Positions 1 through 64,000 of a stretch of DNA of 64,000 bases are shown here, in pieces. A model generated the notes under the pieces. It saw only the letters and a program-made list of their open reading frames with translations, ran no database searches and was not told the DNA's origin. The DNA is taken from positions 2,418,001-2,482,000 of the forward strand of contig NZ_AP017569.1 in assembly GCF_002355655.1 (NCBI RefSeq), in the 5' to 3' direction. The translations under genes and the position numbers were made by a program. This stretch comes from Halorubrum trapanicum (GTDB taxonomy: Archaea > Halobacteriota > Halobacteria > Halobacteriales > Haloferacaceae). Position 1 is the first letter of the stretch, and every line of letters starts with the position of its first letter.

Positions 1-709
1 CGTGGACGCCGCGGTCGCCCGCGGCGGAGGTGTCGACCGTGGTGACCCGGTCGGCGAGGTCACGGTACTCCTCGTCGATGTAGTCGCGCGCGTCCTGTTT
101 GGTGAACCCCGGCCCGGCGAGGATCACGGCGTCGGCGTCGAGGTGCGCGAGCGCCTCGCCCAGCTCCGCGAACAGCTCCTCGCGCGGCCGCGAGAACTCG
201 CCTTTCCCGGTCGGCTTCGTGAACGAGGCGTACTCCTCGGTGCCGTACTGCTGGACCGTGTGGACGTAGGCCGCGCCCTCCTCGACGGTCGCGATGGCCA
301 CGTCGGGATTCTCCGCGGCCTCCGTCGCCTCCTGGAGCCGCTCGGTCTGGTCCGGCTTGAAGTGCTTCTCGACGGTGATCTCGTCGTGTTCCTCGACGTT
401 GAGCGTGTGGTGGGCGTTGAGCTGGTCCTCCCGCGAGCAGCCGACGATGATCCCGGAGACCCGGAGCCGGTTGGCGAACCGCGCGAACTCGACGTCCTCC
501 ACCTCCAGCGTGACGAAGATGTGCTCGCGCTGTCCGCCGGTGTCTCGCATCTGGTCGTCGTTCCGCTGGATCCGTCGGGTGGTGTCGCCCTCGACCAGGT
601 CCCCCGGTTCGAGGACGTGCGCGAGGTGCCAGAGGTCGTCGACGTTCTCGGGGACCAGCGTGAGCCGTTCCCGGCCCTCCTCGCCGTACCCCCGCTCGGA
701 GATGCGCAT
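1..709 (-). CDS. pelA: Pelota homolog, C-terminus cut by window edge
   Basis: Archaeal pelota (Dom34) works with an aEF1A-type GTPase and ABCE1 to recognise stalled ribosomes with an empty A site and split them. The visible N-terminal 236 residues start [12 protein letters not shown] and contain the family's N-terminal pattern ([22 protein letters not shown], then TTRRIQRND), followed by the central domain. The frame is open to base 1, so the end of the gene lies outside the window. The ATG at 709 is 25 bp after the stop of the DUF4013 gene on the same strand, so the two may share a transcript. Family assignment is from the N-terminal domain; the C-terminal domain cannot be seen. Confidence 0.9.
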
Positions 710-734
710 GCCCGGGCGTTCGCTCGCGGCCGTA

Positions 735-1889
735 TCAACGCTTGCCTTCCGCGTCGGCGAGCGACGGCCCCCACTCGAAGCCGCCGGCCGGATCGCTGCC
801 GTCCTCGATGGTGGCGGCGGCAGCGTCGCTCCGGTCTCGCCGGTCAGCGACCGGAACGTCGCGGCCGACCTGAACCGCGGCCGGCGGCTCGCTCCGCATC
901 GGCCGCCCGCCGTCGCCCGACACGACGGGTGCCGGCGGGTCGTTTCTCGCGCGACCGATCTCCCGGGTCGCGTCGACGGCACGAGCGGCGCCCGCGCCGC
1001 GATTCGCGTCCTCGCGGCGAGTCGCATCCGCGCGGCGAGCCGCTCGGCTCCCGGAGCGCGCGGCGTCGCGGTCCGTCCGGACCGACGGCCGCGCCGCGGC
1101 GTCCCGCGTCGAACCCTCTCGCAGCGCGTCCGCCGCTCCGCGTCCGTAGAGGCCGTGCGAGACGACCCGGACGAGGAAGGCGAGCGCGACGCCGACGACC
1201 AGCGGCGCCGTCGGCGCCGCGACGGCGTACCCGACCGCGAGCGCTCCGACGGCGAGCGTCCAGCCGGTGGCGTACGGGCCCGTCGCGGCGACGCGGGCCA
1301 CGGTCCGCGGGTTCAGTCCATCCCTCAGCCGCCCGGACGCGGCGAACGCGGCGAGCGCGGCGGGACGGACGTACGCGAACGCGAGGAGGTACGCGCCGAC
1401 GAGCGCGGCGACGACCCCGGCGGCGACGACCGCGACGGCGGCCGGGCCGTTCGGACCGAGAGCAGATTCGACGGCGGTCGCGGTCGACTCCGGATCGACG
1501 GGACCGGCGACGAGCGCGGCGACGGCGCCGCCGGCGACCGCGAGGCCGCCCGCGAGCGGGGCGAGCAGCGCCGCCGACAGCAGCGCCGACTTAAGGCCGT
1601 CCCTGACCAGTTCGCCCCAGGCGACGAGCGACGGCGTGCCGGCCGAGTCCCTCGTCTGGATCGCCGCCCGCGTCACCCGGACGTAGTAGCCGCGCGCGAC
1701 GAGCGACGGGGCGAGCGCGACCGGGGCCGCGACGGCGACCGCGGGGCTGACGAAGAGGACACCGCCGAGCCACAGCGCCGTGAGGGTCCACCCCAACAGG
1801 GTCACGGACCCGCCGACGAGGACGACGCCCGCGGTGTCGTCGGTTCGCGTCAGCGCCGTCGCGGCCGCGGTGAGCATGTGACTCGACAC
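735..1889 (-). CDS. DUF4013 family membrane protein
   Basis: 384 residues. The first 250 or so form several strongly hydrophobic segments (for example [20 protein letters not shown] and [20 protein letters not shown]), with the arrangement of DUF4013 membrane proteins common in haloarchaea. The last 120 residues are hydrophilic, Arg/Asp/Ala-rich and low in complexity, probably a cytoplasmic tail. Function is unknown. A second possible start is Met5 (1877). A TATA-like box lies on the minus strand at about 1905-1912 and another near 1930-1938. The gene ends 25 bp before pelA, but no functional link is known. Confidence 0.75.
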
Positions 1890-2114
1890 AGGAACGGGAG
1901 CCGCATAAATGATACCCGGGCCCGAGCGTTTATATCACTCCGCGGATTACTATCGACCGGCCGCGCGGGACAATCGTGTGCCTCTGACAACCCAACCGCG
2001 GCCGCCACTCGGCGGTCGCTCCCCGTCCGCGGCTTTCGATCGCGTTCTCTCCCGCCAGCCGCGGTGCCGTCGCGTGCCGGTACCGATTTATCCCGCCCCG
2101 CCGACGGATCGGGT

Positions 2115-2519
2115 ATGACCGGCGACGAGCGGACGGCCGATCTGGAGCCGGAACTCAGGAGCTACGGCGTCAGCGTCGAGGCGATCGACGAGGGCGACCC
2201 GCTGGAGCTGACGTACATGACCGCGTTCCCCGGCCGCGAGATCCACCGCGGCGAGATCGGGCGCGCGCTCAACGCGCTCATCGACCAGGCCGAGGCCGAC
2301 GAGTGGGAGCCCGTGCGCGTCGAGGGGACGGTCGTCCGGGCCCCCGGCGATGTCCTCGGCACCTGGCGCGCCGAGGCCGAGTGGTTCGAGGCGCTCATGA
2401 GCTACGAGATCTCCGAGACCGAGTTCTCGACCCGCGTGCTGGAGACCGTCAGCCACGAGGCCGAGAACGGCGACGAGGGCGATGACAGGTCCGAACCCGA
2501 CCCGGAGGCCGACCGGTGA
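2115..2519 (+). CDS. Small acidic conserved haloarchaeal protein
   Basis: 134 residues, very acidic, without membrane segments. I recognise no named domain. The core (ELTYMTAFPGREIHRGEIGR to WFEALMSYEISETEFSTRVL) looks like a compact globular fold. The ATG at 2115 was chosen because a TATA-like GATTTATCC lies at about 2085-2093, giving a leaderless start; the frame stays open far upstream only because GC-rich DNA has few stops. The stop overlaps the GTG start of the next gene by four bases, so the two are translationally coupled. Confidence 0.7.
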   Translation: MTGDERTADLEPELRSYGVSVEAIDEGDPLELTYMTAFPGREIHRGEIGRALNALIDQAEADEWEPVRVEGTVVRAPGDVLGTWRAEAEWFEALMSYEISETEFSTRVLETVSHEAENGDEGDDRSEPDPEADR

Positions 2520-3451
2520 CCCGCCGCGACCCGGTCAACCGCGCGCAGCGCCGCCTCGCCCGCCCGGCCCGCGAGCGGTTCGCCACCCGCGCGGTCGCGT
2601 TCGACGTCGACGGCGAGACCTGTCGCGGGACGCTGTACCTGCCCGGCGGCGACGCGGACGACTCCCCGGTCGTCGTGATGGCGCCCGGGCTCGGCGCGGA
2701 GCGGACCTTCGGCTACCCCGCCGTCGCGGAGCGGTTCGCGGACGCGGGCCACGCCGCGCTCCTCTTCGATCACCCGGAGTTCGGCGACTCCGACGGCGAC
2801 TCGCAGGTCGTCGACCTCGCCCGTCAGCGCGCGGCGTACGAGGGAGCGATCGACCGCGCGGCCCGCGTCGACGACGCCGGCGACGACCTCGTGTTATGGG
2901 GGGCGTCGCTGTCGGCCGCGCACGTCCTGACGCTCGCCGCGGAGCGCCGCGACGTCGACGCGGTCGTGGGGCTCGTCCCGATGCTCGACGGCCGCGCCAT
3001 CGCCGCCCGTCGCGGCGGGCGGTACCTCCTCCGTTCCGGTGCCGCCGGGTTCCGCGACCTGCTCGGCCACCGGATCGGTCGCGGCCGCACGGTCCCCATC
3101 GTCGGCGGCGCGGAGGAGTGCGCGGCGATCACCGAGCCGGGGACGAAGCGGAAGTACATCGACCTCGTCGACCGCGAGTCGGCGTGGCGCAACGAGACCC
3201 CCGCGCGCTCGCTGCTCGGACTCGTCGGCTACCGCCCGGTCACGCGGCTCGACGAGATCGACGCCCCGACGCTGCTGCTCGCGGGGACCGACGACGCCAT
3301 CGTCGACGCCGACTCGGTCGCGGCCGCCGGCGAGCGGCTCTCGCGCGGCACCGTCGTCACGATGCCCGCCGACCACTTCTCGGTGCTCGGCGACGACTTC
3401 GAGGGCGCGGTCGGCCACCAGCTCTCCTTCCTGCGCGACGCGCTTGAGTGA
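2516..3451 (+). CDS. Alpha/beta-hydrolase family protein
   Basis: 311 residues with a GTG start inside the 4-bp overlap with the upstream gene. The sequence follows the alpha/beta-hydrolase order: an oxyanion-side motif (VVVMAPGLGAERTFGYP), the nucleophile elbow WGASLSAAH, a late acid in GTDDAIVDADS and a final His in ADHFSVLG. It resembles dienelactone-hydrolase or peptidase-like members that lack a signal peptide, so it should be cytoplasmic. The substrate cannot be inferred. Coupling to the small acidic protein upstream suggests an operon. Confidence 0.8.
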   Translation: MTRRDPVNRAQRRLARPARERFATRAVAFDVDGETCRGTLYLPGGDADDSPVVVMAPGLGAERTFGYPAVAERFADAGHAALLFDHPEFGDSDGDSQVVDLARQRAAYEGAIDRAARVDDAGDDLVLWGASLSAAHVLTLAAERRDVDAVVGLVPMLDGRAIAARRGGRYLLRSGAAGFRDLLGHRIGRGRTVPIVGGAEECAAITEPGTKRKYIDLVDRESAWRNETPARSLLGLVGYRPVTRLDEIDAPTLLLAGTDDAIVDADSVAAAGERLSRGTVVTMPADHFSVLGDDFEGAVGHQLSFLRDALE

Positions 3452-3529
3452 CGCCTCGCGGCGCCGGCCGCGGCCGCGGGGCCGCCGTCCCCGCGACCGC
3501 TTAAGTGGCCTCGCGGCGCACTCGCGCGT

Positions 3530-3841
3530 ATGACAGCCATCGCACTGTTGAGCGTCGCGCCGGTGATCGAGGGGAGCATGGCCGAGGAGGTGGCGAAGGC
3601 GGTCGCCGCGCTCGACGACCTCGACGTGAGCTACGAGACGAACCCGATGGGCACCGTGATCGAGGCCGACGACGCGGAGACGCTGTTCGCGGCCGCGGCG
3701 GCCGCCCACGAGGCGGTCGACGGCGACCGCATCTCGACGTTCCTCAAGGTCGACGACAAGCGGACGAGCGACGGGACCGCCGCGGAGAAGGTCGCGGCCG
3801 TCGAGGAACACCTCGGCCGCGAAGCGAAACGGGAGCGGTAG
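3530..3841 (+). CDS. MTH1187/YqgV family thiamine-binding protein
   Basis: 103 residues, the typical length of the MTH1187/DUF77 family, with the characteristic start IALLSVAPVIEGSMAEEVAKAV and the conserved pattern SYETNPMGTVIEA. Members are ferredoxin-like folds that bind thiamine or hydroxymethylpyrimidine-type ligands, and are thought to act in sensing or delivery rather than catalysis. A TATA-like CTTAAG box at about 3499-3507 supports this start. No thiamine transport or biosynthesis gene is adjacent, so the physiological role is inferred only from the family. Confidence 0.85.
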   Translation: MTAIALLSVAPVIEGSMAEEVAKAVAALDDLDVSYETNPMGTVIEADDAETLFAAAAAAHEAVDGDRISTFLKVDDKRTSDGTAAEKVAAVEEHLGREAKRER

Positions 3842-3871
3842 CGGGTCGCCGCCCCGCCGCGGCGCTTCGCG

Positions 3872-4573
3872 TCACGCGGCGTCGACTCCCACGCTGCCGC
3901 CCGCGGTCGCGTCCCCGTCGGGATTCTCGACCGCGACGTCGACGGTCGTCGTGCGGACGACGGTCGCCTCGTCGCCGCCGCCGGCGACGTCCGCGCGGAA
4001 CACGACGTCGAGCGTCGTCGTCGCCGTCTCGCCGCCGCCGATCTCGGGCGCGCTCAGCGACTCGCTCGTCACGGCGTCCCCGCGCTCCGTCGCGTCTGCG
4101 CGCTCGAACCGCGCGGTGAGGGCGCCGTCGACCGCGCCGAAGTCGGGCGGCGCGTCCGGCCCGGCGTCGGACCGGTCGCTCTCGGGCCGCCCGACCGACG
4201 CGACGTCGCCGGGCGTCGCGTCGGGGTCGGCGGCCGTCAGGGTCTCCCGATACACCTCGTCGACGCCGGCGTCGCTCCCGACGGCGAGGATGAGCGTCAC
4301 GCGCTCGACGCCGTCGGAGAAGTCGCTCCACGACACCTCGACGACGGGCGAGAGGTACACCGACTCGATCCGTCCGTCGTTGCTCGTGACCGTCGGCGCG
4401 TCGCCCGCCTCGAACGCCGCCGGGTCGCCGTCGATCGCCGCCGCCGGCCGGCTCGACGCGACGAGGCCGCCGAGGCCGGTGAGGCCGGCGCCCGTGACGG
4501 CGGCGGCCCCGCCGAGGACCGAGCGTCTGGAGACCGTTTCGGACGAGCTACCGTTCCGCGAGTGGTCGGCCAT
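3872..4573 (-). CDS. Twin-arginine-signal secreted protein, function unknown
   Basis: 233 residues beginning MADHSRNGSSSE. The N-terminus carries a textbook Tat signal: SRRSVLGG followed by a hydrophobic Ala/Gly stretch ending in RPAAA, so the protein is probably exported folded. The rest is acidic and beta-rich (PTVTSNDGRIESVYLSP, then VVRTTTVDVAVENPDGDA) and may be a beta-sandwich surface or extracellular domain. Met at 4573 is preferred to an upstream Met because a TATAAG-type box on the minus strand (4600-4608) lies about 30 bp before it. No named family was recognised. Confidence 0.72.
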   Translation of the reverse strand: MADHSRNGSSSETVSRRSVLGGAAAVTGAGLTGLGGLVASSRPAAAIDGDPAAFEAGDAPTVTSNDGRIESVYLSPVVEVSWSDFSDGVERVTLILAVGSDAGVDEVYRETLTAADPDATPGDVASVGRPESDRSDAGPDAPPDFGAVDGALTARFERADATERGDAVTSESLSAPEIGGGETATTTLDVVFRADVAGGGDEATVVRTTTVDVAVENPDGDATAGGSVGVDAA

Positions 4574-4599
4574 CTCGGTGCGACGTGGCCGCGGCATCC

Positions 4600-4608
4600 G
4601 ATATAAGC
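4600..4608 (-). promoter_or_regulatory. TATA box of the Tat-signal protein gene
   Basis: Minus-strand GCGCTTATAT, about 27-35 bp before the ATG at 4573. The spacing fits a leaderless haloarchaeal transcript and decides between two candidate starts. Confidence 0.55.
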
Positions 4609-4648
4609 GCTCGGCGGAGACGGGCTCGGCGCGGAGCGAGGGGCGTGG

Positions 4649-6157
4649 TCACCCCTTGATGTTACAGACGGGGAAGGTGCGCGCCACCTTGTCGCCGATC
4701 CCCAGCTCGTCGCTGACGCGGATCACCTCGTCGATGTCCTTGTAGACGCCGGGCGCCTCCTCAGCGATCGTGGCGCCGGACTGCGCTTTCACGTATATCT
4801 GCTGACCGTCGGCGAGGTCGTCTTGGACGTCGCCGCCCCAGAACTCCTGTTTCGCCCGCGTCCGGCTCATCAGCCGCCCGGCGCCGTGGGCGGTCGAGCC
4901 GAACGACACCGACATCGACTCGTCGCCGCCGCGGAGGACGTACGAGCCCGAGCCCATGCTCCCGGGGATGATGACGGGCTGGCCCACCCCGCGGTAGGTC
5001 TCCGGCACGTCCTCGTGGCCCGCGGGAAACGCCCGCGTCGCGCCCTTGCGGTGGACGTACAGTTCGCGCTCCGCGCGGTCGACGGCCTCGTCGCCGACGG
5101 CGGGCCGCCCCTCGGCGTCGACGCCGACCTCGTGGGTCTCCTTCTTCGCGATGTTGTGCGCCACGTCGTACAGCAGCTCCATCCCGAGGTCCTCGATCGG
5201 GTCGGCGTCGAACACCTCGCCGAACGTCTTCCGGGCCTGGTGGGTGATCAGCTGACGGTTCACCCACGCGAAGTTGATACACGCGCCCATCGCGCCGTAG
5301 TACTCCTCGGCCAGCTCGGAGCCGGCGGGCGCGGCCGCCAGCTCCTTGTCGGGCAGCTCGTCGAGGAGGTCGGCGTGTTCCTGCTCGATCCGCCGGAGGT
5401 AGTCGTTGCAGGTCTGGTGGCCGAGCCCGCGGCTCCCGCAGTGGATCAGGACGACGATCCCGTCCTCTTCGAGCCCGTACGACTCGGCGACGTCCTCGCG
5501 GAACACGTCCGTGACGCGCTGAACTTCGAGGAAGTGGTTGCCCGAGCCGAGCGACCCCATCTGGTTGCGCCCGCGGTCCATCGCCTTCTGGCTCACGTAC
5601 TCCGGGCGCGCGTCGGGGCGTCGCCCCTCGTCCTCGCAGCGCGCGAGGTCGCTCTCGATCCCGTACCCCTCCTCGACCGCCCACTCGACGCCGCGTTCGA
5701 GGGCGCCTTCGATCGCGTCGGCGGTGCCGTCGATCACGCCGCCGCCGCCGAGCCCCGAGGGAACGGCCTCGAACAGCGCGTCGACGAGCTCCTCCTCGCG
5801 GCCGCGGACGTCGTCGTAGGTGAGGTTAGTTTTCACCATTCTTACACCACAATTTATGTCGTATCCGACCGCTCCGGGCGAAATACAGCCGGTTCGGGCG
5901 TCGATCGCTCCGACGCCGCCGACGGGGAACCCGTACCCCTGGTGGCCGTCGGGCATACAGAGCGCGGGCTCGACCATCCCGGGCAGGTGGGTCGCGTTCT
6001 TCAGCTGCTGGAGCGAGTCGTCGTCGCCGATCTCTTCCAGCAGGTTCTCGCTGGCGAGGACCCGCGCGGGGACGTTCATCTCGCCCTCGCGGGGGATCTC
6101 CCAGACGTGTTCGCGTACCTTCTCTAACCGGATCCCGTCGAACTCGCGCGTGGTCAT
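4649..6157 (-). CDS. rtcB: RtcB tRNA-splicing ligase
   Basis: RtcB joins 2',3'-cyclic-phosphate and 5'-OH RNA ends using GTP and divalent metal; in archaea it seals tRNA exon halves after intron removal. The product is 502 residues from the Met at 6157. It has the metal-site motif GYDINCGVRM (Asp100 and Cys103), GSGNHFLEVQ, HCGSRGLGHQ, and near the C-terminus GSMGSGSYVLRG and the guanylate-accepting His region in HGAGRLMSRTRAKQEF. Length is normal and no intein interrupts it, unlike some archaeal RtcBs. Archease, its activating cofactor, lies about 700 bp upstream on the same strand, so the two may be co-regulated. Confidence 0.96.
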   Translation of the reverse strand: MTTREFDGIRLEKVREHVWEIPREGEMNVPARVLASENLLEEIGDDDSLQQLKNATHLPGMVEPALCMPDGHQGYGFPVGGVGAIDARTGCISPGAVGYDINCGVRMVKTNLTYDDVRGREEELVDALFEAVPSGLGGGGVIDGTADAIEGALERGVEWAVEEGYGIESDLARCEDEGRRPDARPEYVSQKAMDRGRNQMGSLGSGNHFLEVQRVTDVFREDVAESYGLEEDGIVVLIHCGSRGLGHQTCNDYLRRIEQEHADLLDELPDKELAAAPAGSELAEEYYGAMGACINFAWVNRQLITHQARKTFGEVFDADPIEDLGMELLYDVAHNIAKKETHEVGVDAEGRPAVGDEAVDRAERELYVHRKGATRAFPAGHEDVPETYRGVGQPVIIPGSMGSGSYVLRGGDESMSVSFGSTAHGAGRLMSRTRAKQEFWGGDVQDDLADGQQIYVKAQSGATIAEEAPGVYKDIDEVIRVSDELGIGDKVARTFPVCNIKG

Positions 6158-6244
6158 GCGACGCACTTCGACACGAGGCGGCAAGGGCGTTGCGTCAGCG
6201 GGCGGGGGACGGGAGGAGTCTCCGGGACCGCTCTCGGCCGATTC

Positions 6245-6787
6245 CTACCGGTCGACCGCGTCGATCGGGAGCCAGTCGATTGCGCCCTCAGCGAGGGTGA
6301 ACGCGGCGAAGACTCGGCCCAATACGACGCCGTACACGAGGTGGGCGACCGCGATGACGACGCCGAACTCGAAGCCCGCGGTGAGCCCCGGCACCGGGAG
6401 CGTCGGTACCGGCAGCGAGGTGGCGCCCTCGATCGCGATCGCGGCCGGCAACAGCAGCCCGCCGGTGAGCACGCCGAGCAGCGCGGAGTGGATGATGCCG
6501 AGCGAGAGGCACCCGCCGACGTCCCCGCGAAGCTCCGCGAAGAAGGGCCGGTCGAAGAGCGCGACGAACAGCGCGCCGAACAGCGTGCTGTTGAACAGGT
6601 GGACGGCCCAGCCCGCGAGGACCGTCTCGACCCCGATCAGCGCGCCGATCGTCGGCATGAGCCCGAGCCCGAAGTGTAACACGGCGCCCATCGCCGCGCC
6701 GGCGGCGAGCCCGGAGCCCGCCCCTGCCCGCCAGCGACGACCCGCGACCGCCGGTTCGCTCCCGTCGCTTCGGTCTGAGTGTGACAT
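6245..6787 (-). CDS. Conserved haloarchaeal membrane protein
   Basis: 180 residues with a short polar N-terminus and about four or five hydrophobic segments (GSGLAAGAAMGAVLHFGLGL, LAGWAVHLFNSTLFGALFVA, GIIHSALLGVLTGGLLLP, FGVVIAVAHLVYGVVLG). Conserved-looking His residues occur in membrane segments. No domain with a known function was recognised. It sits between rtcB and archease on the same strand, 87 bp before rtcB, so it may be part of that transcript, but nothing in its sequence suggests an RNA role. Confidence 0.65.
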   Translation of the reverse strand: MSHSDRSDGSEPAVAGRRWRAGAGSGLAAGAAMGAVLHFGLGLMPTIGALIGVETVLAGWAVHLFNSTLFGALFVALFDRPFFAELRGDVGGCLSLGIIHSALLGVLTGGLLLPAAIAIEGATSLPVPTLPVPGLTAGFEFGVVIAVAHLVYGVVLGRVFAAFTLAEGAIDWLPIDAVDR

Positions 6788-6854
6788 ACGCTACCAACGC
6801 ACTCGACAAACATAACGGTTTATCACAACCGCCGTTCGGACTGTCGTCGCGCCC

Positions 6855-7301
6855 TCACACGTCGAAGACGACGTACGCGTACCACTCGTCTCTCCTCCGT
6901 TCAAGCGCCATCTCCGAGTACGTGACCGCCTTGACCTCCCGGGCGGCCACCGCGTCGAGGGGGACGCCGCGCGCGCTGGCCGTGAGTCGCCACTCACCGG
7001 GGTCCGCAGTCCGGTTCTGAGGAGCCGCGGAGTCCGGTTCGACGACCGAACAGCGGTGGTCCGCCGGGAGGACGAGCCGCACGTCGCGCTCGTAGATCAG
7101 GCGGTCGAGGTAGTCGAACAGCAAGGCCTCGCGGCCCTCGGCGGCGACTTCGAACTCGAACCGGTCACCTCCCGTCTCCGGCACCGACTCCGCGCTCGCG
7201 GCCGCGAGCCCGTCCGCGACCGCCGCGAACAGCCCCGAGAGGGTGTCGGCCGTCGCCTCGACGGCGACGTCGGCCGTGTGGTCGCGGAGCTCGTAGCTCA
7301 T
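6855..7301 (-). CDS. Archease, RtcB cofactor
   Basis: 148 residues with the archease pattern: start YELRDHTADVAVEA with the Asp of the DHTAD motif, central REALLFDYLDRLIYERD, and C-terminal AREVKAVTYSEMALER followed by WYAYVVFDV. Archease speeds RtcB guanylylation and allows multiple turnover in tRNA ligation. The ATG overlaps the stop of the upstream DUF502 gene by four bases. Together with rtcB downstream this forms an RNA-ligation neighbourhood. Confidence 0.93.
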   Translation of the reverse strand: MSYELRDHTADVAVEATADTLSGLFAAVADGLAAASAESVPETGGDRFEFEVAAEGREALLFDYLDRLIYERDVRLVLPADHRCSVVEPDSAAPQNRTADPGEWRLTASARGVPLDAVAAREVKAVTYSEMALERRRDEWYAYVVFDV

Positions 7302-8110
7302 CGCTCGCCGTTCCCTTCGTGGGTCCCGTCACGGGACCCCTCGGCGCTCTCCGATCGCTCGTCGGTCTGGAACCGGGCGTCGATGGTCCGCTCCGGCGCC
7401 TCGGTTCGGAGGTCCTCCGGGTCGACGTCGTCGATGTCGGCGGCGACCTCCTCCAGTGCGACGCCGCTCGTCACCAGCGCGCGGATCCCCTCGTCGACGG
7501 TCAGCTCGACGTCGACGATCCGGCGCTCCGGGACGAAGACGACGTGGCCGCCCATCACCGGGTTCGGCGCCATCGGCATGAACAGCGTCCGCATCCCCTC
7601 GCCCCCGCTGTCCGCGTGGTCCGCGATGGCCGCCGGCGTCTCGCTCGTGACGAACGCGAGCGTGTACGCCTCCGCCGTCGGGAACTCCACGAGGACGACC
7701 TCGCGGAAGTTCCCGCCGTCCGACTCCAGCATGGCGTCGCTCATCTGCCGGAACCCCTGGTAGACGGAGCCGACGCCCGGAACCCGCTCGACGGCGTAGT
7801 CGACGTAGGCGACGGCTTGCTCTCCGTACCGCGAGGATTCGACGGCCGCGCCGATGAGGAGGATTGCGGCCACGAACACGACCGGCGTCGCGATCTCGAT
7901 CGCGACCTCGCGAGAGACGGCGCCGACCACCGGCAGCCCGTCCCCCGGCGACACGGCGACGATCGCCGACGAGAAGGCGTCGAGATAGTCGTACACCGCG
8001 TTGAACGCGAACGCGAGGACGGCCAGCGTGATGACGGCGGGAACGATGACGGCGATGCCGGTCAGGAAGGCCCGTCGGAGCAGCTCGACTCCCGACGACT
8101 CGTCGGTCAT
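7298..8110 (-). CDS. DUF502 family membrane protein
   Basis: 270 residues. Two N-terminal membrane segments (LTGIAVIVPAVITLAVLAF and IATPVVFVAAILLIGAAV) are followed by the soluble DUF502 domain, with the typical RVPGVGSVYQGFRQM, VVLVEFPTAEAYTLAFVT and PMAPNPVMGGHVVFVPE patterns. The C-terminal 50 residues are a charged, probably disordered tail. The family is widespread in bacteria and archaea, and its function is not established. The stop overlaps the archease start, so the two proteins are translationally coupled. Confidence 0.85.
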   Translation of the reverse strand: MTDESSGVELLRRAFLTGIAVIVPAVITLAVLAFAFNAVYDYLDAFSSAIVAVSPGDGLPVVGAVSREVAIEIATPVVFVAAILLIGAAVESSRYGEQAVAYVDYAVERVPGVGSVYQGFRQMSDAMLESDGGNFREVVLVEFPTAEAYTLAFVTSETPAAIADHADSGGEGMRTLFMPMAPNPVMGGHVVFVPERRIVDVELTVDEGIRALVTSGVALEEVAADIDDVDPEDLRTEAPERTIDARFQTDERSESAEGSRDGTHEGNGER

Positions 8111-8307
8111 TACTCGGTGTCACGCGCGACCGCGACAAAATCGTTTCCGTCGGGCTCGACCCGTGACGGTCTCGTTCGGCGAGCGCGGGCGCCGACCCGT
8201 CGAGAGAGAGTTAACCGCCCGCAACGGATCTCTCCGGCGGCGTTGCCGGCCGCAACGGTCCCCGCTGGCGGTGGAGTTATATTCCGCCCGCGTGTTAGGT
8301 CATCGCA

Positions 8308-8781
8308 GTGAGCGTCAACGTCGAGAAGCGGACCGACCCCCCCGGCGAGTCCGACTACGCGACCGCCGCGTGGGAACTCAAAGAGCAAATTCGGTCCGCC
8401 GAGGGCGTCCTCCGACAGCGACGCGGCTTCTTCGTCGACGCGTACCGCCGGTCGACCGCGCACCTGCTCGTCGAGAACGACCGGCTCGTCGCGTTCGCCT
8501 CAGTGCGCCGCGACGGCTACATCCTCTTTCTCGCCGTCCATCCCGACCACCGCGGCCGCGGCCACGCGGAGCGGCTGGTCGCCGACATCGCGGAGAACCA
8601 TCGCTCGGTCACCTGCCACGCCCGCACGACCAATCGGCAGGCACTGGGCTTCTACGAACACCTCGGCTTCGAGGTGATACGCCGCATCGACGACTACTAC
8701 GAGGACGGCGGCGACGCCTACTACCTCAAGCTCGGCGGCGAGTCGCTCCGCGAGCGGCTCTCCGGGTTCGTCGGCCGGTAG
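8308..8781 (+). CDS. GNAT family N-acetyltransferase
   Basis: 157 residues with the GNAT acetyl-CoA-binding motif in ILFLAVHPDHRGRGHAERL and the later motif FYEHLGFEVIRR, similar to RimI-type protein or small-molecule acetyltransferases. The GTG start at 8308 is supported by a TATA-like GTTATATTCC at about 8275-8284. The C-terminus ends with Tyr/Lys strands usual for the fold. Substrate unknown. It is followed 92 bp later by hmgA on the same strand, which has its own TATA-like box. Confidence 0.83.
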   Translation: MSVNVEKRTDPPGESDYATAAWELKEQIRSAEGVLRQRRGFFVDAYRRSTAHLLVENDRLVAFASVRRDGYILFLAVHPDHRGRGHAERLVADIAENHRSVTCHARTTNRQALGFYEHLGFEVIRRIDDYYEDGGDAYYLKLGGESLRERLSGFVGR

Positions 8782-8873
8782 GCGGTCGTTCCTCGCCGCC
8801 CGGTCGGCTCCGCGCGGCCCTCGAAGGCCACCGAACCGACAGTAATTAGCGCCAGCCGCGAGGAGAACGCGGC

Positions 8874-10097
8874 ATGTCGCAACCGACTCCCGCGGACCTC
8901 GCGACTCGGGTCCGCGACGGCGACCTCCGCTTCCACGAGCTGGAAGACCACGCGGACGCCGACGCCGCGGCCGCCGCGCGCCGGCTGCTCGTCGCGGAGG
9001 CGACGGACGCCGACCTCGACCCGCTCGGCGAGTACGCGTTCGACGCCGACGCGGTCCACGGCTCGAACATCGAGAACACCCTCGGGGGCGTTCAGGTCCC
9101 GGTCGGCGTCGCCGGCCCGGTGACGATCGACGGCGGCGCGAGTTCGGGCGAGCGCTACCTGCCGCTGGCGACCACCGAGGGCGCCCTGGTCGCGTCGATC
9201 AACCGCGGCTGCTCCGTCGTCGAGGACGCCGGCGGCGCGACCGCACGGGTGACGAAGAGCGGGATGACCCGCGCGCCCGTCTTCCGGGTCGCGGGCGTCG
9301 CCGAGGCCGAGGCGCTCGTCGACTGGGTGCGCGACAACGTCCCCGCGCTGCGCGAGGCCGCGGAGTCGACGACGAGCCACGGCGAGCTGCTGGACGTGAC
9401 GCCGTACGTCGTCGGCAACAACGTCTTCCTGCGCTTCCGCTACGACACGAAGGACGCGATGGGGATGAACATGGCCACCATCGCGACGCGCGAGGCCTGC
9501 GACGCCGTCGAGGACGAGACGGACGCCTCGCTCGTCGCGCTGTCGGGGAACCTCTGCTCGGACAAGAAGCCGGCCGCCATCAACGCGGTCGAGGGGCGCG
9601 GGCGCTCGGTCGTCGCGGACGCGACGGTCCCCCGCGAGGTCGTCGAGGAGCGCCTCCACACGACCCCCGAGGCGATCGCCGAGATCAACACCCGGAAGAA
9701 CCTCGTCGGCTCCGCGAAGGCGGGCGCGCTCGGGTTCAACGCCCACGTCGCCAACGCGGTCGCGGCGATGTTCCTCGCGACCGGGCAGGACGAGGCGCAG
9801 GTCGTGGAGGGGGCGAACGCGATCACGACCGCCGAGACGACCGCCGACGGCGACCTCTACGTCTCCGTCTCGCTGGCGAGCCTCGAAGTGGGGACGGTCG
9901 GCGGCGGGACGAAGCTCCCGACCCAGCGGGCGAGCCTGGAGATACTCGGCGTCGCCGGCGGCGGCGACCCGGCCGGGAGCAACGCCGACGCGCTCGCGGA
10001 GTCGATCGCGGTCTGCGCGCTCGCGGGCGAGCTCTCCCTGCTCGCGGCGCTCGGCTCGCGACACCTCTCGTCGGCGCACGAGGAGCTCGGTCGATAG
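8874..10097 (+). CDS. hmgA: HMG-CoA reductase (class I)
   Basis: This enzyme reduces HMG-CoA to mevalonate with NADPH, the committed step to the isoprenoid chains of archaeal membrane lipids and carotenoids. The 407 residues contain the catalytic set of class I enzymes: Glu102 in ATTEGALVASINRGC, a Lys in SGNLCSDKKPAAIN (231/232), Asp306 in GQDEAQ, and a C-terminal His402 in SSAHEELGR. The HMG-binding ENxxG-type region and the GGGT NADPH-side motif (TVGGGTKLPTQ) are present. It is soluble and lacks the membrane anchor of eukaryotic forms, as expected. A TATA-like AGTAATTAG lies about 30 bp before the ATG. Confidence 0.97.
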   Translation: MSQPTPADLATRVRDGDLRFHELEDHADADAAAAARRLLVAEATDADLDPLGEYAFDADAVHGSNIENTLGGVQVPVGVAGPVTIDGGASSGERYLPLATTEGALVASINRGCSVVEDAGGATARVTKSGMTRAPVFRVAGVAEAEALVDWVRDNVPALREAAESTTSHGELLDVTPYVVGNNVFLRFRYDTKDAMGMNMATIATREACDAVEDETDASLVALSGNLCSDKKPAAINAVEGRGRSVVADATVPREVVEERLHTTPEAIAEINTRKNLVGSAKAGALGFNAHVANAVAAMFLATGQDEAQVVEGANAITTAETTADGDLYVSVSLASLEVGTVGGGTKLPTQRASLEILGVAGGGDPAGSNADALAESIAVCALAGELSLLAALGSRHLSSAHEELGR

Positions 10098-10129
10098 ACG
10101 GACGTCGGGTTCGACCCCGCAGACCCTTC

Positions 10130-10447
10130 TCAGTCCGACCAGCGGGGACAGTCGTCGCGGAGCGCCGCCCGCCCCGCGTCGGTGATCCGGAACACCGCCT
10201 CCCCCGAGACGCGCTCGACGAGCCCGGCGTCCGCCAGCGCGGTCAGCCGCGACTCGGCGTGGTCGTCGTAGAGGCCCGTGTTCCCGGCGACGAACGCCTG
10301 ATAGTCGGCGCCGACGTCGGCGAGGTACGAGAGCAGCCGCTCGTCGGAGCGCGTGAGGGACGGGCGGTCCGGGTCGAGCGCCTTCTCGTCGGCAGCCTCG
10401 GAACTCTCCGCCGAGCGGTCGGCCGGCTGTGCGTCTGGTGCGGGCAT
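10130..10447 (-). CDS. Small winged-helix regulator
   Basis: 105 residues. A polar acidic N-terminus is followed by a winged-helix core (SLTRSDERLLSYLADVGADY, then AESRLTALADAGLVERVSGE and FRITDAGRAAL), the layout of haloarchaeal PhiH1-repressor-like or MarR-like small regulators. The Met at 10447 was chosen over an upstream Met because the minus-strand TATA box (about 10471-10478) would otherwise fall inside the gene. A perfect palindrome lies between TATA box and start, consistent with autorepression. Targets are unknown; cofH upstream on the same strand and hmgA (convergent) are neighbours only. Confidence 0.75.
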   Translation of the reverse strand: MPAPDAQPADRSAESSEAADEKALDPDRPSLTRSDERLLSYLADVGADYQAFVAGNTGLYDDHAESRLTALADAGLVERVSGEAVFRITDAGRAALRDDCPRWSD

Positions 10448-10450
10448 CTC

Positions 10451-10466
10451 ACACGTGGGAACGTGT
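10451..10466. promoter_or_regulatory. Perfect palindrome ACACGTGGGAACGTGT, probable operator
   Basis: Two perfect 6-bp arms (ACACGT/ACGTGT) with a 4-bp spacer. It lies between the minus-strand TATA box and the start codon of the small winged-helix gene, covering the expected transcription start. This is the position where a repressor would block initiation. Autoregulation is inferred. Confidence 0.55.
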
Positions 10467-10580
10467 ACCACGATAAAGGAGACACCGGCGGTTCCCACTC
10501 GCTGGGAGCCGGCGCCGATCGGACGAACCTGTTCGGTCGCCGACCGGTCCGACCGGGGGCGTCCCGTCGACCTCCCCGAC

Positions 10581-12041
10581 TCAGTCGTCGGCGTCGGCGG
10601 GCGGCGTCCCGGCGGCGTCGCTCCCGGCCCCCTCGCCGCCGGACGGGCGGTCCGGGAGCATCGGGGTCCCGTCGGCGCGCGGGCCGAGCCGCGGGCCGTG
10701 CGGACCGTCGTCGGGGTCGATGCGGCGCCGAGTCCGGTAGTCCGTCGAGCGCTCGACCGGGGTCCGGCCGATCGCCGCGATCATCTCGACGTAGTCGTCG
10801 AACGAGCGGTACTCGCCGTACTCGCCGCCCGCGCGGCTGGTGATCTCCTCCGAGAGGATGGTGCCCATGAAGTCGTCGGCGCCGCAGTTGAGCAGCTTGA
10901 GCCCGTGGGCGTCGCCCGACTTCACCCACGAGGCCTGGACGTGGTCGACGTTGTCCAAGAAGAGCCGCGCGACCGCGACCACCAGCTCGTCCTCGGCGCG
11001 CGAGGGCCCGGAGTCGACGACTCCCCGGCGGTACAGCGGGGTGTTCTGATGGATGAAGGAGAGCGGGACGAACTCCGTGATCGCGCCCGTGCGGTCCTGG
11101 AGGTCGCGGATCACCTTCAGGTGTTGCGCGCGGTGGGCGACCGTCTCGACGTGGCCGTACATCATCGTGGAGGTCACGTCGAGGCCGGCGGCGGCCGCGC
11201 CCTCCATCGCGGCCACCCAGTCGTCGGTGCGGATCTTCCCCGGGCAGATCACGTCGCGGACCTCGTCGACGAGGATCTCGGCGGCGGTGCCCGGCGCGGA
11301 GTCGAGCCCGGCCTCGGCCAGCTCGCGGTAGACTGACTCGTACTCCCAGTCCGTGCCGCGCTTGGCGTGGTACGCCTCCTCCGGGGTCATCGAGTGGAGG
11401 TGGACGCCGCCGACCGACATCGCCGCCATCTGCTCGACGTACGTCCCCGGGTCGGTCGCGTACCGCTCGGGCGGCTTGTAGTTCACCTCGCTCGCGGGGT
11501 CGTCGTGCGCGGCGAGGACCTCGTGGTGCTCCTCGTTCAGCGCGAACGCCGGGTGGAGCCCCGAGACGGAGCACACCTCGTAAATTCCCATGTCGAGGGC
11601 GTCCTCGACGACCGCGCGCGACTCCGCCGGCGGCTTGGTGAAGCCCGCGTGCTCGACGTCGCTGTCGGCCTCGAACGCGTGCGCGGAGTCCTTGAAGTTA
11701 CAGAACAGGCAGCCGGTGTTGCAGGCCGTGGTGACGTTGTTGTTGAGGTTGGCGACGAAGGTGACCTCGTCGCCGACCTCCTCGGCCCGGCGCCGGTCCG
11801 CGGCCTCTAACACCGCCTCCTTGCGGACGGGGTCGATCCCCGACGACGCCGTGCCGGTCGCGAGCAGCTCGGTCGCGTCGGCGACCGTCAGCCGGGCGCC
11901 GTCGCGGGCCTTCGCGAGCGCGTTCTCGAACGACTGGTCGGTCGCGGGCGCCGCGAAGTCGAACTCGTTCGCGCCGCTCTCCGACTCGCCGCCGCCGGCC
12001 TCGTCCGTTCCGCTCGCGCCGGAACTACCCCCCGAACTCAT
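10581..12041 (-). CDS. cofH: FO synthase subunit 2 (radical SAM)
   Basis: CofH joins a tyrosine-derived fragment to 5-amino-6-ribitylaminouracil; with CofG it makes the deazaflavin FO, the core of coenzyme F420. The product is 486 residues from Met at 12041. The radical-SAM cluster motif is TACNTGCLFCNF (Cys107, 111, 114). Typical CofH stretches follow: DMGIYEVCSVSGLHPAF, GGVHLHSMTPEEAYHAKRG and STMMYGHVETVAHR. The first 30 and last 45 residues are low-complexity acidic or glycine-rich extensions. A minus-strand TATA box (about 12066-12074) supports the start. cofG is not in the window, so the two subunit genes are not adjacent here. Confidence 0.95.
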   Translation of the reverse strand: MSSGGSSGASGTDEAGGGESESGANEFDFAAPATDQSFENALAKARDGARLTVADATELLATGTASSGIDPVRKEAVLEAADRRRAEEVGDEVTFVANLNNNVTTACNTGCLFCNFKDSAHAFEADSDVEHAGFTKPPAESRAVVEDALDMGIYEVCSVSGLHPAFALNEEHHEVLAAHDDPASEVNYKPPERYATDPGTYVEQMAAMSVGGVHLHSMTPEEAYHAKRGTDWEYESVYRELAEAGLDSAPGTAAEILVDEVRDVICPGKIRTDDWVAAMEGAAAAGLDVTSTMMYGHVETVAHRAQHLKVIRDLQDRTGAITEFVPLSFIHQNTPLYRRGVVDSGPSRAEDELVVAVARLFLDNVDHVQASWVKSGDAHGLKLLNCGADDFMGTILSEEITSRAGGEYGEYRSFDDYVEMIAAIGRTPVERSTDYRTRRRIDPDDGPHGPRLGPRADGTPMLPDRPSGGEGAGSDAAGTPPADADD

Positions 12042-12171
12042 CCCGTAACCCTCCCGGTTCCACCCTGATAAACGGGCGGGTCGCGACACCGATCGGGTCG
12101 GACAGACGACGCCGATCGCGAACGTCTATTTATAAATAGATCCGAGGGCCGCGACGTTTATTTATAAATAA

Positions 12172-12578
12172 CTGCGGTGGCGCGTGCCTGTGAGCGCCCG
12201 GAGGGCGCGAACAGCACCGCGCGAGGGAGTCGGCCGGCCGGAGCGAAGCGGAGGCCGGCCGACGAGGTTGGGGAGGCGTGAGGCTGCGGTGCTGTGCTGG
12301 GCAGGCTGGGACTCAAAGGGGCAGCCGCGAGGGCGAAGCACGGCGACGCAAGCACTGGAAGGAGCGAGCAACGCGAGCGACTGAAGCGCGTGGTTCGAGA
12401 CGCCTCCGGCGTCTCGTCATCCCGAAAATCGGAGATTTTCGGGCGACAGCGAGCCGCGCGAGCCCTCGCGGCTGGGGCTTTGGCGGCGTTCGCCGTCGAT
12501 CCGCAATCAGCCATTTATAAGCGAGCGGCTGGGGCTTTGGCGGCGTTCGCCGTCGATCTGCCAGTGCCAATTTATAAA
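12172..12578 (+). repeat. Structured intergenic element, copy 1
   Basis: First of six related elements; orientation is defined as the strand carrying GGGACTCAAAGGGGCAG (12308-12324). Order: GCGGTGGCGCGTGCCTG; a short stem (GCGCCC/GGGCGC); CACCGCGCGAGGGAGTC; a longer stem (GGCCGG arms with inner GGAGCGAAGCGG); GGGGAGGCGTGAGG; the invariant 17-mer; one strand of a long-range stem (CAGCCGCGAGGGC); two internal hairpins (GAGACGCC/GGCGTCTC and CCCGAAAATC/GATTTTCGGG); the partner strand GCCCTCGCGGCTG; then GGCTGGGGCTTTGG and TTATAA. A second 3' module ends in TTATAA exactly 57 bp later (12515 and 12572). TATA-like TTTATAAATA boxes also precede it (about 12129-12170). The 12042-12604 gap holds nothing else I can support. 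Confidence 0.85.
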
Positions 12579-12604
12579 GAAGCGACTAATTCGCCCCCGT
12601 CAGT

Positions 12605-13609
12605 TCACGCTAAATCCCGGTAGTCCCGCTCTTCGTCGGCGTGTGCGCGGACCCACAGCTCGCCGATCCGCGAGAGGCTCGTCCGGTAGGACTTCCCGTG
12701 TTCCTCGCGCTCGATGTACCCCTTGCCGCCGGGCCCCAACCGATCAACGTTATAAATGACCTTCGAGCGGAACGAGTCCGTGTACTCCTCGTTGAGCTCG
12801 GCCGCGAGCGTCTCCGCCAGCTCGGAGACGGACTCGAACTCGCCGTGTTCGCCCAGCGTGAACAGGACCAGCTCCTCGAACGGCTTGACGTTCTGGAAGG
12901 AGGCGACCGGGAGCTCGATCACGTGGCGGTCGCCGATTTTCTTCGCCCCGATGGTGGTGCCGCGCTCGTCGAACTCCGCGAGGAGGTCCGTGGTGCTCGC
13001 CAGCCGGTCGGCGACGCGGTCGGGGTCGACGCCCGCCTCGGCGAGCGCCTCGTCGCTCTCGCTCCCGCCGCTCCCCTCGTCGAGGTCGCGCAGGAGGTCC
13101 CGCGTCGCGCGCAACTCCTCCGCGAGTTCGGTCTCCAAGTACTTCTCGGGGGCCGTGTAGTAGGTGTGAATCCGGTCGCGGTCCGCCTGCCGCTCGACCA
13201 TGATCGAGTGGGCCGCGGTCGCGAACGCGAAGGAGACGGGGCGGGGCATCGAACAGAGGTTCACCCACACCTCGCGGTCGTCGACGGCGTCGCCCGCTCC
13301 CGGTTCGTCGTCTGCCCCGTCGACCCCCTCGTCCCGGTCGAGTTCGGCGTTGATCAGGTCGAACGCGCGCTCGAAGGCGGCGTCGTAGTCGTACACGTCG
13401 TCCAGCCGCTCGCGGACCGTCTCGGCGCCGAGCAGGTTCGTGAAGTCCTGCTCCAACTTGCGCGCGATGTTGCGCGAGTACTCGACGTTGGCCTCGCTGC
13501 CGACGGTGCCCTCCAACAGGATCACCCGGTCGACGTCGAACTGGTCCCGGATGAGGGGGGCGATCATCCGGTCGTAGTCGAACCCGACGGGCACGACGTG
13601 GGTCTGCAT
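12605..13609 (-). CDS. HFX_2341/DUF6293-type regulator: CARF-like domain plus winged helix
   Basis: 334 residues. The N-terminal half (MQTHVVPVGFDYDRMIAPLI, then ADRVILLEG-like DVDRVILLEGTVGS, WVNLCSMPRPVSFAFATAAH) has the alternating strand/helix look of a Rossmann-like, CARF-type ligand domain. The C-terminal 100 residues (FEELVLFTLGEHGEFESVSE to GKSYRTSLSRIGELWVRAH) form a winged helix. This is the layout of the haloarchaeal HFX_2341 family. Nucleotide-ligand binding is inferred from fold resemblance. The ATG at 13609 sits about 26 bp after a strong TATA box (TTTTTATAAA), so the transcript is probably leaderless. No CRISPR genes are nearby; structured element copy 1 lies directly downstream. 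Confidence 0.78.
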   Translation of the reverse strand: MQTHVVPVGFDYDRMIAPLIRDQFDVDRVILLEGTVGSEANVEYSRNIARKLEQDFTNLLGAETVRERLDDVYDYDAAFERAFDLINAELDRDEGVDGADDEPGAGDAVDDREVWVNLCSMPRPVSFAFATAAHSIMVERQADRDRIHTYYTAPEKYLETELAEELRATRDLLRDLDEGSGGSESDEALAEAGVDPDRVADRLASTTDLLAEFDERGTTIGAKKIGDRHVIELPVASFQNVKPFEELVLFTLGEHGEFESVSELAETLAAELNEEYTDSFRSKVIYNVDRLGPGGKGYIEREEHGKSYRTSLSRIGELWVRAHADEERDYRDLA

Positions 13610-13630
13610 ACGCGGGACGTAACGGTGCCG

Positions 13631-13640
13631 TTTATAAAAA
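13631..13640 (-). promoter_or_regulatory. TATA box of the HFX_2341-type regulator gene
   Basis: Minus-strand TTTTTATAAA centred about 26 bp before the ATG at 13609, ideal for a leaderless transcript. It rules out a much longer open frame that continues upstream. Confidence 0.65.
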
Positions 13641-13798
13641 GAACCAGTTCCCTCATCGTTCAACTGAACACCGACCACACCGCTCTCCAGTGGGTCGGGG
13701 GGTTTCGGCAAGAGGGGAATCTGACTACGACCTTCGTGAAAGCCCACTCTAGAAGACCCGTTGTGTCCCAACCCGCTGTGTGGATACAGCCATCGTGA

Positions 13799-13936
13799 TC
13801 AGCTATTAATTCTGTTATAAATCGTGTTCCCGCAGTTGTCACACCGGTTCGGCTCATTTCGATACCGCTCGCCACACCGGTCGCATTCCCACCTTGCCCC
13901 GAGAATCTCACACAGGAGAGAATCCGTGAATCCCAT
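13799..13936 (-). CDS. 45-residue zinc-ribbon protein, possibly a gene remnant
   Basis: The C-terminal part reads WECDRCGERYRNEPNRCDNC, a clear two-CxxC zinc ribbon, after a short N-terminus from MGFTDSLLCEILGAR. A minus-strand AAAATATACC box at about 13962-13970, some 29 bp before the ATG at 13936, supports this start rather than a longer one (14032). The ribbon resembles those at the ends of small haloarchaeal zinc-finger proteins. It could be complete or the tail of a decayed gene. The rest of 13610-14061 shows no other coding signal. Confidence 0.5.
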   Translation of the reverse strand: MGFTDSLLCEILGARWECDRCGERYRNEPNRCDNCGNTIYNRINS

Positions 13937-14061
13937 CCGTCGGCTCGTAGTCCCTCTATGTGGTATATTTTGGGACGCCACCTTCGGATACCAGCCGGCA
14001 AACGTGCGGCCGAGTACCAAAATTAAAGTCACTGTCGTTACGATGACGTGTCAACATACCG

Positions 14062-17000
14062 ATGACGAGCCGGTGTACGTTTCGACTCGACCCCGAGGAG
14101 GCCGGCGCGGCGACGGCGGAGGTCGCCGCGGAGATAGACGAGGAGTGGCGCTGCCCGCACGACGCGCACCCGGAGGCCGACCGCTGCGTGTTCCACCTGT
14201 CGAGCGACGCCCGCGACGACCTCGGCGTCGACGCAGACGCCGTCGCCGAGCGCCTCCGAGACGTGGCCGGCGAACGGGGGAAGGCCGCGAAACGCCTGCT
14301 CGGCGCCCGCCTCGACGGCGTCTCGATCCGCCACGAGATCGTCGACGCCGTCGACAAGCACCCCCTCGACCTCCGGGGCGCGACGGTGACCGGCACCCTA
14401 GATCTGACCGCGTCGGAGTTCGAGGGCCGGATCGACCTCTCCGGCGCGGAGATCGGCGCGATCGACTGGACGGAGTCGGAATTCGACGCGCCGGTCGACC
14501 TCTCCGGCGCCGTCGTCCGCGGCGAGACGACCCTCACCGGCGCCGTCTTCGAGGGCGACGTGGACCTCTCGGGCGCGACGTTCGAGGGGCCGGTCGACGC
14601 CCGGGAGGCCAGGTTCAACGGCGACACCTCGCTGCGCGAGGCGCGGTTCCGCGGCGCGGCGGCGTTTGACGGCGCCGAGTTCCGCGGCGACGCGAACCTC
14701 TTGGACGACGACGCGTGCTTCGAGGACGCCCGCTTCGACGCCCCCGCCTCGTTCACGAAGGCCGGTTTCCGGTACGCGGATTTCGTCGGCTGCGAGTTCC
14801 GCGACGCGGCGGCGTTCGACCGGGCGACCTTCGGCGGCGACGCCGAGTTCGCGGACGCGACGTTCGGCGACTACGCCGACTTCGCGGAGGCCCGGTTCGA
14901 CGGCGACACCGCGTTCTCGGGGGCGCTGTTCGAGGCGCCGGCGACGTTCGCGGGCGCGGAGTTCCGCGGCCGGGACAACCTCGAAGACGACGACCTCTCG
15001 TTCGCGGACGCGACGTTCGAGGGGGAAGCGACGTTCCGGCGCGCGGTCGTCGGCTTCGCCGACTTGTCGCGGCTGACGGCCGCAGAGGAGCTGGTATTCG
15101 ACGAGACGCGTTTCACCGAGGAGGTCAGCTTCGAGGACGCGACGCTGTCGTCGCTCTCCTGTGACGAGGCGCGGTTCGAAAGCGACGCGAGCTTCGAGGG
15201 CGTCGCGGTCGACGGGGACGCGACGTTCAGGGGCGCGGAGTTCGAGGGCGGTGACAACGTCGACGACGACGACCTCTCGTTCGCGGACGCGGTGTTCGGC
15301 GGCGACGTCGACTTCCTCAGCGCCCGGTTCGGGTACAGCGACTTCTCCGGCGCCGCGTTCGGCGGGGCGGCCGTCTTCGACGAGTCGCGCTTCGACGACG
15401 ACCTCGCGTTCTCCGACGCGGCCTTCGACGACCGAGCGAGCTTCGACGAGTGCCGGTTCGACGACGACGCCGCCTTCGAGCGGGCGACCTTCGCCGGCGC
15501 GGCCAGCTTCCGCGGCGCGGAGTTCGACGGCGGCGACAACGTCCGCGACGACGACGTGACGTTCGCCGACGCCGCGTTCGCCGACGAGGCCGACTTCTAC
15601 CGCGCGGAGTTCGAGTACGCCAACTTCGAGGCCGCGGCGTTCGAGCGGCCCGCGAACTTCGAGGCGACCCACTTCGCCGGCGAGGGCGACTTCCGCGACG
15701 CGGCGTTCCGCGGCGAGACGACGTTCGCCGAGGCGCGGTTCGACGACGACGCGACGTTCGAGGACGCGGCGTTCCGCGACGCCGCCTCGTTCCTCGGCGT
15801 CGAGTTCGTCGGCGACTACCACGAGGACGACGACGCCGCGTTCTCGGGCGCCGTCTTCGCCGACGAGGCCGACTTCCGCGAGATCGAGTTCGGTCAGGCC
15901 GGCTTCGACGACGCGCGCTTCCGGGGGCCGGTGTCGTTCCGCGAGTCGCTGTTCGGTCGCGCGCGCTTCGAGGACGCGGTCTGTGCGGAGTCGGTCGACC
16001 TGTCGTACACCCGGTTCACCGAGCCGGTCTCGTTCGACGGCATCGCGTTCGAGTCCGGCGTCACCGCCGACGAGGCGCGGTTCGAGAGCGACGCGAGCTT
16101 CGCCGAGTCGTCGTTCGAGGAGGGAGCGACGTTCCGCGGCGTCGAGTTTCAGGGGGGCGCCCACACGGTCACCGACGCGAACTTCGAGGCCGCGACGTTC
16201 GCGGACAGCGCCGACTTCAAGCTCGCCGAGTTCCGCGTCGCGGACTTCTCCGGCGCGGAGTTCGAGGGGACGGCGCTGTTCGAGCGCACCGTCTTCGAAG
16301 ACGACGCCACCTTCCGGAACGCGGCGTTCGGCGCGTCGGCCGTCTTCTCGCGCTCCCGGTTCCTCGAGGAGTCCGACTTCTCCAGCTGCCGCTTCGAGGA
16401 CGAGGCGCACTTCGACGAGCTTCGCTTCGAGAAGGACAGCACGTTCGCCGACGCCGAGTTCGGCGGCGACGCGACGTTTCGCTCGGCGGAGTTCGAGGGG
16501 AGCGCGAACATGCACAACGACGACGCCAGCTTCGAGACGGCGACGTTCCGCGGCACGGCGGACTTCGACAAGGCGTCGTTCCTCTACGCGAACTTCGCGC
16601 ACACGACGTTCGCCCGGGACGCCGCGTTCACCGAGGCAGAGTTCGAACACTCGGTCGCCTTCCGCCCGCGGCCCGCCGAGTCCGAGACGCTCGTCGACCT
16701 GAGCGGCGCGGTCGTGCGCGGCGGGACGCTCGGCCAGCCGGAGCAGGGCGACGCCTTCTACGACTGTACGCACGCGGAGGTCCGGGAGGTCACGCTCGAT
16801 GACGAGCACTGTACGCACGGCCTGTTCAACCACTTCCGGTTCTGTAACACCGACTTCCACGGCTTCGACTTCACCGCCCACAAGACGTACCTCGCGCGCA
16901 ACAACTGGGAGATCCACACCTTCGCCGCCTCTGAGGCGGCCGACCGATCGGAGACCGAGTCGGAGTTCACGCCCGCGAGGCTGGAGAACACGTATCTGAA

Positions 17001-17523
17001 GGCGAAGAACTGCGCGAGCGACTTCGGCGACCGTAAGGCCGCGGCCGAGTTCTTCATCAAGGAGATGGTGTACCGGCGCCGGAAGAACTGGCGCGCCGCC
17101 TTCACCCGGGAGGAAGCGGTGTCGCCGGCCAACCGCACGAAGGCGCTCGGCAAGTGGGTCGGGAACAAGGTGCTCCACCAGACGTGCGGGTACGGCGAGC
17201 GGCTCTGGCGGGTCGTGTACGTCTCCGCGGTGACGGTGTTCATCTGGGGCGTGTTGTACACCACGACGACGCAGGGCACGACCGGCAGCAGCGAGCTCAC
17301 GACGCAGGGGATCGGCGGTCTCTCGAACCTCTTCTCGCCGGAGGGAGCGGTCGTCCTCGGCAAGAACATGTACTTCAGCATGGTGACGTTCACCACGCTC
17401 GGCTACGGGGACGTCCAGCCGGTCGGGTCGACGGCGCGCGCGCTCGCCGGGCTCGAGGCGTTCCTCGGCGCACTCCTCGTCGCGCTCGTCGTCTTCGTGC
17501 TGGGCCGTCGGGTCGCGTGGTGA
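14062..17523 (+). CDS. Giant pentapeptide-like phenylalanine-repeat protein fused to a two-TM K+-channel pore
   Basis: 1,153 residues. A short N-terminal region has Cys/His pairs (WRCPHDAHPEADRCVFH). Residues about 110-900 consist of repeats such as ADFSGAEF and ATFGDYADF. Phe residues alternate 5 and 6 apart, an 11-residue unit like the Pentapeptide_3 family. Seven acid-rich insertions (for example DNLEDDDLSF) begin near residues 204, 298, 391, 485, 579, 693 and 808: a 94-residue super-repeat, later about 114. The C-terminus has a linker with Cys/His residues, a membrane segment (VVYVSAVTVFIWGVLY), a pore loop with the K+ filter TLGYGD (1113-1117 region) and a last membrane segment. It is probably a channel gated by or anchored through a long beta-solenoid; ligand unknown. 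No pore residue looks missing. Confidence 0.9.
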   Translation: MTSRCTFRLDPEEAGAATAEVAAEIDEEWRCPHDAHPEADRCVFHLSSDARDDLGVDADAVAERLRDVAGERGKAAKRLLGARLDGVSIRHEIVDAVDKHPLDLRGATVTGTLDLTASEFEGRIDLSGAEIGAIDWTESEFDAPVDLSGAVVRGETTLTGAVFEGDVDLSGATFEGPVDAREARFNGDTSLREARFRGAAAFDGAEFRGDANLLDDDACFEDARFDAPASFTKAGFRYADFVGCEFRDAAAFDRATFGGDAEFADATFGDYADFAEARFDGDTAFSGALFEAPATFAGAEFRGRDNLEDDDLSFADATFEGEATFRRAVVGFADLSRLTAAEELVFDETRFTEEVSFEDATLSSLSCDEARFESDASFEGVAVDGDATFRGAEFEGGDNVDDDDLSFADAVFGGDVDFLSARFGYSDFSGAAFGGAAVFDESRFDDDLAFSDAAFDDRASFDECRFDDDAAFERATFAGAASFRGAEFDGGDNVRDDDVTFADAAFADEADFYRAEFEYANFEAAAFERPANFEATHFAGEGDFRDAAFRGETTFAEARFDDDATFEDAAFRDAASFLGVEFVGDYHEDDDAAFSGAVFADEADFREIEFGQAGFDDARFRGPVSFRESLFGRARFEDAVCAESVDLSYTRFTEPVSFDGIAFESGVTADEARFESDASFAESSFEEGATFRGVEFQGGAHTVTDANFEAATFADSADFKLAEFRVADFSGAEFEGTALFERTVFEDDATFRNAAFGASAVFSRSRFLEESDFSSCRFEDEAHFDELRFEKDSTFADAEFGGDATFRSAEFEGSANMHNDDASFETATFRGTADFDKASFLYANFAHTTFARDAAFTEAEFEHSVAFRPRPAESETLVDLSGAVVRGGTLGQPEQGDAFYDCTHAEVREVTLDDEHCTHGLFNHFRFCNTDFHGFDFTAHKTYLARNNWEIHTFAASEAADRSETESEFTPARLENTYLKAKNCASDFGDRKAAAEFFIKEMVYRRRKNWRAAFTREEAVSPANRTKALGKWVGNKVLHQTCGYGERLWRVVYVSAVTVFIWGVLYTTTTQGTTGSSELTTQGIGGLSNLFSPEGAVVLGKNMYFSMVTFTTLGYGDVQPVGSTARALAGLEAFLGALLVALVVFVLGRRVAW

Positions 17524-17654
17524 GCGACGCGGGGCATCGGGTCGCGCGGGGCGTCGGATCGACTCGGTCTCGCGGCCGCAATGACGGCAACTATCCCCGG
17601 TCCCCCTCCGCGAGCAGTAGGATTATCTCGGTCAGCGCCGTACGCTGACACGGT

Positions 17655-18962
17655 ATGTCACAGCAAGGCGTTCAAGAGGAGCTGTACGTCGACCAGTACA
17701 CGCTCGGGCTGGTCGGACCGGATCAGGAGTGGGCCGGCACGGTCGCGGACGGCGGCACGGTGCAGACGTACACGCCGCCGGGCTGTTGGGGGCCGATGGT
17801 GACGCCCTCGTTCCGCGGCGGCCACGAGGTGACGCGGCCGATCCGCGTCGAGGGCGCCGAGGTCGGCGACGCCGTCGCGATCCACATCCGCGACGTGGAG
17901 GTGACGAGCATGGCCACCAGCACGGGGTCGATGGCGGAGCGCGACGAGGCGTTCGGCGACGACCCCTTCGTCGACCACCGCTGTCCGGAGTGCAGGACGG
18001 CGTGGCCGGACTCCGTCGTGGAGGGCACCGGCGAGGACGCGATCCGCTGCGCCGAGTGCGGCGCGAACGCCTCCTCGTTCGGCTTCGAGTACGGCTACAC
18101 CGTCGCGTTCGACCACGAGAACGCGGTCGGGATCACCCTCGACGAGGAGGGCGCCCACGAGCTCGCCCTCGACGCCGACGAGGTGATGGACATCCCCGAG
18201 AACGCCCGCCAGCACCCGATCCTGCTGTACGAGCCCGACGGGATGCCCGGCACGCTCGGCCGGCTCCGCCCGTTCATCGGCAACATCGGCACCACGCCGC
18301 CGGTGACGATGCCCGACTCGCACAACGCGGGCGACTTCGGGCAGAACCTCATCGGCGCCGACCACGACTACGGCGTCGAGACCGAGGAAGACCTCGACCT
18401 GCGCACCGACGGCCACATGGACGTGCCCGAGGTCCGCGCGGGCGCGACGCTGATCTGCCCGGTCGTCGTCGACGGCGGCGGGATCTACGTCGGCGACCTC
18501 CACGCGAACCAGGGCGACGGCGAGCTATCCTTACACACCACCGACGTGAGCGGCACCGTCACGATGGACGTCGAGGTGATCGAGGACGTCGACCTCGACG
18601 GGCCCGTCCTGCTGCCGAACGAGGAGGACCTGCCCTTTATCAGCAAGCCGTACAGCGACGAGGAGGTCGCGGCGGGTGAGGGTCTCGGAGACGAACACGG
18701 CGTCGACGTCGACACCGACGCCGCCCCGCTCCAGGTGATCGGCTCCGGCGCGACCGTCAACGACGCCACCCAGAACGCGTTCGACCGCGCCGGGACCCTG
18801 CTCGGCATGAGCGAGGGCGAGGTCCGCGGCCGGTGTACGTTCACCGGCGGCGTCCAGATCGGCCGGCTCCCGGGCGTCGTCCAGCTCGACATGCTCGTGC
18901 CCGCGGACGTGCTGGAGGAATCCGGGCTCGACGACGTGACGCGCGAACAATACGGGCTGTAA
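17655..18962 (+). CDS. Acetamidase/formamidase family protein with inserted zinc ribbon
   Basis: 435 residues matching the FmdA/AmdA amidase family, which hydrolyses short amides to carboxylate and ammonia. Typical segments are VTRPIRVEGAEVGDAVAIHI, GNIGTTPPVTMPDSHNAGDF, VDGGGIYVGDLHANQGDGE and the C-terminal VVQLDMLVPADVL. Residues 110-135 carry Cys110-x2-Cys113 and Cys132-x2-Cys135, a rubredoxin-like zinc ribbon inserted after the SMATSTGSM loop. The catalytic core appears intact. A TATA-like GGATTATCTC lies about 30 bp upstream. No urea or nitrogen genes are adjacent, so the true substrate is uncertain. Confidence 0.88.
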   Translation: MSQQGVQEELYVDQYTLGLVGPDQEWAGTVADGGTVQTYTPPGCWGPMVTPSFRGGHEVTRPIRVEGAEVGDAVAIHIRDVEVTSMATSTGSMAERDEAFGDDPFVDHRCPECRTAWPDSVVEGTGEDAIRCAECGANASSFGFEYGYTVAFDHENAVGITLDEEGAHELALDADEVMDIPENARQHPILLYEPDGMPGTLGRLRPFIGNIGTTPPVTMPDSHNAGDFGQNLIGADHDYGVETEEDLDLRTDGHMDVPEVRAGATLICPVVVDGGGIYVGDLHANQGDGELSLHTTDVSGTVTMDVEVIEDVDLDGPVLLPNEEDLPFISKPYSDEEVAAGEGLGDEHGVDVDTDAAPLQVIGSGATVNDATQNAFDRAGTLLGMSEGEVRGRCTFTGGVQIGRLPGVVQLDMLVPADVLEESGLDDVTREQYGL

Positions 18963-18995
18963 GGCTGGACGTCCGTCATTCCGGTCGATCACCTA

Positions 18996-19383
18996 TCTAT
19001 TGCTGCCAGCGGACCGACGACGAACACCTCCAAAGCCCCAGCCGCTCGCTTATAAACGACTACTGCCGGATCGGCGACGAACACCTCCAAAGCCCCAGCC
19101 GCGAGGACGAAGCACGCTCGTTGCGCGCTTCAGTCGCTCGCGTCGCTCGCTCCTTGCGGTGTCGCCGGCGGCTCCGCCGCCGGCTTTCCGTGGCGCGTCG
19201 CGCCACGCTACTTACGTCGCCTGAGCCGCCCTCGCGGCTGCCCCTTTGAGTCCCGCCCCGCACCGCACGGCACCGCGCCTCACACCTCCCCAACCTCGCG
19301 GTTCGCGCTCTTCGAGCGCTCACCGCGTCGCTCGCGCGTGCTGCTCGCGGCCAAGGGCCGCTCGCAGGCACGCGCCACCGCAG
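18996..19383 (-). repeat. Structured intergenic element, copy 2
   Basis: Reverse orientation; the 17-mer core is at 19238-19254 on the minus strand. The first stem is GCGGCC/GGCCGC around CTTG. The second stem is altered (GCGCTC GAA GAGCGC inside CGCGGT/ACCGCG). The long-range stem is CAGCCGCGAGG/CCTCGCGGCTG. Internal hairpins are GTGGCGC/GCGCCAC and CCGGCGGC/GCCGCCGG, the same pair as in copy 5. The 3' module has TTATAAA at 19050-19056, and a second, degenerate TATA (CTATCTATTG) lies about 57 bp further. It fills the gap between the convergent amidase and M48 protease genes, 18963-19413. Confidence 0.85.
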
Positions 19384-19413
19384 TTCGGGTCGGATCTCGC
19401 GTCGTGGCCCCTA

Positions 19414-20400
19414 TTACCGCCACGACGATCCGCGTCCGCCGCTCGCCCCCGATGGCCCCGCCGGAATCCGCCGCGTCGGTCCCTGCGACTCCGCCTTCTC
19501 GCGCAGGCGCTCGACGCGCTCGTCGGTCGAGGGGTGGGTCGACAGCCAGCGCTCGGCCGCGTCCTCGGTGCGCTTGTGCGTCGAGAACGGCGCGAACGGC
19601 CACGCAGGCTCCGCCGCGCGCTCGATTCGACGGAGCGCCCGCGCGAGCGCGATCGGATCGCCGGTCACCTCGGCGGCGCGATCGTCGGCCGCGAACTCGC
19701 GCTTGCGCGACCGCGACCGGGAGACGAGCGTCGCGAGGACGAACCCGCCGAACAGCGCGCCGGCGAGAGCGCGGTGGAGCCGCGCGAAGGGACCCGACCG
19801 GTCGCCCGGTCGACCGCGAATCCACGCCGAGGCGGCGGCGAGCCCCGACAGCGCGAGCAGCGCCGGCAGCGCGACCACGGTGGCGACCCCGACGAGGGCG
19901 CGGCCGACCCCGTCGGCCATCGCGATCGCGAACCCGTCGTTCCCCTCTAAGTGCGCAAGCTCGTGCGCGAGGATCGCCTCGATTTCCCGCGGGGAGAGCA
20001 GCCGGAACAGCGACCGGTCGATCACCAAGGCGCCGCCGTCGCTCCCGCCCTCGACCGCGAACGCGTTCGGGGCGCGGGCGTCGGTGACGTACAGCGTTGG
20101 GCGCTCGACCGCCATCCGCGCCGCGAGCGAGTCGATCCGACGGTGGAGGTCCGGCGCCCGCTCGCGGGGAACCCGGTCCCCCTCCAGGTTCGCGAGGACC
20201 TGCGCGGTGCCGAGCCGGTAGCTGAGGTACGCCGACCCGAGCGCGCCGGCGGCCAGCAGCGCGAGGAGGACCGGGAGGTCGGGGCGGGCGGCCCAGACCG
20301 CGCGCAGCAGGTCGGCGACGAACAGCGCCGCGGTCAGGTAGGCGGCGAGCAGCGCGACGCCGACGACCGCCGCGGCCGCGCGGAACGCGAGCCGAGACAT
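19414..20400 (-). CDS. M48 family (HtpX-like) membrane metalloprotease
   Basis: 328 residues with two N-terminal membrane segments, the zinc motif HELAH in REIEAILAHELAHLEGN, two further hydrophobic segments, and the downstream glutamate ligand region REFAADDRAAEVTGDP, all in HtpX/M48 order. The conserved STHPSTDERVERLRE end is present. HtpX proteases degrade misfolded membrane proteins with the active site facing the cytoplasm. The last 20 residues are a Ser/Gly-rich tail. It converges with the amidase gene across element copy 2. Confidence 0.9.
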   Translation of the reverse strand: MSRLAFRAAAAVVGVALLAAYLTAALFVADLLRAVWAARPDLPVLLALLAAGALGSAYLSYRLGTAQVLANLEGDRVPRERAPDLHRRIDSLAARMAVERPTLYVTDARAPNAFAVEGGSDGGALVIDRSLFRLLSPREIEAILAHELAHLEGNDGFAIAMADGVGRALVGVATVVALPALLALSGLAAASAWIRGRPGDRSGPFARLHRALAGALFGGFVLATLVSRSRSRKREFAADDRAAEVTGDPIALARALRRIERAAEPAWPFAPFSTHKRTEDAAERWLSTHPSTDERVERLREKAESQGPTRRIPAGPSGASGGRGSSWR

Positions 20401-20568
20401 CGTCCGATCGTACGCGACGGCGGGGCAAACGCGTTGCGGCCGGCGAACTGGCCGGTCGTCTCACCCGTGGATCGGCGGCGTTCCTGCGCCGGACGCTCGC
20501 GCCTCGGGCTCCCCCACCCGGCCCGCCGGAAGGAAAAGCGGTAATTCCCCGGCCGCGAAATCGGCTGT

Positions 20569-21648
20569 ATGGACGCACGCGTTCGCGAACACGCGGAGAT
20601 CATCGCCGACCACTCTACCGGCATCGAGTCGGGCGACGACGTGGTCATCCAGATGCCCAAGGAGGCCGAGGACCTCGCCGTCGCGCTCCACGAGGTCTGC
20701 GGCGACCGCGGGGCGAACCCCGTCTACCTCAACTACTCGAAGCGCGCCCAGCGCGCGTTCAAGCGCTCTTCCGAGGAGTTCACCGAGCCGAGCCACCGGC
20801 GCGCGCTCTACGAGGCGGCCGACGTCTTCGTCATCGCGCGCGGCGGCGCGAACGCCACCGAGGACGCCGACGTCGACCCCGAGACCAACGCCGCGTACAA
20901 CCGCGCGATGGAAGAAGTCAAGCGAACGCGCCTGTCGAAGACGTGGTGCCTCACGCAGTACCCGACCGCCAGCCACGCCCAGCTCGCCGGGATGAGCACC
21001 GAGGCGTACGAGAACTTCGTCTGGGACGCCGTCTCGCTGGACTGGGACGAACAGCGCGAGTTCCAGGCGGAGATGGTCGAGATCCTCGACGACGCCGACG
21101 AGGTCCGGATCCGATCGGGCGAGGAGACCGACCTCACGCTCGACGTGTCGGGCAACTCCACGCTCAACGACGACGGCGAGGCGAACCTCCCCGGCGGCGA
21201 GGTGTTCACCGCGCCGACCCGCGACGGCGTCGACGGCGAGGTCCACTTCGACCTGCCGCTGTACCGCTACGGCCGCGAGATCGACGGGGTCCGGCTCCGG
21301 TTCGAGGACGGCGAGGTCGTCTCCCACTCGGCCGAGCGCAACGAGGACCTCCTCTCCGGCATCCTCGACACCGACGAGGGCTCGCGGCGCCTCGGCGAGC
21401 TGGGTATCGGGATGAACCGACAGATCGACCGCTTCACCTACAACATGCTGTTCGACGAGAAGATGGGCGACACCGTCCACATGGCGGTCGGCTCCGCGTA
21501 CCCGGAGACGGTGGGGGGAGACAACGAGGTCAACGAGTCGGCCGAACACGTCGACATGATCGTCGACATGAGCGAGGACTCCGTCATCGAGGTCGACGGC
21601 GAGGTCGTTCAGCGGAACGGGACGTTCGTCTTCGAGGACGGGTTCTAA
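20569..21648 (+). CDS. M29 family aminopeptidase
   Basis: 359 residues resembling thermophilic-type M29 (AmpS/PepS) aminopeptidases, cobalt or zinc enzymes that remove N-terminal residues from peptides in the cytosol. Recognisable features are the Rossmann-like N-terminal half (GDDVVIQMPKEAEDLAVALH), DLTLDVSGN, NLPGGEVFTAPTRDGVDGEV with a metal-ligand Glu, LGELGIGMN, and the His/Asp-rich end MAVGSAYPETVGGDN to HVDMIVDM. The C-terminal coding sequence GTFVFEDGF is duplicated just downstream of the stop (see the repeat feature). Confidence 0.88.
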   Translation: MDARVREHAEIIADHSTGIESGDDVVIQMPKEAEDLAVALHEVCGDRGANPVYLNYSKRAQRAFKRSSEEFTEPSHRRALYEAADVFVIARGGANATEDADVDPETNAAYNRAMEEVKRTRLSKTWCLTQYPTASHAQLAGMSTEAYENFVWDAVSLDWDEQREFQAEMVEILDDADEVRIRSGEETDLTLDVSGNSTLNDDGEANLPGGEVFTAPTRDGVDGEVHFDLPLYRYGREIDGVRLRFEDGEVVSHSAERNEDLLSGILDTDEGSRRLGELGIGMNRQIDRFTYNMLFDEKMGDTVHMAVGSAYPETVGGDNEVNESAEHVDMIVDMSEDSVIEVDGEVVQRNGTFVFEDGF

Positions 21649-21803
21649 GGTGGTCGGGGGGCGGGTCGGCGGCCGTCCTCGGACGTGCGGTTTTTTGGTA
21701 CAGATTTTTGCCGGCCGAGCGGAGCGAGGCCGGGAAAAAGGTGTAACTGGGACGTTCGTCTTCGAGGACGGGTTCTAAGGCGGTCGGGGGCGGGTCGGCG
21801 GTC
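21619..21803 (+). repeat. 130-bp tandem duplication at the end of the M29 gene, with inner hairpin
   Basis: The stretch beginning GGGACGTTCGTCTTCGAGGA at 21619, which includes the last codons and stop of the aminopeptidase, recurs at 21749 with two differences (TGGTC to CGGTC and one fewer G), up to about 21803. The 76 bp between hold T- and A-rich arms around a stem: TTTTTGCCGGCC and GGCCGGGAAAAA. This looks like a tandem duplication, or an insertion flanked by a long direct repeat. The second copy is not in a gene. Confidence 0.8.
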
Positions 21804-21807
21804 AGTC

Positions 21808-22203
21808 TCACTCGGCTTCGCCCGCGTCGCGCTCCGCGCTCCGGCGGACGAACGCCCCGTACGCGACGAGGAGGACGCCGAACAGCCCGACCGTCCCGAT
21901 CGCCGCGATCCCCGGGTAGCCGGCGAGCGGCGCGATCTCTCCCGCCGGCAGGACGAACACGTCGACGACGCCGGTGCCGATCGACAGCGCCAGCACGGCG
22001 AGCCACATCGTCCCCACCGCGTAGCCGAGTTCGACGAGGCGGTCGGCGCGTGCGGCGTGCGCGACGACCGCGCCGCCGCCGAGGATCGGGACAGCGGCGA
22101 GCGGGCTCGTCGGGTCCGGGAGGAGGACGCTCCCGCCGAGGGCGATCGCCGTCCAGTAGACGGCGACGGCGACGACCGTGCGAAGCGAGTCGGGGATTGA
22201 CAC
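21808..22203 (-). CDS. Small four-helix membrane protein, function unknown
   Basis: 131 residues forming about four hydrophobic segments (VVAVAVYWTAIALGGSVLL, LAAVPILGGGAVVAHAA, LGYAVGTMWLAVLALSIGTG, IGTVGLFGVLLVAYGAF) with a short acidic tail. No family with a known role was recognised. It faces the aminopeptidase gene and is divergent from the amphi-Trp gene, with a 96-bp intergenic stretch between the two starts. Confidence 0.65.
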   Translation of the reverse strand: MSIPDSLRTVVAVAVYWTAIALGGSVLLPDPTSPLAAVPILGGGAVVAHAARADRLVELGYAVGTMWLAVLALSIGTGVVDVFVLPAGEIAPLAGYPGIAAIGTVGLFGVLLVAYGAFVRRSAERDAGEAE

Positions 22204-22299
22204 GGGGTGAGCGTTCGGTCGGACGGCACAAAACGATCGGGGGAGCGACGGCGCAGCGCCGCGTCGGTATTTAAGTTACGAGACGGCGTACGACCCCGC

Positions 22300-22584
22300 A
22301 TGCCCGAAGAAGTCCTCTTCGAGTCGGAGAGCCGTCGGAGCCGCGAGGAGATCGCCGCGTACCTGCGGACGGTCGCGGACTCGCTGGACGACGGAAACGC
22401 GATCACGCTCAAACGCGGCGACGAGTCGACGACGCTGGAGCCGCCCGCGAGGCCGACCTTCGAGGTGAAGGCGGAGCGCGAGGGACCGGCGGGCGGGCCG
22501 GGCGAGCTGAGCGTCGAGTTCGAGCTGGAGTGGGACGAGGACGGCGGTGAGGAGGGCGCGGGCGGCGAGTTGGAGATAGAGTAG
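22300..22584 (+). CDS. Amphi-Trp domain protein
   Basis: 94 residues, strongly acidic. It matches the small amphi-Trp family: VLFESESRRSREEIAAYLRT, then NAITLKRGDESTTLEPP, then LSVEFELEWDED, an alternating strand pattern with the conserved Trp near the end. Function is not established. The Met at 22300 was chosen because a TATTTAAG box at about 22267-22274 lies some 29 bp upstream, giving a leaderless transcript. Confidence 0.78.
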   Translation: MPEEVLFESESRRSREEIAAYLRTVADSLDDGNAITLKRGDESTTLEPPARPTFEVKAEREGPAGGPGELSVEFELEWDEDGGEEGAGGELEIE

Positions 22585-22604
22585 TCGGGGGAGGAAGGGT
22601 CCGT

Positions 22605-23162
22605 CTACGGCACTTCGCCGGGAACCTCGACGAACGCGTCCCGCGCGGAGAGGCGATCGAGCGTGTCGTCGACTTCGAGCCGGACGGACTCCATCCGCTC
22701 GACGAGCTCCTCGTACTCCTCGGTGCCGGTCGTGCCCGCGGCCTCCAGCGCCGCCTTCTTCGAGGCGAGCGCGAAGAACTCCTGGCTCCGCTCGTCGAAC
22801 GCGGCCCGGTGGAGGAGCACCTCGACGAGCGTGAGCAGGTCCTCCTTGGTGACCGGCTTCGTCTTGTAGTCGTCGAACGGCATGTCGACGATGTCGACGT
22901 CGGGCTCGACCGCGGTCAGCATCGCCACGCGGGCGTCGTACCCGTCGCCGCGGATCGCGTTCAACACCTCGTGGCCCGACATGTCGGGCATCCGGCGGTC
23001 TAAGAGGACGACGTCGACATCGTCGTCCATCGCATCGAGCGCCGCCTCGCCGCCGGTGGCGATCCGCACGTCGTAGACCGGGTCGAGGTACACCCGGTAC
23101 AGTTCCGCGAGGTCCGGCTCGTCGTCGACCGCGAGGACGGTCGCGTCCGGGGCTTCGGTCAT
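22605..23162 (-). CDS. HalX-type response regulator
   Basis: 185 residues. The receiver domain (1-120) has the acidic pair DDEPD, the phospho-acceptor Asp in VVLLDRRMPDMSG, the Thr in MLTAVEP and the Lys in DYKTKPVTKEDL. The rest is the helical HalX domain (RSQEFFALASKKAALEA to VDDTLDRL), a haloarchaeal output domain of unknown action. No histidine kinase is adjacent, so it is an orphan. A TATA-like GTTTTAACGC lies about 100 bp upstream, suggesting a long leader or an unrecognised nearer promoter. Confidence 0.9.
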   Translation of the reverse strand: MTEAPDATVLAVDDEPDLAELYRVYLDPVYDVRIATGGEAALDAMDDDVDVVLLDRRMPDMSGHEVLNAIRGDGYDARVAMLTAVEPDVDIVDMPFDDYKTKPVTKEDLLTLVEVLLHRAAFDERSQEFFALASKKAALEAAGTTGTEEYEELVERMESVRLEVDDTLDRLSARDAFVEVPGEVP

Positions 23163-23426
23163 CGGCGGCGCCTCCCCGTCCGGGTCTCGCGGTCTGCGAG
23201 CGCCGAACCGGCGCGTCCGCCCGCCGTTCGTGCGTCCATACGAGCGGCTTCGTTCGCTCCGCGTTAAAACGTTGACCTCCGGTTATCGATCCTGATACCT
23301 TCCGGGAGCCGCGCGGTCGCCGCCGGGGTTCACGGCCTCGGCGGCCGCGCGTCCGCGCCGCCGATCCAACGGTCTCTCCGTGACCCAAAGGCACATTTAC
23401 GCCCGTATCTTACTCGGGAACAACGA

Positions 23427-24650
23427 ATGTCTCACAGCCCCTCACTGCCCGACCGCCCGCGGTTGGAGCTCGACCCCGAGATGAGCGACGCGGAGCGGCT
23501 GGAGGCGATCCGCCAGCACTACCGGCGGATCGTTCAGGTGAACGAGGAACTGGAAGACCGGCTCGCGGACGCCGAGGGGCGCCGCGGCGAGCTGAAAGAC
23601 GACGTCGAGCAGCTGAAACGCGAGAACGAGGTGCTGAAGACCTCCTCGCTGTACATCGCCTCCGTCGAGGAGATCACCGACGACGGCGTCGTCATCAAAC
23701 AGCACGGCAACAACCAGGAGGTGCTCACGCAGGCCGCCTCGCGGCTCGACGAGGACCTTCGGCCCGGCGACCGCGTCGCGATCAACGACTCCTTCGCGGT
23801 CCAGCAGGTGCTTGACGACGAGACCGACTCCCGGGCGCAGGCGATGGAGGTCACCGAGTCGCCGGACGTCGAGTACGCCGACATCGGCGGCATCGACGAC
23901 CAGATCCGGGAGGTCCGCGAGGCCGTCGAGGACCCCCTCGAAAACCCCGAGCAGTTCGAGACGGTGGGCGTCGAGCCGCCGAGCGGCGTCCTGCTCCACG
24001 GCCCGCCGGGCACCGGGAAGACGATGCTCGCGAAGGCCGTCGCCAACGAGTCGGACGCGACGTTCATCAAGATGGCCGGCTCCGAGCTCGTCCGGAAGTT
24101 CATCGGCGAGGGCGCGCGGCTCGTCCGCGACCTGTTCGAGCTCGCCGCCGAGCGCGAGCCCGCCGTCATCTTCATCGACGAGATCGACGCCGTCGCGGCC
24201 AAGCGCACGGACTCGAAGACCTCGGGCGACGCGGAGGTCCAGCGGACGATGATGCAGCTGCTCTCCGAGATGGACGGCTTCGACGACCGCGGCGAGGTCC
24301 GGATCATGGCCGCGACCAACCGCTTCGACATGCTCGACGAGGCGATCCTCCGTCCGGGGCGGTTCGACCGCCTCATCGAGGTGCCCGAGCCCGGTCCCGA
24401 GGGCCGCGAGCGCATCCTGGAGATCCACACGCAAGACATGAACGTCGCCGACGGCGTCGACCTCGGTTCCGTCGCCCGCGACCTCGACGGGTACAGCGGC
24501 GCGGACATCGCCTCGCTCGCCACCGAGGCCGGGATGTTCGCCATCCGCGACGGCCGCACCGAGGTCTCGCAGGCGGACTTCGAGCAGGCTCGCGACAAGC
24601 TTCAGGACGCGGACAAAGAGGACGAGCGGGTCATCAACTACCAGTACTGA
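23427..24650 (+). CDS. pan: Proteasome-activating nucleotidase (PAN, AAA ATPase)
   Basis: 407 residues. PAN is the hexameric ATPase that unfolds proteins and feeds them to the 20S proteasome. An N-terminal coiled coil (about 30-75) precedes the OB domain (80-130). The AAA module has Walker A GPPGTGKT (192-199), Walker B VIFIDEIDA (Asp251, Glu252), sensor and Arg-finger region RPGRFDR, and a C-terminal helical part. The protein ends VINYQY; the gate-opening HbYX motif would put Tyr second from last, so the tail is slightly off the standard pattern. Structured element copy 3 follows directly. Confidence 0.96.
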   Translation: MSHSPSLPDRPRLELDPEMSDAERLEAIRQHYRRIVQVNEELEDRLADAEGRRGELKDDVEQLKRENEVLKTSSLYIASVEEITDDGVVIKQHGNNQEVLTQAASRLDEDLRPGDRVAINDSFAVQQVLDDETDSRAQAMEVTESPDVEYADIGGIDDQIREVREAVEDPLENPEQFETVGVEPPSGVLLHGPPGTGKTMLAKAVANESDATFIKMAGSELVRKFIGEGARLVRDLFELAAEREPAVIFIDEIDAVAAKRTDSKTSGDAEVQRTMMQLLSEMDGFDDRGEVRIMAATNRFDMLDEAILRPGRFDRLIEVPEPGPEGRERILEIHTQDMNVADGVDLGSVARDLDGYSGADIASLATEAGMFAIRDGRTEVSQADFEQARDKLQDADKEDERVINYQY

Positions 24651-24728
24651 GGCGACGACTACGTGATCGACGGTCGGTTTTGGCGAGGTGCTTTAACGCC
24701 CATTACTTCGGCTGAAATTCTAGCGGTT

Positions 24729-25150
24729 CGTTTATAAATAGTTGACAGCGGATCGGCGGCAACCAACTTCAGAACCCCAGCCGCTCGCTTATAAACAGTT
24801 GATTATGGATCGTCAGAGGTCACCTCCAAAGCCCTAGCCGCTCGCTTATAAATGGCTGATCGCAGATCGGCGGCGAACACCTCCAAAGCCCCAGCCGCGA
24901 GGCGGGCGCACGCTCGCTGCGCGCTTCGGTCGTTCGCTTCGCTCACTCCCTCCAGTGCTTGCGTCGCCTGCGCCCGCCTCGCGACTGCCCCTTTGAGTCC
25001 CGCCCCGCACGGCACCGCAACCGCACCTCGCGCCTCCCCAGCCTCGTCAGTCGCCTCCGCTTCGCTCCGGCGACTGACTCCCTCGCGCGTGCTGCCTCGC
25101 GGCCGCCGGGGGCGGCCGCTCGCAGGCACGCGCCACCGCCCTTTTAAATG
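24729..25150 (-). repeat. Structured intergenic element, copy 3 (three TATA modules)
   Basis: Reverse orientation; the 17-mer core is at 24985-25001 on the minus strand. The second stem is GTCAGTCGCC/GGCGACTGAC and the long-range stem is GTCGCGAGGCGGGCGCA/TGCGCCCGCCTCGCGGC. There are no additional internal hairpins, so it is one of the two shortest cores. It has three 3' modules, with TTATAAA at 24732, 24789 and 24846, an exact 57-bp period. The outermost module is the most degenerate. It fills most of the PAN to arginine decarboxylase gap (24651-25220); the remainder holds only possible promoter sequence of the decarboxylase. Confidence 0.87.
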
Positions 25151-25220
25151 CGGTTGATGTCGTCCGCGGCGGCAGTCGGGTTCGTAACCCCTTACCGCGC
25201 TCGCCGCCGATTCGCCGTCA

Positions 25221-25766
25221 ATGAACACCATTCACGTCGCCGGCGGCGTCGGAGTCGCCGACACGGCGATGGCCTCTTACGACGCCGCGCTCGCGGACGC
25301 GAACCTCCACAACTACAACCTCGTGGCGGTCTCCTCCGTCGTCCCCGCCGAGGCGACCGTCGAAGCGGTGTCGGCGGTCCCTGACTTGGGCCCCGCCGGC
25401 AACCGACTCACCGTCGTCGAGGCGCGCAGGACGATCGGACCGGGCGACGAGGTCGACTTCCGCGAGGGCGGGCGCTCGGGCGCCGAGGGCGCCGAGTCGA
25501 AGCGCGCGCCGCGCCGACACCCCGACGCGGTCGCGGGGCTCGGCTGGGCGACCGGCCCGGGCCCGGGGCTCTTCTACGAGGTGACCGGGGAGGACCCCGA
25601 GGGCGTCCGCGAGCGGATCGAGGCGGGGCTCGACGCGGGGTCCGACCTCCGCGACTGGGAGCTCCCGGAGCGCGAGACGCGCGTCGAGACGGTCGCCGCT
25701 GAGCCGGACCGGTACGCGACCGCGGTCGTGATCGCCGCGTACGGGGAGTCCGAGCCGATCCTGTAG
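25221..25766 (+). CDS. pdaD: Pyruvoyl-dependent arginine decarboxylase
   Basis: 181 residues. The proenzyme cleaves itself and turns the new N-terminal Ser into a pyruvoyl cofactor, then decarboxylates arginine to agmatine, needed in archaea for polyamines and for agmatidine in tRNA-Ile. The cleavage site is Ser38-Ser39 in NYNLVAVSSVVPAE. The GLGWATGPGPGLFYEVTGED region and the C-terminal YATAVVIAAYGES fit the family. An acidic, charged loop (DFREGGRSGAEGAESKRAPR) is longer than in thermophile enzymes. It starts about 70 bp after element copy 3. Confidence 0.93.
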   Translation: MNTIHVAGGVGVADTAMASYDAALADANLHNYNLVAVSSVVPAEATVEAVSAVPDLGPAGNRLTVVEARRTIGPGDEVDFREGGRSGAEGAESKRAPRRHPDAVAGLGWATGPGPGLFYEVTGEDPEGVRERIEAGLDAGSDLRDWELPERETRVETVAAEPDRYATAVVIAAYGESEPIL

Positions 25767-25867
25767 CGGGCTCGCGCGGACGGAGCCGGTCCGGCGACGC
25801 GGCGGAGCCGCGGTCGCCGCCGCCGACGCCTTTTTGACTCGGCTCCGCGTATAGAACGTAGCTTCGA

Positions 25868-26245
25868 ATGAACGGCAACAACCCGTACGCCGGGGCACCG
25901 GGTGTGACGGACGCGGGCTCGCCCGCGGCCGTCGACCTCTCTCCGGACCAGGAACGACAGCTCCGGCGCGCGGTCGCCGGAATCGTATCGCGCACGCAAT
26001 CGTATCTCCCCGACAGCTACGCCGTCGGCTCCGAGCTCTCCGTCGGCGCCGAGGGCCCGCAGGCGACCGTCGCGGTCAACCCGCCGGCCGGCCACCCCGT
26101 CTCGGCCGGCTTCACCCCCGACCCCGAGGACCTGGACGCCGGCATCGCCGAGTCCGACACCGACGAGGTCGCCCGCGGCCTCGCCGCCAGCGCGGCTGTC
26201 CAGGTGATGGACGCCGTCGGCGATATCACGCCGACCGCGAAGTGA
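25868..26245 (+). CDS. DUF5811 family protein
   Basis: 125 residues, acidic, without membrane segments. It starts MNGNNPYAGAPGV and contains SPDQERQLRRAVAGIVSRTQ and the strand-rich centre ATVAVNPPAGHPVSAGF, matching the haloarchaeal DUF5811 family. No function is known. It follows the arginine decarboxylase by 101 bp on the same strand and converges with the deacylase gene. Confidence 0.78.
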   Translation: MNGNNPYAGAPGVTDAGSPAAVDLSPDQERQLRRAVAGIVSRTQSYLPDSYAVGSELSVGAEGPQATVAVNPPAGHPVSAGFTPDPEDLDAGIAESDTDEVARGLAASAAVQVMDAVGDITPTAK

Positions 26246-26265
26246 CCGTCCCGGCCGAAGCGTAG

Positions 26266-27231
26266 TCAGTTCGAGCGCCCCGACCGTTCCGACCCGTTCT
26301 CGCCGTCGTCCCCGCCCGCTCCGGAGTCGCGACGCTCGTCGCGGTCGCCGCGCGGATACACCCGCAGCTCCCCCTCGCCTGGCGGCTTTACGGCCCCGGT
26401 GACGCGGCCGTACATGCCGAAGATGTCGTCGTACCCGCGCTCGCTCGCGAGGATCGGGACCACGCCCGGCTCCTCGACGCGGTGCGTGTACACGTCGTCC
26501 TCGGCGAACACCGCGCCCTCCGGGATGGCCTCGAAGTTCGCGAAGTGGACGCGCGGCTCCCCGCCGCCCTTCGGCACCTCCTCGCTGCCCTTCACCACGA
26601 CCGTCTCCGAGAACGTCGGCGGCTCGTCCGCCAGCGCGTCGTGGACGCGGAGGAACGCGTGACACGCCTCGTGGCCGAACTCGACGGCCGCCTCGCTCCC
26701 CTGTCGGCCCACCTCGATCGAGACGGTATGTGGGATCGTGGAGTCGAGCGTCGTCGACCGGAGCCCGCTCGCGTCGACCACGTGGTCGACCGGGAGCCCG
26801 GTGACGGTGCGGCGGACCGACTCGGTCAGGTCGCTGAAGATGGCGAACGGCGGCGGCGCGCTGTGGGAGGTGTGGAGCGCGAGCACGGCGTCGAACCCCT
26901 CCAGCTCGGCGGCGAGCCGCGGCGCCAGCGCCCGCTCGTACTCCTCGCTGTCGGCGTCGCCCGGGAACGCCCGGTTCAGGTCCGCGTCCGTGTAGCGCGT
27001 CTCGGCCTCGATCGCCGGTTCGTTGGCGAGGATGAGCCTGACGAGCCCCTCGGGCTCCGCGTCGTCGCCGTTCCTCCCTCCGTCGACCCCGCCGCCGTCG
27101 GTCGGGTCGAGCGGTGAGAGTTCCGCCGCGAGCCGCTCTACGATCCGCACGCCGGCGGGCTCGTCGCCGTGGATCCCGCCGACGATCGCGACGCGAGCCG
27201 ACCCCGCCGACTCGCGGTCGATCGTTTGCAT
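26266..27231 (-). CDS. Succinylglutamate desuccinylase/aspartoacylase family metallohydrolase
   Basis: 321 residues. This family removes acyl groups from amino acids using zinc held by an HxxE...H set. Here GGIHGDEPAGVRI gives His and Glu, ALHTSHSAPP the second His, and HTVSIEVGRQGS the general-base Glu. Asn/Arg of YTDADLNRAFPGD bind the substrate carboxylate. The C-terminal beta domain is present, followed by a low-complexity Ser/Gly/Asp tail of about 30 residues. The Met at 27231 gives the natural start (MQTIDRESAG). Substrate is undetermined. Confidence 0.88.
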   Translation of the reverse strand: MQTIDRESAGSARVAIVGGIHGDEPAGVRIVERLAAELSPLDPTDGGGVDGGRNGDDAEPEGLVRLILANEPAIEAETRYTDADLNRAFPGDADSEEYERALAPRLAAELEGFDAVLALHTSHSAPPPFAIFSDLTESVRRTVTGLPVDHVVDASGLRSTTLDSTIPHTVSIEVGRQGSEAAVEFGHEACHAFLRVHDALADEPPTFSETVVVKGSEEVPKGGGEPRVHFANFEAIPEGAVFAEDDVYTHRVEEPGVVPILASERGYDDIFGMYGRVTGAVKPPGEGELRVYPRGDRDERRDSGAGGDDGENGSERSGRSN

Positions 27232-27317
27232 ACCGTCGGTACGTCGCGGTCCGCCAATAAACCGTCGCGATCCGCTCGCGGGGAGCCAGCGGCCGAGCCG
27301 CTTCGGGGGCGCGCGGC

Positions 27318-28940
27318 TCAGCGGTCGAACCGCTCCGCGAGCGCGGCCCGGTACCGCCGCGCCAGCCGTCGCGCGACGAAGCGATCGCGGGGGTCCACGC
27401 CCACGAGTCGGAGCGAGGCGGCGTACGCCGCGATTCCGACCGCACTCCCCGCGAGGACCGCCGAGGGTCCGGTCAGGAGCGAGCGGACGCCGTACATGAC
27501 GGCCGCGGCGACGCCGCCCGCCGCGAGCGGGGTGAGGAAGGTCCGGTCGAACGGCCACAGCCCCTCGAAGTGACGGAGGAGGACGACCTGGATCCCGTTC
27601 TGGACCGCGATCGCGAGCGACGTGCCGAGCGCGGCGCCGACGAGCCCGTACCGGACGACGAACGCGTAGGTCAGCCCGACGTTGAGGACCGCGAGCAGCC
27701 AGTCGAGCGCCATCCGCGCGTACTGGTGGTCGGTCATCATCAGGAGCCAGCCGGTCGCGCCCACGGCGCTCCCGACGAAGACGCCGCCGAGGTAGACGAC
27801 GAGCGGGAGGTAGCCGTCGACGTACGCCGCGCCGAACAGCCCGAGGATCTCCCGGCCGTACACCGCCAGCACGGCGAGGATCGGGACGACCGCGGTGACG
27901 ATCTGTCGCGTGACGGAGCCGTACACCGCGTTGAGCGTCGCCGTCCGGTCGTTCGCGTACAGCTCCGAGGCGACCGGCGGGAGGAGTTGATTGAAGGATA
28001 AGAGGGGGATCCACGCGACCGCGATCACCACGAGGACGACGTTGTACACGCCCGCCGCGGTCGCCGTCAGCAGCGCACCGACGAGCAGCACGTCGACGCG
28101 GTTCTGGAACACCTTCCCGAGGCTGCTCATCGCCACCGGCGCCGCGTGGTCGTAGAAGCGGCGCGCCTCCGTGCGGGCACCCCGGAGCGTCGGCCGAACC
28201 CCCGTGACGGACGCGGAGAGGGGGACCGCGGCCGCGGCGAGGACCCCGGTCGCGGCGACGATCGCGCCGGCGACGCCGACGACGGAGTAGCCGAGCGCGA
28301 GCGCGCCGAGCGCGCCGACGAGCCTGACGCCCGGGCGCAACAGCTTGTTGAACAGGATCTCGCCGCGGGCCGACCCGACCGCGCGGAAGAGCGCGGACGC
28401 GACCATCACGACGCCGAGGAGGCCGACGAGCCCGCCGAACGCCCGCATCGTTCCCGCGAACGCCGGCTCCGTGACGGTGCGGGCGTTTATCGCCGGCGCC
28501 GCGAGCCAGACGCCGGCCGCGATCGCGACCCCGAACCCGAGCGTCGTCGCGTACGCGAGGCCGGCGACCGCGCCCTGTCGGTCCGGATCCGCCGCGTACT
28601 CCGGGAGGTAGCGCTGGATCGCGGGGACGCTGCCGAACGTCACGAGCCGCGAGCACAGCTGGGCGATCCGCCACGCCAGCGCGTACACGCCGTAGGCGGT
28701 CGGACCGAGCCCGCGGGTCAACGCGAACTCGGTCGCTGCGATCAGCGCGCGCTGGCCGGTGACCCCGCCCGAGGTGAGTACCGCGCCGTGCGCGATCGTC
28801 TCCAGCGCCTCGCGCTCGTCGTCCGGAATCGCGTCGCCCTTTCCGCCGGGACGTGCGTCGCGCTCGTCTTCTGAGCGCTCGTCGCGCTCGCGGCTCCCGG
28901 CGTCCGAGTCGCTGCCGTCCTCGTCGCGTTCGTGTTCCAC
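27318..28940 (-). CDS. Polysaccharide flippase family (MATE/Wzx-like)
   Basis: About 540 residues from a GTG at 28940 (VEHERDEDGSDS). A charged 50-residue N-terminus precedes 12-14 membrane segments, with the Wzx/RfbX pattern: ITRGLGPTAYGVYALAWRI-like ALTRGLGPTAYGVYALAWRI, FYDHAAPVAMSSLGKVFQNR, DVLLVGALLTATAAGVYNV. Such proteins move lipid-linked sugars across the membrane for S-layer glycan or exopolysaccharide synthesis. No glycosyltransferase is adjacent. A longer start at 29021 would cross the shared TATA region, so it is less likely. Confidence 0.88.
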   Translation of the reverse strand: MEHERDEDGSDSDAGSRERDERSEDERDARPGGKGDAIPDDEREALETIAHGAVLTSGGVTGQRALIAATEFALTRGLGPTAYGVYALAWRIAQLCSRLVTFGSVPAIQRYLPEYAADPDRQGAVAGLAYATTLGFGVAIAAGVWLAAPAINARTVTEPAFAGTMRAFGGLVGLLGVVMVASALFRAVGSARGEILFNKLLRPGVRLVGALGALALGYSVVGVAGAIVAATGVLAAAAVPLSASVTGVRPTLRGARTEARRFYDHAAPVAMSSLGKVFQNRVDVLLVGALLTATAAGVYNVVLVVIAVAWIPLLSFNQLLPPVASELYANDRTATLNAVYGSVTRQIVTAVVPILAVLAVYGREILGLFGAAYVDGYLPLVVYLGGVFVGSAVGATGWLLMMTDHQYARMALDWLLAVLNVGLTYAFVVRYGLVGAALGTSLAIAVQNGIQVVLLRHFEGLWPFDRTFLTPLAAGGVAAAVMYGVRSLLTGPSAVLAGSAVGIAAYAASLRLVGVDPRDRFVARRLARRYRAALAERFDR

Positions 28941-29004
28941 AGTCTCCGTCGGTCGGTCGCGCCCCCGCCGAAAAAGCGGCCCGCTTCGCGGGCACCCTAA
29001 ATGA

Positions 29005-29014
29005 ATATAATTAT
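29005..29014. promoter_or_regulatory. Shared AT-rich promoter of divergent flippase and FAD/Fe-S genes
   Basis: ATATAATTAT is nearly symmetric and can act as TATA box in both directions. Read rightward it lies 22 bp before the ATG at 29031. Read leftward it would start a flippase transcript near 28985, 45 bp before the GTG. Confidence 0.5.
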
Positions 29015-29030
29015 CGTTCACAAAGGATTT

Positions 29031-32000
29031 ATGCCGCTCATCCCGTCCACCTTCCCCATGGACGGAGGAGAACTCGCCGGCGACGGCGGCCCGGGGGAAT
29101 TGAGCGGGGACGCCGAGAGCGACCGATCACCGCGGGTAGCGTCGGACGGCGGGGTCGCCGCGGAGGGCGCGCGCGGAACGGCTGGCGAGGTATCGGAGGC
29201 GAAGACGGACCCGGACCGGTCGGCCGCCTCCGCCGCCGCGCTAGGCCACGACCGGCCGGACGTCGAGGCGTACCGGTCGCTCGCGGCCGACCTGCGCGAC
29301 GCGGTCGCCGGCGGCGTCGAGTTCGACGAGTACGCGCAGGTGCTGTACGCGACCGACGGGAGCGTCTACCAGGCCCGGCCGGCGGGCGTCGTCTACCCCC
29401 GCGGGGTCGACGACGTGCGGTCGGCGATGCGGGTCGCGGCCGACCACGGCGTCCCGGTCCTCCCGCGCGGCGCGGGGTCGTCGCTCGCGGGACAGACCGT
29501 CGGGCCCGGCTGCGTCGTCCTCGACTGCTCGCGCCACATGGACTCGATCCTGTCGGTCGACCCCGACGCGCGCCGCGCGACGGTCCAACCGGGCGTCGTC
29601 CAGGACGACCTCGACGACCGGCTGGCGGACGACGGCCTGAAGTTCGCGCCCGACCCCGCCTCCTCGGCGCGCGCGACCGTGGGCGGCGGGATCGGCAACA
29701 ACTCCACCGGCGCCCACTCCGTGCGGTACGGGATCACCGACGCCTACACCGAAGAGCTCCGGGTGGTGCTGGCGGACGGCTCGCTGATACACACCCGAGA
29801 GGTCGTCCTCGACTCCCCCGAGTACGAGGCGATCGTCGCGGGGGAGGCGGGCGGCGAGCGCGAGGCCGCGCTGTACGAGACGGTCCGCGCGCTCGTCGAG
29901 GAGAACGCGGACGAGATCGAGGACCGCTACCCGACGCTCAAGCGGTCGGTCTCGGGCTACAACCTCCACAAGGCGATCTACGAGAACGACGACGGCGAGG
30001 AGGTGATCAACCTCTCGAAGCTGTTCGTCGGCGCCGAGGGGACGCTCGGCGTCGTCGTCGAGGCCACCCTCTCGCTCGTCACCCGCCCCGAGGAGACCGC
30101 GCTGGCGCTGTACGCCTTCGACTCGCTCGACGCGGCCATGCGCGCGGTCCCCGAGGCGCTCGAACTCCCCGTGAGCGCGGTCGAGCTGATGGACGACGCG
30201 GTCGTCGAACTGGCGGCGGGCTCGCCGGAGTACGCCGAGTACGCGGAGCCGATACCCGACCGGGCGGCGGCCGCGCTCATGCTGGAGTGGGACTCGGAGC
30301 TGGTCGACGGGTTCGAGGCGGCGGTCGCCGACGCGAACGACCGCTTCCTCGGCGGCGACCGCGACGCGTTCGACGTCATCGAGGCGTACGACGAGGGGAC
30401 CCAAGAGGACCTCTGGAGCCTCCGGAAGGCGGCGATCCCCCTCCTGATGGGCCTGGAAGGCGACGCGAAGCCGTACCCGTTCATCGAGGACGCGTCGGTG
30501 CCGCCCGACGAGCTCGCCGACTACGTCGCCGCCTTCGAGGAGGTGCTCGACGACCACGGCACCTCGGCCGCGTACTTCGCGCACGCCGGGGTCGGGACGC
30601 TCCACATCCGACCGATCCTCTCGCTGAAGGAGTCCGAGGGGGTCGAGACGATGCACGCCATCGCCGACGACGTCACCGACCTCGTCTTGGAGCACCACGG
30701 CGCCTTCTCCGGCGAGCACGGCGACGGGCTCGCGCGCACCGAGTTCAACCCGAAGATGTACGGCGAGGAGCTGTGGGCGGCGTTCCAGGAGCTGAAGTCC
30801 GCGTTCGACCCCGAGTGGCGCATGAACCCGGGGAAGGTCGTCTACGTCGACGGCGAAACCGCCGCGGAGCGCGGCTATCCCGAGGCCGCCGCCGACACCG
30901 ACATGCGCGAGAACCTCCGGTACGGGCCGACGTACCGGTCGATAGAGCCGCAGACGACGTTGGACTTCTCCGACGAGGGCGGCTTCTCCGAGCTCGTCGA
31001 GCTGTGTAACGGCTGCGGCACCTGTCGCGAGACCGACTCCGGAACGATGTGTCCGACCTACCGCGCCTCCGGCGAGGAGATCCAGACGACCCGCGGCCGG
31101 GCGAACATGCTCCGGGCCGCGATAAGCGGCGAGCTCGACGACGAGGAGATCCACTCCGACCGGTTCCAGGCGGAGGTGCTCGACCTCTGCGTCGGCTGTA
31201 AGGGGTGTCAGAGCGACTGTCCGACGGGCGTCGACCTCGCGAAGCTGAAGGCGGAGGTGAAACACGACCACCACGAGCGGGAGGGCGCCGGGCTGCGCGA
31301 GCGACTGTTCCGGGACATCGACCGGCTCTCGGCGCTCGGGAGCAAGCTCGCGCCGCTGTCGAACGCGGCGGCGAAGGTCCCCGGGGCCCGGACCGCGATG
31401 GACGCGCTCGCGGGAATCGCCCCCGAGCGCGAACTGCCGACGTTCAGGTCGACGAGCTTCGAGGAGTGGTTCGCGGCCCGCGGCGGGCCCGCGGTCGACG
31501 AGAGCGACGCGGTCGACACGGTCGCGCTGTTCCCCGACACGTACACCGACTACAGCTACCCGGCGGCCGGGAAGGCGGCGGTGCGCGTGCTGGAGGCCGC
31601 CGACGTCCGCGTCGAGGTCCCCGACGACCTCGCGCCCTCCGGCCGCGCCGCCTTCTCGACCGGGTTCCTCGATACGGCTCGGGAGCGCGCGGCCGACAAC
31701 GTCTCCGCGCTCGCGCCCCGCGTCCGCGCCGGGCAGTCGATTCTCTTCGTCGAACCCTCGGACGCGGTGATGTTCCAGGACGAGTACCTGGACCTCCTCG
31801 ACGGCGACGACGCCGCGGCGGTATCGGCGGCCGCGGCGGGCGTCTGCGAGTACCTCGACGCGCGTCGGGTCGACGAGCGGCTGTCGTTCGACGCGCCCGC
31901 GGAGACGCTCACCTACCACGGCCACTGCAACCAGAAGGCGACGAACACGGACCACCACGCGGTCGGCGTCCTCCGACGAGCCGGCTACGGCGTCGACCCG

Positions 32001-32225
32001 CTCGACTCCTCCTGTTGCGGCATGGCGGGCTCGTTCGGCTACGAGAGCGAACACTACGACCTCTCGCAGGCGATCGGGCGGATCCTCTTCGGGCAGGTCG
32101 ACGACAGCGACGGCGACGCGGTGACGGCGCCCGGCGCCTCCTGCCGGTCGCAGCTCGGCGACCGCGAGGGGGCCGAGACGCCGCCGCACCCGATCGAGAA
32201 GCTAGCGGCCGCGCTCGACGAGTGA
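29031..32225 (+). CDS. FAD-linked oxidase fused to Fe-S/CCG domain (D-lactate dehydrogenase-like)
   Basis: 1,064 residues. A low-complexity acidic N-terminus (1-75) precedes an FAD-binding PCMH domain (VLPRGAGSSLAGQTVG, SARATVGGGIGNNSTGAHSV), the FAD-oxidase C domain (to EHGDGLARTEFNP), and two 4Fe-4S motifs (CNGCGTCRETDSGTMCPTY; CVGCKGCQSDCPTGVD). The C-terminal half is a GlpC/LldE-type region with one clear CCG motif (SSCCGMAGSFGYE). This order is that of large D-lactate or 2-hydroxyacid dehydrogenases passing electrons to quinone or a cytochrome. The ATG at 29031 fits the TATA box; 29058 is an alternative. The exact substrate is inferred. Confidence 0.88.
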   Translation: MPLIPSTFPMDGGELAGDGGPGELSGDAESDRSPRVASDGGVAAEGARGTAGEVSEAKTDPDRSAASAAALGHDRPDVEAYRSLAADLRDAVAGGVEFDEYAQVLYATDGSVYQARPAGVVYPRGVDDVRSAMRVAADHGVPVLPRGAGSSLAGQTVGPGCVVLDCSRHMDSILSVDPDARRATVQPGVVQDDLDDRLADDGLKFAPDPASSARATVGGGIGNNSTGAHSVRYGITDAYTEELRVVLADGSLIHTREVVLDSPEYEAIVAGEAGGEREAALYETVRALVEENADEIEDRYPTLKRSVSGYNLHKAIYENDDGEEVINLSKLFVGAEGTLGVVVEATLSLVTRPEETALALYAFDSLDAAMRAVPEALELPVSAVELMDDAVVELAAGSPEYAEYAEPIPDRAAAALMLEWDSELVDGFEAAVADANDRFLGGDRDAFDVIEAYDEGTQEDLWSLRKAAIPLLMGLEGDAKPYPFIEDASVPPDELADYVAAFEEVLDDHGTSAAYFAHAGVGTLHIRPILSLKESEGVETMHAIADDVTDLVLEHHGAFSGEHGDGLARTEFNPKMYGEELWAAFQELKSAFDPEWRMNPGKVVYVDGETAAERGYPEAAADTDMRENLRYGPTYRSIEPQTTLDFSDEGGFSELVELCNGCGTCRETDSGTMCPTYRASGEEIQTTRGRANMLRAAISGELDDEEIHSDRFQAEVLDLCVGCKGCQSDCPTGVDLAKLKAEVKHDHHEREGAGLRERLFRDIDRLSALGSKLAPLSNAAAKVPGARTAMDALAGIAPERELPTFRSTSFEEWFAARGGPAVDESDAVDTVALFPDTYTDYSYPAAGKAAVRVLEAADVRVEVPDDLAPSGRAAFSTGFLDTARERAADNVSALAPRVRAGQSILFVEPSDAVMFQDEYLDLLDGDDAAAVSAAAAGVCEYLDARRVDERLSFDAPAETLTYHGHCNQKATNTDHHAVGVLRRAGYGVDPLDSSCCGMAGSFGYESEHYDLSQAIGRILFGQVDDSDGDAVTAPGASCRSQLGDREGAETPPHPIEKLAAALDE

Positions 32226-32246
32226 GGGACCGCGAGCGAGGCGCCT

Positions 32247-32300
32247 CGCTCTCGCCTCGCCCCGCTCTCGCCTCGCCGCGCCCCGCTCTCGCCTCGCCCC
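32247..32300. repeat. Short tandem repeat, three CGCTCTCGCCTCGCC units
   Basis: Three near-perfect copies of a 15-21-bp pyrimidine-rich unit lie between the convergent FAD/Fe-S and aldo/keto reductase genes, next to both stop codons. It is probably a slippage product in non-coding DNA; a role in termination is possible but unsupported. Confidence 0.65.
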
Positions 32301-32311
32301 GTCCGCCCGCC

Positions 32312-33298
32312 TCACCAGCGCTGGTGGACGTGTTCGCGCACGTGTTCGTCGTACACCTCGGTCGCGGCGTCGCGCTCGGCGTCGGAGAGCGGGGGCGCCT
32401 CGCTCGCGGCCGCGTTCGCTCGGACGTGTTCGGGCGTCGTCGACCCCGGGATCACGGTCGTGACGGCGTCGTGGTCGAGGATCCAGCGCAGCGCGAACTC
32501 GGGCAGCGGGCGGTCGTCCGGCAGGCGCTCGTCGAGCGCGTCGACCGCGTCGAGCCCGGCCTCGAACGGGACGCCCGCGAACGTCTCGCCGACGTCGAAG
32601 GCGTCGCCCTCGCGGTTGTAGTTGCGGTGATCGTCCTCGGGGAACTCCGCGTCGCGCGAGAGCGCGCCCGTCAGGAGCCCGGACGCGAGCGGCACCCGGC
32701 AGATCACGCCCACGTCGCGGGCCGCGGCCTCCTCCAAGAACAGCTCGGCGGGCCGCTGCCGGAAGGGGTTGAAGATGATCTGGACGGTCTCGACGCCCGG
32801 GTACTCGATCGCCTTCAGCCCCTCCTCGACGCGCTCGACGCTGACGCCGTAGCTCGCGATTCGCCCCTCGTCCGCGAGCGTTTCGAGCGCGTCGAACGTC
32901 TCCGGCCGGTAGTACACGTCCGTCGGCGGGCAGTGGAGCTGGACCAGATCGAGCGTCTCCATGCCGAGATTCTCCCGCGAGCGGTCGACGAACCGCCGGA
33001 GGTTCGCCTCCGCGTAGCCGCCGGCCTCGTGCGGGTCGAGCCGGCGGCCGGCCTTCGTGGCGACGGTGACGTCGTCGCTCGCGATCTCCTCGGCCAGAAC
33101 CTCGCCGACGATCCGCTCGGAGCGGCCGTCGCCGTACACGTCCGCCGTGTCGAAGAAGTCGATCCCGGCGTCGCGGGCGGCCTCGACCGCCGCGACCGCC
33201 TCGTCTTCGGTGACCTCGCCCCAGTCGCCGCCGATCTGCCAGGCGCCGTAGCCGACCTCGCTGACCGCGCCGACGTCGCCGAGTTCGCGATGGTTCAT
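32312..33298 (-). CDS. Aldo/keto reductase
   Basis: 328 residues of the NADPH-dependent aldo/keto reductase TIM-barrel family. The catalytic tetrad is visible: Asp and Tyr in FFDTADVYGDGRSE, Lys in VATKAGRRL, His in LDLVQLHCPP. The cofactor-binding end VTTVIPGSTTPEHVRAN is typical. It resembles the YajO/YghZ-like group that reduces aldehydes or ketones; its substrate is unknown. The C-terminus ends REHVHQRW. The gene starts about 80 bp from element copy 4, which lies upstream of it. Confidence 0.92.
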   Translation of the reverse strand: MNHRELGDVGAVSEVGYGAWQIGGDWGEVTEDEAVAAVEAARDAGIDFFDTADVYGDGRSERIVGEVLAEEIASDDVTVATKAGRRLDPHEAGGYAEANLRRFVDRSRENLGMETLDLVQLHCPPTDVYYRPETFDALETLADEGRIASYGVSVERVEEGLKAIEYPGVETVQIIFNPFRQRPAELFLEEAAARDVGVICRVPLASGLLTGALSRDAEFPEDDHRNYNREGDAFDVGETFAGVPFEAGLDAVDALDERLPDDRPLPEFALRWILDHDAVTTVIPGSTTPEHVRANAAASEAPPLSDAERDAATEVYDEHVREHVHQRW

Positions 33299-33378
33299 GT
33301 CGCCTGGACGTTACCCGGGCGAACGCAAGGGCGTTCCGGAGACGGCGTCGTGCGATCGGCGTGACTGGGCCGACCAAC

Positions 33379-33752
33379 GCTTATAAATAAAGCTGCGGTG
33401 GCGCGTGCCTGCGAGCGGCCGCCACCGGCGGCCGCGAGGCAGCACCGCGCGAGGGAGTCGGCCGACCGGAGGGAGGCCGACGAGGCTGGGGAGGAGTGAG
33501 GAGCGGGGCGGTGCTGTGCGGGACGGGACTCAAAGGGGCAGCCGGGAGGGCGGCGCAGGCGACGCAAGCACCACAGCGAAGGAGCGAACGAAGTGAGCGA
33601 CTGAGTGAGGAGCGCAGCGAGCGTGCGCCGCCCTCCCGGCTGGGGCTTTGGCGGTGTTCGCCGCAGATCTACCAGCAATCATTTAAATACAAGCGACTGG
33701 GGATTTAAAATCGTCTGCCGTCGATTCGCCGAGGACTATTTATAAAACGTCG
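33379..33752 (+). repeat. Structured intergenic element, copy 4
   Basis: The 17-mer core is at 33525-33541. A TTATAAATAAA box (33381-33390) precedes GCTGCGGTGGCGCG. Stems: GCGGCCGCC/GGCGGCCGC; GTCGGCC/GGCCGAC; long-range CAGCCGGGAGGGCGGCGCA with TGCGCCGCCCTCCCGGCTG. Here the centre is GGGAGG/CCTCCC where other copies have GCGAGG/CCTCGC, a compensatory change. The two 3' modules are decayed (TTAAAT at 33683, TTATAA at 33740) but still exactly 57 bp apart; the last overlaps the stop codon of the aminotransferase gene. Nothing else was seen in 33299-33739. Confidence 0.85.
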
Positions 33753-34858
33753 GCGAGCGCGTCCATCGTCTCCTCGACGCGCTCGACGCGAGCGTTGTGG
33801 CCCATGTGGCCGACCCGAAGCACGTCCCCGGCGCCGTCACCGAGCCCCGTCGCGAGAGTAATATCGTGCTCCTCGCGCAGTCGCTCCTGGAGCGCCTCGG
33901 CCCGCCCGGGAACCTCGAAGGCGGTCACCGTCGGCGAACTGCGCTCCGGGTCGGGAACCGGTTCCAGCCCCAGCTCCGCGCCGCGCTCGCGACAGCGCGC
34001 CGCGGCCGTCGCGTGTCGCTCGCGGACCGCGTCGAGCCCCTCGTCGAGCAGGAGCCCGAGGGCCGCGTCGAGCGCGACGACCTCGGTCGTCAGGTGCGTG
34101 TACGGGAACCCGTCGCGCACGTCGCGGAACGGGAGGAAGTTCGCGTACAGTTCGTGCGGGTCGCGCTCTTCCATCGCGGCCCACGCGCGGTCGCTCACCG
34201 CGGCCGTCGCGAGGCCCGGCGGCGCGCTGAAACACTTCTGGGAGGCGCCGAGACACACGTCGATCCGATCGGTCGGGACCTCGACGCCGCCGAGCGAGGA
34301 GACCGCGTCGACGACCGTCAGGAGCTCCGGGTCCGCCGCCTCGATCCGGTCGAGCGCGCTCCCGACGTCGTTGAGCGTCCCCGTCGGCGTCTCGCAGTGG
34401 ACCATCGTCGCGAGGTCGAAGTCGGCGCCGTCGGCCGCCAGCGCGTCGTCGAGCGCGTCGAGCGGGAGCGGCTCGTCGTGCCCCGCCGCGACGAGGGTCG
34501 CCTCGCCGCCGTACGACTCGACGAAGTCGGCGAACCCCTCGCCGTAGGGCCCGTTCGAGAGACACAACACCTCGGTTCCCGGTTCGACGAGCGAGGCGAC
34601 CGCGGCCTCCAGCCCTAAGATTCCCTCGCCGCCGAGGGCGACGACGTCGCGGGCCGCGTCGCCGGCGCCGCCCGCGTCGCCGGCACCGCCCGCGTCGCCG
34701 GAACCGCCCGAATCGACGCCGTAGACCGTCGCCAGCCGCTCCGTGAGTCGGTCGTATATCTCCCGGAACCGCGGGTCCACGTCGGGGTTGATCAGCTCGC
34801 GGGACATCGCGTCGCGCACCGGCTCGGGGACCGCCGTCGGTCCCGGCGTCATGAGCAT
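33740..34858 (-). CDS. Class V aminotransferase (alanine/serine-glyoxylate type)
   Basis: 372 residues. The start MLMTPGPTAVPEPVRDAMS is typical of the alanine-glyoxylate/serine-pyruvate transaminase group. The PLP lysine lies in DVCLGASQKCFSAPPGLA, and LTVVDAVSSLGGVEV holds the cofactor Asp. Near residue 55 is a Gly-Asp-Ala low-complexity insert encoded by an 18-bp repeat (about 34660-34715), in a loop. A minus-strand TATATATC box at about 34880-34890 gives a leaderless start. The stop codon lies inside the last TATA box of element copy 4. Substrates are inferred from family only. Confidence 0.88.
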   Translation of the reverse strand: MLMTPGPTAVPEPVRDAMSRELINPDVDPRFREIYDRLTERLATVYGVDSGGSGDAGGAGDAGGAGDAARDVVALGGEGILGLEAAVASLVEPGTEVLCLSNGPYGEGFADFVESYGGEATLVAAGHDEPLPLDALDDALAADGADFDLATMVHCETPTGTLNDVGSALDRIEAADPELLTVVDAVSSLGGVEVPTDRIDVCLGASQKCFSAPPGLATAAVSDRAWAAMEERDPHELYANFLPFRDVRDGFPYTHLTTEVVALDAALGLLLDEGLDAVRERHATAAARCRERGAELGLEPVPDPERSSPTVTAFEVPGRAEALQERLREEHDITLATGLGDGAGDVLRVGHMGHNARVERVEETMDALADVL

Positions 34859-34998
34859 ACGCCTCGGTTCGGCCGGCGATATATAAACGGTCCGCGGGCG
34901 GACCGGTCAACGGTCTCGGGACGGGGCGGTCGAGAGCCCCGGCCCGCGACGGGCGGGCCGACATCCTCATATATTTCTGTCGCCTGCGTTCCGGTACG

Positions 34999-35598
34999 AT
35001 GATGCTTCCGACCCACGTGCTGGCGGGGATGCTGCTCGCGGCCCCGCTGGCGCGGGCGGCGCCGGAACTCGCGCCGGTCGGGTTCGCCGCCGGCTTCCTG
35101 GGCGGACTCCTCCCCGACCTCGACATGTACACCGGCCACCGGCGGACGCTCCACTACCCGGTCTACTACTCCGTCCTCGCCGTCCCGGCGCTCGTCGCGG
35201 CCGTGGCCGCGCCGTCGGCGCTCACCGTCGGCGTCGCGCTCTTTCTCCTCGGCGCGGCGCTCCACAGCGTCTCGGACATGTACGGCGGCGGCTTGGAGCT
35301 CAGACCGTGGGAGGGGAACTCCGACCGCGCGGTGTACGACCACCACCGCGGGACGTGGATCCCGCCCCGGCGCGGCGTCCGGTACGACGGCGCCGTCGAG
35401 GACCTCGCGCTCTGCGTCGGGCTGTCGGTCCCGCTGCTCGTGCTGGTCGACCCCCCGATCCGTGCGGTCGTGTTCGGCACGCTCGCGATCGCGGTCGTCT
35501 ACACCGTCCTCCGCCGCCGGCTCGCGGAGATCGCGGCGGCCGTGATCCCGTTGCTTCCCGCAGCGTTCGACCCGTACCTCCCCGAGCGGTACCGGTGA
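34999..35598 (+). CDS. YdjM/LexA-binding-type membrane metal-dependent hydrolase
   Basis: 199 residues, about four membrane segments. The family's metal-binding pattern is seen in MLPTHVLAGMLLAAPLA, GGLLPDLDMYTGHRRTLHYP and ALFLLGAALHSVSDMYGGG (His and Asp residues at membrane faces). Bacterial relatives (YdjM, YfhO-like DUF457) are inner-membrane proteins of uncertain activity. A TATA-like CATATATTT at 34967-34976, 26 bp before the ATG, supports the start. Confidence 0.85.
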   Translation: MMLPTHVLAGMLLAAPLARAAPELAPVGFAAGFLGGLLPDLDMYTGHRRTLHYPVYYSVLAVPALVAAVAAPSALTVGVALFLLGAALHSVSDMYGGGLELRPWEGNSDRAVYDHHRGTWIPPRRGVRYDGAVEDLALCVGLSVPLLVLVDPPIRAVVFGTLAIAVVYTVLRRRLAEIAAAVIPLLPAAFDPYLPERYR

Positions 35599-35717
35599 GG
35601 CCGCGGCGGACGAGCGCCACCCGACCATCGGACCGACGCGCTTACTTTTCCCGCCTCGTTTGACCAGACAACAGTCCGCGCCGGCGGCCGATCCGATCCC
35701 GGCGCGCCGAACCCACC

Positions 35718-36746
35718 ATGCAACAGTACCTCGACCTCGTCGACGACGCGCTCTCGACGGGCACGTACAAGCCGAACCGAACCGGCGTCGACACCATCGC
35801 GACGTTCAGCGGGCAGTACACCGTCGACCTCGCGGAGGGGTTCCCGCTCCTGACCACGAAGAAGATGGACGGCTACCGGTGGAACTCGCTCATCCACGAG
35901 GTGCTGTGGTACCTCTCCGGCGAGGAGCACATCCGGAACCTCCGCGAGGAGACGAAGATCTGGGACGCGTGGGCCGACGAGGAGGGGAAGCTCGACACCG
36001 CGTACGGCCGCTTCTGGCGCCGGTACCCGGTGCCGGACGAGGACGCCGCACTCCCCGGCGAGACGTGGCCCGACGACGCCGACCGCTGGGTCACCGTCGA
36101 GGAGGACGCCGACGGGACGACGCGGCGCACCTTCGACCAGATCGGGTACGTCCTCGACACGCTCGAGGAGAACCCGCACTCCCGCCGGATGGTCGTGAAC
36201 GCGTGGCACCCGGCGAACGCCGCCGTCTCGACGCTGCCGCCGTGCCACTACACCTTCGTGGTGAACGTCCAGGACGGTCGGCTCAACCTCCACCTCACGC
36301 AGCGCTCCGGCGACATCGCGCTCGGCGTCCCGTTCAACATCGCGGCGTACGCGCTGCTCGCGAACGCATTGGCCCAGCGGACCGACTTCGAGGTCGGCGA
36401 GTTCGGCCACACCGTCGTCGACGCGCACGTCTACTGCGGCCGCGGCGACCGCGGGAAGTGGTACGCCAACAACCTCCGCTACGTTCAGGAGCGGCTCGCG
36501 AACGTCGAGCGCAAGGGCGACTACCTCGACGTGAAGAGCTGGGTCGAGCGCACCGCCCCCGACGAGCCGAACGGCCAGGAGGGGTACGACCACGTGCCCG
36601 GCCTCCTCGAACAGCTCTCGCGGACGCCCCGCGACCGCCCGCGGATCGAGATCGCGGACAGGCCGCTCGACGAGCTGACGTACGAGGACGTCGAAGTCGT
36701 GGACTACGACTCAGCGGACGGCATCTCGTTCGCGGTCGCGGAGTGA
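35718..36746 (+). CDS. thyA: Thymidylate synthase (ThyA)
   Basis: 342 residues. ThyA methylates dUMP to dTMP using methylene-tetrahydrofolate, yielding dihydrofolate. The active-site Cys176 is in STLPPCHYTF, followed by the signature QRSGDIALGVPFNIAAYALL and VDAHVYCGRGDR. It is longer than bacterial ThyA (about 264) owing to acidic insertions around residues 90-140. Its TGA overlaps the ATG of the dihydrofolate reductase gene by one base, coupling the enzyme to the one that recycles its dihydrofolate product. Confidence 0.96.
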   Translation: MQQYLDLVDDALSTGTYKPNRTGVDTIATFSGQYTVDLAEGFPLLTTKKMDGYRWNSLIHEVLWYLSGEEHIRNLREETKIWDAWADEEGKLDTAYGRFWRRYPVPDEDAALPGETWPDDADRWVTVEEDADGTTRRTFDQIGYVLDTLEENPHSRRMVVNAWHPANAAVSTLPPCHYTFVVNVQDGRLNLHLTQRSGDIALGVPFNIAAYALLANALAQRTDFEVGEFGHTVVDAHVYCGRGDRGKWYANNLRYVQERLANVERKGDYLDVKSWVERTAPDEPNGQEGYDHVPGLLEQLSRTPRDRPRIEIADRPLDELTYEDVEVVDYDSADGISFAVAE

Positions 36747-37297
36747 TGCCGGGCGCCGATTCCGACGCGACCGACTCCGCCGATCCCGACCTCGTCCTCG
36801 TCGCCGCGGTCGCGGAGAACGGCGTGATCGGCGACGGCGGCGGGATGCCGTGGCACTACCCCGCGGACCTGGCGCACTTCAAGCGGCTGACGACCGGCCA
36901 CCCGGTGATCGTCGGCCGGAAGACGTACGAGCGCATCGCCGACCGGATCGGGGGCCCGCTCCCCGACCGGACGAGCGTCGTGTTGACGACCCGCCCGATC
37001 GGCGACGACGACCTCTCCGAGGGCGCGGTCGTCGCGGGCGACCCCGAGACCGCGCTCGAACGCGCGACCGCGGACGCCGCCGACCGCGGCGTCGACGCCG
37101 TCTACGTCATCGGCGGCGCGACGGTGTACGAGGCGTACCTCGACCGCGCCGACCGGATGGTCCTCACCGAAATCCCCGAGCGCCCCGAGGGCGACACGCG
37201 CTTTCCCGACTGGGACCCCGAGGCGTGGGCCGAGCGCGAGCGCGAGACCGACGGCGACCTCGCGTTCGTCACCTACGAGCGGCGCGACGAGGACTGA
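36746..37297 (+). CDS. Dihydrofolate reductase
   Basis: 183 residues. It reduces dihydrofolate with NADPH. Motifs: LVLVAAVAENGVIGDGGGMP with the following WHYPADLAHFK (catalytic Asp), PVIVGRKTYERI, and VYVIGGATVYEAYL. A 13-residue acidic N-terminal extension precedes the fold. The start overlaps the thyA stop (TGATG). Haloarchaea often carry one or two such hdr genes; linkage with thyA suggests this is the one serving thymidylate synthesis. Confidence 0.93.
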   Translation: MPGADSDATDSADPDLVLVAAVAENGVIGDGGGMPWHYPADLAHFKRLTTGHPVIVGRKTYERIADRIGGPLPDRTSVVLTTRPIGDDDLSEGAVVAGDPETALERATADAADRGVDAVYVIGGATVYEAYLDRADRMVLTEIPERPEGDTRFPDWDPEAWAERERETDGDLAFVTYERRDED

Positions 37298-37378
37298 GCG
37301 CAGGGGCGCGGGCGAAGTGAATGCCGCGGCGCGGAGGGAGTGGCGCGCAGCGGCCCACCACCCCGATCCCGACCGCGC

Positions 37379-37795
37379 TCACTCGATGAACCGCGACTCC
37401 ATGTCGCCGGACGGCATCAGACACTGGTCCTTCTTCCCGAACCAGCGGTACCGGTTGTCGGCGACGAAGTCGTAGACGCGGTCGCGGAGCGCGGCGGGGA
37501 CGTACCGGAACGGCGAGAGCAGCCGGTAGCGGCCGCCGAGCCCCGTCGCGATCCGGATCACCGCCGACGACTTCACGTAGCTCTCGCCGTCCTCGATCAG
37601 GACGATCGACTCCAGCTCGTCGGTCGGGAGGTCGTGTTCGGCCAGCAGTTCCCGCCCGACGTCGGACTGCAGCGAGGCGAACCGGTACTTCCCCTCCGGG
37701 TCGCGGGGGACGACGAACTGGACGAACCCGCTACAGAGGTTACAGACGCCGTCGAAGAGAATTATCGCCGCGTCGTCCGGAATCTCCCGCTCCAT
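37379..37795 (-). CDS. DCC family thiol-disulfide oxidoreductase-like protein
   Basis: 138 residues with the family hallmark DGVCNLC in IILFDGVCNLCSGFVQFVV and RFASLQSDVGRELL, SAVIRIATGLGGRYRLL and YRWFGKKDQCLMP. DCC proteins (DUF393) are thioredoxin-fold proteins frequently found with HTTM/vitamin-K-carboxylase-like membrane proteins. That pairing is seen here: the HTTM gene is divergently transcribed, with 132 bp between the two starts. Biochemical activity of the family is not settled. Confidence 0.9.
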   Translation of the reverse strand: MEREIPDDAAIILFDGVCNLCSGFVQFVVPRDPEGKYRFASLQSDVGRELLAEHDLPTDELESIVLIEDGESYVKSSAVIRIATGLGGRYRLLSPFRYVPAALRDRVYDFVADNRYRWFGKKDQCLMPSGDMESRFIE

Positions 37796-37927
37796 TACCG
37801 GTCACGCTTGGGCGGCCGCGAAGTTCAGGATTCCGGTCGGACGGCCACCGAGACGTGAGCCACCGTTTCACCGTACCGAAGGCTTATGCCGTTTTCAGAG
37901 TTGGTCCAACAAAACGGGTACAGCACT

Positions 37928-39634
37928 ATGAATCGAAGTCCCTCCCTCGTAACGCTCAGATCGCGGCTCTCGGCCGCCGTTCGTCGTCTCTCAGCGATCG
38001 TCGCCGCGCGAAGCTCGGTGGACCTGCGCGCGCTCGCCGCCTTCCGGATCGGGCTCGGAACGCTGCTGATCGCCGACCTGCTCCGTCGCTCTCGCTCGCT
38101 GACGGCGTTTTACACCGACGACGGCGTACTCCCGCGACGCGCGCTGTTCGCCGACTACTCGGGGACGTACTCGCTCCACGCGCTCTCCGGCGAGCCCTGG
38201 GCCGTCGCGTCGCTGTTCGCAGTCGCGGGCGTCGTCGCCCTCGCGCTGGCCGTCGGGTACCGGACGCGGCTCGCGACGGCCGTCTCGTGGCTGCTGTTGC
38301 TCTCTCTCCAGGCCCGGAACCCGATGGTGTTGAACGCGGGCGACGCCCTCCTGGCGATGCTGCTCTTCTGGGGCGTCTTCCTCCCGCTCGACGCGCGCTG
38401 GTCGGTCGACGCGATCCGACGAGCGGAGGCCGAGAGCCCCGGCGACGACGCGGCACCTGACGACGCCGGCGGCGACGCGACACCTGACGCCGAAGACGGC
38501 GACGAGGACGACTCGGCGCCGGAAACCGCCCCCTCGCCGGGGGGCCCGCACGGGACCGCCGTGGCGACGGTCGCCTCGCTGGGCGTGCTCCTCCAGATGC
38601 TGGTGATGTACGTGACGAACGGCCTCCACAAGCTCGAGGGGGAGCTCTGGATGGGCGGCGAGGCGGTCGCGTACGTCATGCAGGCGGACCACTTCACCTA
38701 CCTCCTCGGCGACCACGTCGCCGCGTTCCCGGCCCTGTTGCGAGCGGCCACGTACGCGTGGGTCGCGCTGCTTTTCGCCTCGCCGCTTTTGATCCTTCTC
38801 ACGGGATACGCGCGCGCGGCGGTCGCCTCGCTGTTCGTCGGTATGCACCTCGGAATGGCGGTCACGATGCGGATCGACCTGTTCCCCCTCATTTCCGTCG
38901 TCGGCTTCGTCCCCTTCTACCAGACGCCGGTCTGGGACGCCGCGGCGCGCGCGGTCGACCGGTACGGCCCGGCCGCGGCCATCGACCATTGGCGTGAGCG
39001 CCTCGAATCCGCGGGGAGAGCGATCGCTTCGCTCGACGCGTCGGTTCCGCGACCGACGCGAAACGACCGCCTCGCCGGCCTCGCGGCGGGCATCCGCGCG
39101 GGAGTCGAGCGCGGCCGCCCGCTCTTCTCGACGGTCATTCCCGTCTTCTTCGTCGTGTTGATCGTCCTCTCGAGCGCGCAGTCGGTCGGCTACGGGGAGG
39201 TTCCGGACCCCGGCGAGGAGGTCTTAGAGACGGTCGAGATGGATCAGCACTGGCAGATGTTCGCGCCCGAGCCGATCCGCACGACCCACTGGTTCGCCGC
39301 TCCCGGCGTCCTCGAGAACGGGAGCGAGCGGGACGTGTTCCGGGACGCCGCGGTCTCGCTGGACCGACCGCCGGACGTCGACGCGACGTACCCCACCGCG
39401 CGCTGGCGGAAGTACCTCACGAACGTCGAGTCGACGAGCAACGAGAAGCACCGCTCGTACTTCGCGAACTACCTCTGCGGGGAGTGGAACCGGACGCACG
39501 CGATCGGCGTCGAGAACGTCACCGTCTACCACTTCTACGAGCGGACCGACCCGTACAACGGGACCGTGCTGGCCGACGGTCGGTTCGGGCTGATCGAGTA
39601 CGACTGCTCCGGTCAGTTCGTCCAGAACGAGTGA
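37928..39634 (+). CDS. HTTM domain membrane protein (vitamin K-dependent carboxylase-like)
   Basis: 568 residues from the Met at 37928 (an in-frame ATG at 37886 is possible). The HTTM signature is DLRALAAFRIGLGTLLIADL, FYTDDGVLPRRALFAD and ARNPMVLNAGDALLAMLLFW, followed by further membrane segments and an acidic Asp/Glu/Ala loop (about 165-200). The C-terminal extracytoplasmic part contains QHWQMFAPEPIRTTHWFAAP and several Asn-x-Ser/Thr sites. Relatives include gamma-glutamyl carboxylase, but whether prokaryotic members carboxylate proteins is unknown. Divergent DCC gene suggests a redox partner. Confidence 0.9.
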   Translation: MNRSPSLVTLRSRLSAAVRRLSAIVAARSSVDLRALAAFRIGLGTLLIADLLRRSRSLTAFYTDDGVLPRRALFADYSGTYSLHALSGEPWAVASLFAVAGVVALALAVGYRTRLATAVSWLLLLSLQARNPMVLNAGDALLAMLLFWGVFLPLDARWSVDAIRRAEAESPGDDAAPDDAGGDATPDAEDGDEDDSAPETAPSPGGPHGTAVATVASLGVLLQMLVMYVTNGLHKLEGELWMGGEAVAYVMQADHFTYLLGDHVAAFPALLRAATYAWVALLFASPLLILLTGYARAAVASLFVGMHLGMAVTMRIDLFPLISVVGFVPFYQTPVWDAAARAVDRYGPAAAIDHWRERLESAGRAIASLDASVPRPTRNDRLAGLAAGIRAGVERGRPLFSTVIPVFFVVLIVLSSAQSVGYGEVPDPGEEVLETVEMDQHWQMFAPEPIRTTHWFAAPGVLENGSERDVFRDAAVSLDRPPDVDATYPTARWRKYLTNVESTSNEKHRSYFANYLCGEWNRTHAIGVENVTVYHFYERTDPYNGTVLADGRFGLIEYDCSGQFVQNE

Positions 39635-39641
39635 CCGTCGC

Positions 39642-40523
39642 TCACTCCGTGAGGAACGTCGTACCGCGGCCGATTCGAGTCTGGTAGGCGCGCGCTTCGA
39701 TGCCGGCGCCGGCGAAGGCGTCGAGCATCTCGGCGGCGACGCCGCGGCGGTCGCGCTCGCGGCAGGCCGCGATCACCGCGGGGCCGGCGCCGCTGACGGT
39801 GACGCCGGTCGCGCCGGCGTCGAAGGCGCGGTCGCGCACGTCGTCGTAGCCGGTGATCAGGCGGGCGCGCTCGGGCGTGACCACGGGGTCGCTCATGCCG
39901 AGGCCGACGAGGTCGGGGTCCGAGCGACACATGCCGATCGCGAGCGTCGCGGCGTTTCCGACCGTCTCGACCAGCTCCTCCATCGAGGCGCTCTCGGGGA
40001 CGACCCGGCGCGCGTCGCGGGTCGAGACCGCCACGTCGGGGAGGCAGACGACCAGCGGGATCGCGGCGTCGACCGAACGGGTTCCCTCCGCGGTCGTCAC
40101 GGTGAACCCGCCGAGGATCGAGGGAGCGACGTTGTCGGCGTGCGCGACCCCGGAGACGACGGCCTCGCCCTCGGCGGCGATCGGGACCAACTCCTCCCGG
40201 GAGTGTCCGCGGTCGTACAGCCGGTTGAGCGCGACCGCGGCGCCCGCGGCGCTCGCGGCCGAGGAGCCGAGCCCGGAGGCCGGGCGCACGCCCTTGTCGA
40301 TGTGGATCCGTGCCGGCGCGTCGAGCGCCTCGACGACGGCGCCGACGGTGTTCTTCTCGGGGTCCTCCGGGATGTACTGCGCGCCGACGCCCGTGACCTC
40401 GATCGTCGTCTCGGCCGCCTTCTCGACGGTGACGACGTCCGCCGGCCGCGAGAGCGCGGCCCCGAACACGTCGAAGCCGCTCCCGAGGTTCGCGCTCGTC
40501 GCGGGGGCCCGTACCGTTACCAT
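39642..40523 (-). CDS. thrB: Homoserine kinase
   Basis: 293 residues of the GHMP kinase family. It phosphorylates homoserine in threonine synthesis. The start VTVRAPATSANLGSGFDVFG, the ATP-binding loop GVRPASGLGSSAASAAGAAV and the C-terminal GATGVTVSGAGPAVIAAC are diagnostic of ThrB. It converges with the HTTM gene, separated by only seven bases. No other threonine gene lies in the window. Confidence 0.95.
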   Translation of the reverse strand: MVTVRAPATSANLGSGFDVFGAALSRPADVVTVEKAAETTIEVTGVGAQYIPEDPEKNTVGAVVEALDAPARIHIDKGVRPASGLGSSAASAAGAAVALNRLYDRGHSREELVPIAAEGEAVVSGVAHADNVAPSILGGFTVTTAEGTRSVDAAIPLVVCLPDVAVSTRDARRVVPESASMEELVETVGNAATLAIGMCRSDPDLVGLGMSDPVVTPERARLITGYDDVRDRAFDAGATGVTVSGAGPAVIAACRERDRRGVAAEMLDAFAGAGIEARAYQTRIGRGTTFLTE

Positions 40524-40659
40524 GGCGGGGAGTGTCTCCCGGGGGGCAAAAAGGAGCGGGATCGAACAGAACGACGAACGCGGTCGCGGCCGGCGGAGGG
40601 AGAGGGGAGAGAAGGAGGGGCGTCGAGGACGGTTCGGTCGGGCGTTCCGTTCGGCCGCG

Positions 40660-40908
40660 TCAGCGGGCCATCGTCCACAGCAGCGTCCCGACCAGGACGA
40701 GCGGGATGCCGAGGAGGATGAACGTCGGCGGCATCGTCGTGTACGGCGCCATCAGGAAGACGACCCCGAAGACGGCCAGGATCGACGCGATGACCTTCTG
40801 TGACTTCAGCGGCGCAGCCCCTAGAAGCGACACGAGGAGCCCGAACAGGACGATGTGCCCGAGGTGGTAGTCGAGCAGGAACGTGTCGATGACCAGCGGC
40901 GAGAGCAT
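40660..40908 (-). CDS. Small three-helix membrane protein
   Basis: 82 residues with about three hydrophobic segments (IVLFGLLVSLLGAAPL, ASILAVFGVVFLMAPY, FILLGIPLVLVGTLLWTMA). Widely distributed small haloarchaeal membrane proteins look similar, but I recognise no named family. A minus-strand TTTAAT box at about 40938-40946 supports the start. The 136 bp between it and thrB include a polypurine tract (about 40592-40620) with no other visible feature. Confidence 0.7.
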   Translation of the reverse strand: MLSPLVIDTFLLDYHLGHIVLFGLLVSLLGAAPLKSQKVIASILAVFGVVFLMAPYTTMPPTFILLGIPLVLVGTLLWTMAR

Positions 40909-40984
40909 TCTTGGCTGGAGGTGTGAGCGATTCGCGCATTAAAGTTCCGTTTCTCGCGGCTCGGCCGGCCCGCCGCGTGCCGAT

Positions 40985-40993
40985 CTTATAAGG
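40985..40993 (+). promoter_or_regulatory. TATA box of the TIGR00341 gene
   Basis: CTTATAAGG centred about 27 bp before the GTG at 41016. It supports a leaderless GTG-initiated transcript. Confidence 0.6.
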
Positions 40994-41015
40994 GGCGTCG
41001 GCGCGACCGGGGACC

Positions 41016-42308
41016 GTGCGACTCGTTCAGGTCATGATTCCGGCGGGCAAGCGGGCGGCGGTCGTCCGCGCGCTCGACGACGAGGGGGTCGACTACGTCG
41101 TCACCGACGAGACGAGCGGTCGGGAGTACACCGCGGTCGCGACGTTCCCGCTCCCGACCGCCGCCGTCGAGCCGGTCCTCGACCGACTGCGGGAGGCGGG
41201 GATCGACGAGAGCACCTACACCGTCATCGTCGCGGCCGAGACGGTCATCTCGCGGCGGTTCGAGGCGCTCGAAGCGCAGTACGAGGAGGAGGCCGACCAC
41301 GGGGGCGACCGCATCTCGCGCGAGGAGCTCCAGGCGAAGGCGGAGGGGCTCGCCTCCGGACTCGGGACGTACGTGCTGATGACGGTCATCTCGGCGGTGA
41401 TCGCCACCGCGGGGCTCCTGCTCGACTCGCCCGCGACCGTGGTCGGCTCGATGGTGATCGCGCCGCTCATCGGGCCGGCGATGTCGGCCGCGATCGGCAC
41501 CGTCGTCGACGACGAGGCGCTGTTCCGGCGCGGCGTGCGGATGCAGATACTGGGCGTGACGGTCGCGATCCTCGCGGCGACGCTGTTCGCGTTCGCGCTG
41601 CGCTCGCTCGCCTTGGTCCCGCCCGGGCTCGACCCGCTCGAACTCGCGGAGGTGTCGGAGCGGGTCGCGCCGAACGTCCTCGTTCTGGTCGTCGCGATCG
41701 GGGCCGGCGTCGCGGGCATCGTCTCGCTGATGACCGGCGTCTCGGCGACGCTCGTGGGCGTGATGATCGCGGTGGCGCTCATCCCGCCCGCGGCCGCGGT
41801 CGGCATCGGGATCGCGTTCCAGATTCCGCGGCTCGTGATCGGCGCCGGCGTCATCGTCGCGGTGAACGTCCTCTCGATCAACCTCTCGGCGCTCGTGGTG
41901 CTGTGGTACGAGGGGTACCGGCCCCAGCGGTGGTTCCGCGAGGACGAGGCGCGCGCCGCGTTCCTCAAGCGCGCCGCCGTCCTGGCCGTCGCCATCGCGC
42001 TGCTCTCGGTGTTCCTCGGCGGCGTGACCTACGAGTCGTACGTCGCCTCGACCACCGAGGCCGACATCCGCGCCGCCGCGACCGACGAGCTGACGGCGAT
42101 CGACTCGGAGTTCGAGCTCCTCGAACTGAGCGTCGAGCGCACCGGGACCGTCCCGCCGCTCGAAACGGACCGGGTGGTGGTCACCGTGGGGGTACCGCCC
42201 GGCAGCACCGTGGAGGGAATCGCGCCCGCGCTCGACGGCCGGATCGAGGCGGCCGTCGACCGCGAGGTCGCCGTCGAGGTCCGCACGGTGACCGTCGAAC
42301 GGGCCTGA
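41016..42308 (+). CDS. TIGR00341/DUF389 family membrane protein
   Basis: 430 residues, GTG start. The N-terminal 90 residues form an ACT-like soluble domain (MRLVQVMIPAGKRAAVVRAL). They are followed by the DUF389 membrane core with the conserved TAGLLLDSPATVVGSMVIAP and GPAMSAAIGTVVDD, and about six membrane segments ending near ALVVLWYEGYRP. The C-terminal 120 residues are soluble. The family may transport or sense a small solute, but function is not established. It lies upstream of the FNT-UspA fusion in the same direction with a separate promoter. Confidence 0.87.
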   Translation: MRLVQVMIPAGKRAAVVRALDDEGVDYVVTDETSGREYTAVATFPLPTAAVEPVLDRLREAGIDESTYTVIVAAETVISRRFEALEAQYEEEADHGGDRISREELQAKAEGLASGLGTYVLMTVISAVIATAGLLLDSPATVVGSMVIAPLIGPAMSAAIGTVVDDEALFRRGVRMQILGVTVAILAATLFAFALRSLALVPPGLDPLELAEVSERVAPNVLVLVVAIGAGVAGIVSLMTGVSATLVGVMIAVALIPPAAAVGIGIAFQIPRLVIGAGVIVAVNVLSINLSALVVLWYEGYRPQRWFREDEARAAFLKRAAVLAVAIALLSVFLGGVTYESYVASTTEADIRAAATDELTAIDSEFELLELSVERTGTVPPLETDRVVVTVGVPPGSTVEGIAPALDGRIEAAVDREVAVEVRTVTVERA

Positions 42309-42380
42309 GCGCCCCGCCGGCGGGTTCCGCCGATCGCCAGCCGTTCGCTCGGTTTTCCCCGCGTGACCGGAAGAGCAAGT

Positions 42381-42390
42381 GACTTTTACC
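42381..42390 (+). promoter_or_regulatory. TATA-like box of the FNT-UspA fusion gene
   Basis: GACTTTTACC about 26 bp before the GTG at 42412. It favours the GTG over an ATG at 42379 that would overlap this box. Confidence 0.5.
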
Positions 42391-42411
42391 GGGCCGCCGT
42401 GGCCTCCGCCA

Positions 42412-44592
42412 GTGACGGACTCAGAGCAACCCGACGACGACTCGATGCGTGAGGTCGTCGAGCGGTCCCGGAGCGGCGCGCCCGCGGTCGGCGAGGCCGT
42501 CCGGGACCGGTTCTCCTCGGACGAGGTGTTCCAGCGGATCATCGCGGCCGCGGACGAGGAGGTGACCTCGGGGAGCCGCGAGCTGTTCTTCAGCGGGCTC
42601 GCCGCCGGGTTGGCGATCACGATCACGTTCATGCTGTACGCGTCGCTGACCGCGGCGACCGACTCCCATCCCGTCTTGAGCGTGCTGCTGTACCCGCTCG
42701 GGTTCATCTACATCATCATCGGCGGCTACCAGCTGTACACCGAGAACACGCTGCCGCCGGTGGCGCTCACCCTCGAACGACTCGCGAGCCTTCCGACGCT
42801 CCTCCGCCACTGGACGATTGTGCTCGCGGGGAACTTCGTCGGCGGCGGGATCGGTGCGCTCGTGCTGTCGTACGGGGGCGTCTTCACGGGCGACACCGTC
42901 GACGCGGCGCGGTACATCTCCGAGGGAGGGTTCGGCGTCGGCACCGTGCCGCTGTTCTTCAAGGCCGCGATGGCGGGGCTCGTCGTCGCCGGCGTCGTCT
43001 GGGTCGGCTTCGCCTCCACCGACTCCGTGAGTCGGATGCTCGTCGTCTACCTCGCGTTCCTCGCGATCCCGCTCGGCGACCTGTTCCACGTGGTCGTCTC
43101 CTTCACCGAGGTCCTCTACCTGTTCTTCGAGTACAGCATTCCGCTGTACGGCGCCGAGATCAGCCTCTACTCCGGGATGGTCGGGTTCGTGGTCCCGGTC
43201 CTGCTTGGGAACACCATCGGCGGTGTCGTCTTAGTCACGCTCGTCAACTACTTCCAGACCAGCGAGGAGCGCCTCGAAGAGGCGCGCTTCGAGGGCGTCA
43301 GCCGTCGCCTGACGGTCCCCGAGTGGGTGTTCGGCCGCGCGGCCGGTCGCTCGTACGTCCCCATCTTGGACGCCACCGAGGCGACGCTGTTCGCGGGCGA
43401 GGGGTACCGGATCATGGTGCCGATCACGAACCCCCGGACGGACGGCCCGATCGTCAGGCTGGCGGCGCGGCTCGCGAGCAGCCACGAGGACGGGGTCGTC
43501 CATATCGTCCACGTGGTTCAGGCGCCGGAGCGCATGTCCCTGTCCTCCGGTGACGCGGGCCAGCGGATCGCGAACGTCTCCGCGCAGGGAATGGCCGACC
43601 TCCGGTCGACCGCGGCCGAGTACGACGTCGACGTATCGACCTCGACGGTGGTCTCGCACCGCTCGTTCGAGGAGGTGTTCAACATGGCCCGTCGGACCCG
43701 CCCGGACGCGGTGCTGATGGGCTGGGGCGACGACCAGCTGTGGAGCGCCGCCCGCGCCGAGCGCCCCATCGACGAGCTCACCAACCAGCTCCCCTGCGAC
43801 TTCCTCATCCTCAACGAGCACGAGCTCGACACCTCGCGGGTCCTGATCCCGACCTCCGGCGGTCCGGACTCGGACCTGAGCGCGGAGGTCGCGAAGGTGC
43901 TCGCCGACACGGCCGACGCCGACGTGACGCTGCTCCACGTGGTCGACGGGCCAGAGAACAGGGGACAGGGTGAGCTGTTCCTCGCGAACTGGGCCGAGGA
44001 ACACGGCCTCGAAAACGCAGAACTCGTGGTCGACGACGGCGGCGACGTGGAGGCGGGAATCTGCGACGCGGCCGCCGACAAGACCCTCGTCATCATCGGC
44101 GCCACCGAGAAGGGGCTGCTCTCGCGGCTCGTCTCGGACTCGCTGCACCTCGACGTGATCCACGACGTCGACGCCTCGGTGCTGCTCACCGAGCGCCCGA
44201 GCAGCCGGTCGCTGCGCGAGCGGCTGTTCGGCTCCGGCCGCCGCGCGACCGACGTGTCGGGCGGCGTCGAGCGCGATCCGGAGCGGTCCGAGGGAACCGA
44301 CGTACGGTCCGCCGAGACCCGCGACGGCGACCGCGACGGCGCCGGTCGCGACCCGGACGACGGATCTCCCGACGGCGGGTCCGACGCCGCCGCGGACGCG
44401 GCGGTCGACGAGGTGACCGAGGACGATGCGGACGGCGCCGACGCCGACGAGACGGCCGAGAGCGCGGACGACGGTCCCGAGGACGAGCAGCCGCACCTCG
44501 ACGAAACGTTCATCGCGGACCACGACGAGGCGGACGAGGAGGCCGCAGACGAGGCGGACGACGACGCCGACCGCGGCGACGACGCGCGATAG
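42412..44592 (+). CDS. Formate/nitrite transporter fused to two UspA domains
   Basis: 726 residues. Residues about 35-290 are a six-helix FNT channel (FSGLAAGLAITITFMLYASL, PLGFIYIIIGGYQLYTENTL, LAGNFVGGGIGALVLSYGG, GNTIGGVVLVTLVNYFQTS). Residues about 330-475 and 477-600 are UspA domains (YRIMVPITNPRTDGPIVRLA; RVLIPTSGGPDSDLSAEVAK, LVIIGATEKGLLSRLV). Residues 600-726 are an extremely acidic Asp/Glu/Ala tail. FNT channels pass formate, nitrite or hydrosulfide; tandem UspA domains may bind nucleotides and regulate flux. That regulation is inference. The stop codon lies in a hairpin (44585-44614). Confidence 0.92.
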   Translation: MTDSEQPDDDSMREVVERSRSGAPAVGEAVRDRFSSDEVFQRIIAAADEEVTSGSRELFFSGLAAGLAITITFMLYASLTAATDSHPVLSVLLYPLGFIYIIIGGYQLYTENTLPPVALTLERLASLPTLLRHWTIVLAGNFVGGGIGALVLSYGGVFTGDTVDAARYISEGGFGVGTVPLFFKAAMAGLVVAGVVWVGFASTDSVSRMLVVYLAFLAIPLGDLFHVVVSFTEVLYLFFEYSIPLYGAEISLYSGMVGFVVPVLLGNTIGGVVLVTLVNYFQTSEERLEEARFEGVSRRLTVPEWVFGRAAGRSYVPILDATEATLFAGEGYRIMVPITNPRTDGPIVRLAARLASSHEDGVVHIVHVVQAPERMSLSSGDAGQRIANVSAQGMADLRSTAAEYDVDVSTSTVVSHRSFEEVFNMARRTRPDAVLMGWGDDQLWSAARAERPIDELTNQLPCDFLILNEHELDTSRVLIPTSGGPDSDLSAEVAKVLADTADADVTLLHVVDGPENRGQGELFLANWAEEHGLENAELVVDDGGDVEAGICDAAADKTLVIIGATEKGLLSRLVSDSLHLDVIHDVDASVLLTERPSSRSLRERLFGSGRRATDVSGGVERDPERSEGTDVRSAETRDGDRDGAGRDPDDGSPDGGSDAAADAAVDEVTEDDADGADADETAESADDGPEDEQPHLDETFIADHDEADEEAADEADDDADRGDDAR

Positions 44593-44614
44593 CGAAAACG
44601 GCTCTTTGCGCTAT
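44585..44614 (+). terminator. Stem-loop at the FNT-UspA stop codon
   Basis: Perfect 8-bp arms CGATAGCG/CGCTATCG flank a 14-nt loop; the TAG stop (44590-44592) lies in the left arm. The TATA box of the SIMPL lipoprotein gene begins three bases after the stem. It could end the upstream transcript or be an operator for the downstream promoter. Confidence 0.5.
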
Positions 44615-44651
44615 CGGCGTTTTATAGGTACCCGCCGTCGATCGGGCGGAT

Positions 44652-45401
44652 ATGGACAGACGACTGACGGCACTCATCGGCATCGCTGCGCTCGTGGCGC
44701 TCGCCGGCTGCGCGGGGATCGCGGGGACGGCCACCCCGACGGACGGCGGCGACGAGACGGGACTGGAACGGAGCATCGAAGTGACGGCCGCGGGCGAGGC
44801 GACCGCAGCCCCGGACCGCGCCACGCTCCGCGTCGCGGTGACCGCCACCGGCGACGACGCCGCGGCCGTGCGCGACGAACTGGCCGCCGGCGAGGAGGAG
44901 ATCCGGACGGCGCTGACCGACTGGGGGCTCGACGAGGACGCGATCCGGACCGAGCGGTACGACGTGCGCGAGAGCTACGAGACCCGGGACGACCCGAACC
45001 GGACGCGGTACGAGGGCGTCCACCAGTACGCGATCGAGCTCGACGACGTCGACGCCGTCGGAGAGGTGATCGACGTCGCGGTCGATGCCGGCGCCGACCA
45101 GGTCCAGCGTATCCAGTTCGGGCTGAGCGACGAGCGCGAGCGCGAACTCCGCGAGGAGGCGCTCACGGCGGCGATGGCGAACGCCGACGACGACGCGGCC
45201 GTCCTCGCGAACGCGAGCGACCTCGAAGTGGTCGGCGTGTACGACGTCTCCACGGCGCAGTCCGACCCGACGCCGTTCATCGCCGAGAGCTTCAACGCGG
45301 CCGCCGGCGGCGACGCGGGCGGCGCCTCCACGAGCGTCCAGACCGGCGACGTGAGCGTGCGCGTCACGGTGAACGTCGTGTACGAGGCGACGCCGGCCTG
45401 A
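44652..45401 (+). CDS. SIMPL (DUF541) domain lipoprotein
   Basis: 249 residues. A signal with lipobox LVALAGC (cleavage before Cys) suggests a lipid-anchored extracytoplasmic protein. The rest is a SIMPL domain: SIEVTAAGEATAAPDRATLR, RTALTDWGLDEDAIRTERYD, then the repeated QYAIELDDVDAVGEVIDVA and VSVRVTVNVVYEATPA strands. Family members are periplasmic or outer-surface proteins with no settled enzymatic role. A TTTTATAGG box at 44617-44626 gives a leaderless or near-leaderless start. A T-run (CTATTTTTAG, about 45444-45453) after the stop may terminate it. Confidence 0.88.
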   Translation: MDRRLTALIGIAALVALAGCAGIAGTATPTDGGDETGLERSIEVTAAGEATAAPDRATLRVAVTATGDDAAAVRDELAAGEEEIRTALTDWGLDEDAIRTERYDVRESYETRDDPNRTRYEGVHQYAIELDDVDAVGEVIDVAVDAGADQVQRIQFGLSDERERELREEALTAAMANADDDAAVLANASDLEVVGVYDVSTAQSDPTPFIAESFNAAAGGDAGGASTSVQTGDVSVRVTVNVVYEATPA

Positions 45402-45572
45402 CGGCGGTACGGAGGCGTATCGATCTCAAGGCTGTTATACTCCTATTTTTAGACAGTTTACCACTTGAAAAATCCAATTGATGGGGCGGCTTCTTGATCG
45501 AGTGCGGGAGTAGGTATCGCAGATCAGCGGTGGCGGGAGTATATTTAAAAGGCGATGAGCGATAGCGACGAT

Positions 45573-45965
45573 CGCTTATAAAAGAACACCGCGGTGCGGT
45601 GGCGCGCCTGCGAGCGGCCGAAGCGAAGCGGAGGCCGCGAGCCAGCCCGCGAGGGAGTCGCTGGCGCCGGGACGGCGCCAGCGACGAGGCTGGGGAGGCG
45701 TGAGGCTGTGCGGTGCTGTGCGGGGCGGGACTCAAAGGGGCAGCCGTCGAGGCGGGCGGAGGCGACGTAAGTAGCGTGGCGCTACGCGCCACGGAAATCC
45801 GGCGGCGAAGCCGCCGGCGACACCGCAGGAACGAGCGACGCGAGTCACAAGGAGCACAGCGAGCGTCCGCCCGCCTCGACGGCTGGGGCTTTGGAGGCAC
45901 TCACCGCGGTAGTGTCAGTCACTTATAAACAGCCGACAACAACACCGCTATTCTACTTATAAACG
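45573..45965 (+). repeat. Structured intergenic element, copy 5
   Basis: The 17-mer core is at 45727-45743. A CTTATAAAAG box precedes it (45575-45584). Stems: GCGGCC/GGCCGC closing an inner GAAGCGAAGCGGA; GTCGCTGGCGCCG/CGGCGCCAGCGAC; long-range CAGCCGTCGAGGCGGGCGGA with TCCGCCCGCCTCGACGGCTG (compensated TCGA where copy 4 has GGA). Internal hairpins are GTGGCGC/GCGCCAC and CCGGCGGC/GCCGCCGG, matching copy 2. Two TTATAA boxes lie 34 bp apart (45923, 45957), the only exception to the 57-bp period. It fills the gap 45402-46000 between the convergent SIMPL and NOG1 genes. Confidence 0.85.
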
Positions 45966-46000
45966 GCCTCACTCACGACGTACTACACGTACTCCCGTGA

Positions 46001-46984
46001 CTACTCCCCGTCGCGCGTCGGGAGGTCGGGCTCGTAGCCGACCGCGTCGACCGCCATGTCGAGGACGTCCTCGACGTTCTCCCCTTCCGTGACGCTCATC
46101 GTCGCGTCGACGGACTCCGCCTTCACCGCCTCGAAGCGGTCGTGTTTGTTCGCCACGGTGAGCAGCGGCACGTCCGCGCCGAACAGCTCGCGGACCTCCT
46201 CGCGGAGCTCCAGCTGGACGTCGAGGGGGTAGCCGCAGTCGCCGGAGGGGTCGATGACGAAGACGACGGCGTCCGCGAGGTGTTCGAGGGCGCTCACCGC
46301 CTGCCGCTCGATGTCGTTGCGCTCGTCTTCCGGCCGGTCGAGCAGCCCGGGCGTGTCGACGATCTGGTAGCGGACGCGGTCCCGATCGAAGTGGCCGATC
46401 TGGACGCCCTTCGTGGTGAACGGGTACTCCGCGATCTGGTTCGACGCGCGGGTGACGCGGTTGACGAACGAGGACTTCCCGACGTTCGGGTAGCCGGCGA
46501 CGACGATGGCCGGCTCGTCGGGGTCGATCTCCGGGAGCACCTTCAGCTGGTCCCGCGAGTCGCCGATGTACCGGAGGTCGTCCTCGATCTGGTCCATCAC
46601 GTCCGCCATGCGCGCGAACGCCTGCTTGCGGTGTTTCCGCGCGGTGTCGACGTCCGAGTTCCGGATCTTCGTCGTGTACTCGTCGCGGAGGTCCTCGATC
46701 TGGCGGCTGGCCCACATCACCTGCGAGAGCGCCTGTCGGAGGCGGTCGACGTCGACGATGGCGTCGGCGAGCTCGTAGTAGAACGGGTCGACGTCGAAGC
46801 CGAAGTCCGGCCACGAGGTGACGACGTTCTCCAAGTTGTCCGAGAGCACGTTGCCGGCGGTCCGGAGCATCGACTCCTGGGCGTCGTGCCCGCGCTTCGC
46901 GCGCCCGGCCCGCGCCGCCCGCGAGAACGCCTTGTCGACGAGTTCCTCCGCGCGCGGAGTCGTCGGGAGGCCCTCAAATATCAT
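46001..46984 (-). CDS. NOG1-type GTPase
   Basis: 327 residues. The start MIFEGLPTTPRAEELVDKAF and the helical N-terminal half match archaeal NOG1, a GTPase linked to large ribosomal subunit assembly. G motifs: G1 GYPNVGKSS, G3 DTPGLLDRPEDERN, G4 ANKHD. The effector region includes EYPFTTKGVQIGHF. It is shorter than eukaryotic NOG1, as usual in archaea. A minus-strand TCTTATACG box (47010-47018) 28 bp upstream supports the start at 46984. Confidence 0.94.
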   Translation of the reverse strand: MIFEGLPTTPRAEELVDKAFSRAARAGRAKRGHDAQESMLRTAGNVLSDNLENVVTSWPDFGFDVDPFYYELADAIVDVDRLRQALSQVMWASRQIEDLRDEYTTKIRNSDVDTARKHRKQAFARMADVMDQIEDDLRYIGDSRDQLKVLPEIDPDEPAIVVAGYPNVGKSSFVNRVTRASNQIAEYPFTTKGVQIGHFDRDRVRYQIVDTPGLLDRPEDERNDIERQAVSALEHLADAVVFVIDPSGDCGYPLDVQLELREEVRELFGADVPLLTVANKHDRFEAVKAESVDATMSVTEGENVEDVLDMAVDAVGYEPDLPTRDGE

Positions 46985-47182
46985 GTTGCCCCGACTTGAC
47001 CGCCGACGCGTATAAGACCGTCCGTTCGCGGACCCCCGCGACACGGCGGCACACGGTCGAACGCGCCGACCCTCGGGAACGGAGCCGTTCCGTCGCCGCG
47101 GACTGCGAGGGCGATGAACGATCGTTATCTTCCCCACGCATATTTCGAGACGTTCTTATGCTTCAAGAGAATATCGCGGCGC

Positions 47183-48648
47183 ATGGCACGCTCGTTCACG
47201 CCGACGGCGTACGAGGACCTCGACCCGGACCGTCGCCCGAGCCTGGCGGCGGCGCTGGTTCCGGTCCTCGCCGTCGTCGCGTTCCTCGGCATCGGCTCGG
47301 CCCTCCTGGGCCTGGACCCGCACCCGCCGCTCCTCTGGAGCATCGCCTTCGTCGGCGCGTTCGGGCTGTGGCTCGGCTACGACTGGGACGACCTGTTCGA
47401 CGGCATCGCCAACGGCCTCGTGATGGGGCTCCAGGCGATCCTCATCATCTTCACCATCTACGGGCTGATCGCCACGTGGGTCAGCGCCGGCACCATCCCG
47501 AGCCTGATGTACTAGGGCTGGAGGTGCTCTCGCCGACGACGTTCCTCCCCGCGGCCGCGGTCCTCGCCGCGGTCGTCGCGTTCGCGATCGGCTCCTCGTG
47601 GACCACGGTCGGGACGCTCGGCGTCGCCTTCGTCGGCATCGGCGCGGGGCTCGGCGTCCCGGCGCCGATGACGGTCGGCGCGGTCCTCTCGGGCGCGTAC
47701 GCCGGCGACAAGCAGTCGCCGCTCTCCGACACCACGAACCTCGCGGCCGGCGTCACCAACACCGACCTGTACGGTCACATCCGCCGCATGCGGACCGGCA
47801 CCGCGATCGCCTTCGGGCTCGCGGTCCTCGGCTTCGCCGCGCTCGGCCTCCGCACGAGCGGGGCCATCCCGGCGGGCCGGATCGCCGAGATCCAGGGCGG
47901 ACTCACGGAGACGTACGCGATCACGGTCGTCGCGTTCGTCCCGCTCGTCGTCACCTTCGGGCTGGCGCTGCGCGGCTACGCGGCGCTCCCGACGCTCGTC
48001 GCCGGCGTGTTCGCCGGCGCGTTCACGACCATCCTCCTCCAGGGGACCGGCTTCGTCGCCGCGTGGGAGATATTCATGTACGGGACCGCGCCGGAGTCGG
48101 GCTCCCAGACGGTGAACGACCTCCTCGCGACCGGCGGACTCACCGGCTCTGCGTGGACGATCACGGTCGTCGTCGCCGCGCTCTCGCTCGGCGGAATACT
48201 GGAGCGCACGGGCGTCCTCGCGGTGCTCGCCCACGCGTTCACGTCGGCCGTGCGGAGCCCGGGCGCGCTGGTGGCGGGGACCGGCGTCTCGGCGATCTTC
48301 ATCAACGCGCTCACCTCCCAGCAGTACATGAGCATCGTCCTCCCGGGCGTCACGCTCCGGAACACCTACGACGAGTTCGGGCTCGACACGGACCAGCTCT
48401 CCCGCGCGGTCGAGGCCGCCGGGACGCCGACCGGCGCGCTGTTCCCGTGGCACGCCGGCGCCGTCTTCATGGCGAGCGCCACCGGCGTGCCGACGCTGGA
48501 GTACGCGCCCTACTACCTGTTCGCGTTCCTCTCGCCGCTCGTGCTGTTCGCCATGGCCGCGACCGGCTACACGATCGACGTGGGACCGCTCGCGGCCGAC
48601 GCCGATCCGGGCGAGACCGCCGCGCCGACTCCCGGAAGCGACGACTGA
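47183..48648 (+). pseudogene. nhaC: NhaC-type Na+/H+ antiporter gene with a frameshift
   Basis: NhaC family antiporters exchange Na+ for H+ across the membrane. The first frame (47183-47515, MARSFTPTAYEDLDP to AGTIPSLMY) stops at TAG 47513-47515. The next frame continues at 47515 with GLEVLSPTTFLPAAAVLAAV, the NhaC signature GAYAGDKQSPLSDTTNLAAG, and the normal C-terminus. Reading TACTAGGGCTGG as TACTACGGGCTGG restores SLMYYGLEVLSP, so one base (a C after 47514) appears missing. It is either a recent inactivating deletion or a sequencing error; the rest of the gene shows no decay. A TTCTTATGC box about 25 bp upstream supports the start. Confidence 0.9.
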
Positions 48649-48674
48649 GCCCCGGACGGCCGCCTCGGTCCCGC

Positions 48675-48748
48675 TCGGGCCGACCGGTCCGTTCGCGGAA
48701 CCGAGCGCCTCGTTCGCGATATCGACTGTTCCGTTCGCGATACCGAGC
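48675..48748. repeat. Three imperfect CGTTCGCG-type direct repeats
   Basis: Units around CCGTTCGCGGAACCGAGCGC, CGTTCGCGATATCGACTG and CCGTTCGCGATACCGAGCGC occur in a row between nhaC and the MFS gene. They are short and imperfect; no function is evident. Confidence 0.5.
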
Positions 48749-48793
48749 GCCGTAACCGGATCCGTTTTGTCCCGCGGGACACCGAGTCGGCCC

Positions 48794-50113
48794 ATGTCCG
48801 AGCGGTGGCTGTACGCGTGGGGGCTCGCCTCGGTGGCCTTCGGCGGCGCCTCGCTCGTCGTCCCGCTGTACGTCGTCGACCTCGGCGGCGGCCCGTTTGT
48901 CCTCGGCATCCTCGCGGCCGTCGCGGCGCTCGTCGGCGTCCCCGGCGCCCTCTGGTTCGGTCGCGCCGCCGACCGCACCGGCAGGCGGCGAGGGCTCGTC
49001 CTCGCCGCGCTCGCCGGCGCGACCCTCGCGGTCGCCGCCGTCCCGCTCACCGACCGGATCGCTGCGGTGATCGCGGCCAACGCCGTCGTCTGGTTCGCCT
49101 TCGCGGCCGCGACGCCCGTCCTGACCCTGCTCGCGGTCGCGGACGCGCCCGAGGCCGCCTGGAGCGAGCGGATCGCCGACCTCAACCGGTATCAGGGGAT
49201 CGGCTGGGCGCTGGGGCTCCTCCTCGGGACCGCGTGGACCGTCGGCGGGGCCGCCGTCGCGTCGCCGGCGGCCGCCACCCGAACGCTGTTCGCGCCGCTC
49301 GCGGTCGCCGCCGGGCTCTCCTGTGTCGCCGCCGCCCGGACGCTCCCGGCCGACCCGCCAGGCGACCTGACCGAGGGCACCGCCGCGTTGCCCTCGGGGA
49401 GCCGCGTGCGCCGCGCCATCCGCCGCGCCGACCGGTTCGCCGTGCGCGGCGCGACGCTCCCCGGTGCGCTCGCCCGGACCGACTTTCGGGGGCTCGATCC
49501 GCGACGCCTCGCCGCGCGCTTCACGCCCGCGCTCGCGGCGTACTTCCTCGCCGCGCTCCTGTTTCTCTCCGGATTCTCGGCCTTTTTCGCGCCGCTGCCG
49601 GCGTTCCTCACCGAGATCGGGTTCGGCTCCGGCGGCACGTTCGCGCTGTACCTAGTGAACAGCGTCGCGGCCGCGGTCGCGTTCGGGACCGCCGGCCGCC
49701 TCGCGGCCGAGCGGAACGTCGTGCGGCTCCAAGTCGGCGGGCTGGTCGCCCGCGCGGTCATGCTCCCCACGGTCGCGCTCGTCGGCGCGGCGCTCGGCGC
49801 GAGCGCGCTCGGGTTCGTCGCGGTCGGCGTCGCGTTCGCGGCGGTCGGGCTCACGTGGGCGGTGATCGCGGTCACCGCCGGCGTGCTCGTCACGCGCCTC
49901 GCGCCGCCGGCGATCCGGGGCGAGGCGCTCGGCGCGTACGCGGCGCTCGGAGCGCTGGCGGGCGGAATCGGCAGCGTCCTCGGCGGCTGGCTCGCGGCGG
50001 TCGGCTACCGCCTCGCGTTCGGCGTCGCCGGCGCGCTCGTCATCGCGGGCGCGGCGGTCGCGCTCGCCGTCGGGCGCCGAGTCGACGGCGGCGGGTCGGG
50101 CGCAGTGCGGTGA
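48794..50113 (+). CDS. Major facilitator superfamily transporter
   Basis: 439 residues from the Met at 48794 (MSERWLYAWG). There are about twelve membrane segments, with the MFS loop 2-3 motif in GRAADRTGRRRGLVLAAL and the mirrored one in GTAGRLAAERNVVRLQVG. The central loop (190-245) is hydrophilic and Arg/Ala-rich. It resembles drug or sugar efflux carriers of haloarchaea, but the substrate cannot be told. Confidence 0.88.
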   Translation: MSERWLYAWGLASVAFGGASLVVPLYVVDLGGGPFVLGILAAVAALVGVPGALWFGRAADRTGRRRGLVLAALAGATLAVAAVPLTDRIAAVIAANAVVWFAFAAATPVLTLLAVADAPEAAWSERIADLNRYQGIGWALGLLLGTAWTVGGAAVASPAAATRTLFAPLAVAAGLSCVAAARTLPADPPGDLTEGTAALPSGSRVRRAIRRADRFAVRGATLPGALARTDFRGLDPRRLAARFTPALAAYFLAALLFLSGFSAFFAPLPAFLTEIGFGSGGTFALYLVNSVAAAVAFGTAGRLAAERNVVRLQVGGLVARAVMLPTVALVGAALGASALGFVAVGVAFAAVGLTWAVIAVTAGVLVTRLAPPAIRGEALGAYAALGALAGGIGSVLGGWLAAVGYRLAFGVAGALVIAGAAVALAVGRRVDGGGSGAVR

Positions 50114-50176
50114 CTCGCCGGGGAGCGCGCCCCCGCGTTCGACACGTTTACGCGCCCGCCGCGCCGTCCGTTCCAC

Positions 50177-50677
50177 ATGAGTCTGGAGGTCGCCGTCGCC
50201 GCCCCGTTCAAGACCCGGGCCCAGGACCGGCTCGGCGAGGGGGAGTTCGTCGTCGCGCTGTCGCTGGAGCGGGAGTGGTTCTCGCCCGACCAGGCGAAGC
50301 GCCTCGTCGACGTCGCCGTCGGTCGCGGGCTGCTGGCCTCGGAGGACGGCGATCTGGTCCCGCAGTTCGACCCGGCCGAGGTGACCGTTCCGGAGGGGTT
50401 CGCCCCGGACGAATCGGTGCTCCGCGAGCAGTCCACCTTCGAGAGCGCGCTCGACGCCATCGTGGCCGCGGGCGTCGAGAAGCAGCGCGCGGTCGCCGCG
50501 ATCAACGAGCGACAGCGCGCGCTGGCGGTTACCATCGAGGCCGCCGCGGTCCTCTACGCCCGCGAGCAAGGGGCCGCGGTCGACCGCCTCGCCGCCGACG
50601 TGCGCGAGGAGCTCGCCGCCGCGGCGGGCGACGGAACGGCAGATCAGCGCGCCGCCGACGACTCGGAGGCGGCCTGA
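50177..50677 (+). CDS. DUF2240 family protein
   Basis: 166 residues. It has the archaeal DUF2240 pattern: VAVAAPFKTRAQDRLGEGEF, ALSLEREWFSPDQAKRLVDV, and a predicted winged-helix-like N-terminal half followed by a long alpha helix and an acidic tail. Function is unknown; the fold suggests a nucleic-acid-associated protein. A TATA-like CGTTTACGC is about 30 bp upstream. The next gene starts two bases after its stop, so they form an operon. Confidence 0.8.
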   Translation: MSLEVAVAAPFKTRAQDRLGEGEFVVALSLEREWFSPDQAKRLVDVAVGRGLLASEDGDLVPQFDPAEVTVPEGFAPDESVLREQSTFESALDAIVAAGVEKQRAVAAINERQRALAVTIEAAAVLYAREQGAAVDRLAADVREELAAAAGDGTADQRAADDSEAA

Positions 50678-50678
50678 G

Positions 50679-51086
50679 ATGGTCACGGACCGCCTCGCCG
50701 ACGGCGTCCGGATCGCCGAACTGCTCGCCTCGGAGGTGACCGGCAACGAGAGCGACCTCCGCGGGCTGGCGGTCGTCGACGCCGACCGCGAGGTCGAGCC
50801 GACGGCCGACGGCGCGCTGGCGTACCGGATCGCCCGCGAGGAGTCCGGAACGGACGAGGACGCGACCGAAACGGTCGCCGAGGTGTACGTCCAGCCGGAC
50901 CGCGTGCGGGTCGAGGCGATAGCGGCCCCGGACGCGGCCGCGGAAGCGGCGAGGGCGGTCGACCTCCGCGCGCGTCCGAAGGCGGTTCACCCGCCGCGCA
51001 CGCTGGTGTTCGTCGAGGACGGCGCGGGCGTGAAGCGGGCGCTCGCGGTCCTCGAAGCGGTCGGAAACGCGTCGGGCGAAGAGTAG
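50679..51086 (+). CDS. Conserved small haloarchaeal protein
   Basis: 135 residues. A helix-rich start (MVTDRLADGVRIAELLASEV) is followed by beta-strand-rich sequence (GLAVVDADREVEPTADGALA, EVYVQPDRVRVEAI) and a final helix (GVKRALAVLEAVGNA). I recognise no established domain. It lies directly after the DUF2240 gene with no room for a promoter, so co-expression is expected. Confidence 0.7.
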   Translation: MVTDRLADGVRIAELLASEVTGNESDLRGLAVVDADREVEPTADGALAYRIAREESGTDEDATETVAEVYVQPDRVRVEAIAAPDAAAEAARAVDLRARPKAVHPPRTLVFVEDGAGVKRALAVLEAVGNASGEE

Positions 51087-51138
51087 CCGGCGGCCGGCGT
51101 CGATCCGCTAAAAAAGAGCCCCGTCGCGCGGTCGTCGA

Positions 51139-53046
51139 CTACTCGGGCTGCCCGCCGTCGCCGACGGCGACGTTCGGGCCGGTACCGGCCGCGGGGTCGG
51201 CGTCAGCGCCGGTAACGTCGAAGTCGCGGACGAGCGCGCCGAGCCGCTCGGCCTGCTCCGCGAGCGAGCCGGCCTCCGCCGTCGCCTCGTTCATCGCGGT
51301 CAACTGCTCGTCCGCGGCCTCGGCGACCGCGTCCGCCTCGTCGGCGGTCGACTGGCTGATGTCCGCGACCTCCTCGGCCATCGAGACGGTCTCCTCCGTG
51401 CTGGCCGCCTGGTCGTCGGTGGCGCGGCTGATCTCGCGGATCCCCTCGCCCGCCTCCGCGGCGTTGTCCGACACCCGCGCGAACGCGTCCGCGGCGTCCT
51501 CGACGGCGTCGGCGCCCGCGGCGATGTTCTCCTCGGCGCTCCGGACCGCGTCGACGGTCCCCTCGGTCTGCGACTGCGTAGCGCCGATGAGCTCCTCGAT
51601 CTCCGTGGCCGCGTCCTGGGTCTCCTCCGCGAGCTGTTTCACCTCGTCGGCGACGACCGCGAAGCCGTCGCTCCCGCCGCCACCGCCGCCGGCGCGGGCC
51701 GCCTCGATGTTCGCGTTGAGCGCGAGCAGGTTCGTCTGCTCGGCGATGTCGCCGATGAGGTCGACGATTTCGCCGATGTCCTCCATCCGCTCGTCGAGCT
51801 CCTGGACGGTCTCCGCGGCGTCGTCGAGCGCCTCGCGGGACTCCTCGACGCGGTCGATCGCGGCCTCGGCGGTCTCCTCGCCGTCGTCCGCGATGTCGGC
51901 GGTCCCCTCGGCGACCTCGACGACGGTCTCCGTCGAGGAGGCGACCTCCTCGATCGTCGCCGAGAGGTCGTTCATCTCGTCGGACACCTGCCGGAGCATC
52001 TCGCGCTGCTCGTCGGCCCCCTCGGCGATCTCCGTGACCGACTGGCTGACGGCCTCGCTCCGGTCGGCCGCGGTCTCGACGCCGTCGACCGTGTTCGCGC
52101 TCGCGGTCGACACCTCCTGAGCGAACGACCGGACCTCGCCCATCGCCTCGTCGATGTCGTCCATCATGCCGTTGAACGCCTCGCCGATCTGCGCCATCGC
52201 CTCGCTCTCGCTTTCCGCGTCGAGCCGTACGGTCAGGTCCCCGGCGGCCGCTCTGTCCATCGCGGCGCTGTAGTCGTCGGCCTTCGTCTCGAGGTGGCTG
52301 TTCAGCCGCTCGACCTCCTCGCGGCGCTGTTCGACCTCCGCCTTCGCCGCCTCGACGTCCTGTATCTCCGACTGCTTCCGCTCGGCCAGCTCCAGCTGCT
52401 CGCGCGCCGCCTCGCGCGACTTCTCGATCGAGTACCAGTTGACCATCAGCGCGCCGGCGAGCGCGAGGACGAACACCGCGTGAATACCGCCCCAGACGAT
52501 CGGGTTCTCGATCGCCGCGGTGTGGTTGTAGACGAGGCTCGAGTCGATGAGGCTGAACGCGGCGTGGCCGATCGCAACGTACGCGACGCCGACGGCGAAC
52601 GGGAGCCAGTCCTCGTACAGCGCGAGCACCCCGATGAACACGAAGAAGCTGAAGTGCGCCTCGATGTACCCGCCCGACAGCTTCACCATCGCCATCGAGA
52701 CGGTCATGAGGCTGAACGCCGTGAGCACCGTCCGCTGGCGGCGGCCGAGCCGCGACCAGTTCGCCAGTCCCGCGGTGCCGAGGATGACGGCGACGAACCC
52801 GCCGAGCATCCACAGCGGCGTCGCCGGAATCCGTGCGCCGGTGATCGATTCGGTCCCGCTGTACAGCCCCATCGCGATCAGCAGCGGCACCTGTATCACG
52901 GTCGCGATCAGGATGTTCCGGTGGCGCGGCGCCCACATCTCCTCCGGCATCGAGGTTCCGTCCGGGATGTACCGGATCACCTCCCGAACGCTCCCCGCTA
53001 CCCCACCCGATTCGCCCGCGTCCACTCCGGTCGCAGTCTCTGCCAT
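51139..53046 (-). CDS. Methyl-accepting transducer with HtrVIII-like membrane sensor domain
   Basis: 635 residues. Six N-terminal membrane segments include [20 protein letters not shown] and [13 protein letters not shown], similar to the membrane domain of the aerotaxis transducer HtrVIII. They are followed by a coiled-coil/HAMP-like stretch (about 225-310) and the signalling hairpin with the conserved tip [20 protein letters not shown]. After NIEAARA the sequence [17 protein letters not shown] has about three more residues than the usual GxxGxGF, a glycine-rich oddity at the tip. The start at 53046 fits a minus-strand TTTAATAAG box. No che gene is adjacent. Oxygen sensing is inferred from resemblance. 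Confidence 0.9.
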
Positions 53047-53064
53047 GCCCGACGATTGTCGTAT

Positions 53065-53073
53065 CTTATTAAA
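53065..53073 (-). promoter_or_regulatory. TATA box of the transducer gene
   Basis: Minus-strand TTTAATAAG about 23 bp before the ATG at 53046; supports a leaderless start and rules out an upstream in-frame Met at 53079. Confidence 0.6.
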
Positions 53074-53198
53074 GAACATCGCCTCTAACTATTATCGCTG
53101 ATACCGTCGTTTAGCGCGCTGAGCAGTGCTAATAAACTGATCGCGTCCGACCCGCGGAGCGCACAGTACCCGCGTATTTTGCTGCTTTCACGACAAAA

Positions 53199-53214
53199 GC
53201 CGAACAAGTTCGGC
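53199..53214. promoter_or_regulatory. Palindrome GCCGAACAAGTTCGGC upstream of NurA
   Basis: Perfect 7-bp arms with an AA centre, about 75 bp upstream of the NurA TATA box, in the divergent region between the transducer and NurA genes. It may be a regulator site for either gene; no regulator is identified. Confidence 0.4.
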
Positions 53215-53286
53215 GATCGGAGGGCCGACTCCCCGAACTCGCCCGGCCGGACGGGCGGCGACGCCGCCGACCGCGCGGCCGACGAC

Positions 53287-53296
53287 TTTTATAACC
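53287..53296 (+). promoter_or_regulatory. TATA box of nurA
   Basis: TTTTATAACC, 22-30 bp before the GTG at 53317. It makes the GTG the likely leaderless start and excludes a frame that is open to an ATG at 53179. Confidence 0.6.
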
Positions 53297-53316
53297 GTCC
53301 GGTCCGCCGTACGGTC

Positions 53317-54612
53317 GTGACGCTCGATCCGATCCACGTCGAGAACATCGCCCAGCTCGCGTACGGCATCGGCGGCGACGTGGACGCGACGGACCACGAC
53401 GACCTCGCCGAGCGCGTGTGGCGCGAGTGGCTCCCCGAGCTCCGCCGCGACGGCCGCGTCGTGATCGAGGCGCTCGGCGACCACGAGCGCCGCCGGGCCG
53501 CCATCGACGACGTCGCGCTCGCCGAGCGCCCGTTCGAGACCGTCCACGGCCTCGACTCGGGGACGATCAACCCGACGACCTTTAAAAACGGTCTCGTCGT
53601 CGACGTCGCGCACGCGGCGATGGCGAGCTCGCCGACGGACCTGGACCTCCACCGCGACCGCACCATCGTCGCCACCGTCCACGCCGGCGACTCGACCGCC
53701 GGCTTCGACAGCGAGTGGACCCGCCGCGACGAGGGCCACACCAAACAGCGCGTGCTCCACGTCCCGCGGGTGAACCGCTACGCGGAGCGGGTCGTCCACG
53801 CGCTCGCCTTGTACCTCGCGGAGGGGACCCACGCGCTCGACCGCGCCGACGAGGTCGACGAGCTGCTCGTCCTCGACGGCCCGATCTACCCGAAGGAGCT
53901 CTTTACGTGGGCCGACCGCGACCCCGAGCTCGGCGCGCTCGCCCGCGAGGCGAAGCCCCGCGCGGTGATCGAGAAGTACGTGCGCCTCGTCGAGCGGTTC
54001 GCCGAGCGCGGCGTGCCGCTCGCCGGCTTCGTGAAAAATCCCGCGAGCGGGGCCGCGGTCCGGGCGCTCTCGCGCGCCGGCGTCGAGTCGCCGTGGCCCG
54101 ACGACACCGCGCTGTTCACCCGGTTGCTGGAGCGTCGGGAACAGGGTGACGGCGCCGAACCCGTCGGAACGGACGGTGACGACCCCGCCGCCGACCGCGG
54201 CGCCCGCCTCGACGACGACCTCACCTTCACCACCTGGTTCCGCAGCCGCGGCGGGGCGGACGCGCCGATGGCCGCGGACGGCGACGCGCTCGGCGTCGAG
54301 CGCGAGCTCGACCCCGAGCTGTACGAGCCGACGTTCATGGTCGTCTACGACCCGCGGACCGACGTGACGTACAAGCTGGAGGCGCCGTACGCGTTCACCC
54401 GCGACGCGGCGACCCGCGAGCGGCTCACCCGGCAGGTCGTCGCCGAGGTGGCGGCGACGCGCGGCCCGCCGGAGCCGGTCGCGAAGGCGGACGAGCTGGC
54501 GCGGATCTCGGCGACCGAGAAGGCCGCGCTCCGCCGGAAGTTCGAGGAGCGCCTCGGCAGCGACCAGCAGGCCACCTACGACGACCTGCGGTGGGGAAAA
54601 GAGACGTACTAA
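53317..54612 (+). CDS. nurA: NurA domain nuclease
   Basis: 431 residues from GTG (VTLDPIHVENIAQL). NurA is a 5'-3' nuclease that works with the HerA helicase and Mre11-Rad50 in end resection for homologous recombination. Visible features: HGLDSGTINPTTFKNGLVVD, the metal-site-like ELLVLDGPIYPKELFTWADR, RAVIEKYVRLVERFAERGVP, and a C-terminal PYAFTRDAATRERLTRQVVA. An acidic insertion at about 285-310 is typical of halophile versions. herA, mre11 and rad50 are not in the window. Element copy 6 begins a few bases after the stop codon. Confidence 0.88.
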   Translation: MTLDPIHVENIAQLAYGIGGDVDATDHDDLAERVWREWLPELRRDGRVVIEALGDHERRRAAIDDVALAERPFETVHGLDSGTINPTTFKNGLVVDVAHAAMASSPTDLDLHRDRTIVATVHAGDSTAGFDSEWTRRDEGHTKQRVLHVPRVNRYAERVVHALALYLAEGTHALDRADEVDELLVLDGPIYPKELFTWADRDPELGALAREAKPRAVIEKYVRLVERFAERGVPLAGFVKNPASGAAVRALSRAGVESPWPDDTALFTRLLERREQGDGAEPVGTDGDDPAADRGARLDDDLTFTTWFRSRGGADAPMAADGDALGVERELDPELYEPTFMVVYDPRTDVTYKLEAPYAFTRDAATRERLTRQVVAEVAATRGPPEPVAKADELARISATEKAALRRKFEERLGSDQQATYDDLRWGKETY

Positions 54613-54617
54613 CCTGT

Positions 54618-55145
54618 CGTCGATCGGTTATAAATAGCCGATTCCCGATCGGCGGCGAGCTCCTCCAAAGCCCCAGGCACTCACTTATAAATGATCGACT
54701 GCGGATCGACGACGAACACTTCCAAAGCCCCAGCCGCGAGGGATCGCGCGGCTTGCTGTCGTTCGAAAGGCGCTTCGCGCCTTTCGTGATGACGAGAGAG
54801 CTTCGCTCTCTCGAACCACGTTCCTCGCTCGGTCGCTAGCGCTCTCTCGCTGCGGTACTTGCTGCGCCGTGCTTCGCCCTCGCGGCAGCGAGACGCTACG
54901 CGTCTCTGGCAGCCGGCGGCTTCGCCGCCGGCGACTGCCCCTTTGAGTCCCACCCCGCACCGCTCCGCACAGCAGCCTCACGCCTCCCCAGCCTCGTCGC
55001 TGGCACCCTCCGCTTCGCTCCGGGAGCCAGCGACTCCAGCGAGGGACCGAAGGTCCCTCTGGCAGCCGGCGCGTAGCGCCGGCGACCTCGCGCGGGCGAC
55101 TCGCGCCCTGCGGGCGCTCGCCGGCACGCGCCACCGCAGCGTTTC
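54618..55145 (-). repeat. Structured intergenic element, copy 6 (longest)
   Basis: Reverse orientation; the 17-mer core is at 54935-54951 on the minus strand. Stem 1 is GCGCCC/GGGCGC as in copy 1. Two additional hairpins (CGCCGGCG and GAGGGACC arms) are inserted before stem 2 (GTCGCTGGC/GCCAGCGAC), and two more (GCCGGCGGC and GAGACGC arms) directly after the 17-mer. Internal hairpins GAGAGAGC/GCTCTCTC and CGAAAGGCGC/GCGCCTTTCG replace those of copy 1 at the same positions after GTGGTTCGAGA. Two 3' modules have TTATAA at 54628 and 54685, 57 bp apart. It fills the gap between convergent nurA and CPBP genes (54613-55185). Confidence 0.87.
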
Positions 55146-55185
55146 AATTGGAGTGTTCGCGTTTCAGAATCAGTCGCGCCCACAC

Positions 55186-55920
55186 TCAGAGCGCCTGCGC
55201 CAGCAGCACCGCGTAGGTGACCGCGTTGTAGATGCCGTGAACCAACCCCGGCACCACCACGTTGTCCGTCCACTCGTAGAGCGCGCCGAGGACCGAGCCG
55301 AGGACGACCACGACGCCGACGTACGCCCACTGCTCGACGGGCGTTCCGGAGACCGACGGGAGGTGGATCAGGCCGAACGCGAGGCTCGCGATGAGCACCG
55401 CGGGCACGGCGTCGAACGCGCGCCGGACGCCGCCCTGGACGACGCCGCGGAACAGCAGCTCCTCGACCGGACCGACCACCGCGAGCGACACCGCGATCAT
55501 CGCGAGGTAGTAGACCACGGGGTCGCCCGCGGGGACGACGGCCTGGTTCTGTCCGGTGGAGAGGCCGAGCTGGTCGAGCGCGAACAGCGCGCCGTACTGG
55601 AACGCGAAGAGGACGGCCCCGCCGCCGACGATGATCGCGGCCTCGCGGCGATCGGGTCGGGCGACGCGGGCGATCTCCCACTCGTCGGTTATCGCGAGGT
55701 AGCCGACGGCCGCGAGCGCGAACCCGCCGAACTGGAGCAGCGTCCGGAGCAGCTGGTGGCCGGTCGTCCCCTCCGACACCAGCCCGAGGGAGGCCGCGAG
55801 GTCCGCCCCCGGCGCGGTGATCGCGCTCGCGACGAGGAGCGCGAACACGATCGCGAACAGCGCGCTCGCGACGCGGGACAGCCGCTCGCCGACCGCCGAG
55901 GCCGAGAGGTCATCGCTCAT
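55186..55920 (-). CDS. CPBP family intramembrane metalloprotease
   Basis: 244 residues, about seven membrane segments. The CPBP/Abi (Rce1-like) motifs are present: GPVEELLFRGVVQGGVRR (paired Glu and Arg), FGLIHLPS (His) and GLVHGIYNAVTYAV (His/Asn). Members cleave substrates in the membrane, and roles range from prenyl-protein processing to bacteriocin immunity. The Met at 55920 is preferred over 55932. It lies 94 bp after pgi on the same strand; no substrate is evident. Confidence 0.9.
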   Translation of the reverse strand: MSDDLSASAVGERLSRVASALFAIVFALLVASAITAPGADLAASLGLVSEGTTGHQLLRTLLQFGGFALAAVGYLAITDEWEIARVARPDRREAAIIVGGGAVLFAFQYGALFALDQLGLSTGQNQAVVPAGDPVVYYLAMIAVSLAVVGPVEELLFRGVVQGGVRRAFDAVPAVLIASLAFGLIHLPSVSGTPVEQWAYVGVVVVLGSVLGALYEWTDNVVVPGLVHGIYNAVTYAVLLAQAL

Positions 55921-56014
55921 TGCCGGGACCACGGTTCGGGAGGCTTTAGGCGCACCGGAAGGGGATCGGCGCCGTCGAGGGACCGGCGATGGCCCGCCGG
56001 CGGCGGCCGCGGCG

Positions 56015-57301
56015 TCAGTCGATCCGGAGTTCGCGCTTCTGTTCGACCGCCTCGGCTTCCGCGAAGTCGCCGCCGCCGAGCAGCCCGCGCGCCGCCTTCT
56101 TCCCCCACTCGACCGCGGGCTGCGTGAACGTCGAGACGCTCGCGAGCTCGCCGTACAGCACGCAGGCGGCCTCCATCCCGTACAGCAGCTCGCCGAGCGC
56201 CCGCTCGTCGACGCGGTCGATCTCGACGCGCACGTTGGGGACGCCGGCGGCCGCGAGGCTCGCCTCCGTCGCCTCGAACTCGGCGTCGAGGAGCCCGCCG
56301 AGCGACGAGCCGCCGAGGTACGCGAGCCCGTTGAGGTCGGTCTCGGGGATCGGTACGTCGGCGCGCTCGGTCGGGCGCACGAGCGTCACCAGCTTGTCCG
56401 GCGGCCCGGCGCGGTAGAGCTGGAGCTGGGAGTGCTGGTCCGTCGCGCCGAGCGCGCGCGCCGGCGTCTGCCCGAGCCCGTCCTTCCCGAGGCTCTCGGC
56501 CCACAGCTGGGCGAACCACTCCGCGAACGTCTCCAGCGACTCCGCGTACGGCATCACGGCGTTGGTGCGCGCGCCGCGCTCCGCGAGCGCGTACGTCGCC
56601 GCGCCGTAGGCGTACGCGGGCGACTCGTACAGCGACCCCGCGAGCGCGTCCATCCCGTCGCGCCCCCCGGCGAGGACGGCCTCCACGTCGCGGCCCTGAA
56701 GCGCGGCGACCGCGAGCCCGACCGTCGAGAGGACGGAGAACCGTCCCGGAACGCCATCGGGGACCGACAGCGAGGGCAGGTCGTGGCGGTCGGCCAGCTG
56801 GCGGAGGTTCCCTTCCTCGCCGGTGGTGACGAGCGTGCGCTCGGTCCAGTCGACGCCCGCGTCGGCCATCGCCTCGCGGACGACGAGGAAGTTCGCGAGC
56901 GTCTCGGCGGTCGTCCCCGACTTCGAGACGACGTTGACGACGGTGTCGTCGAGCGGGAGGTCGGCGAGCAGCGCCCGCGTGTCGTCGGGGTCGACGTTGT
57001 CGAGGACGTACGCGTCCACGTCGCTTTCGAGCGCGTTCGACAGCGTCGCCGCGCCGAGCGCGCTGCCCCCGATGCCGACCGTCAGCACCGCCTCGGGGCG
57101 GTCGAACCCGTCGACCGCGGCGTAGATCGCGTCCGGGTCCGCGGTCTCGGGGAGGGTCAGGGCGGCGTAGCCGAACTCGTCGTCGGCCATCCCGCCCGCG
57201 ATCCGCTCGTGTGCGGCCGCGACGCGGTCGTCGAGTCTGTCCAGCGTTTCCGTCGTGAGCCCGGGGGTCGTCTCCAGGGCGTTGCCGAGGTCCACGCGCA
57301 T
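56015..57301 (-). CDS. pgi: Glucose-6-phosphate isomerase
   Basis: 428 residues. It interconverts glucose-6-phosphate and fructose-6-phosphate in gluconeogenesis and sugar metabolism. Sugar-phosphate-binding motifs are VLTVGIGGSALGAATLSNAL and VVNVVSKSGTTAETLANF; the catalytic end is GASTFTQPAVEWGKKAARGL-like SVSTFTQPAVEWGKKAARGL with the Lys. The conserved ATDQHSQLQLY holds the His. It is shorter than bacterial Pgi, as in other archaeal SIS-type enzymes. A TTTTTAAGTC box about 28 bp upstream supports the start. Confidence 0.95.
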   Translation of the reverse strand: MRVDLGNALETTPGLTTETLDRLDDRVAAAHERIAGGMADDEFGYAALTLPETADPDAIYAAVDGFDRPEAVLTVGIGGSALGAATLSNALESDVDAYVLDNVDPDDTRALLADLPLDDTVVNVVSKSGTTAETLANFLVVREAMADAGVDWTERTLVTTGEEGNLRQLADRHDLPSLSVPDGVPGRFSVLSTVGLAVAALQGRDVEAVLAGGRDGMDALAGSLYESPAYAYGAATYALAERGARTNAVMPYAESLETFAEWFAQLWAESLGKDGLGQTPARALGATDQHSQLQLYRAGPPDKLVTLVRPTERADVPIPETDLNGLAYLGGSSLGGLLDAEFEATEASLAAAGVPNVRVEIDRVDERALGELLYGMEAACVLYGELASVSTFTQPAVEWGKKAARGLLGGGDFAEAEAVEQKRELRID

Positions 57302-57386
57302 ACGTGTCTCACCGCGCGAGAGCGACTTAAAAACCGCCGACCGGGCCGAGCGCCGCCCCCGCGGCGAGGACGCGGCGACCGGAAGG

Positions 57387-58490
57387 TCAGTCGGCCGCCG
57401 CGACCGGTTCCTCGCCGTCGTCGAGCGCCGGGCGACCGATCAGCCGGTCGACGGAGAGCGGGCCGGCGCCGAGCGCGAAGACGGCCGACGCGAGGCCGAA
57501 CAGCGCGACGTGAGCGAGGACCGGGTCGTCCGGGAGCCCGAACAGCGTCGTCGTGAACAGGACGAACGAGAGCGCGGCCGCGCCGCGCGTGAAGAAGCCC
57601 GCGATCAGCGCGAGGCCCACGGCGACCTCGGTAACGCCGGCGCCGACGACCCACAGCCCCGGGTCGACGGGGACGACCGACGTGAGGTCGTACTTCTCGA
57701 CGACCTGTAGCGCGCTCGCCGGATCGGCGAGCTTCTGGATCAGGCCGAGGTAGACGAACGAGACGCCCATGCCGACCCGGAGCACAGTGGGGACGTACCG
57801 CCTGAGCGGGGCGGTCGCCTCGTCGAGGAACGACTTCAGGTGGTGGACCGGGTCGATCCGGCCGTAGTACGACCCCGGCGTGCTGGCGACCTCGAGCAGC
57901 ATGTCGTCGGCGCTCGGCCGACCGCCGCCGAGGACGAGCAGCGCGAGGAGCACCGGGACGTACTCCACGGCGAGAACGACGAGCGGGTCGACGGCGACGA
58001 GCACCCACGCGTACGTCAGCAGGCCGGTCGCGGCGGTGATCCGCGTCGCGAGCCCGAAGAGGGTGAAGAAGCCGAGCCCGATGAAGAGGACGCGGAGCAG
58101 CGGGCTGGTCGCCGGTTCGAACGAGAGCGTCGGCGCGAACAGGTACCCTTGGAAGCCGGCGCCGACGAGGGGGAGCCCGACGGCGAGCCGCAGCATCCAC
58201 GGGACGAGGTCGCCGTAGCCGGCGAGCTTCTCGCGGAGGACGACGACGTCGACGACGGTCGGGCGCACCCAGAGGTACGCGCCGATTCCGGCGGTCGCGA
58301 GGAGCCCGGAGCCCGCGAACAGCGCCGCGTTGAACGGGTCCGACAGCACTTCCGCGATGAACGCCACCGCGTCGAGCGGGTCGCCCGAGTCCTCGGTGAC
58401 GTAGTCGACGTGGGCCGCGGCCGGCCGAGCGACGAGCGTCGCGAACAGGGCGAACGCTGCGACGGCGACCGATCGGAGACGAACGGACAT
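57387..58490 (-). CDS. DoxX family membrane protein
   Basis: 367 residues from the Met at 58490. An N-terminal signal-like segment ends in RPAAAHVDYV. About eight membrane segments follow, in two groups. The second group (PTVLRVGMGVSFVYLGLIQK, GLWVVGAGVTEVAVGLALIA, GFFTRGAAALSFVLFTTTLF) is a DoxX/DoxD unit. DoxX proteins are quinone-linked or redox-associated membrane proteins of varied function. The protein is about twice the usual DoxX length, so the first half may be a second, diverged unit. Function in this organism is unknown. Confidence 0.83.
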   Translation of the reverse strand: MSVRLRSVAVAAFALFATLVARPAAAHVDYVTEDSGDPLDAVAFIAEVLSDPFNAALFAGSGLLATAGIGAYLWVRPTVVDVVVLREKLAGYGDLVPWMLRLAVGLPLVGAGFQGYLFAPTLSFEPATSPLLRVLFIGLGFFTLFGLATRITAATGLLTYAWVLVAVDPLVVLAVEYVPVLLALLVLGGGRPSADDMLLEVASTPGSYYGRIDPVHHLKSFLDEATAPLRRYVPTVLRVGMGVSFVYLGLIQKLADPASALQVVEKYDLTSVVPVDPGLWVVGAGVTEVAVGLALIAGFFTRGAAALSFVLFTTTLFGLPDDPVLAHVALFGLASAVFALGAGPLSVDRLIGRPALDDGEEPVAAAD

Positions 58491-58609
58491 ACCCCACGTA
58501 CGAGCCGAACGCACCTAACGGTATTTCTTCACGAACGTTCGAATCCGACCCTGTAGGTCGTTTCTGCGCCGCTTCGAGCCGCTCGATAGCCGCGTCAGGG
58601 GGTCGCCGC

Positions 58610-59170
58610 CTACGGCGCTCGCGCGACGAGCGCGAACGTCTCGGTCCGCGTCTCCGCGCGCTCCACGTCGAACCCGGCCTCGGCGAGCGCGTCGCGCGCG
58701 TCGCTCACGGGGAAGCGCTCGTCGACCGGGGGCCCGTGGTCGCCGTCGCCGTCGGCCGACCAGTCGAACACGACGAGCCGTCCGTCCGAGCGGATAACGC
58801 GGGCGACCTCGTCGATCGCTTCCGGGCTCGCGAACTCGTGGTACGTCATCGTCGAGAACGCGCCGTCGAGCTCGCCGTCCGCGAACGGGAGGTCTGCGAC
58901 GTCGCTCGCGACGAGGTCGACGTTGTCTGGAGCGCCCTTCTCGCGGTAGTACTCGTGCATCTCGGACTGGACGTCGACGCCGTAGACCGTCTCGGCGTGC
59001 TCGGCGACGTCGTCGGTGTAGAAACCGGTGCCGCTCCCGAGGTCGGCGAGGACGCCGAACGCGCCGGCCGCGAACGGACCGACGACCTCCTCCGCGGACA
59101 CCCAGCGATACCGCACCGCCGGTCGCTCGAGGCGGTCCGCGCCGTCGGCGTCGAACGTGTGGAATCCCAT
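58610..59170 (-). CDS. Class I SAM-dependent methyltransferase
   Basis: 186 residues. The SAM-binding motif I is VLADLGSGTGFYTDDVAEHA, the acidic residue after strand 2 is in VYGVDVQSEM, and motif II-like LVASDVADLPFADGELDGAF and the post-motif DGRLVVFDWSADGDG follow. It resembles ubiquinone/menaquinone-type or arsenite-type small methyltransferases without special additions. A minus-strand GTTTTAGC box about 25 bp upstream supports leaderless initiation. Substrate unknown. Confidence 0.88.
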   Translation of the reverse strand: MGFHTFDADGADRLERPAVRYRWVSAEEVVGPFAAGAFGVLADLGSGTGFYTDDVAEHAETVYGVDVQSEMHEYYREKGAPDNVDLVASDVADLPFADGELDGAFSTMTYHEFASPEAIDEVARVIRSDGRLVVFDWSADGDGDHGPPVDERFPVSDARDALAEAGFDVERAETRTETFALVARAP

Positions 59171-59260
59171 GTTCGGTCTTGTGCGTCGAGCGCTAAAACG
59201 CGTCCGGTCGAGCGGCGCGCGGTCGCGTCCGCCTCGGGATCGAGCGACCCCGCCCGCGGC

Positions 59261-64000: not shown

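Follow-up and report, generated by a model that had tools for sequence, protein, structure and literature searches.

The locus considered here lies at positions 14062 to 17523 of the window, the 64,000-nucleotide stretch of the Halorubrum trapanicum genome that was analysed, and it raises two questions: how a very long repeat domain serves the potassium-channel pore to which it is joined, and what the evenly spaced loops on that repeat domain are for. The gene encodes a 1153 aa protein with the following layout:

14062..17523, + strand: whole open reading frame, pentapeptide-repeat K+-channel-type protein (1153 aa)
14074..14196, + strand: N-terminal C5/C31/C42/H45 motif, residues 5-45, zinc-knuckle-like by spacing only
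14371..16662, + strand: pentapeptide-repeat β-solenoid, residues 104-867, 133 core positions or ~33 coils (PF13576, AlphaFold2 model, core parse)
16981..17088, + strand: linker segment LENTYLKAKN...YRRRKN (residues 974-1009) between solenoid and pore, conserved in 41 family C-termini
17203..17259, + strand: TM1, ~residues 1048-1066 (hydropathy)
17395..17412, + strand: selectivity filter TLGYGD, residues 1112-1117 (sequence, PF07885)
17431..17508, + strand: TM2, ~residues 1124-1149 (hydropathy, PF07885)

Pentapeptide repeat (Rfr) proteins are defined by at least eight contiguous pentapeptides at four per coil; the window protein has 133 core positions at four per coil in an AlphaFold2 (AF2) solenoid, and Pfam Pentapeptide_3 matches 22 stretches of it (E 1.1e-92). 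A K+ channel pore is defined by the Pfam gathering score together with a GYG filter; Ion_trans_2 matches residues 1100-1151 (E 1.5e-10) at 41.2 bits against a gathering score of 22.5, and the terminal pore with TLGYGD of the original prediction stands. The protein ends in GRRVAW directly after TM2; neither an RCK nor a Kir C-terminal domain follows TM2, which places it outside the class of RCK- or Kir-gated channels. The N-terminal C5/C31/C42/H45 motif has no match in Pfam; a C-x-[FWLY]-H pattern ahead of the repeat domain is present in 35 of 49 family members, with variants in the others. The closest named orthologues are those of H. distributum, H. californiense, H. persicum and strain Atlit-26R, with 86-94% identity.

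The base unit of the solenoid is 11 residues, composed of sides of five and six, and two units form each coil; autocorrelation of the protein shows peaks at 11, 94, 187 and 281. AF2 models the solenoid with pLDDT mostly 85-97 from approximately residue 130 to approximately residue 810, and the best structural matches of the model include the pentapeptide proteins HetL, QnrB1, EfsQnr and MfpA. Pfam, the AF2 model and autocorrelation agree on the giant β-solenoid with a 94-residue super-repeat that had been read from the DNA. The Rfr fold rises by ~4.8 Å per coil, which gives a rod length of ~16 nm and a loop spacing of 19 or 24 Å. The quadrilateral β-solenoid predicted for the window protein is shared with QnrB1, HetL, MfpA and AlbG; however, these proteins lack a channel, while the window protein has ~33 coils and seven loops in whole-coil register in addition to its channel. 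Insertion loops at solenoid corners occur in QnrB1, AlbG and HetL; QnrB1 and HetL have ~9-10 coils, and the Rfr proteins described have one or two loops (PMC8145042).

The 94-residue super-repeat results from a seven-residue insertion at each loop (six residues in loops 5 and 6), always at the same corner. The loops, as placed by the AF2 model and the core parse, are:

14683..14712, + strand: loop 1, RGDANLLDDD (residues 208-217)
14965..14994, + strand: loop 2, RGRDNLEDDD (302-311), 16 sides or 4 coils after loop 1
15244..15273, + strand: loop 3, EGGDNVDDDD (395-404), 4 coils after loop 2
15526..15555, + strand: loop 4, DGGDNVRDDD (489-498), 4 coils after loop 3
15808..15834, + strand: loop 5, VGDYHEDDD (583-591), 4 coils after loop 4
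16150..16176, + strand: loop 6, QGGAHTVTD (697-705), 5 coils after loop 5, without DDD
16495..16524, + strand: loop 7, EGSANMHNDD (812-821), 5 coils after loop 6, without DDD

The loop starts originally given (residues 204, 298, 391, 485, 579, 693 and 808, with spacings of 94, 93, 94, 94, 114 and 115) are exact; in the core parse the loops come after cores 207, 301, 394, 488, 582, 696 and 811, and in the AF2 model each is a single long gap separating strands. The loop-to-loop distances are 16, 16, 16, 16, 20 and 20 sides, which correspond to 4, 4, 4, 4, 5 and 5 whole coils. The expectation that the loops leave the same face at regular distances is borne out by the AF2 model and the core parse, in which all seven occupy one corner; the even decoration of the rod is confirmed and follows a simpler rule, that of whole coils. 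Were the loops placed at random, all six intervals would be multiples of four with a chance of ~2e-4; duplication of a module would also yield intervals in multiples of four. A parse with 17 sides per repeat, in which ANL inside the loop is taken as a core position, was rejected: the AF2 secondary structure lacks a strand at that point, and a single long step is needed to keep the alternation of 5 and 6 in phase.

The register extends to relatives, which carry 3-9 loops at intervals of 3, 4, 5, 6 or 7 coils and keep the whole-coil spacing. Parsing the family without imposing a parity gives 51 intervals divisible by four, 38 of those being exactly 16; the remaining non-multiple intervals are mostly attributable to loops missed by the parser and to the end of the solenoid. 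In the parity-constrained parse, 15 of 17 family members have every loop on a single corner; spurious parser loops outside the solenoid show no whole-coil rule. The first interval, from loop 1 to loop 2, is peculiar to this strain at 94 residues; it is 116 in the nearest relatives, one 22-residue coil more, and the extra coil (giving 20 sides, or 5 coils) is present in the four named orthologues and in a further orthologue, L097. Examined for irregular loops and for homologues without the spacing or the pore, the family is found to keep both spacing and pore. A further mark of the rod is found on the side that immediately precedes the loop corner, where Arg/Lys occupies 28 of 132 positions compared to 30 of 499 elsewhere (p 1.4e-6); this ladder is seen in relatives too (0.147 vs 0.06-0.08).

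The loops are strongly constrained, and it is conservation, not acidity alone, that distinguishes them. In five orthologues 66 of 68 loop residues (97%) are invariant compared to 312 of 431 (72%) on the other solenoid surface (p 1e-6), while acidic residues account for 29/68 (43%) in the loops and 153/431 (36%) on the rest of the solenoid surface (Fisher p = 0.28); at this p value, acid richness is nothing special in this halophilic protein. The original prediction described seven acid-rich, DDD-containing loops; the number stands, DDD is found in only five, and the excess of acid over the surrounding surface is not significant. It further suggested that the loops are possibly cation-binding fingers; that they are, and that Ca2+, Mg2+ or K+ is sensed directly by the channel through them, is considered quite unlikely. 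Strong conservation would suit such fingers, as would the [DE][DE][DN] triad, which comes after a conserved N in the majority of 78 loops, the family motif being F-x-G-[GDES]-[ADS]-N-x-x-[DE]-[DE]-[DN]-x-[ST]-F; however, loop 6 is invariant with one acid in its nine residues, the acidity of the loops does not significantly exceed that of their surroundings, and the 1153 aa protein has no match to a Pfam cation-binding domain. Cation binding is not supported beyond this resemblance in sequence.

The pore domain shares TM1, pore helix, TLGYGD and TM2 with KirBac, NaK and KcsA (PF07885), and by profile the family domain matches solved K+ channels with best E of 1e-6 and 5e-10 (down to 1e-6 with KirBac); it differs in that the large domain of the window protein precedes TM1 and nothing follows TM2. 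Two-helix K+ pores have both termini on the inner side of the membrane, and a cytoplasmic position is therefore expected for the N-terminal rod; the basic stretches on either side of TM1 and TM2 point the same way. Close orthologues share with the window protein a near-invariant pore (105/113 residues) and TLGYGD. Across 41 diverse family C-termini the filter is canonical [TS][LVI]G[YF]G in 20, a close variant in 6, LEYV in 3 and unrelated residues in 12, while the rest of the C-terminal domain is retained where the filter is lost. As the filter is often lost in paralogues, ion conduction cannot be the job of the whole family; the suggestion that the channel suits a high-K+ cell finds no evidence, and about half of the 41 C-termini have lost the K+ filter motif. 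The same counts would fit a solenoid that acts as a protein-interaction or DNA-mimic scaffold, with the two-helix domain mainly a membrane anchor and its conduction vestigial; this is unlikely, given that TLGYGD and an almost invariant pore are retained in this protein and in close orthologues. Tandem pairs are present in three genomes (L043 3747-12306, L100 2880-11608 and L099 2859-7527), one copy with TLGYGD and the other with ITLEYV for the filter; the LEYV copy in L099 is truncated. The LEYV tandem copy is perhaps a regulatory or decoy subunit.

The architecture had been called unusual; it is real, well-ordered and little-studied, and widespread rather than unusual. Sequences related to the last 275 residues are encoded by 177 of 292 Halobacteria genomes sampled, representing 61 of 77 genera, the weakest matches being to the pore only. 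A minimal bacterial form, 320 residues long, is present in an Aeromonas record and combines the C/H motif with pentapeptides, a linker and TLGYGD. Relatives are also found on 21 plasmids (tblastn, annotated plasmids) with ~25-38% identity in the C-terminal part, and more weakly matching ones elsewhere in the phylum; phage records gave no match to the family. Solenoid length ranges from a few coils up to ~40, and presence is patchy, with several copies per genome and some on plasmids. Haloarchaeal records named 'Pentapeptide repeat-containing protein' or 'potassium channel family protein' belong to the same family and are known by annotation only; a literature search found no paper on the haloarchaeal family and no functional test. 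A paralogue of ~1360 aa from the same genome (L040 2076-6152) has HEAT repeats followed by the C/H motif, pentapeptides and a TLGYGD pore; the loop parser finds no acid loops in its solenoid.

HalA, the effector of the Hailong anti-phage system, is an ion channel, and poly-dA (oligo-dA) synthesised by HalB blocks it (PMC13275509); the effector is suppressed by single-stranded DNA that Hailong itself produces (PMC12657230). As in the window protein, HalA has pentapeptide-type repeats, a linker and a two-helix pore ending the protein; however, HalA is 338 aa compared to 1153 aa, the window gene has no HalB partner, and DNA gating and a role in defence are described for HalA. The DNA is said to sit in a 'crown' domain adjoining the channel domain of HalA, according to the Hailong paper; the database entry PDB 9nyi contains HalA with oligodeoxyadenylate in 4 chains. 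Remote homology to HalA is observed for the family: the NCBIfam HalA model (NF051894) matches relative L118 over its last 131 positions (208-338 of 338, E 7.8e-12) and relative L117 over positions 71-301 (E 7e-11), and the HalA domain order together with channel-domain homology is seen in L117, L118, L120 and L125. With a curated cut-off of 250 bits, the best HalA score among the relatives tested is 45 bits, and the window protein reaches 17.5 bits. The window protein itself matches HalA weakly, in its repeat region (E 0.0019), and its C-terminal 190 residues gave no match. A PDB search with the pore part of L117 did not return HalA; the link to HalA comes from the NCBIfam model match. The window protein plausibly works like HalA, yet is not classed as HalA.

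The reading favoured here, with moderate confidence, is that the window protein is a tetrameric K+ channel opened or closed by a cytoplasmic pentapeptide rod acting as the sensor. Four rods of ~33 coils each would be tied to the inner end of TM1 via the conserved helical linker, and each would present a long surface marked on one side, with a near-invariant loop every four or five coils and the Arg/Lys ladder on the preceding side. A binding partner, whether a protein, a nucleic acid, a nucleotide or the adjacent rods, would engage this marked surface, and its binding or release may pull on TM1 and alter K+ flow; the kind of gating would be that of HalA, in which the cytoplasmic domain binds oligo-dA and the channel is held shut. 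We infer the tetramer, gating by the rod and the nature of the ligand. AF2 gives a pLDDT of ~30 across linker and pore from an alignment of five near-identical sequences; as this part of the model is unreliable, the connection of rod to gate is also one that we infer. Together with this low pLDDT, the lack of a conserved gene partner, the loss of the filter in paralogues and the weak HalA score count against a rod-gated channel.

It is also conceivable, if rather unlikely, that the protein is a HalA-like defence effector, in which the rod binds an inhibitory signal (an oligonucleotide or an infection-sensitive partner) and, once that signal is lost, the channel opens and the infected cell is brought to a stop. 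The architecture and detectable homology common to the relatives and HalA would be consistent with this, as would the blocking of the HalA channel by oligo-dA (PMC13275509, PMC12657230) and the patchy, multi-copy and partly plasmid-borne occurrence of the family; however, HalB is absent from the scanned neighbours of the channel gene and a full HalB was not found in the genome, which has one weak match over 31 of 211 positions ~0.78 Mb away, PADLOC gives no match, the window protein scores below the HalA cut-off, and the neighbouring genes resemble ordinary metabolic and regulatory genes. A broader and decidedly tentative proposal, of doubtful likelihood, places HalA, as one short bacterial branch, within an older superfamily of pentapeptide-gated channels that is mostly archaeal. 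In the giant haloarchaeal members, the near-invariant loops, held strictly in whole-coil register next to the Arg/Lys ladder, would form a ratchet; through it the tetramer's rods, or else a long ligand (polyanionic or protein), would zip together and set the gate, and the LEYV tandem copies would be regulatory subunits. If the favoured reading of a rod-gated channel is true, a widespread and unstudied archaeal channel family unites pentapeptide-repeat scaffolds with ligand-gated K+ pores, and the Hailong effector HalA gains an evolutionary background; the whole-coil register of the loops is a concrete structural rule, and the loops and Arg ladder mark candidate functional residues.

Among the family neighbourhoods compared, no conserved gene partner of the channel gene was found. 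An HFX_2341-like regulator and a formamidase were rejected as operon partners, being common to close Halorubrum orthologues only. The HFX_2341-like regulator (window 12605-13771, - strand) lies directly upstream of the channel gene in divergent orientation, and close Halorubrum orthologues retain it. An open frame of 926 aa (14398-17178, - strand) runs antisense to the repeat gene and is probably a by-product of the GC-rich repeats.
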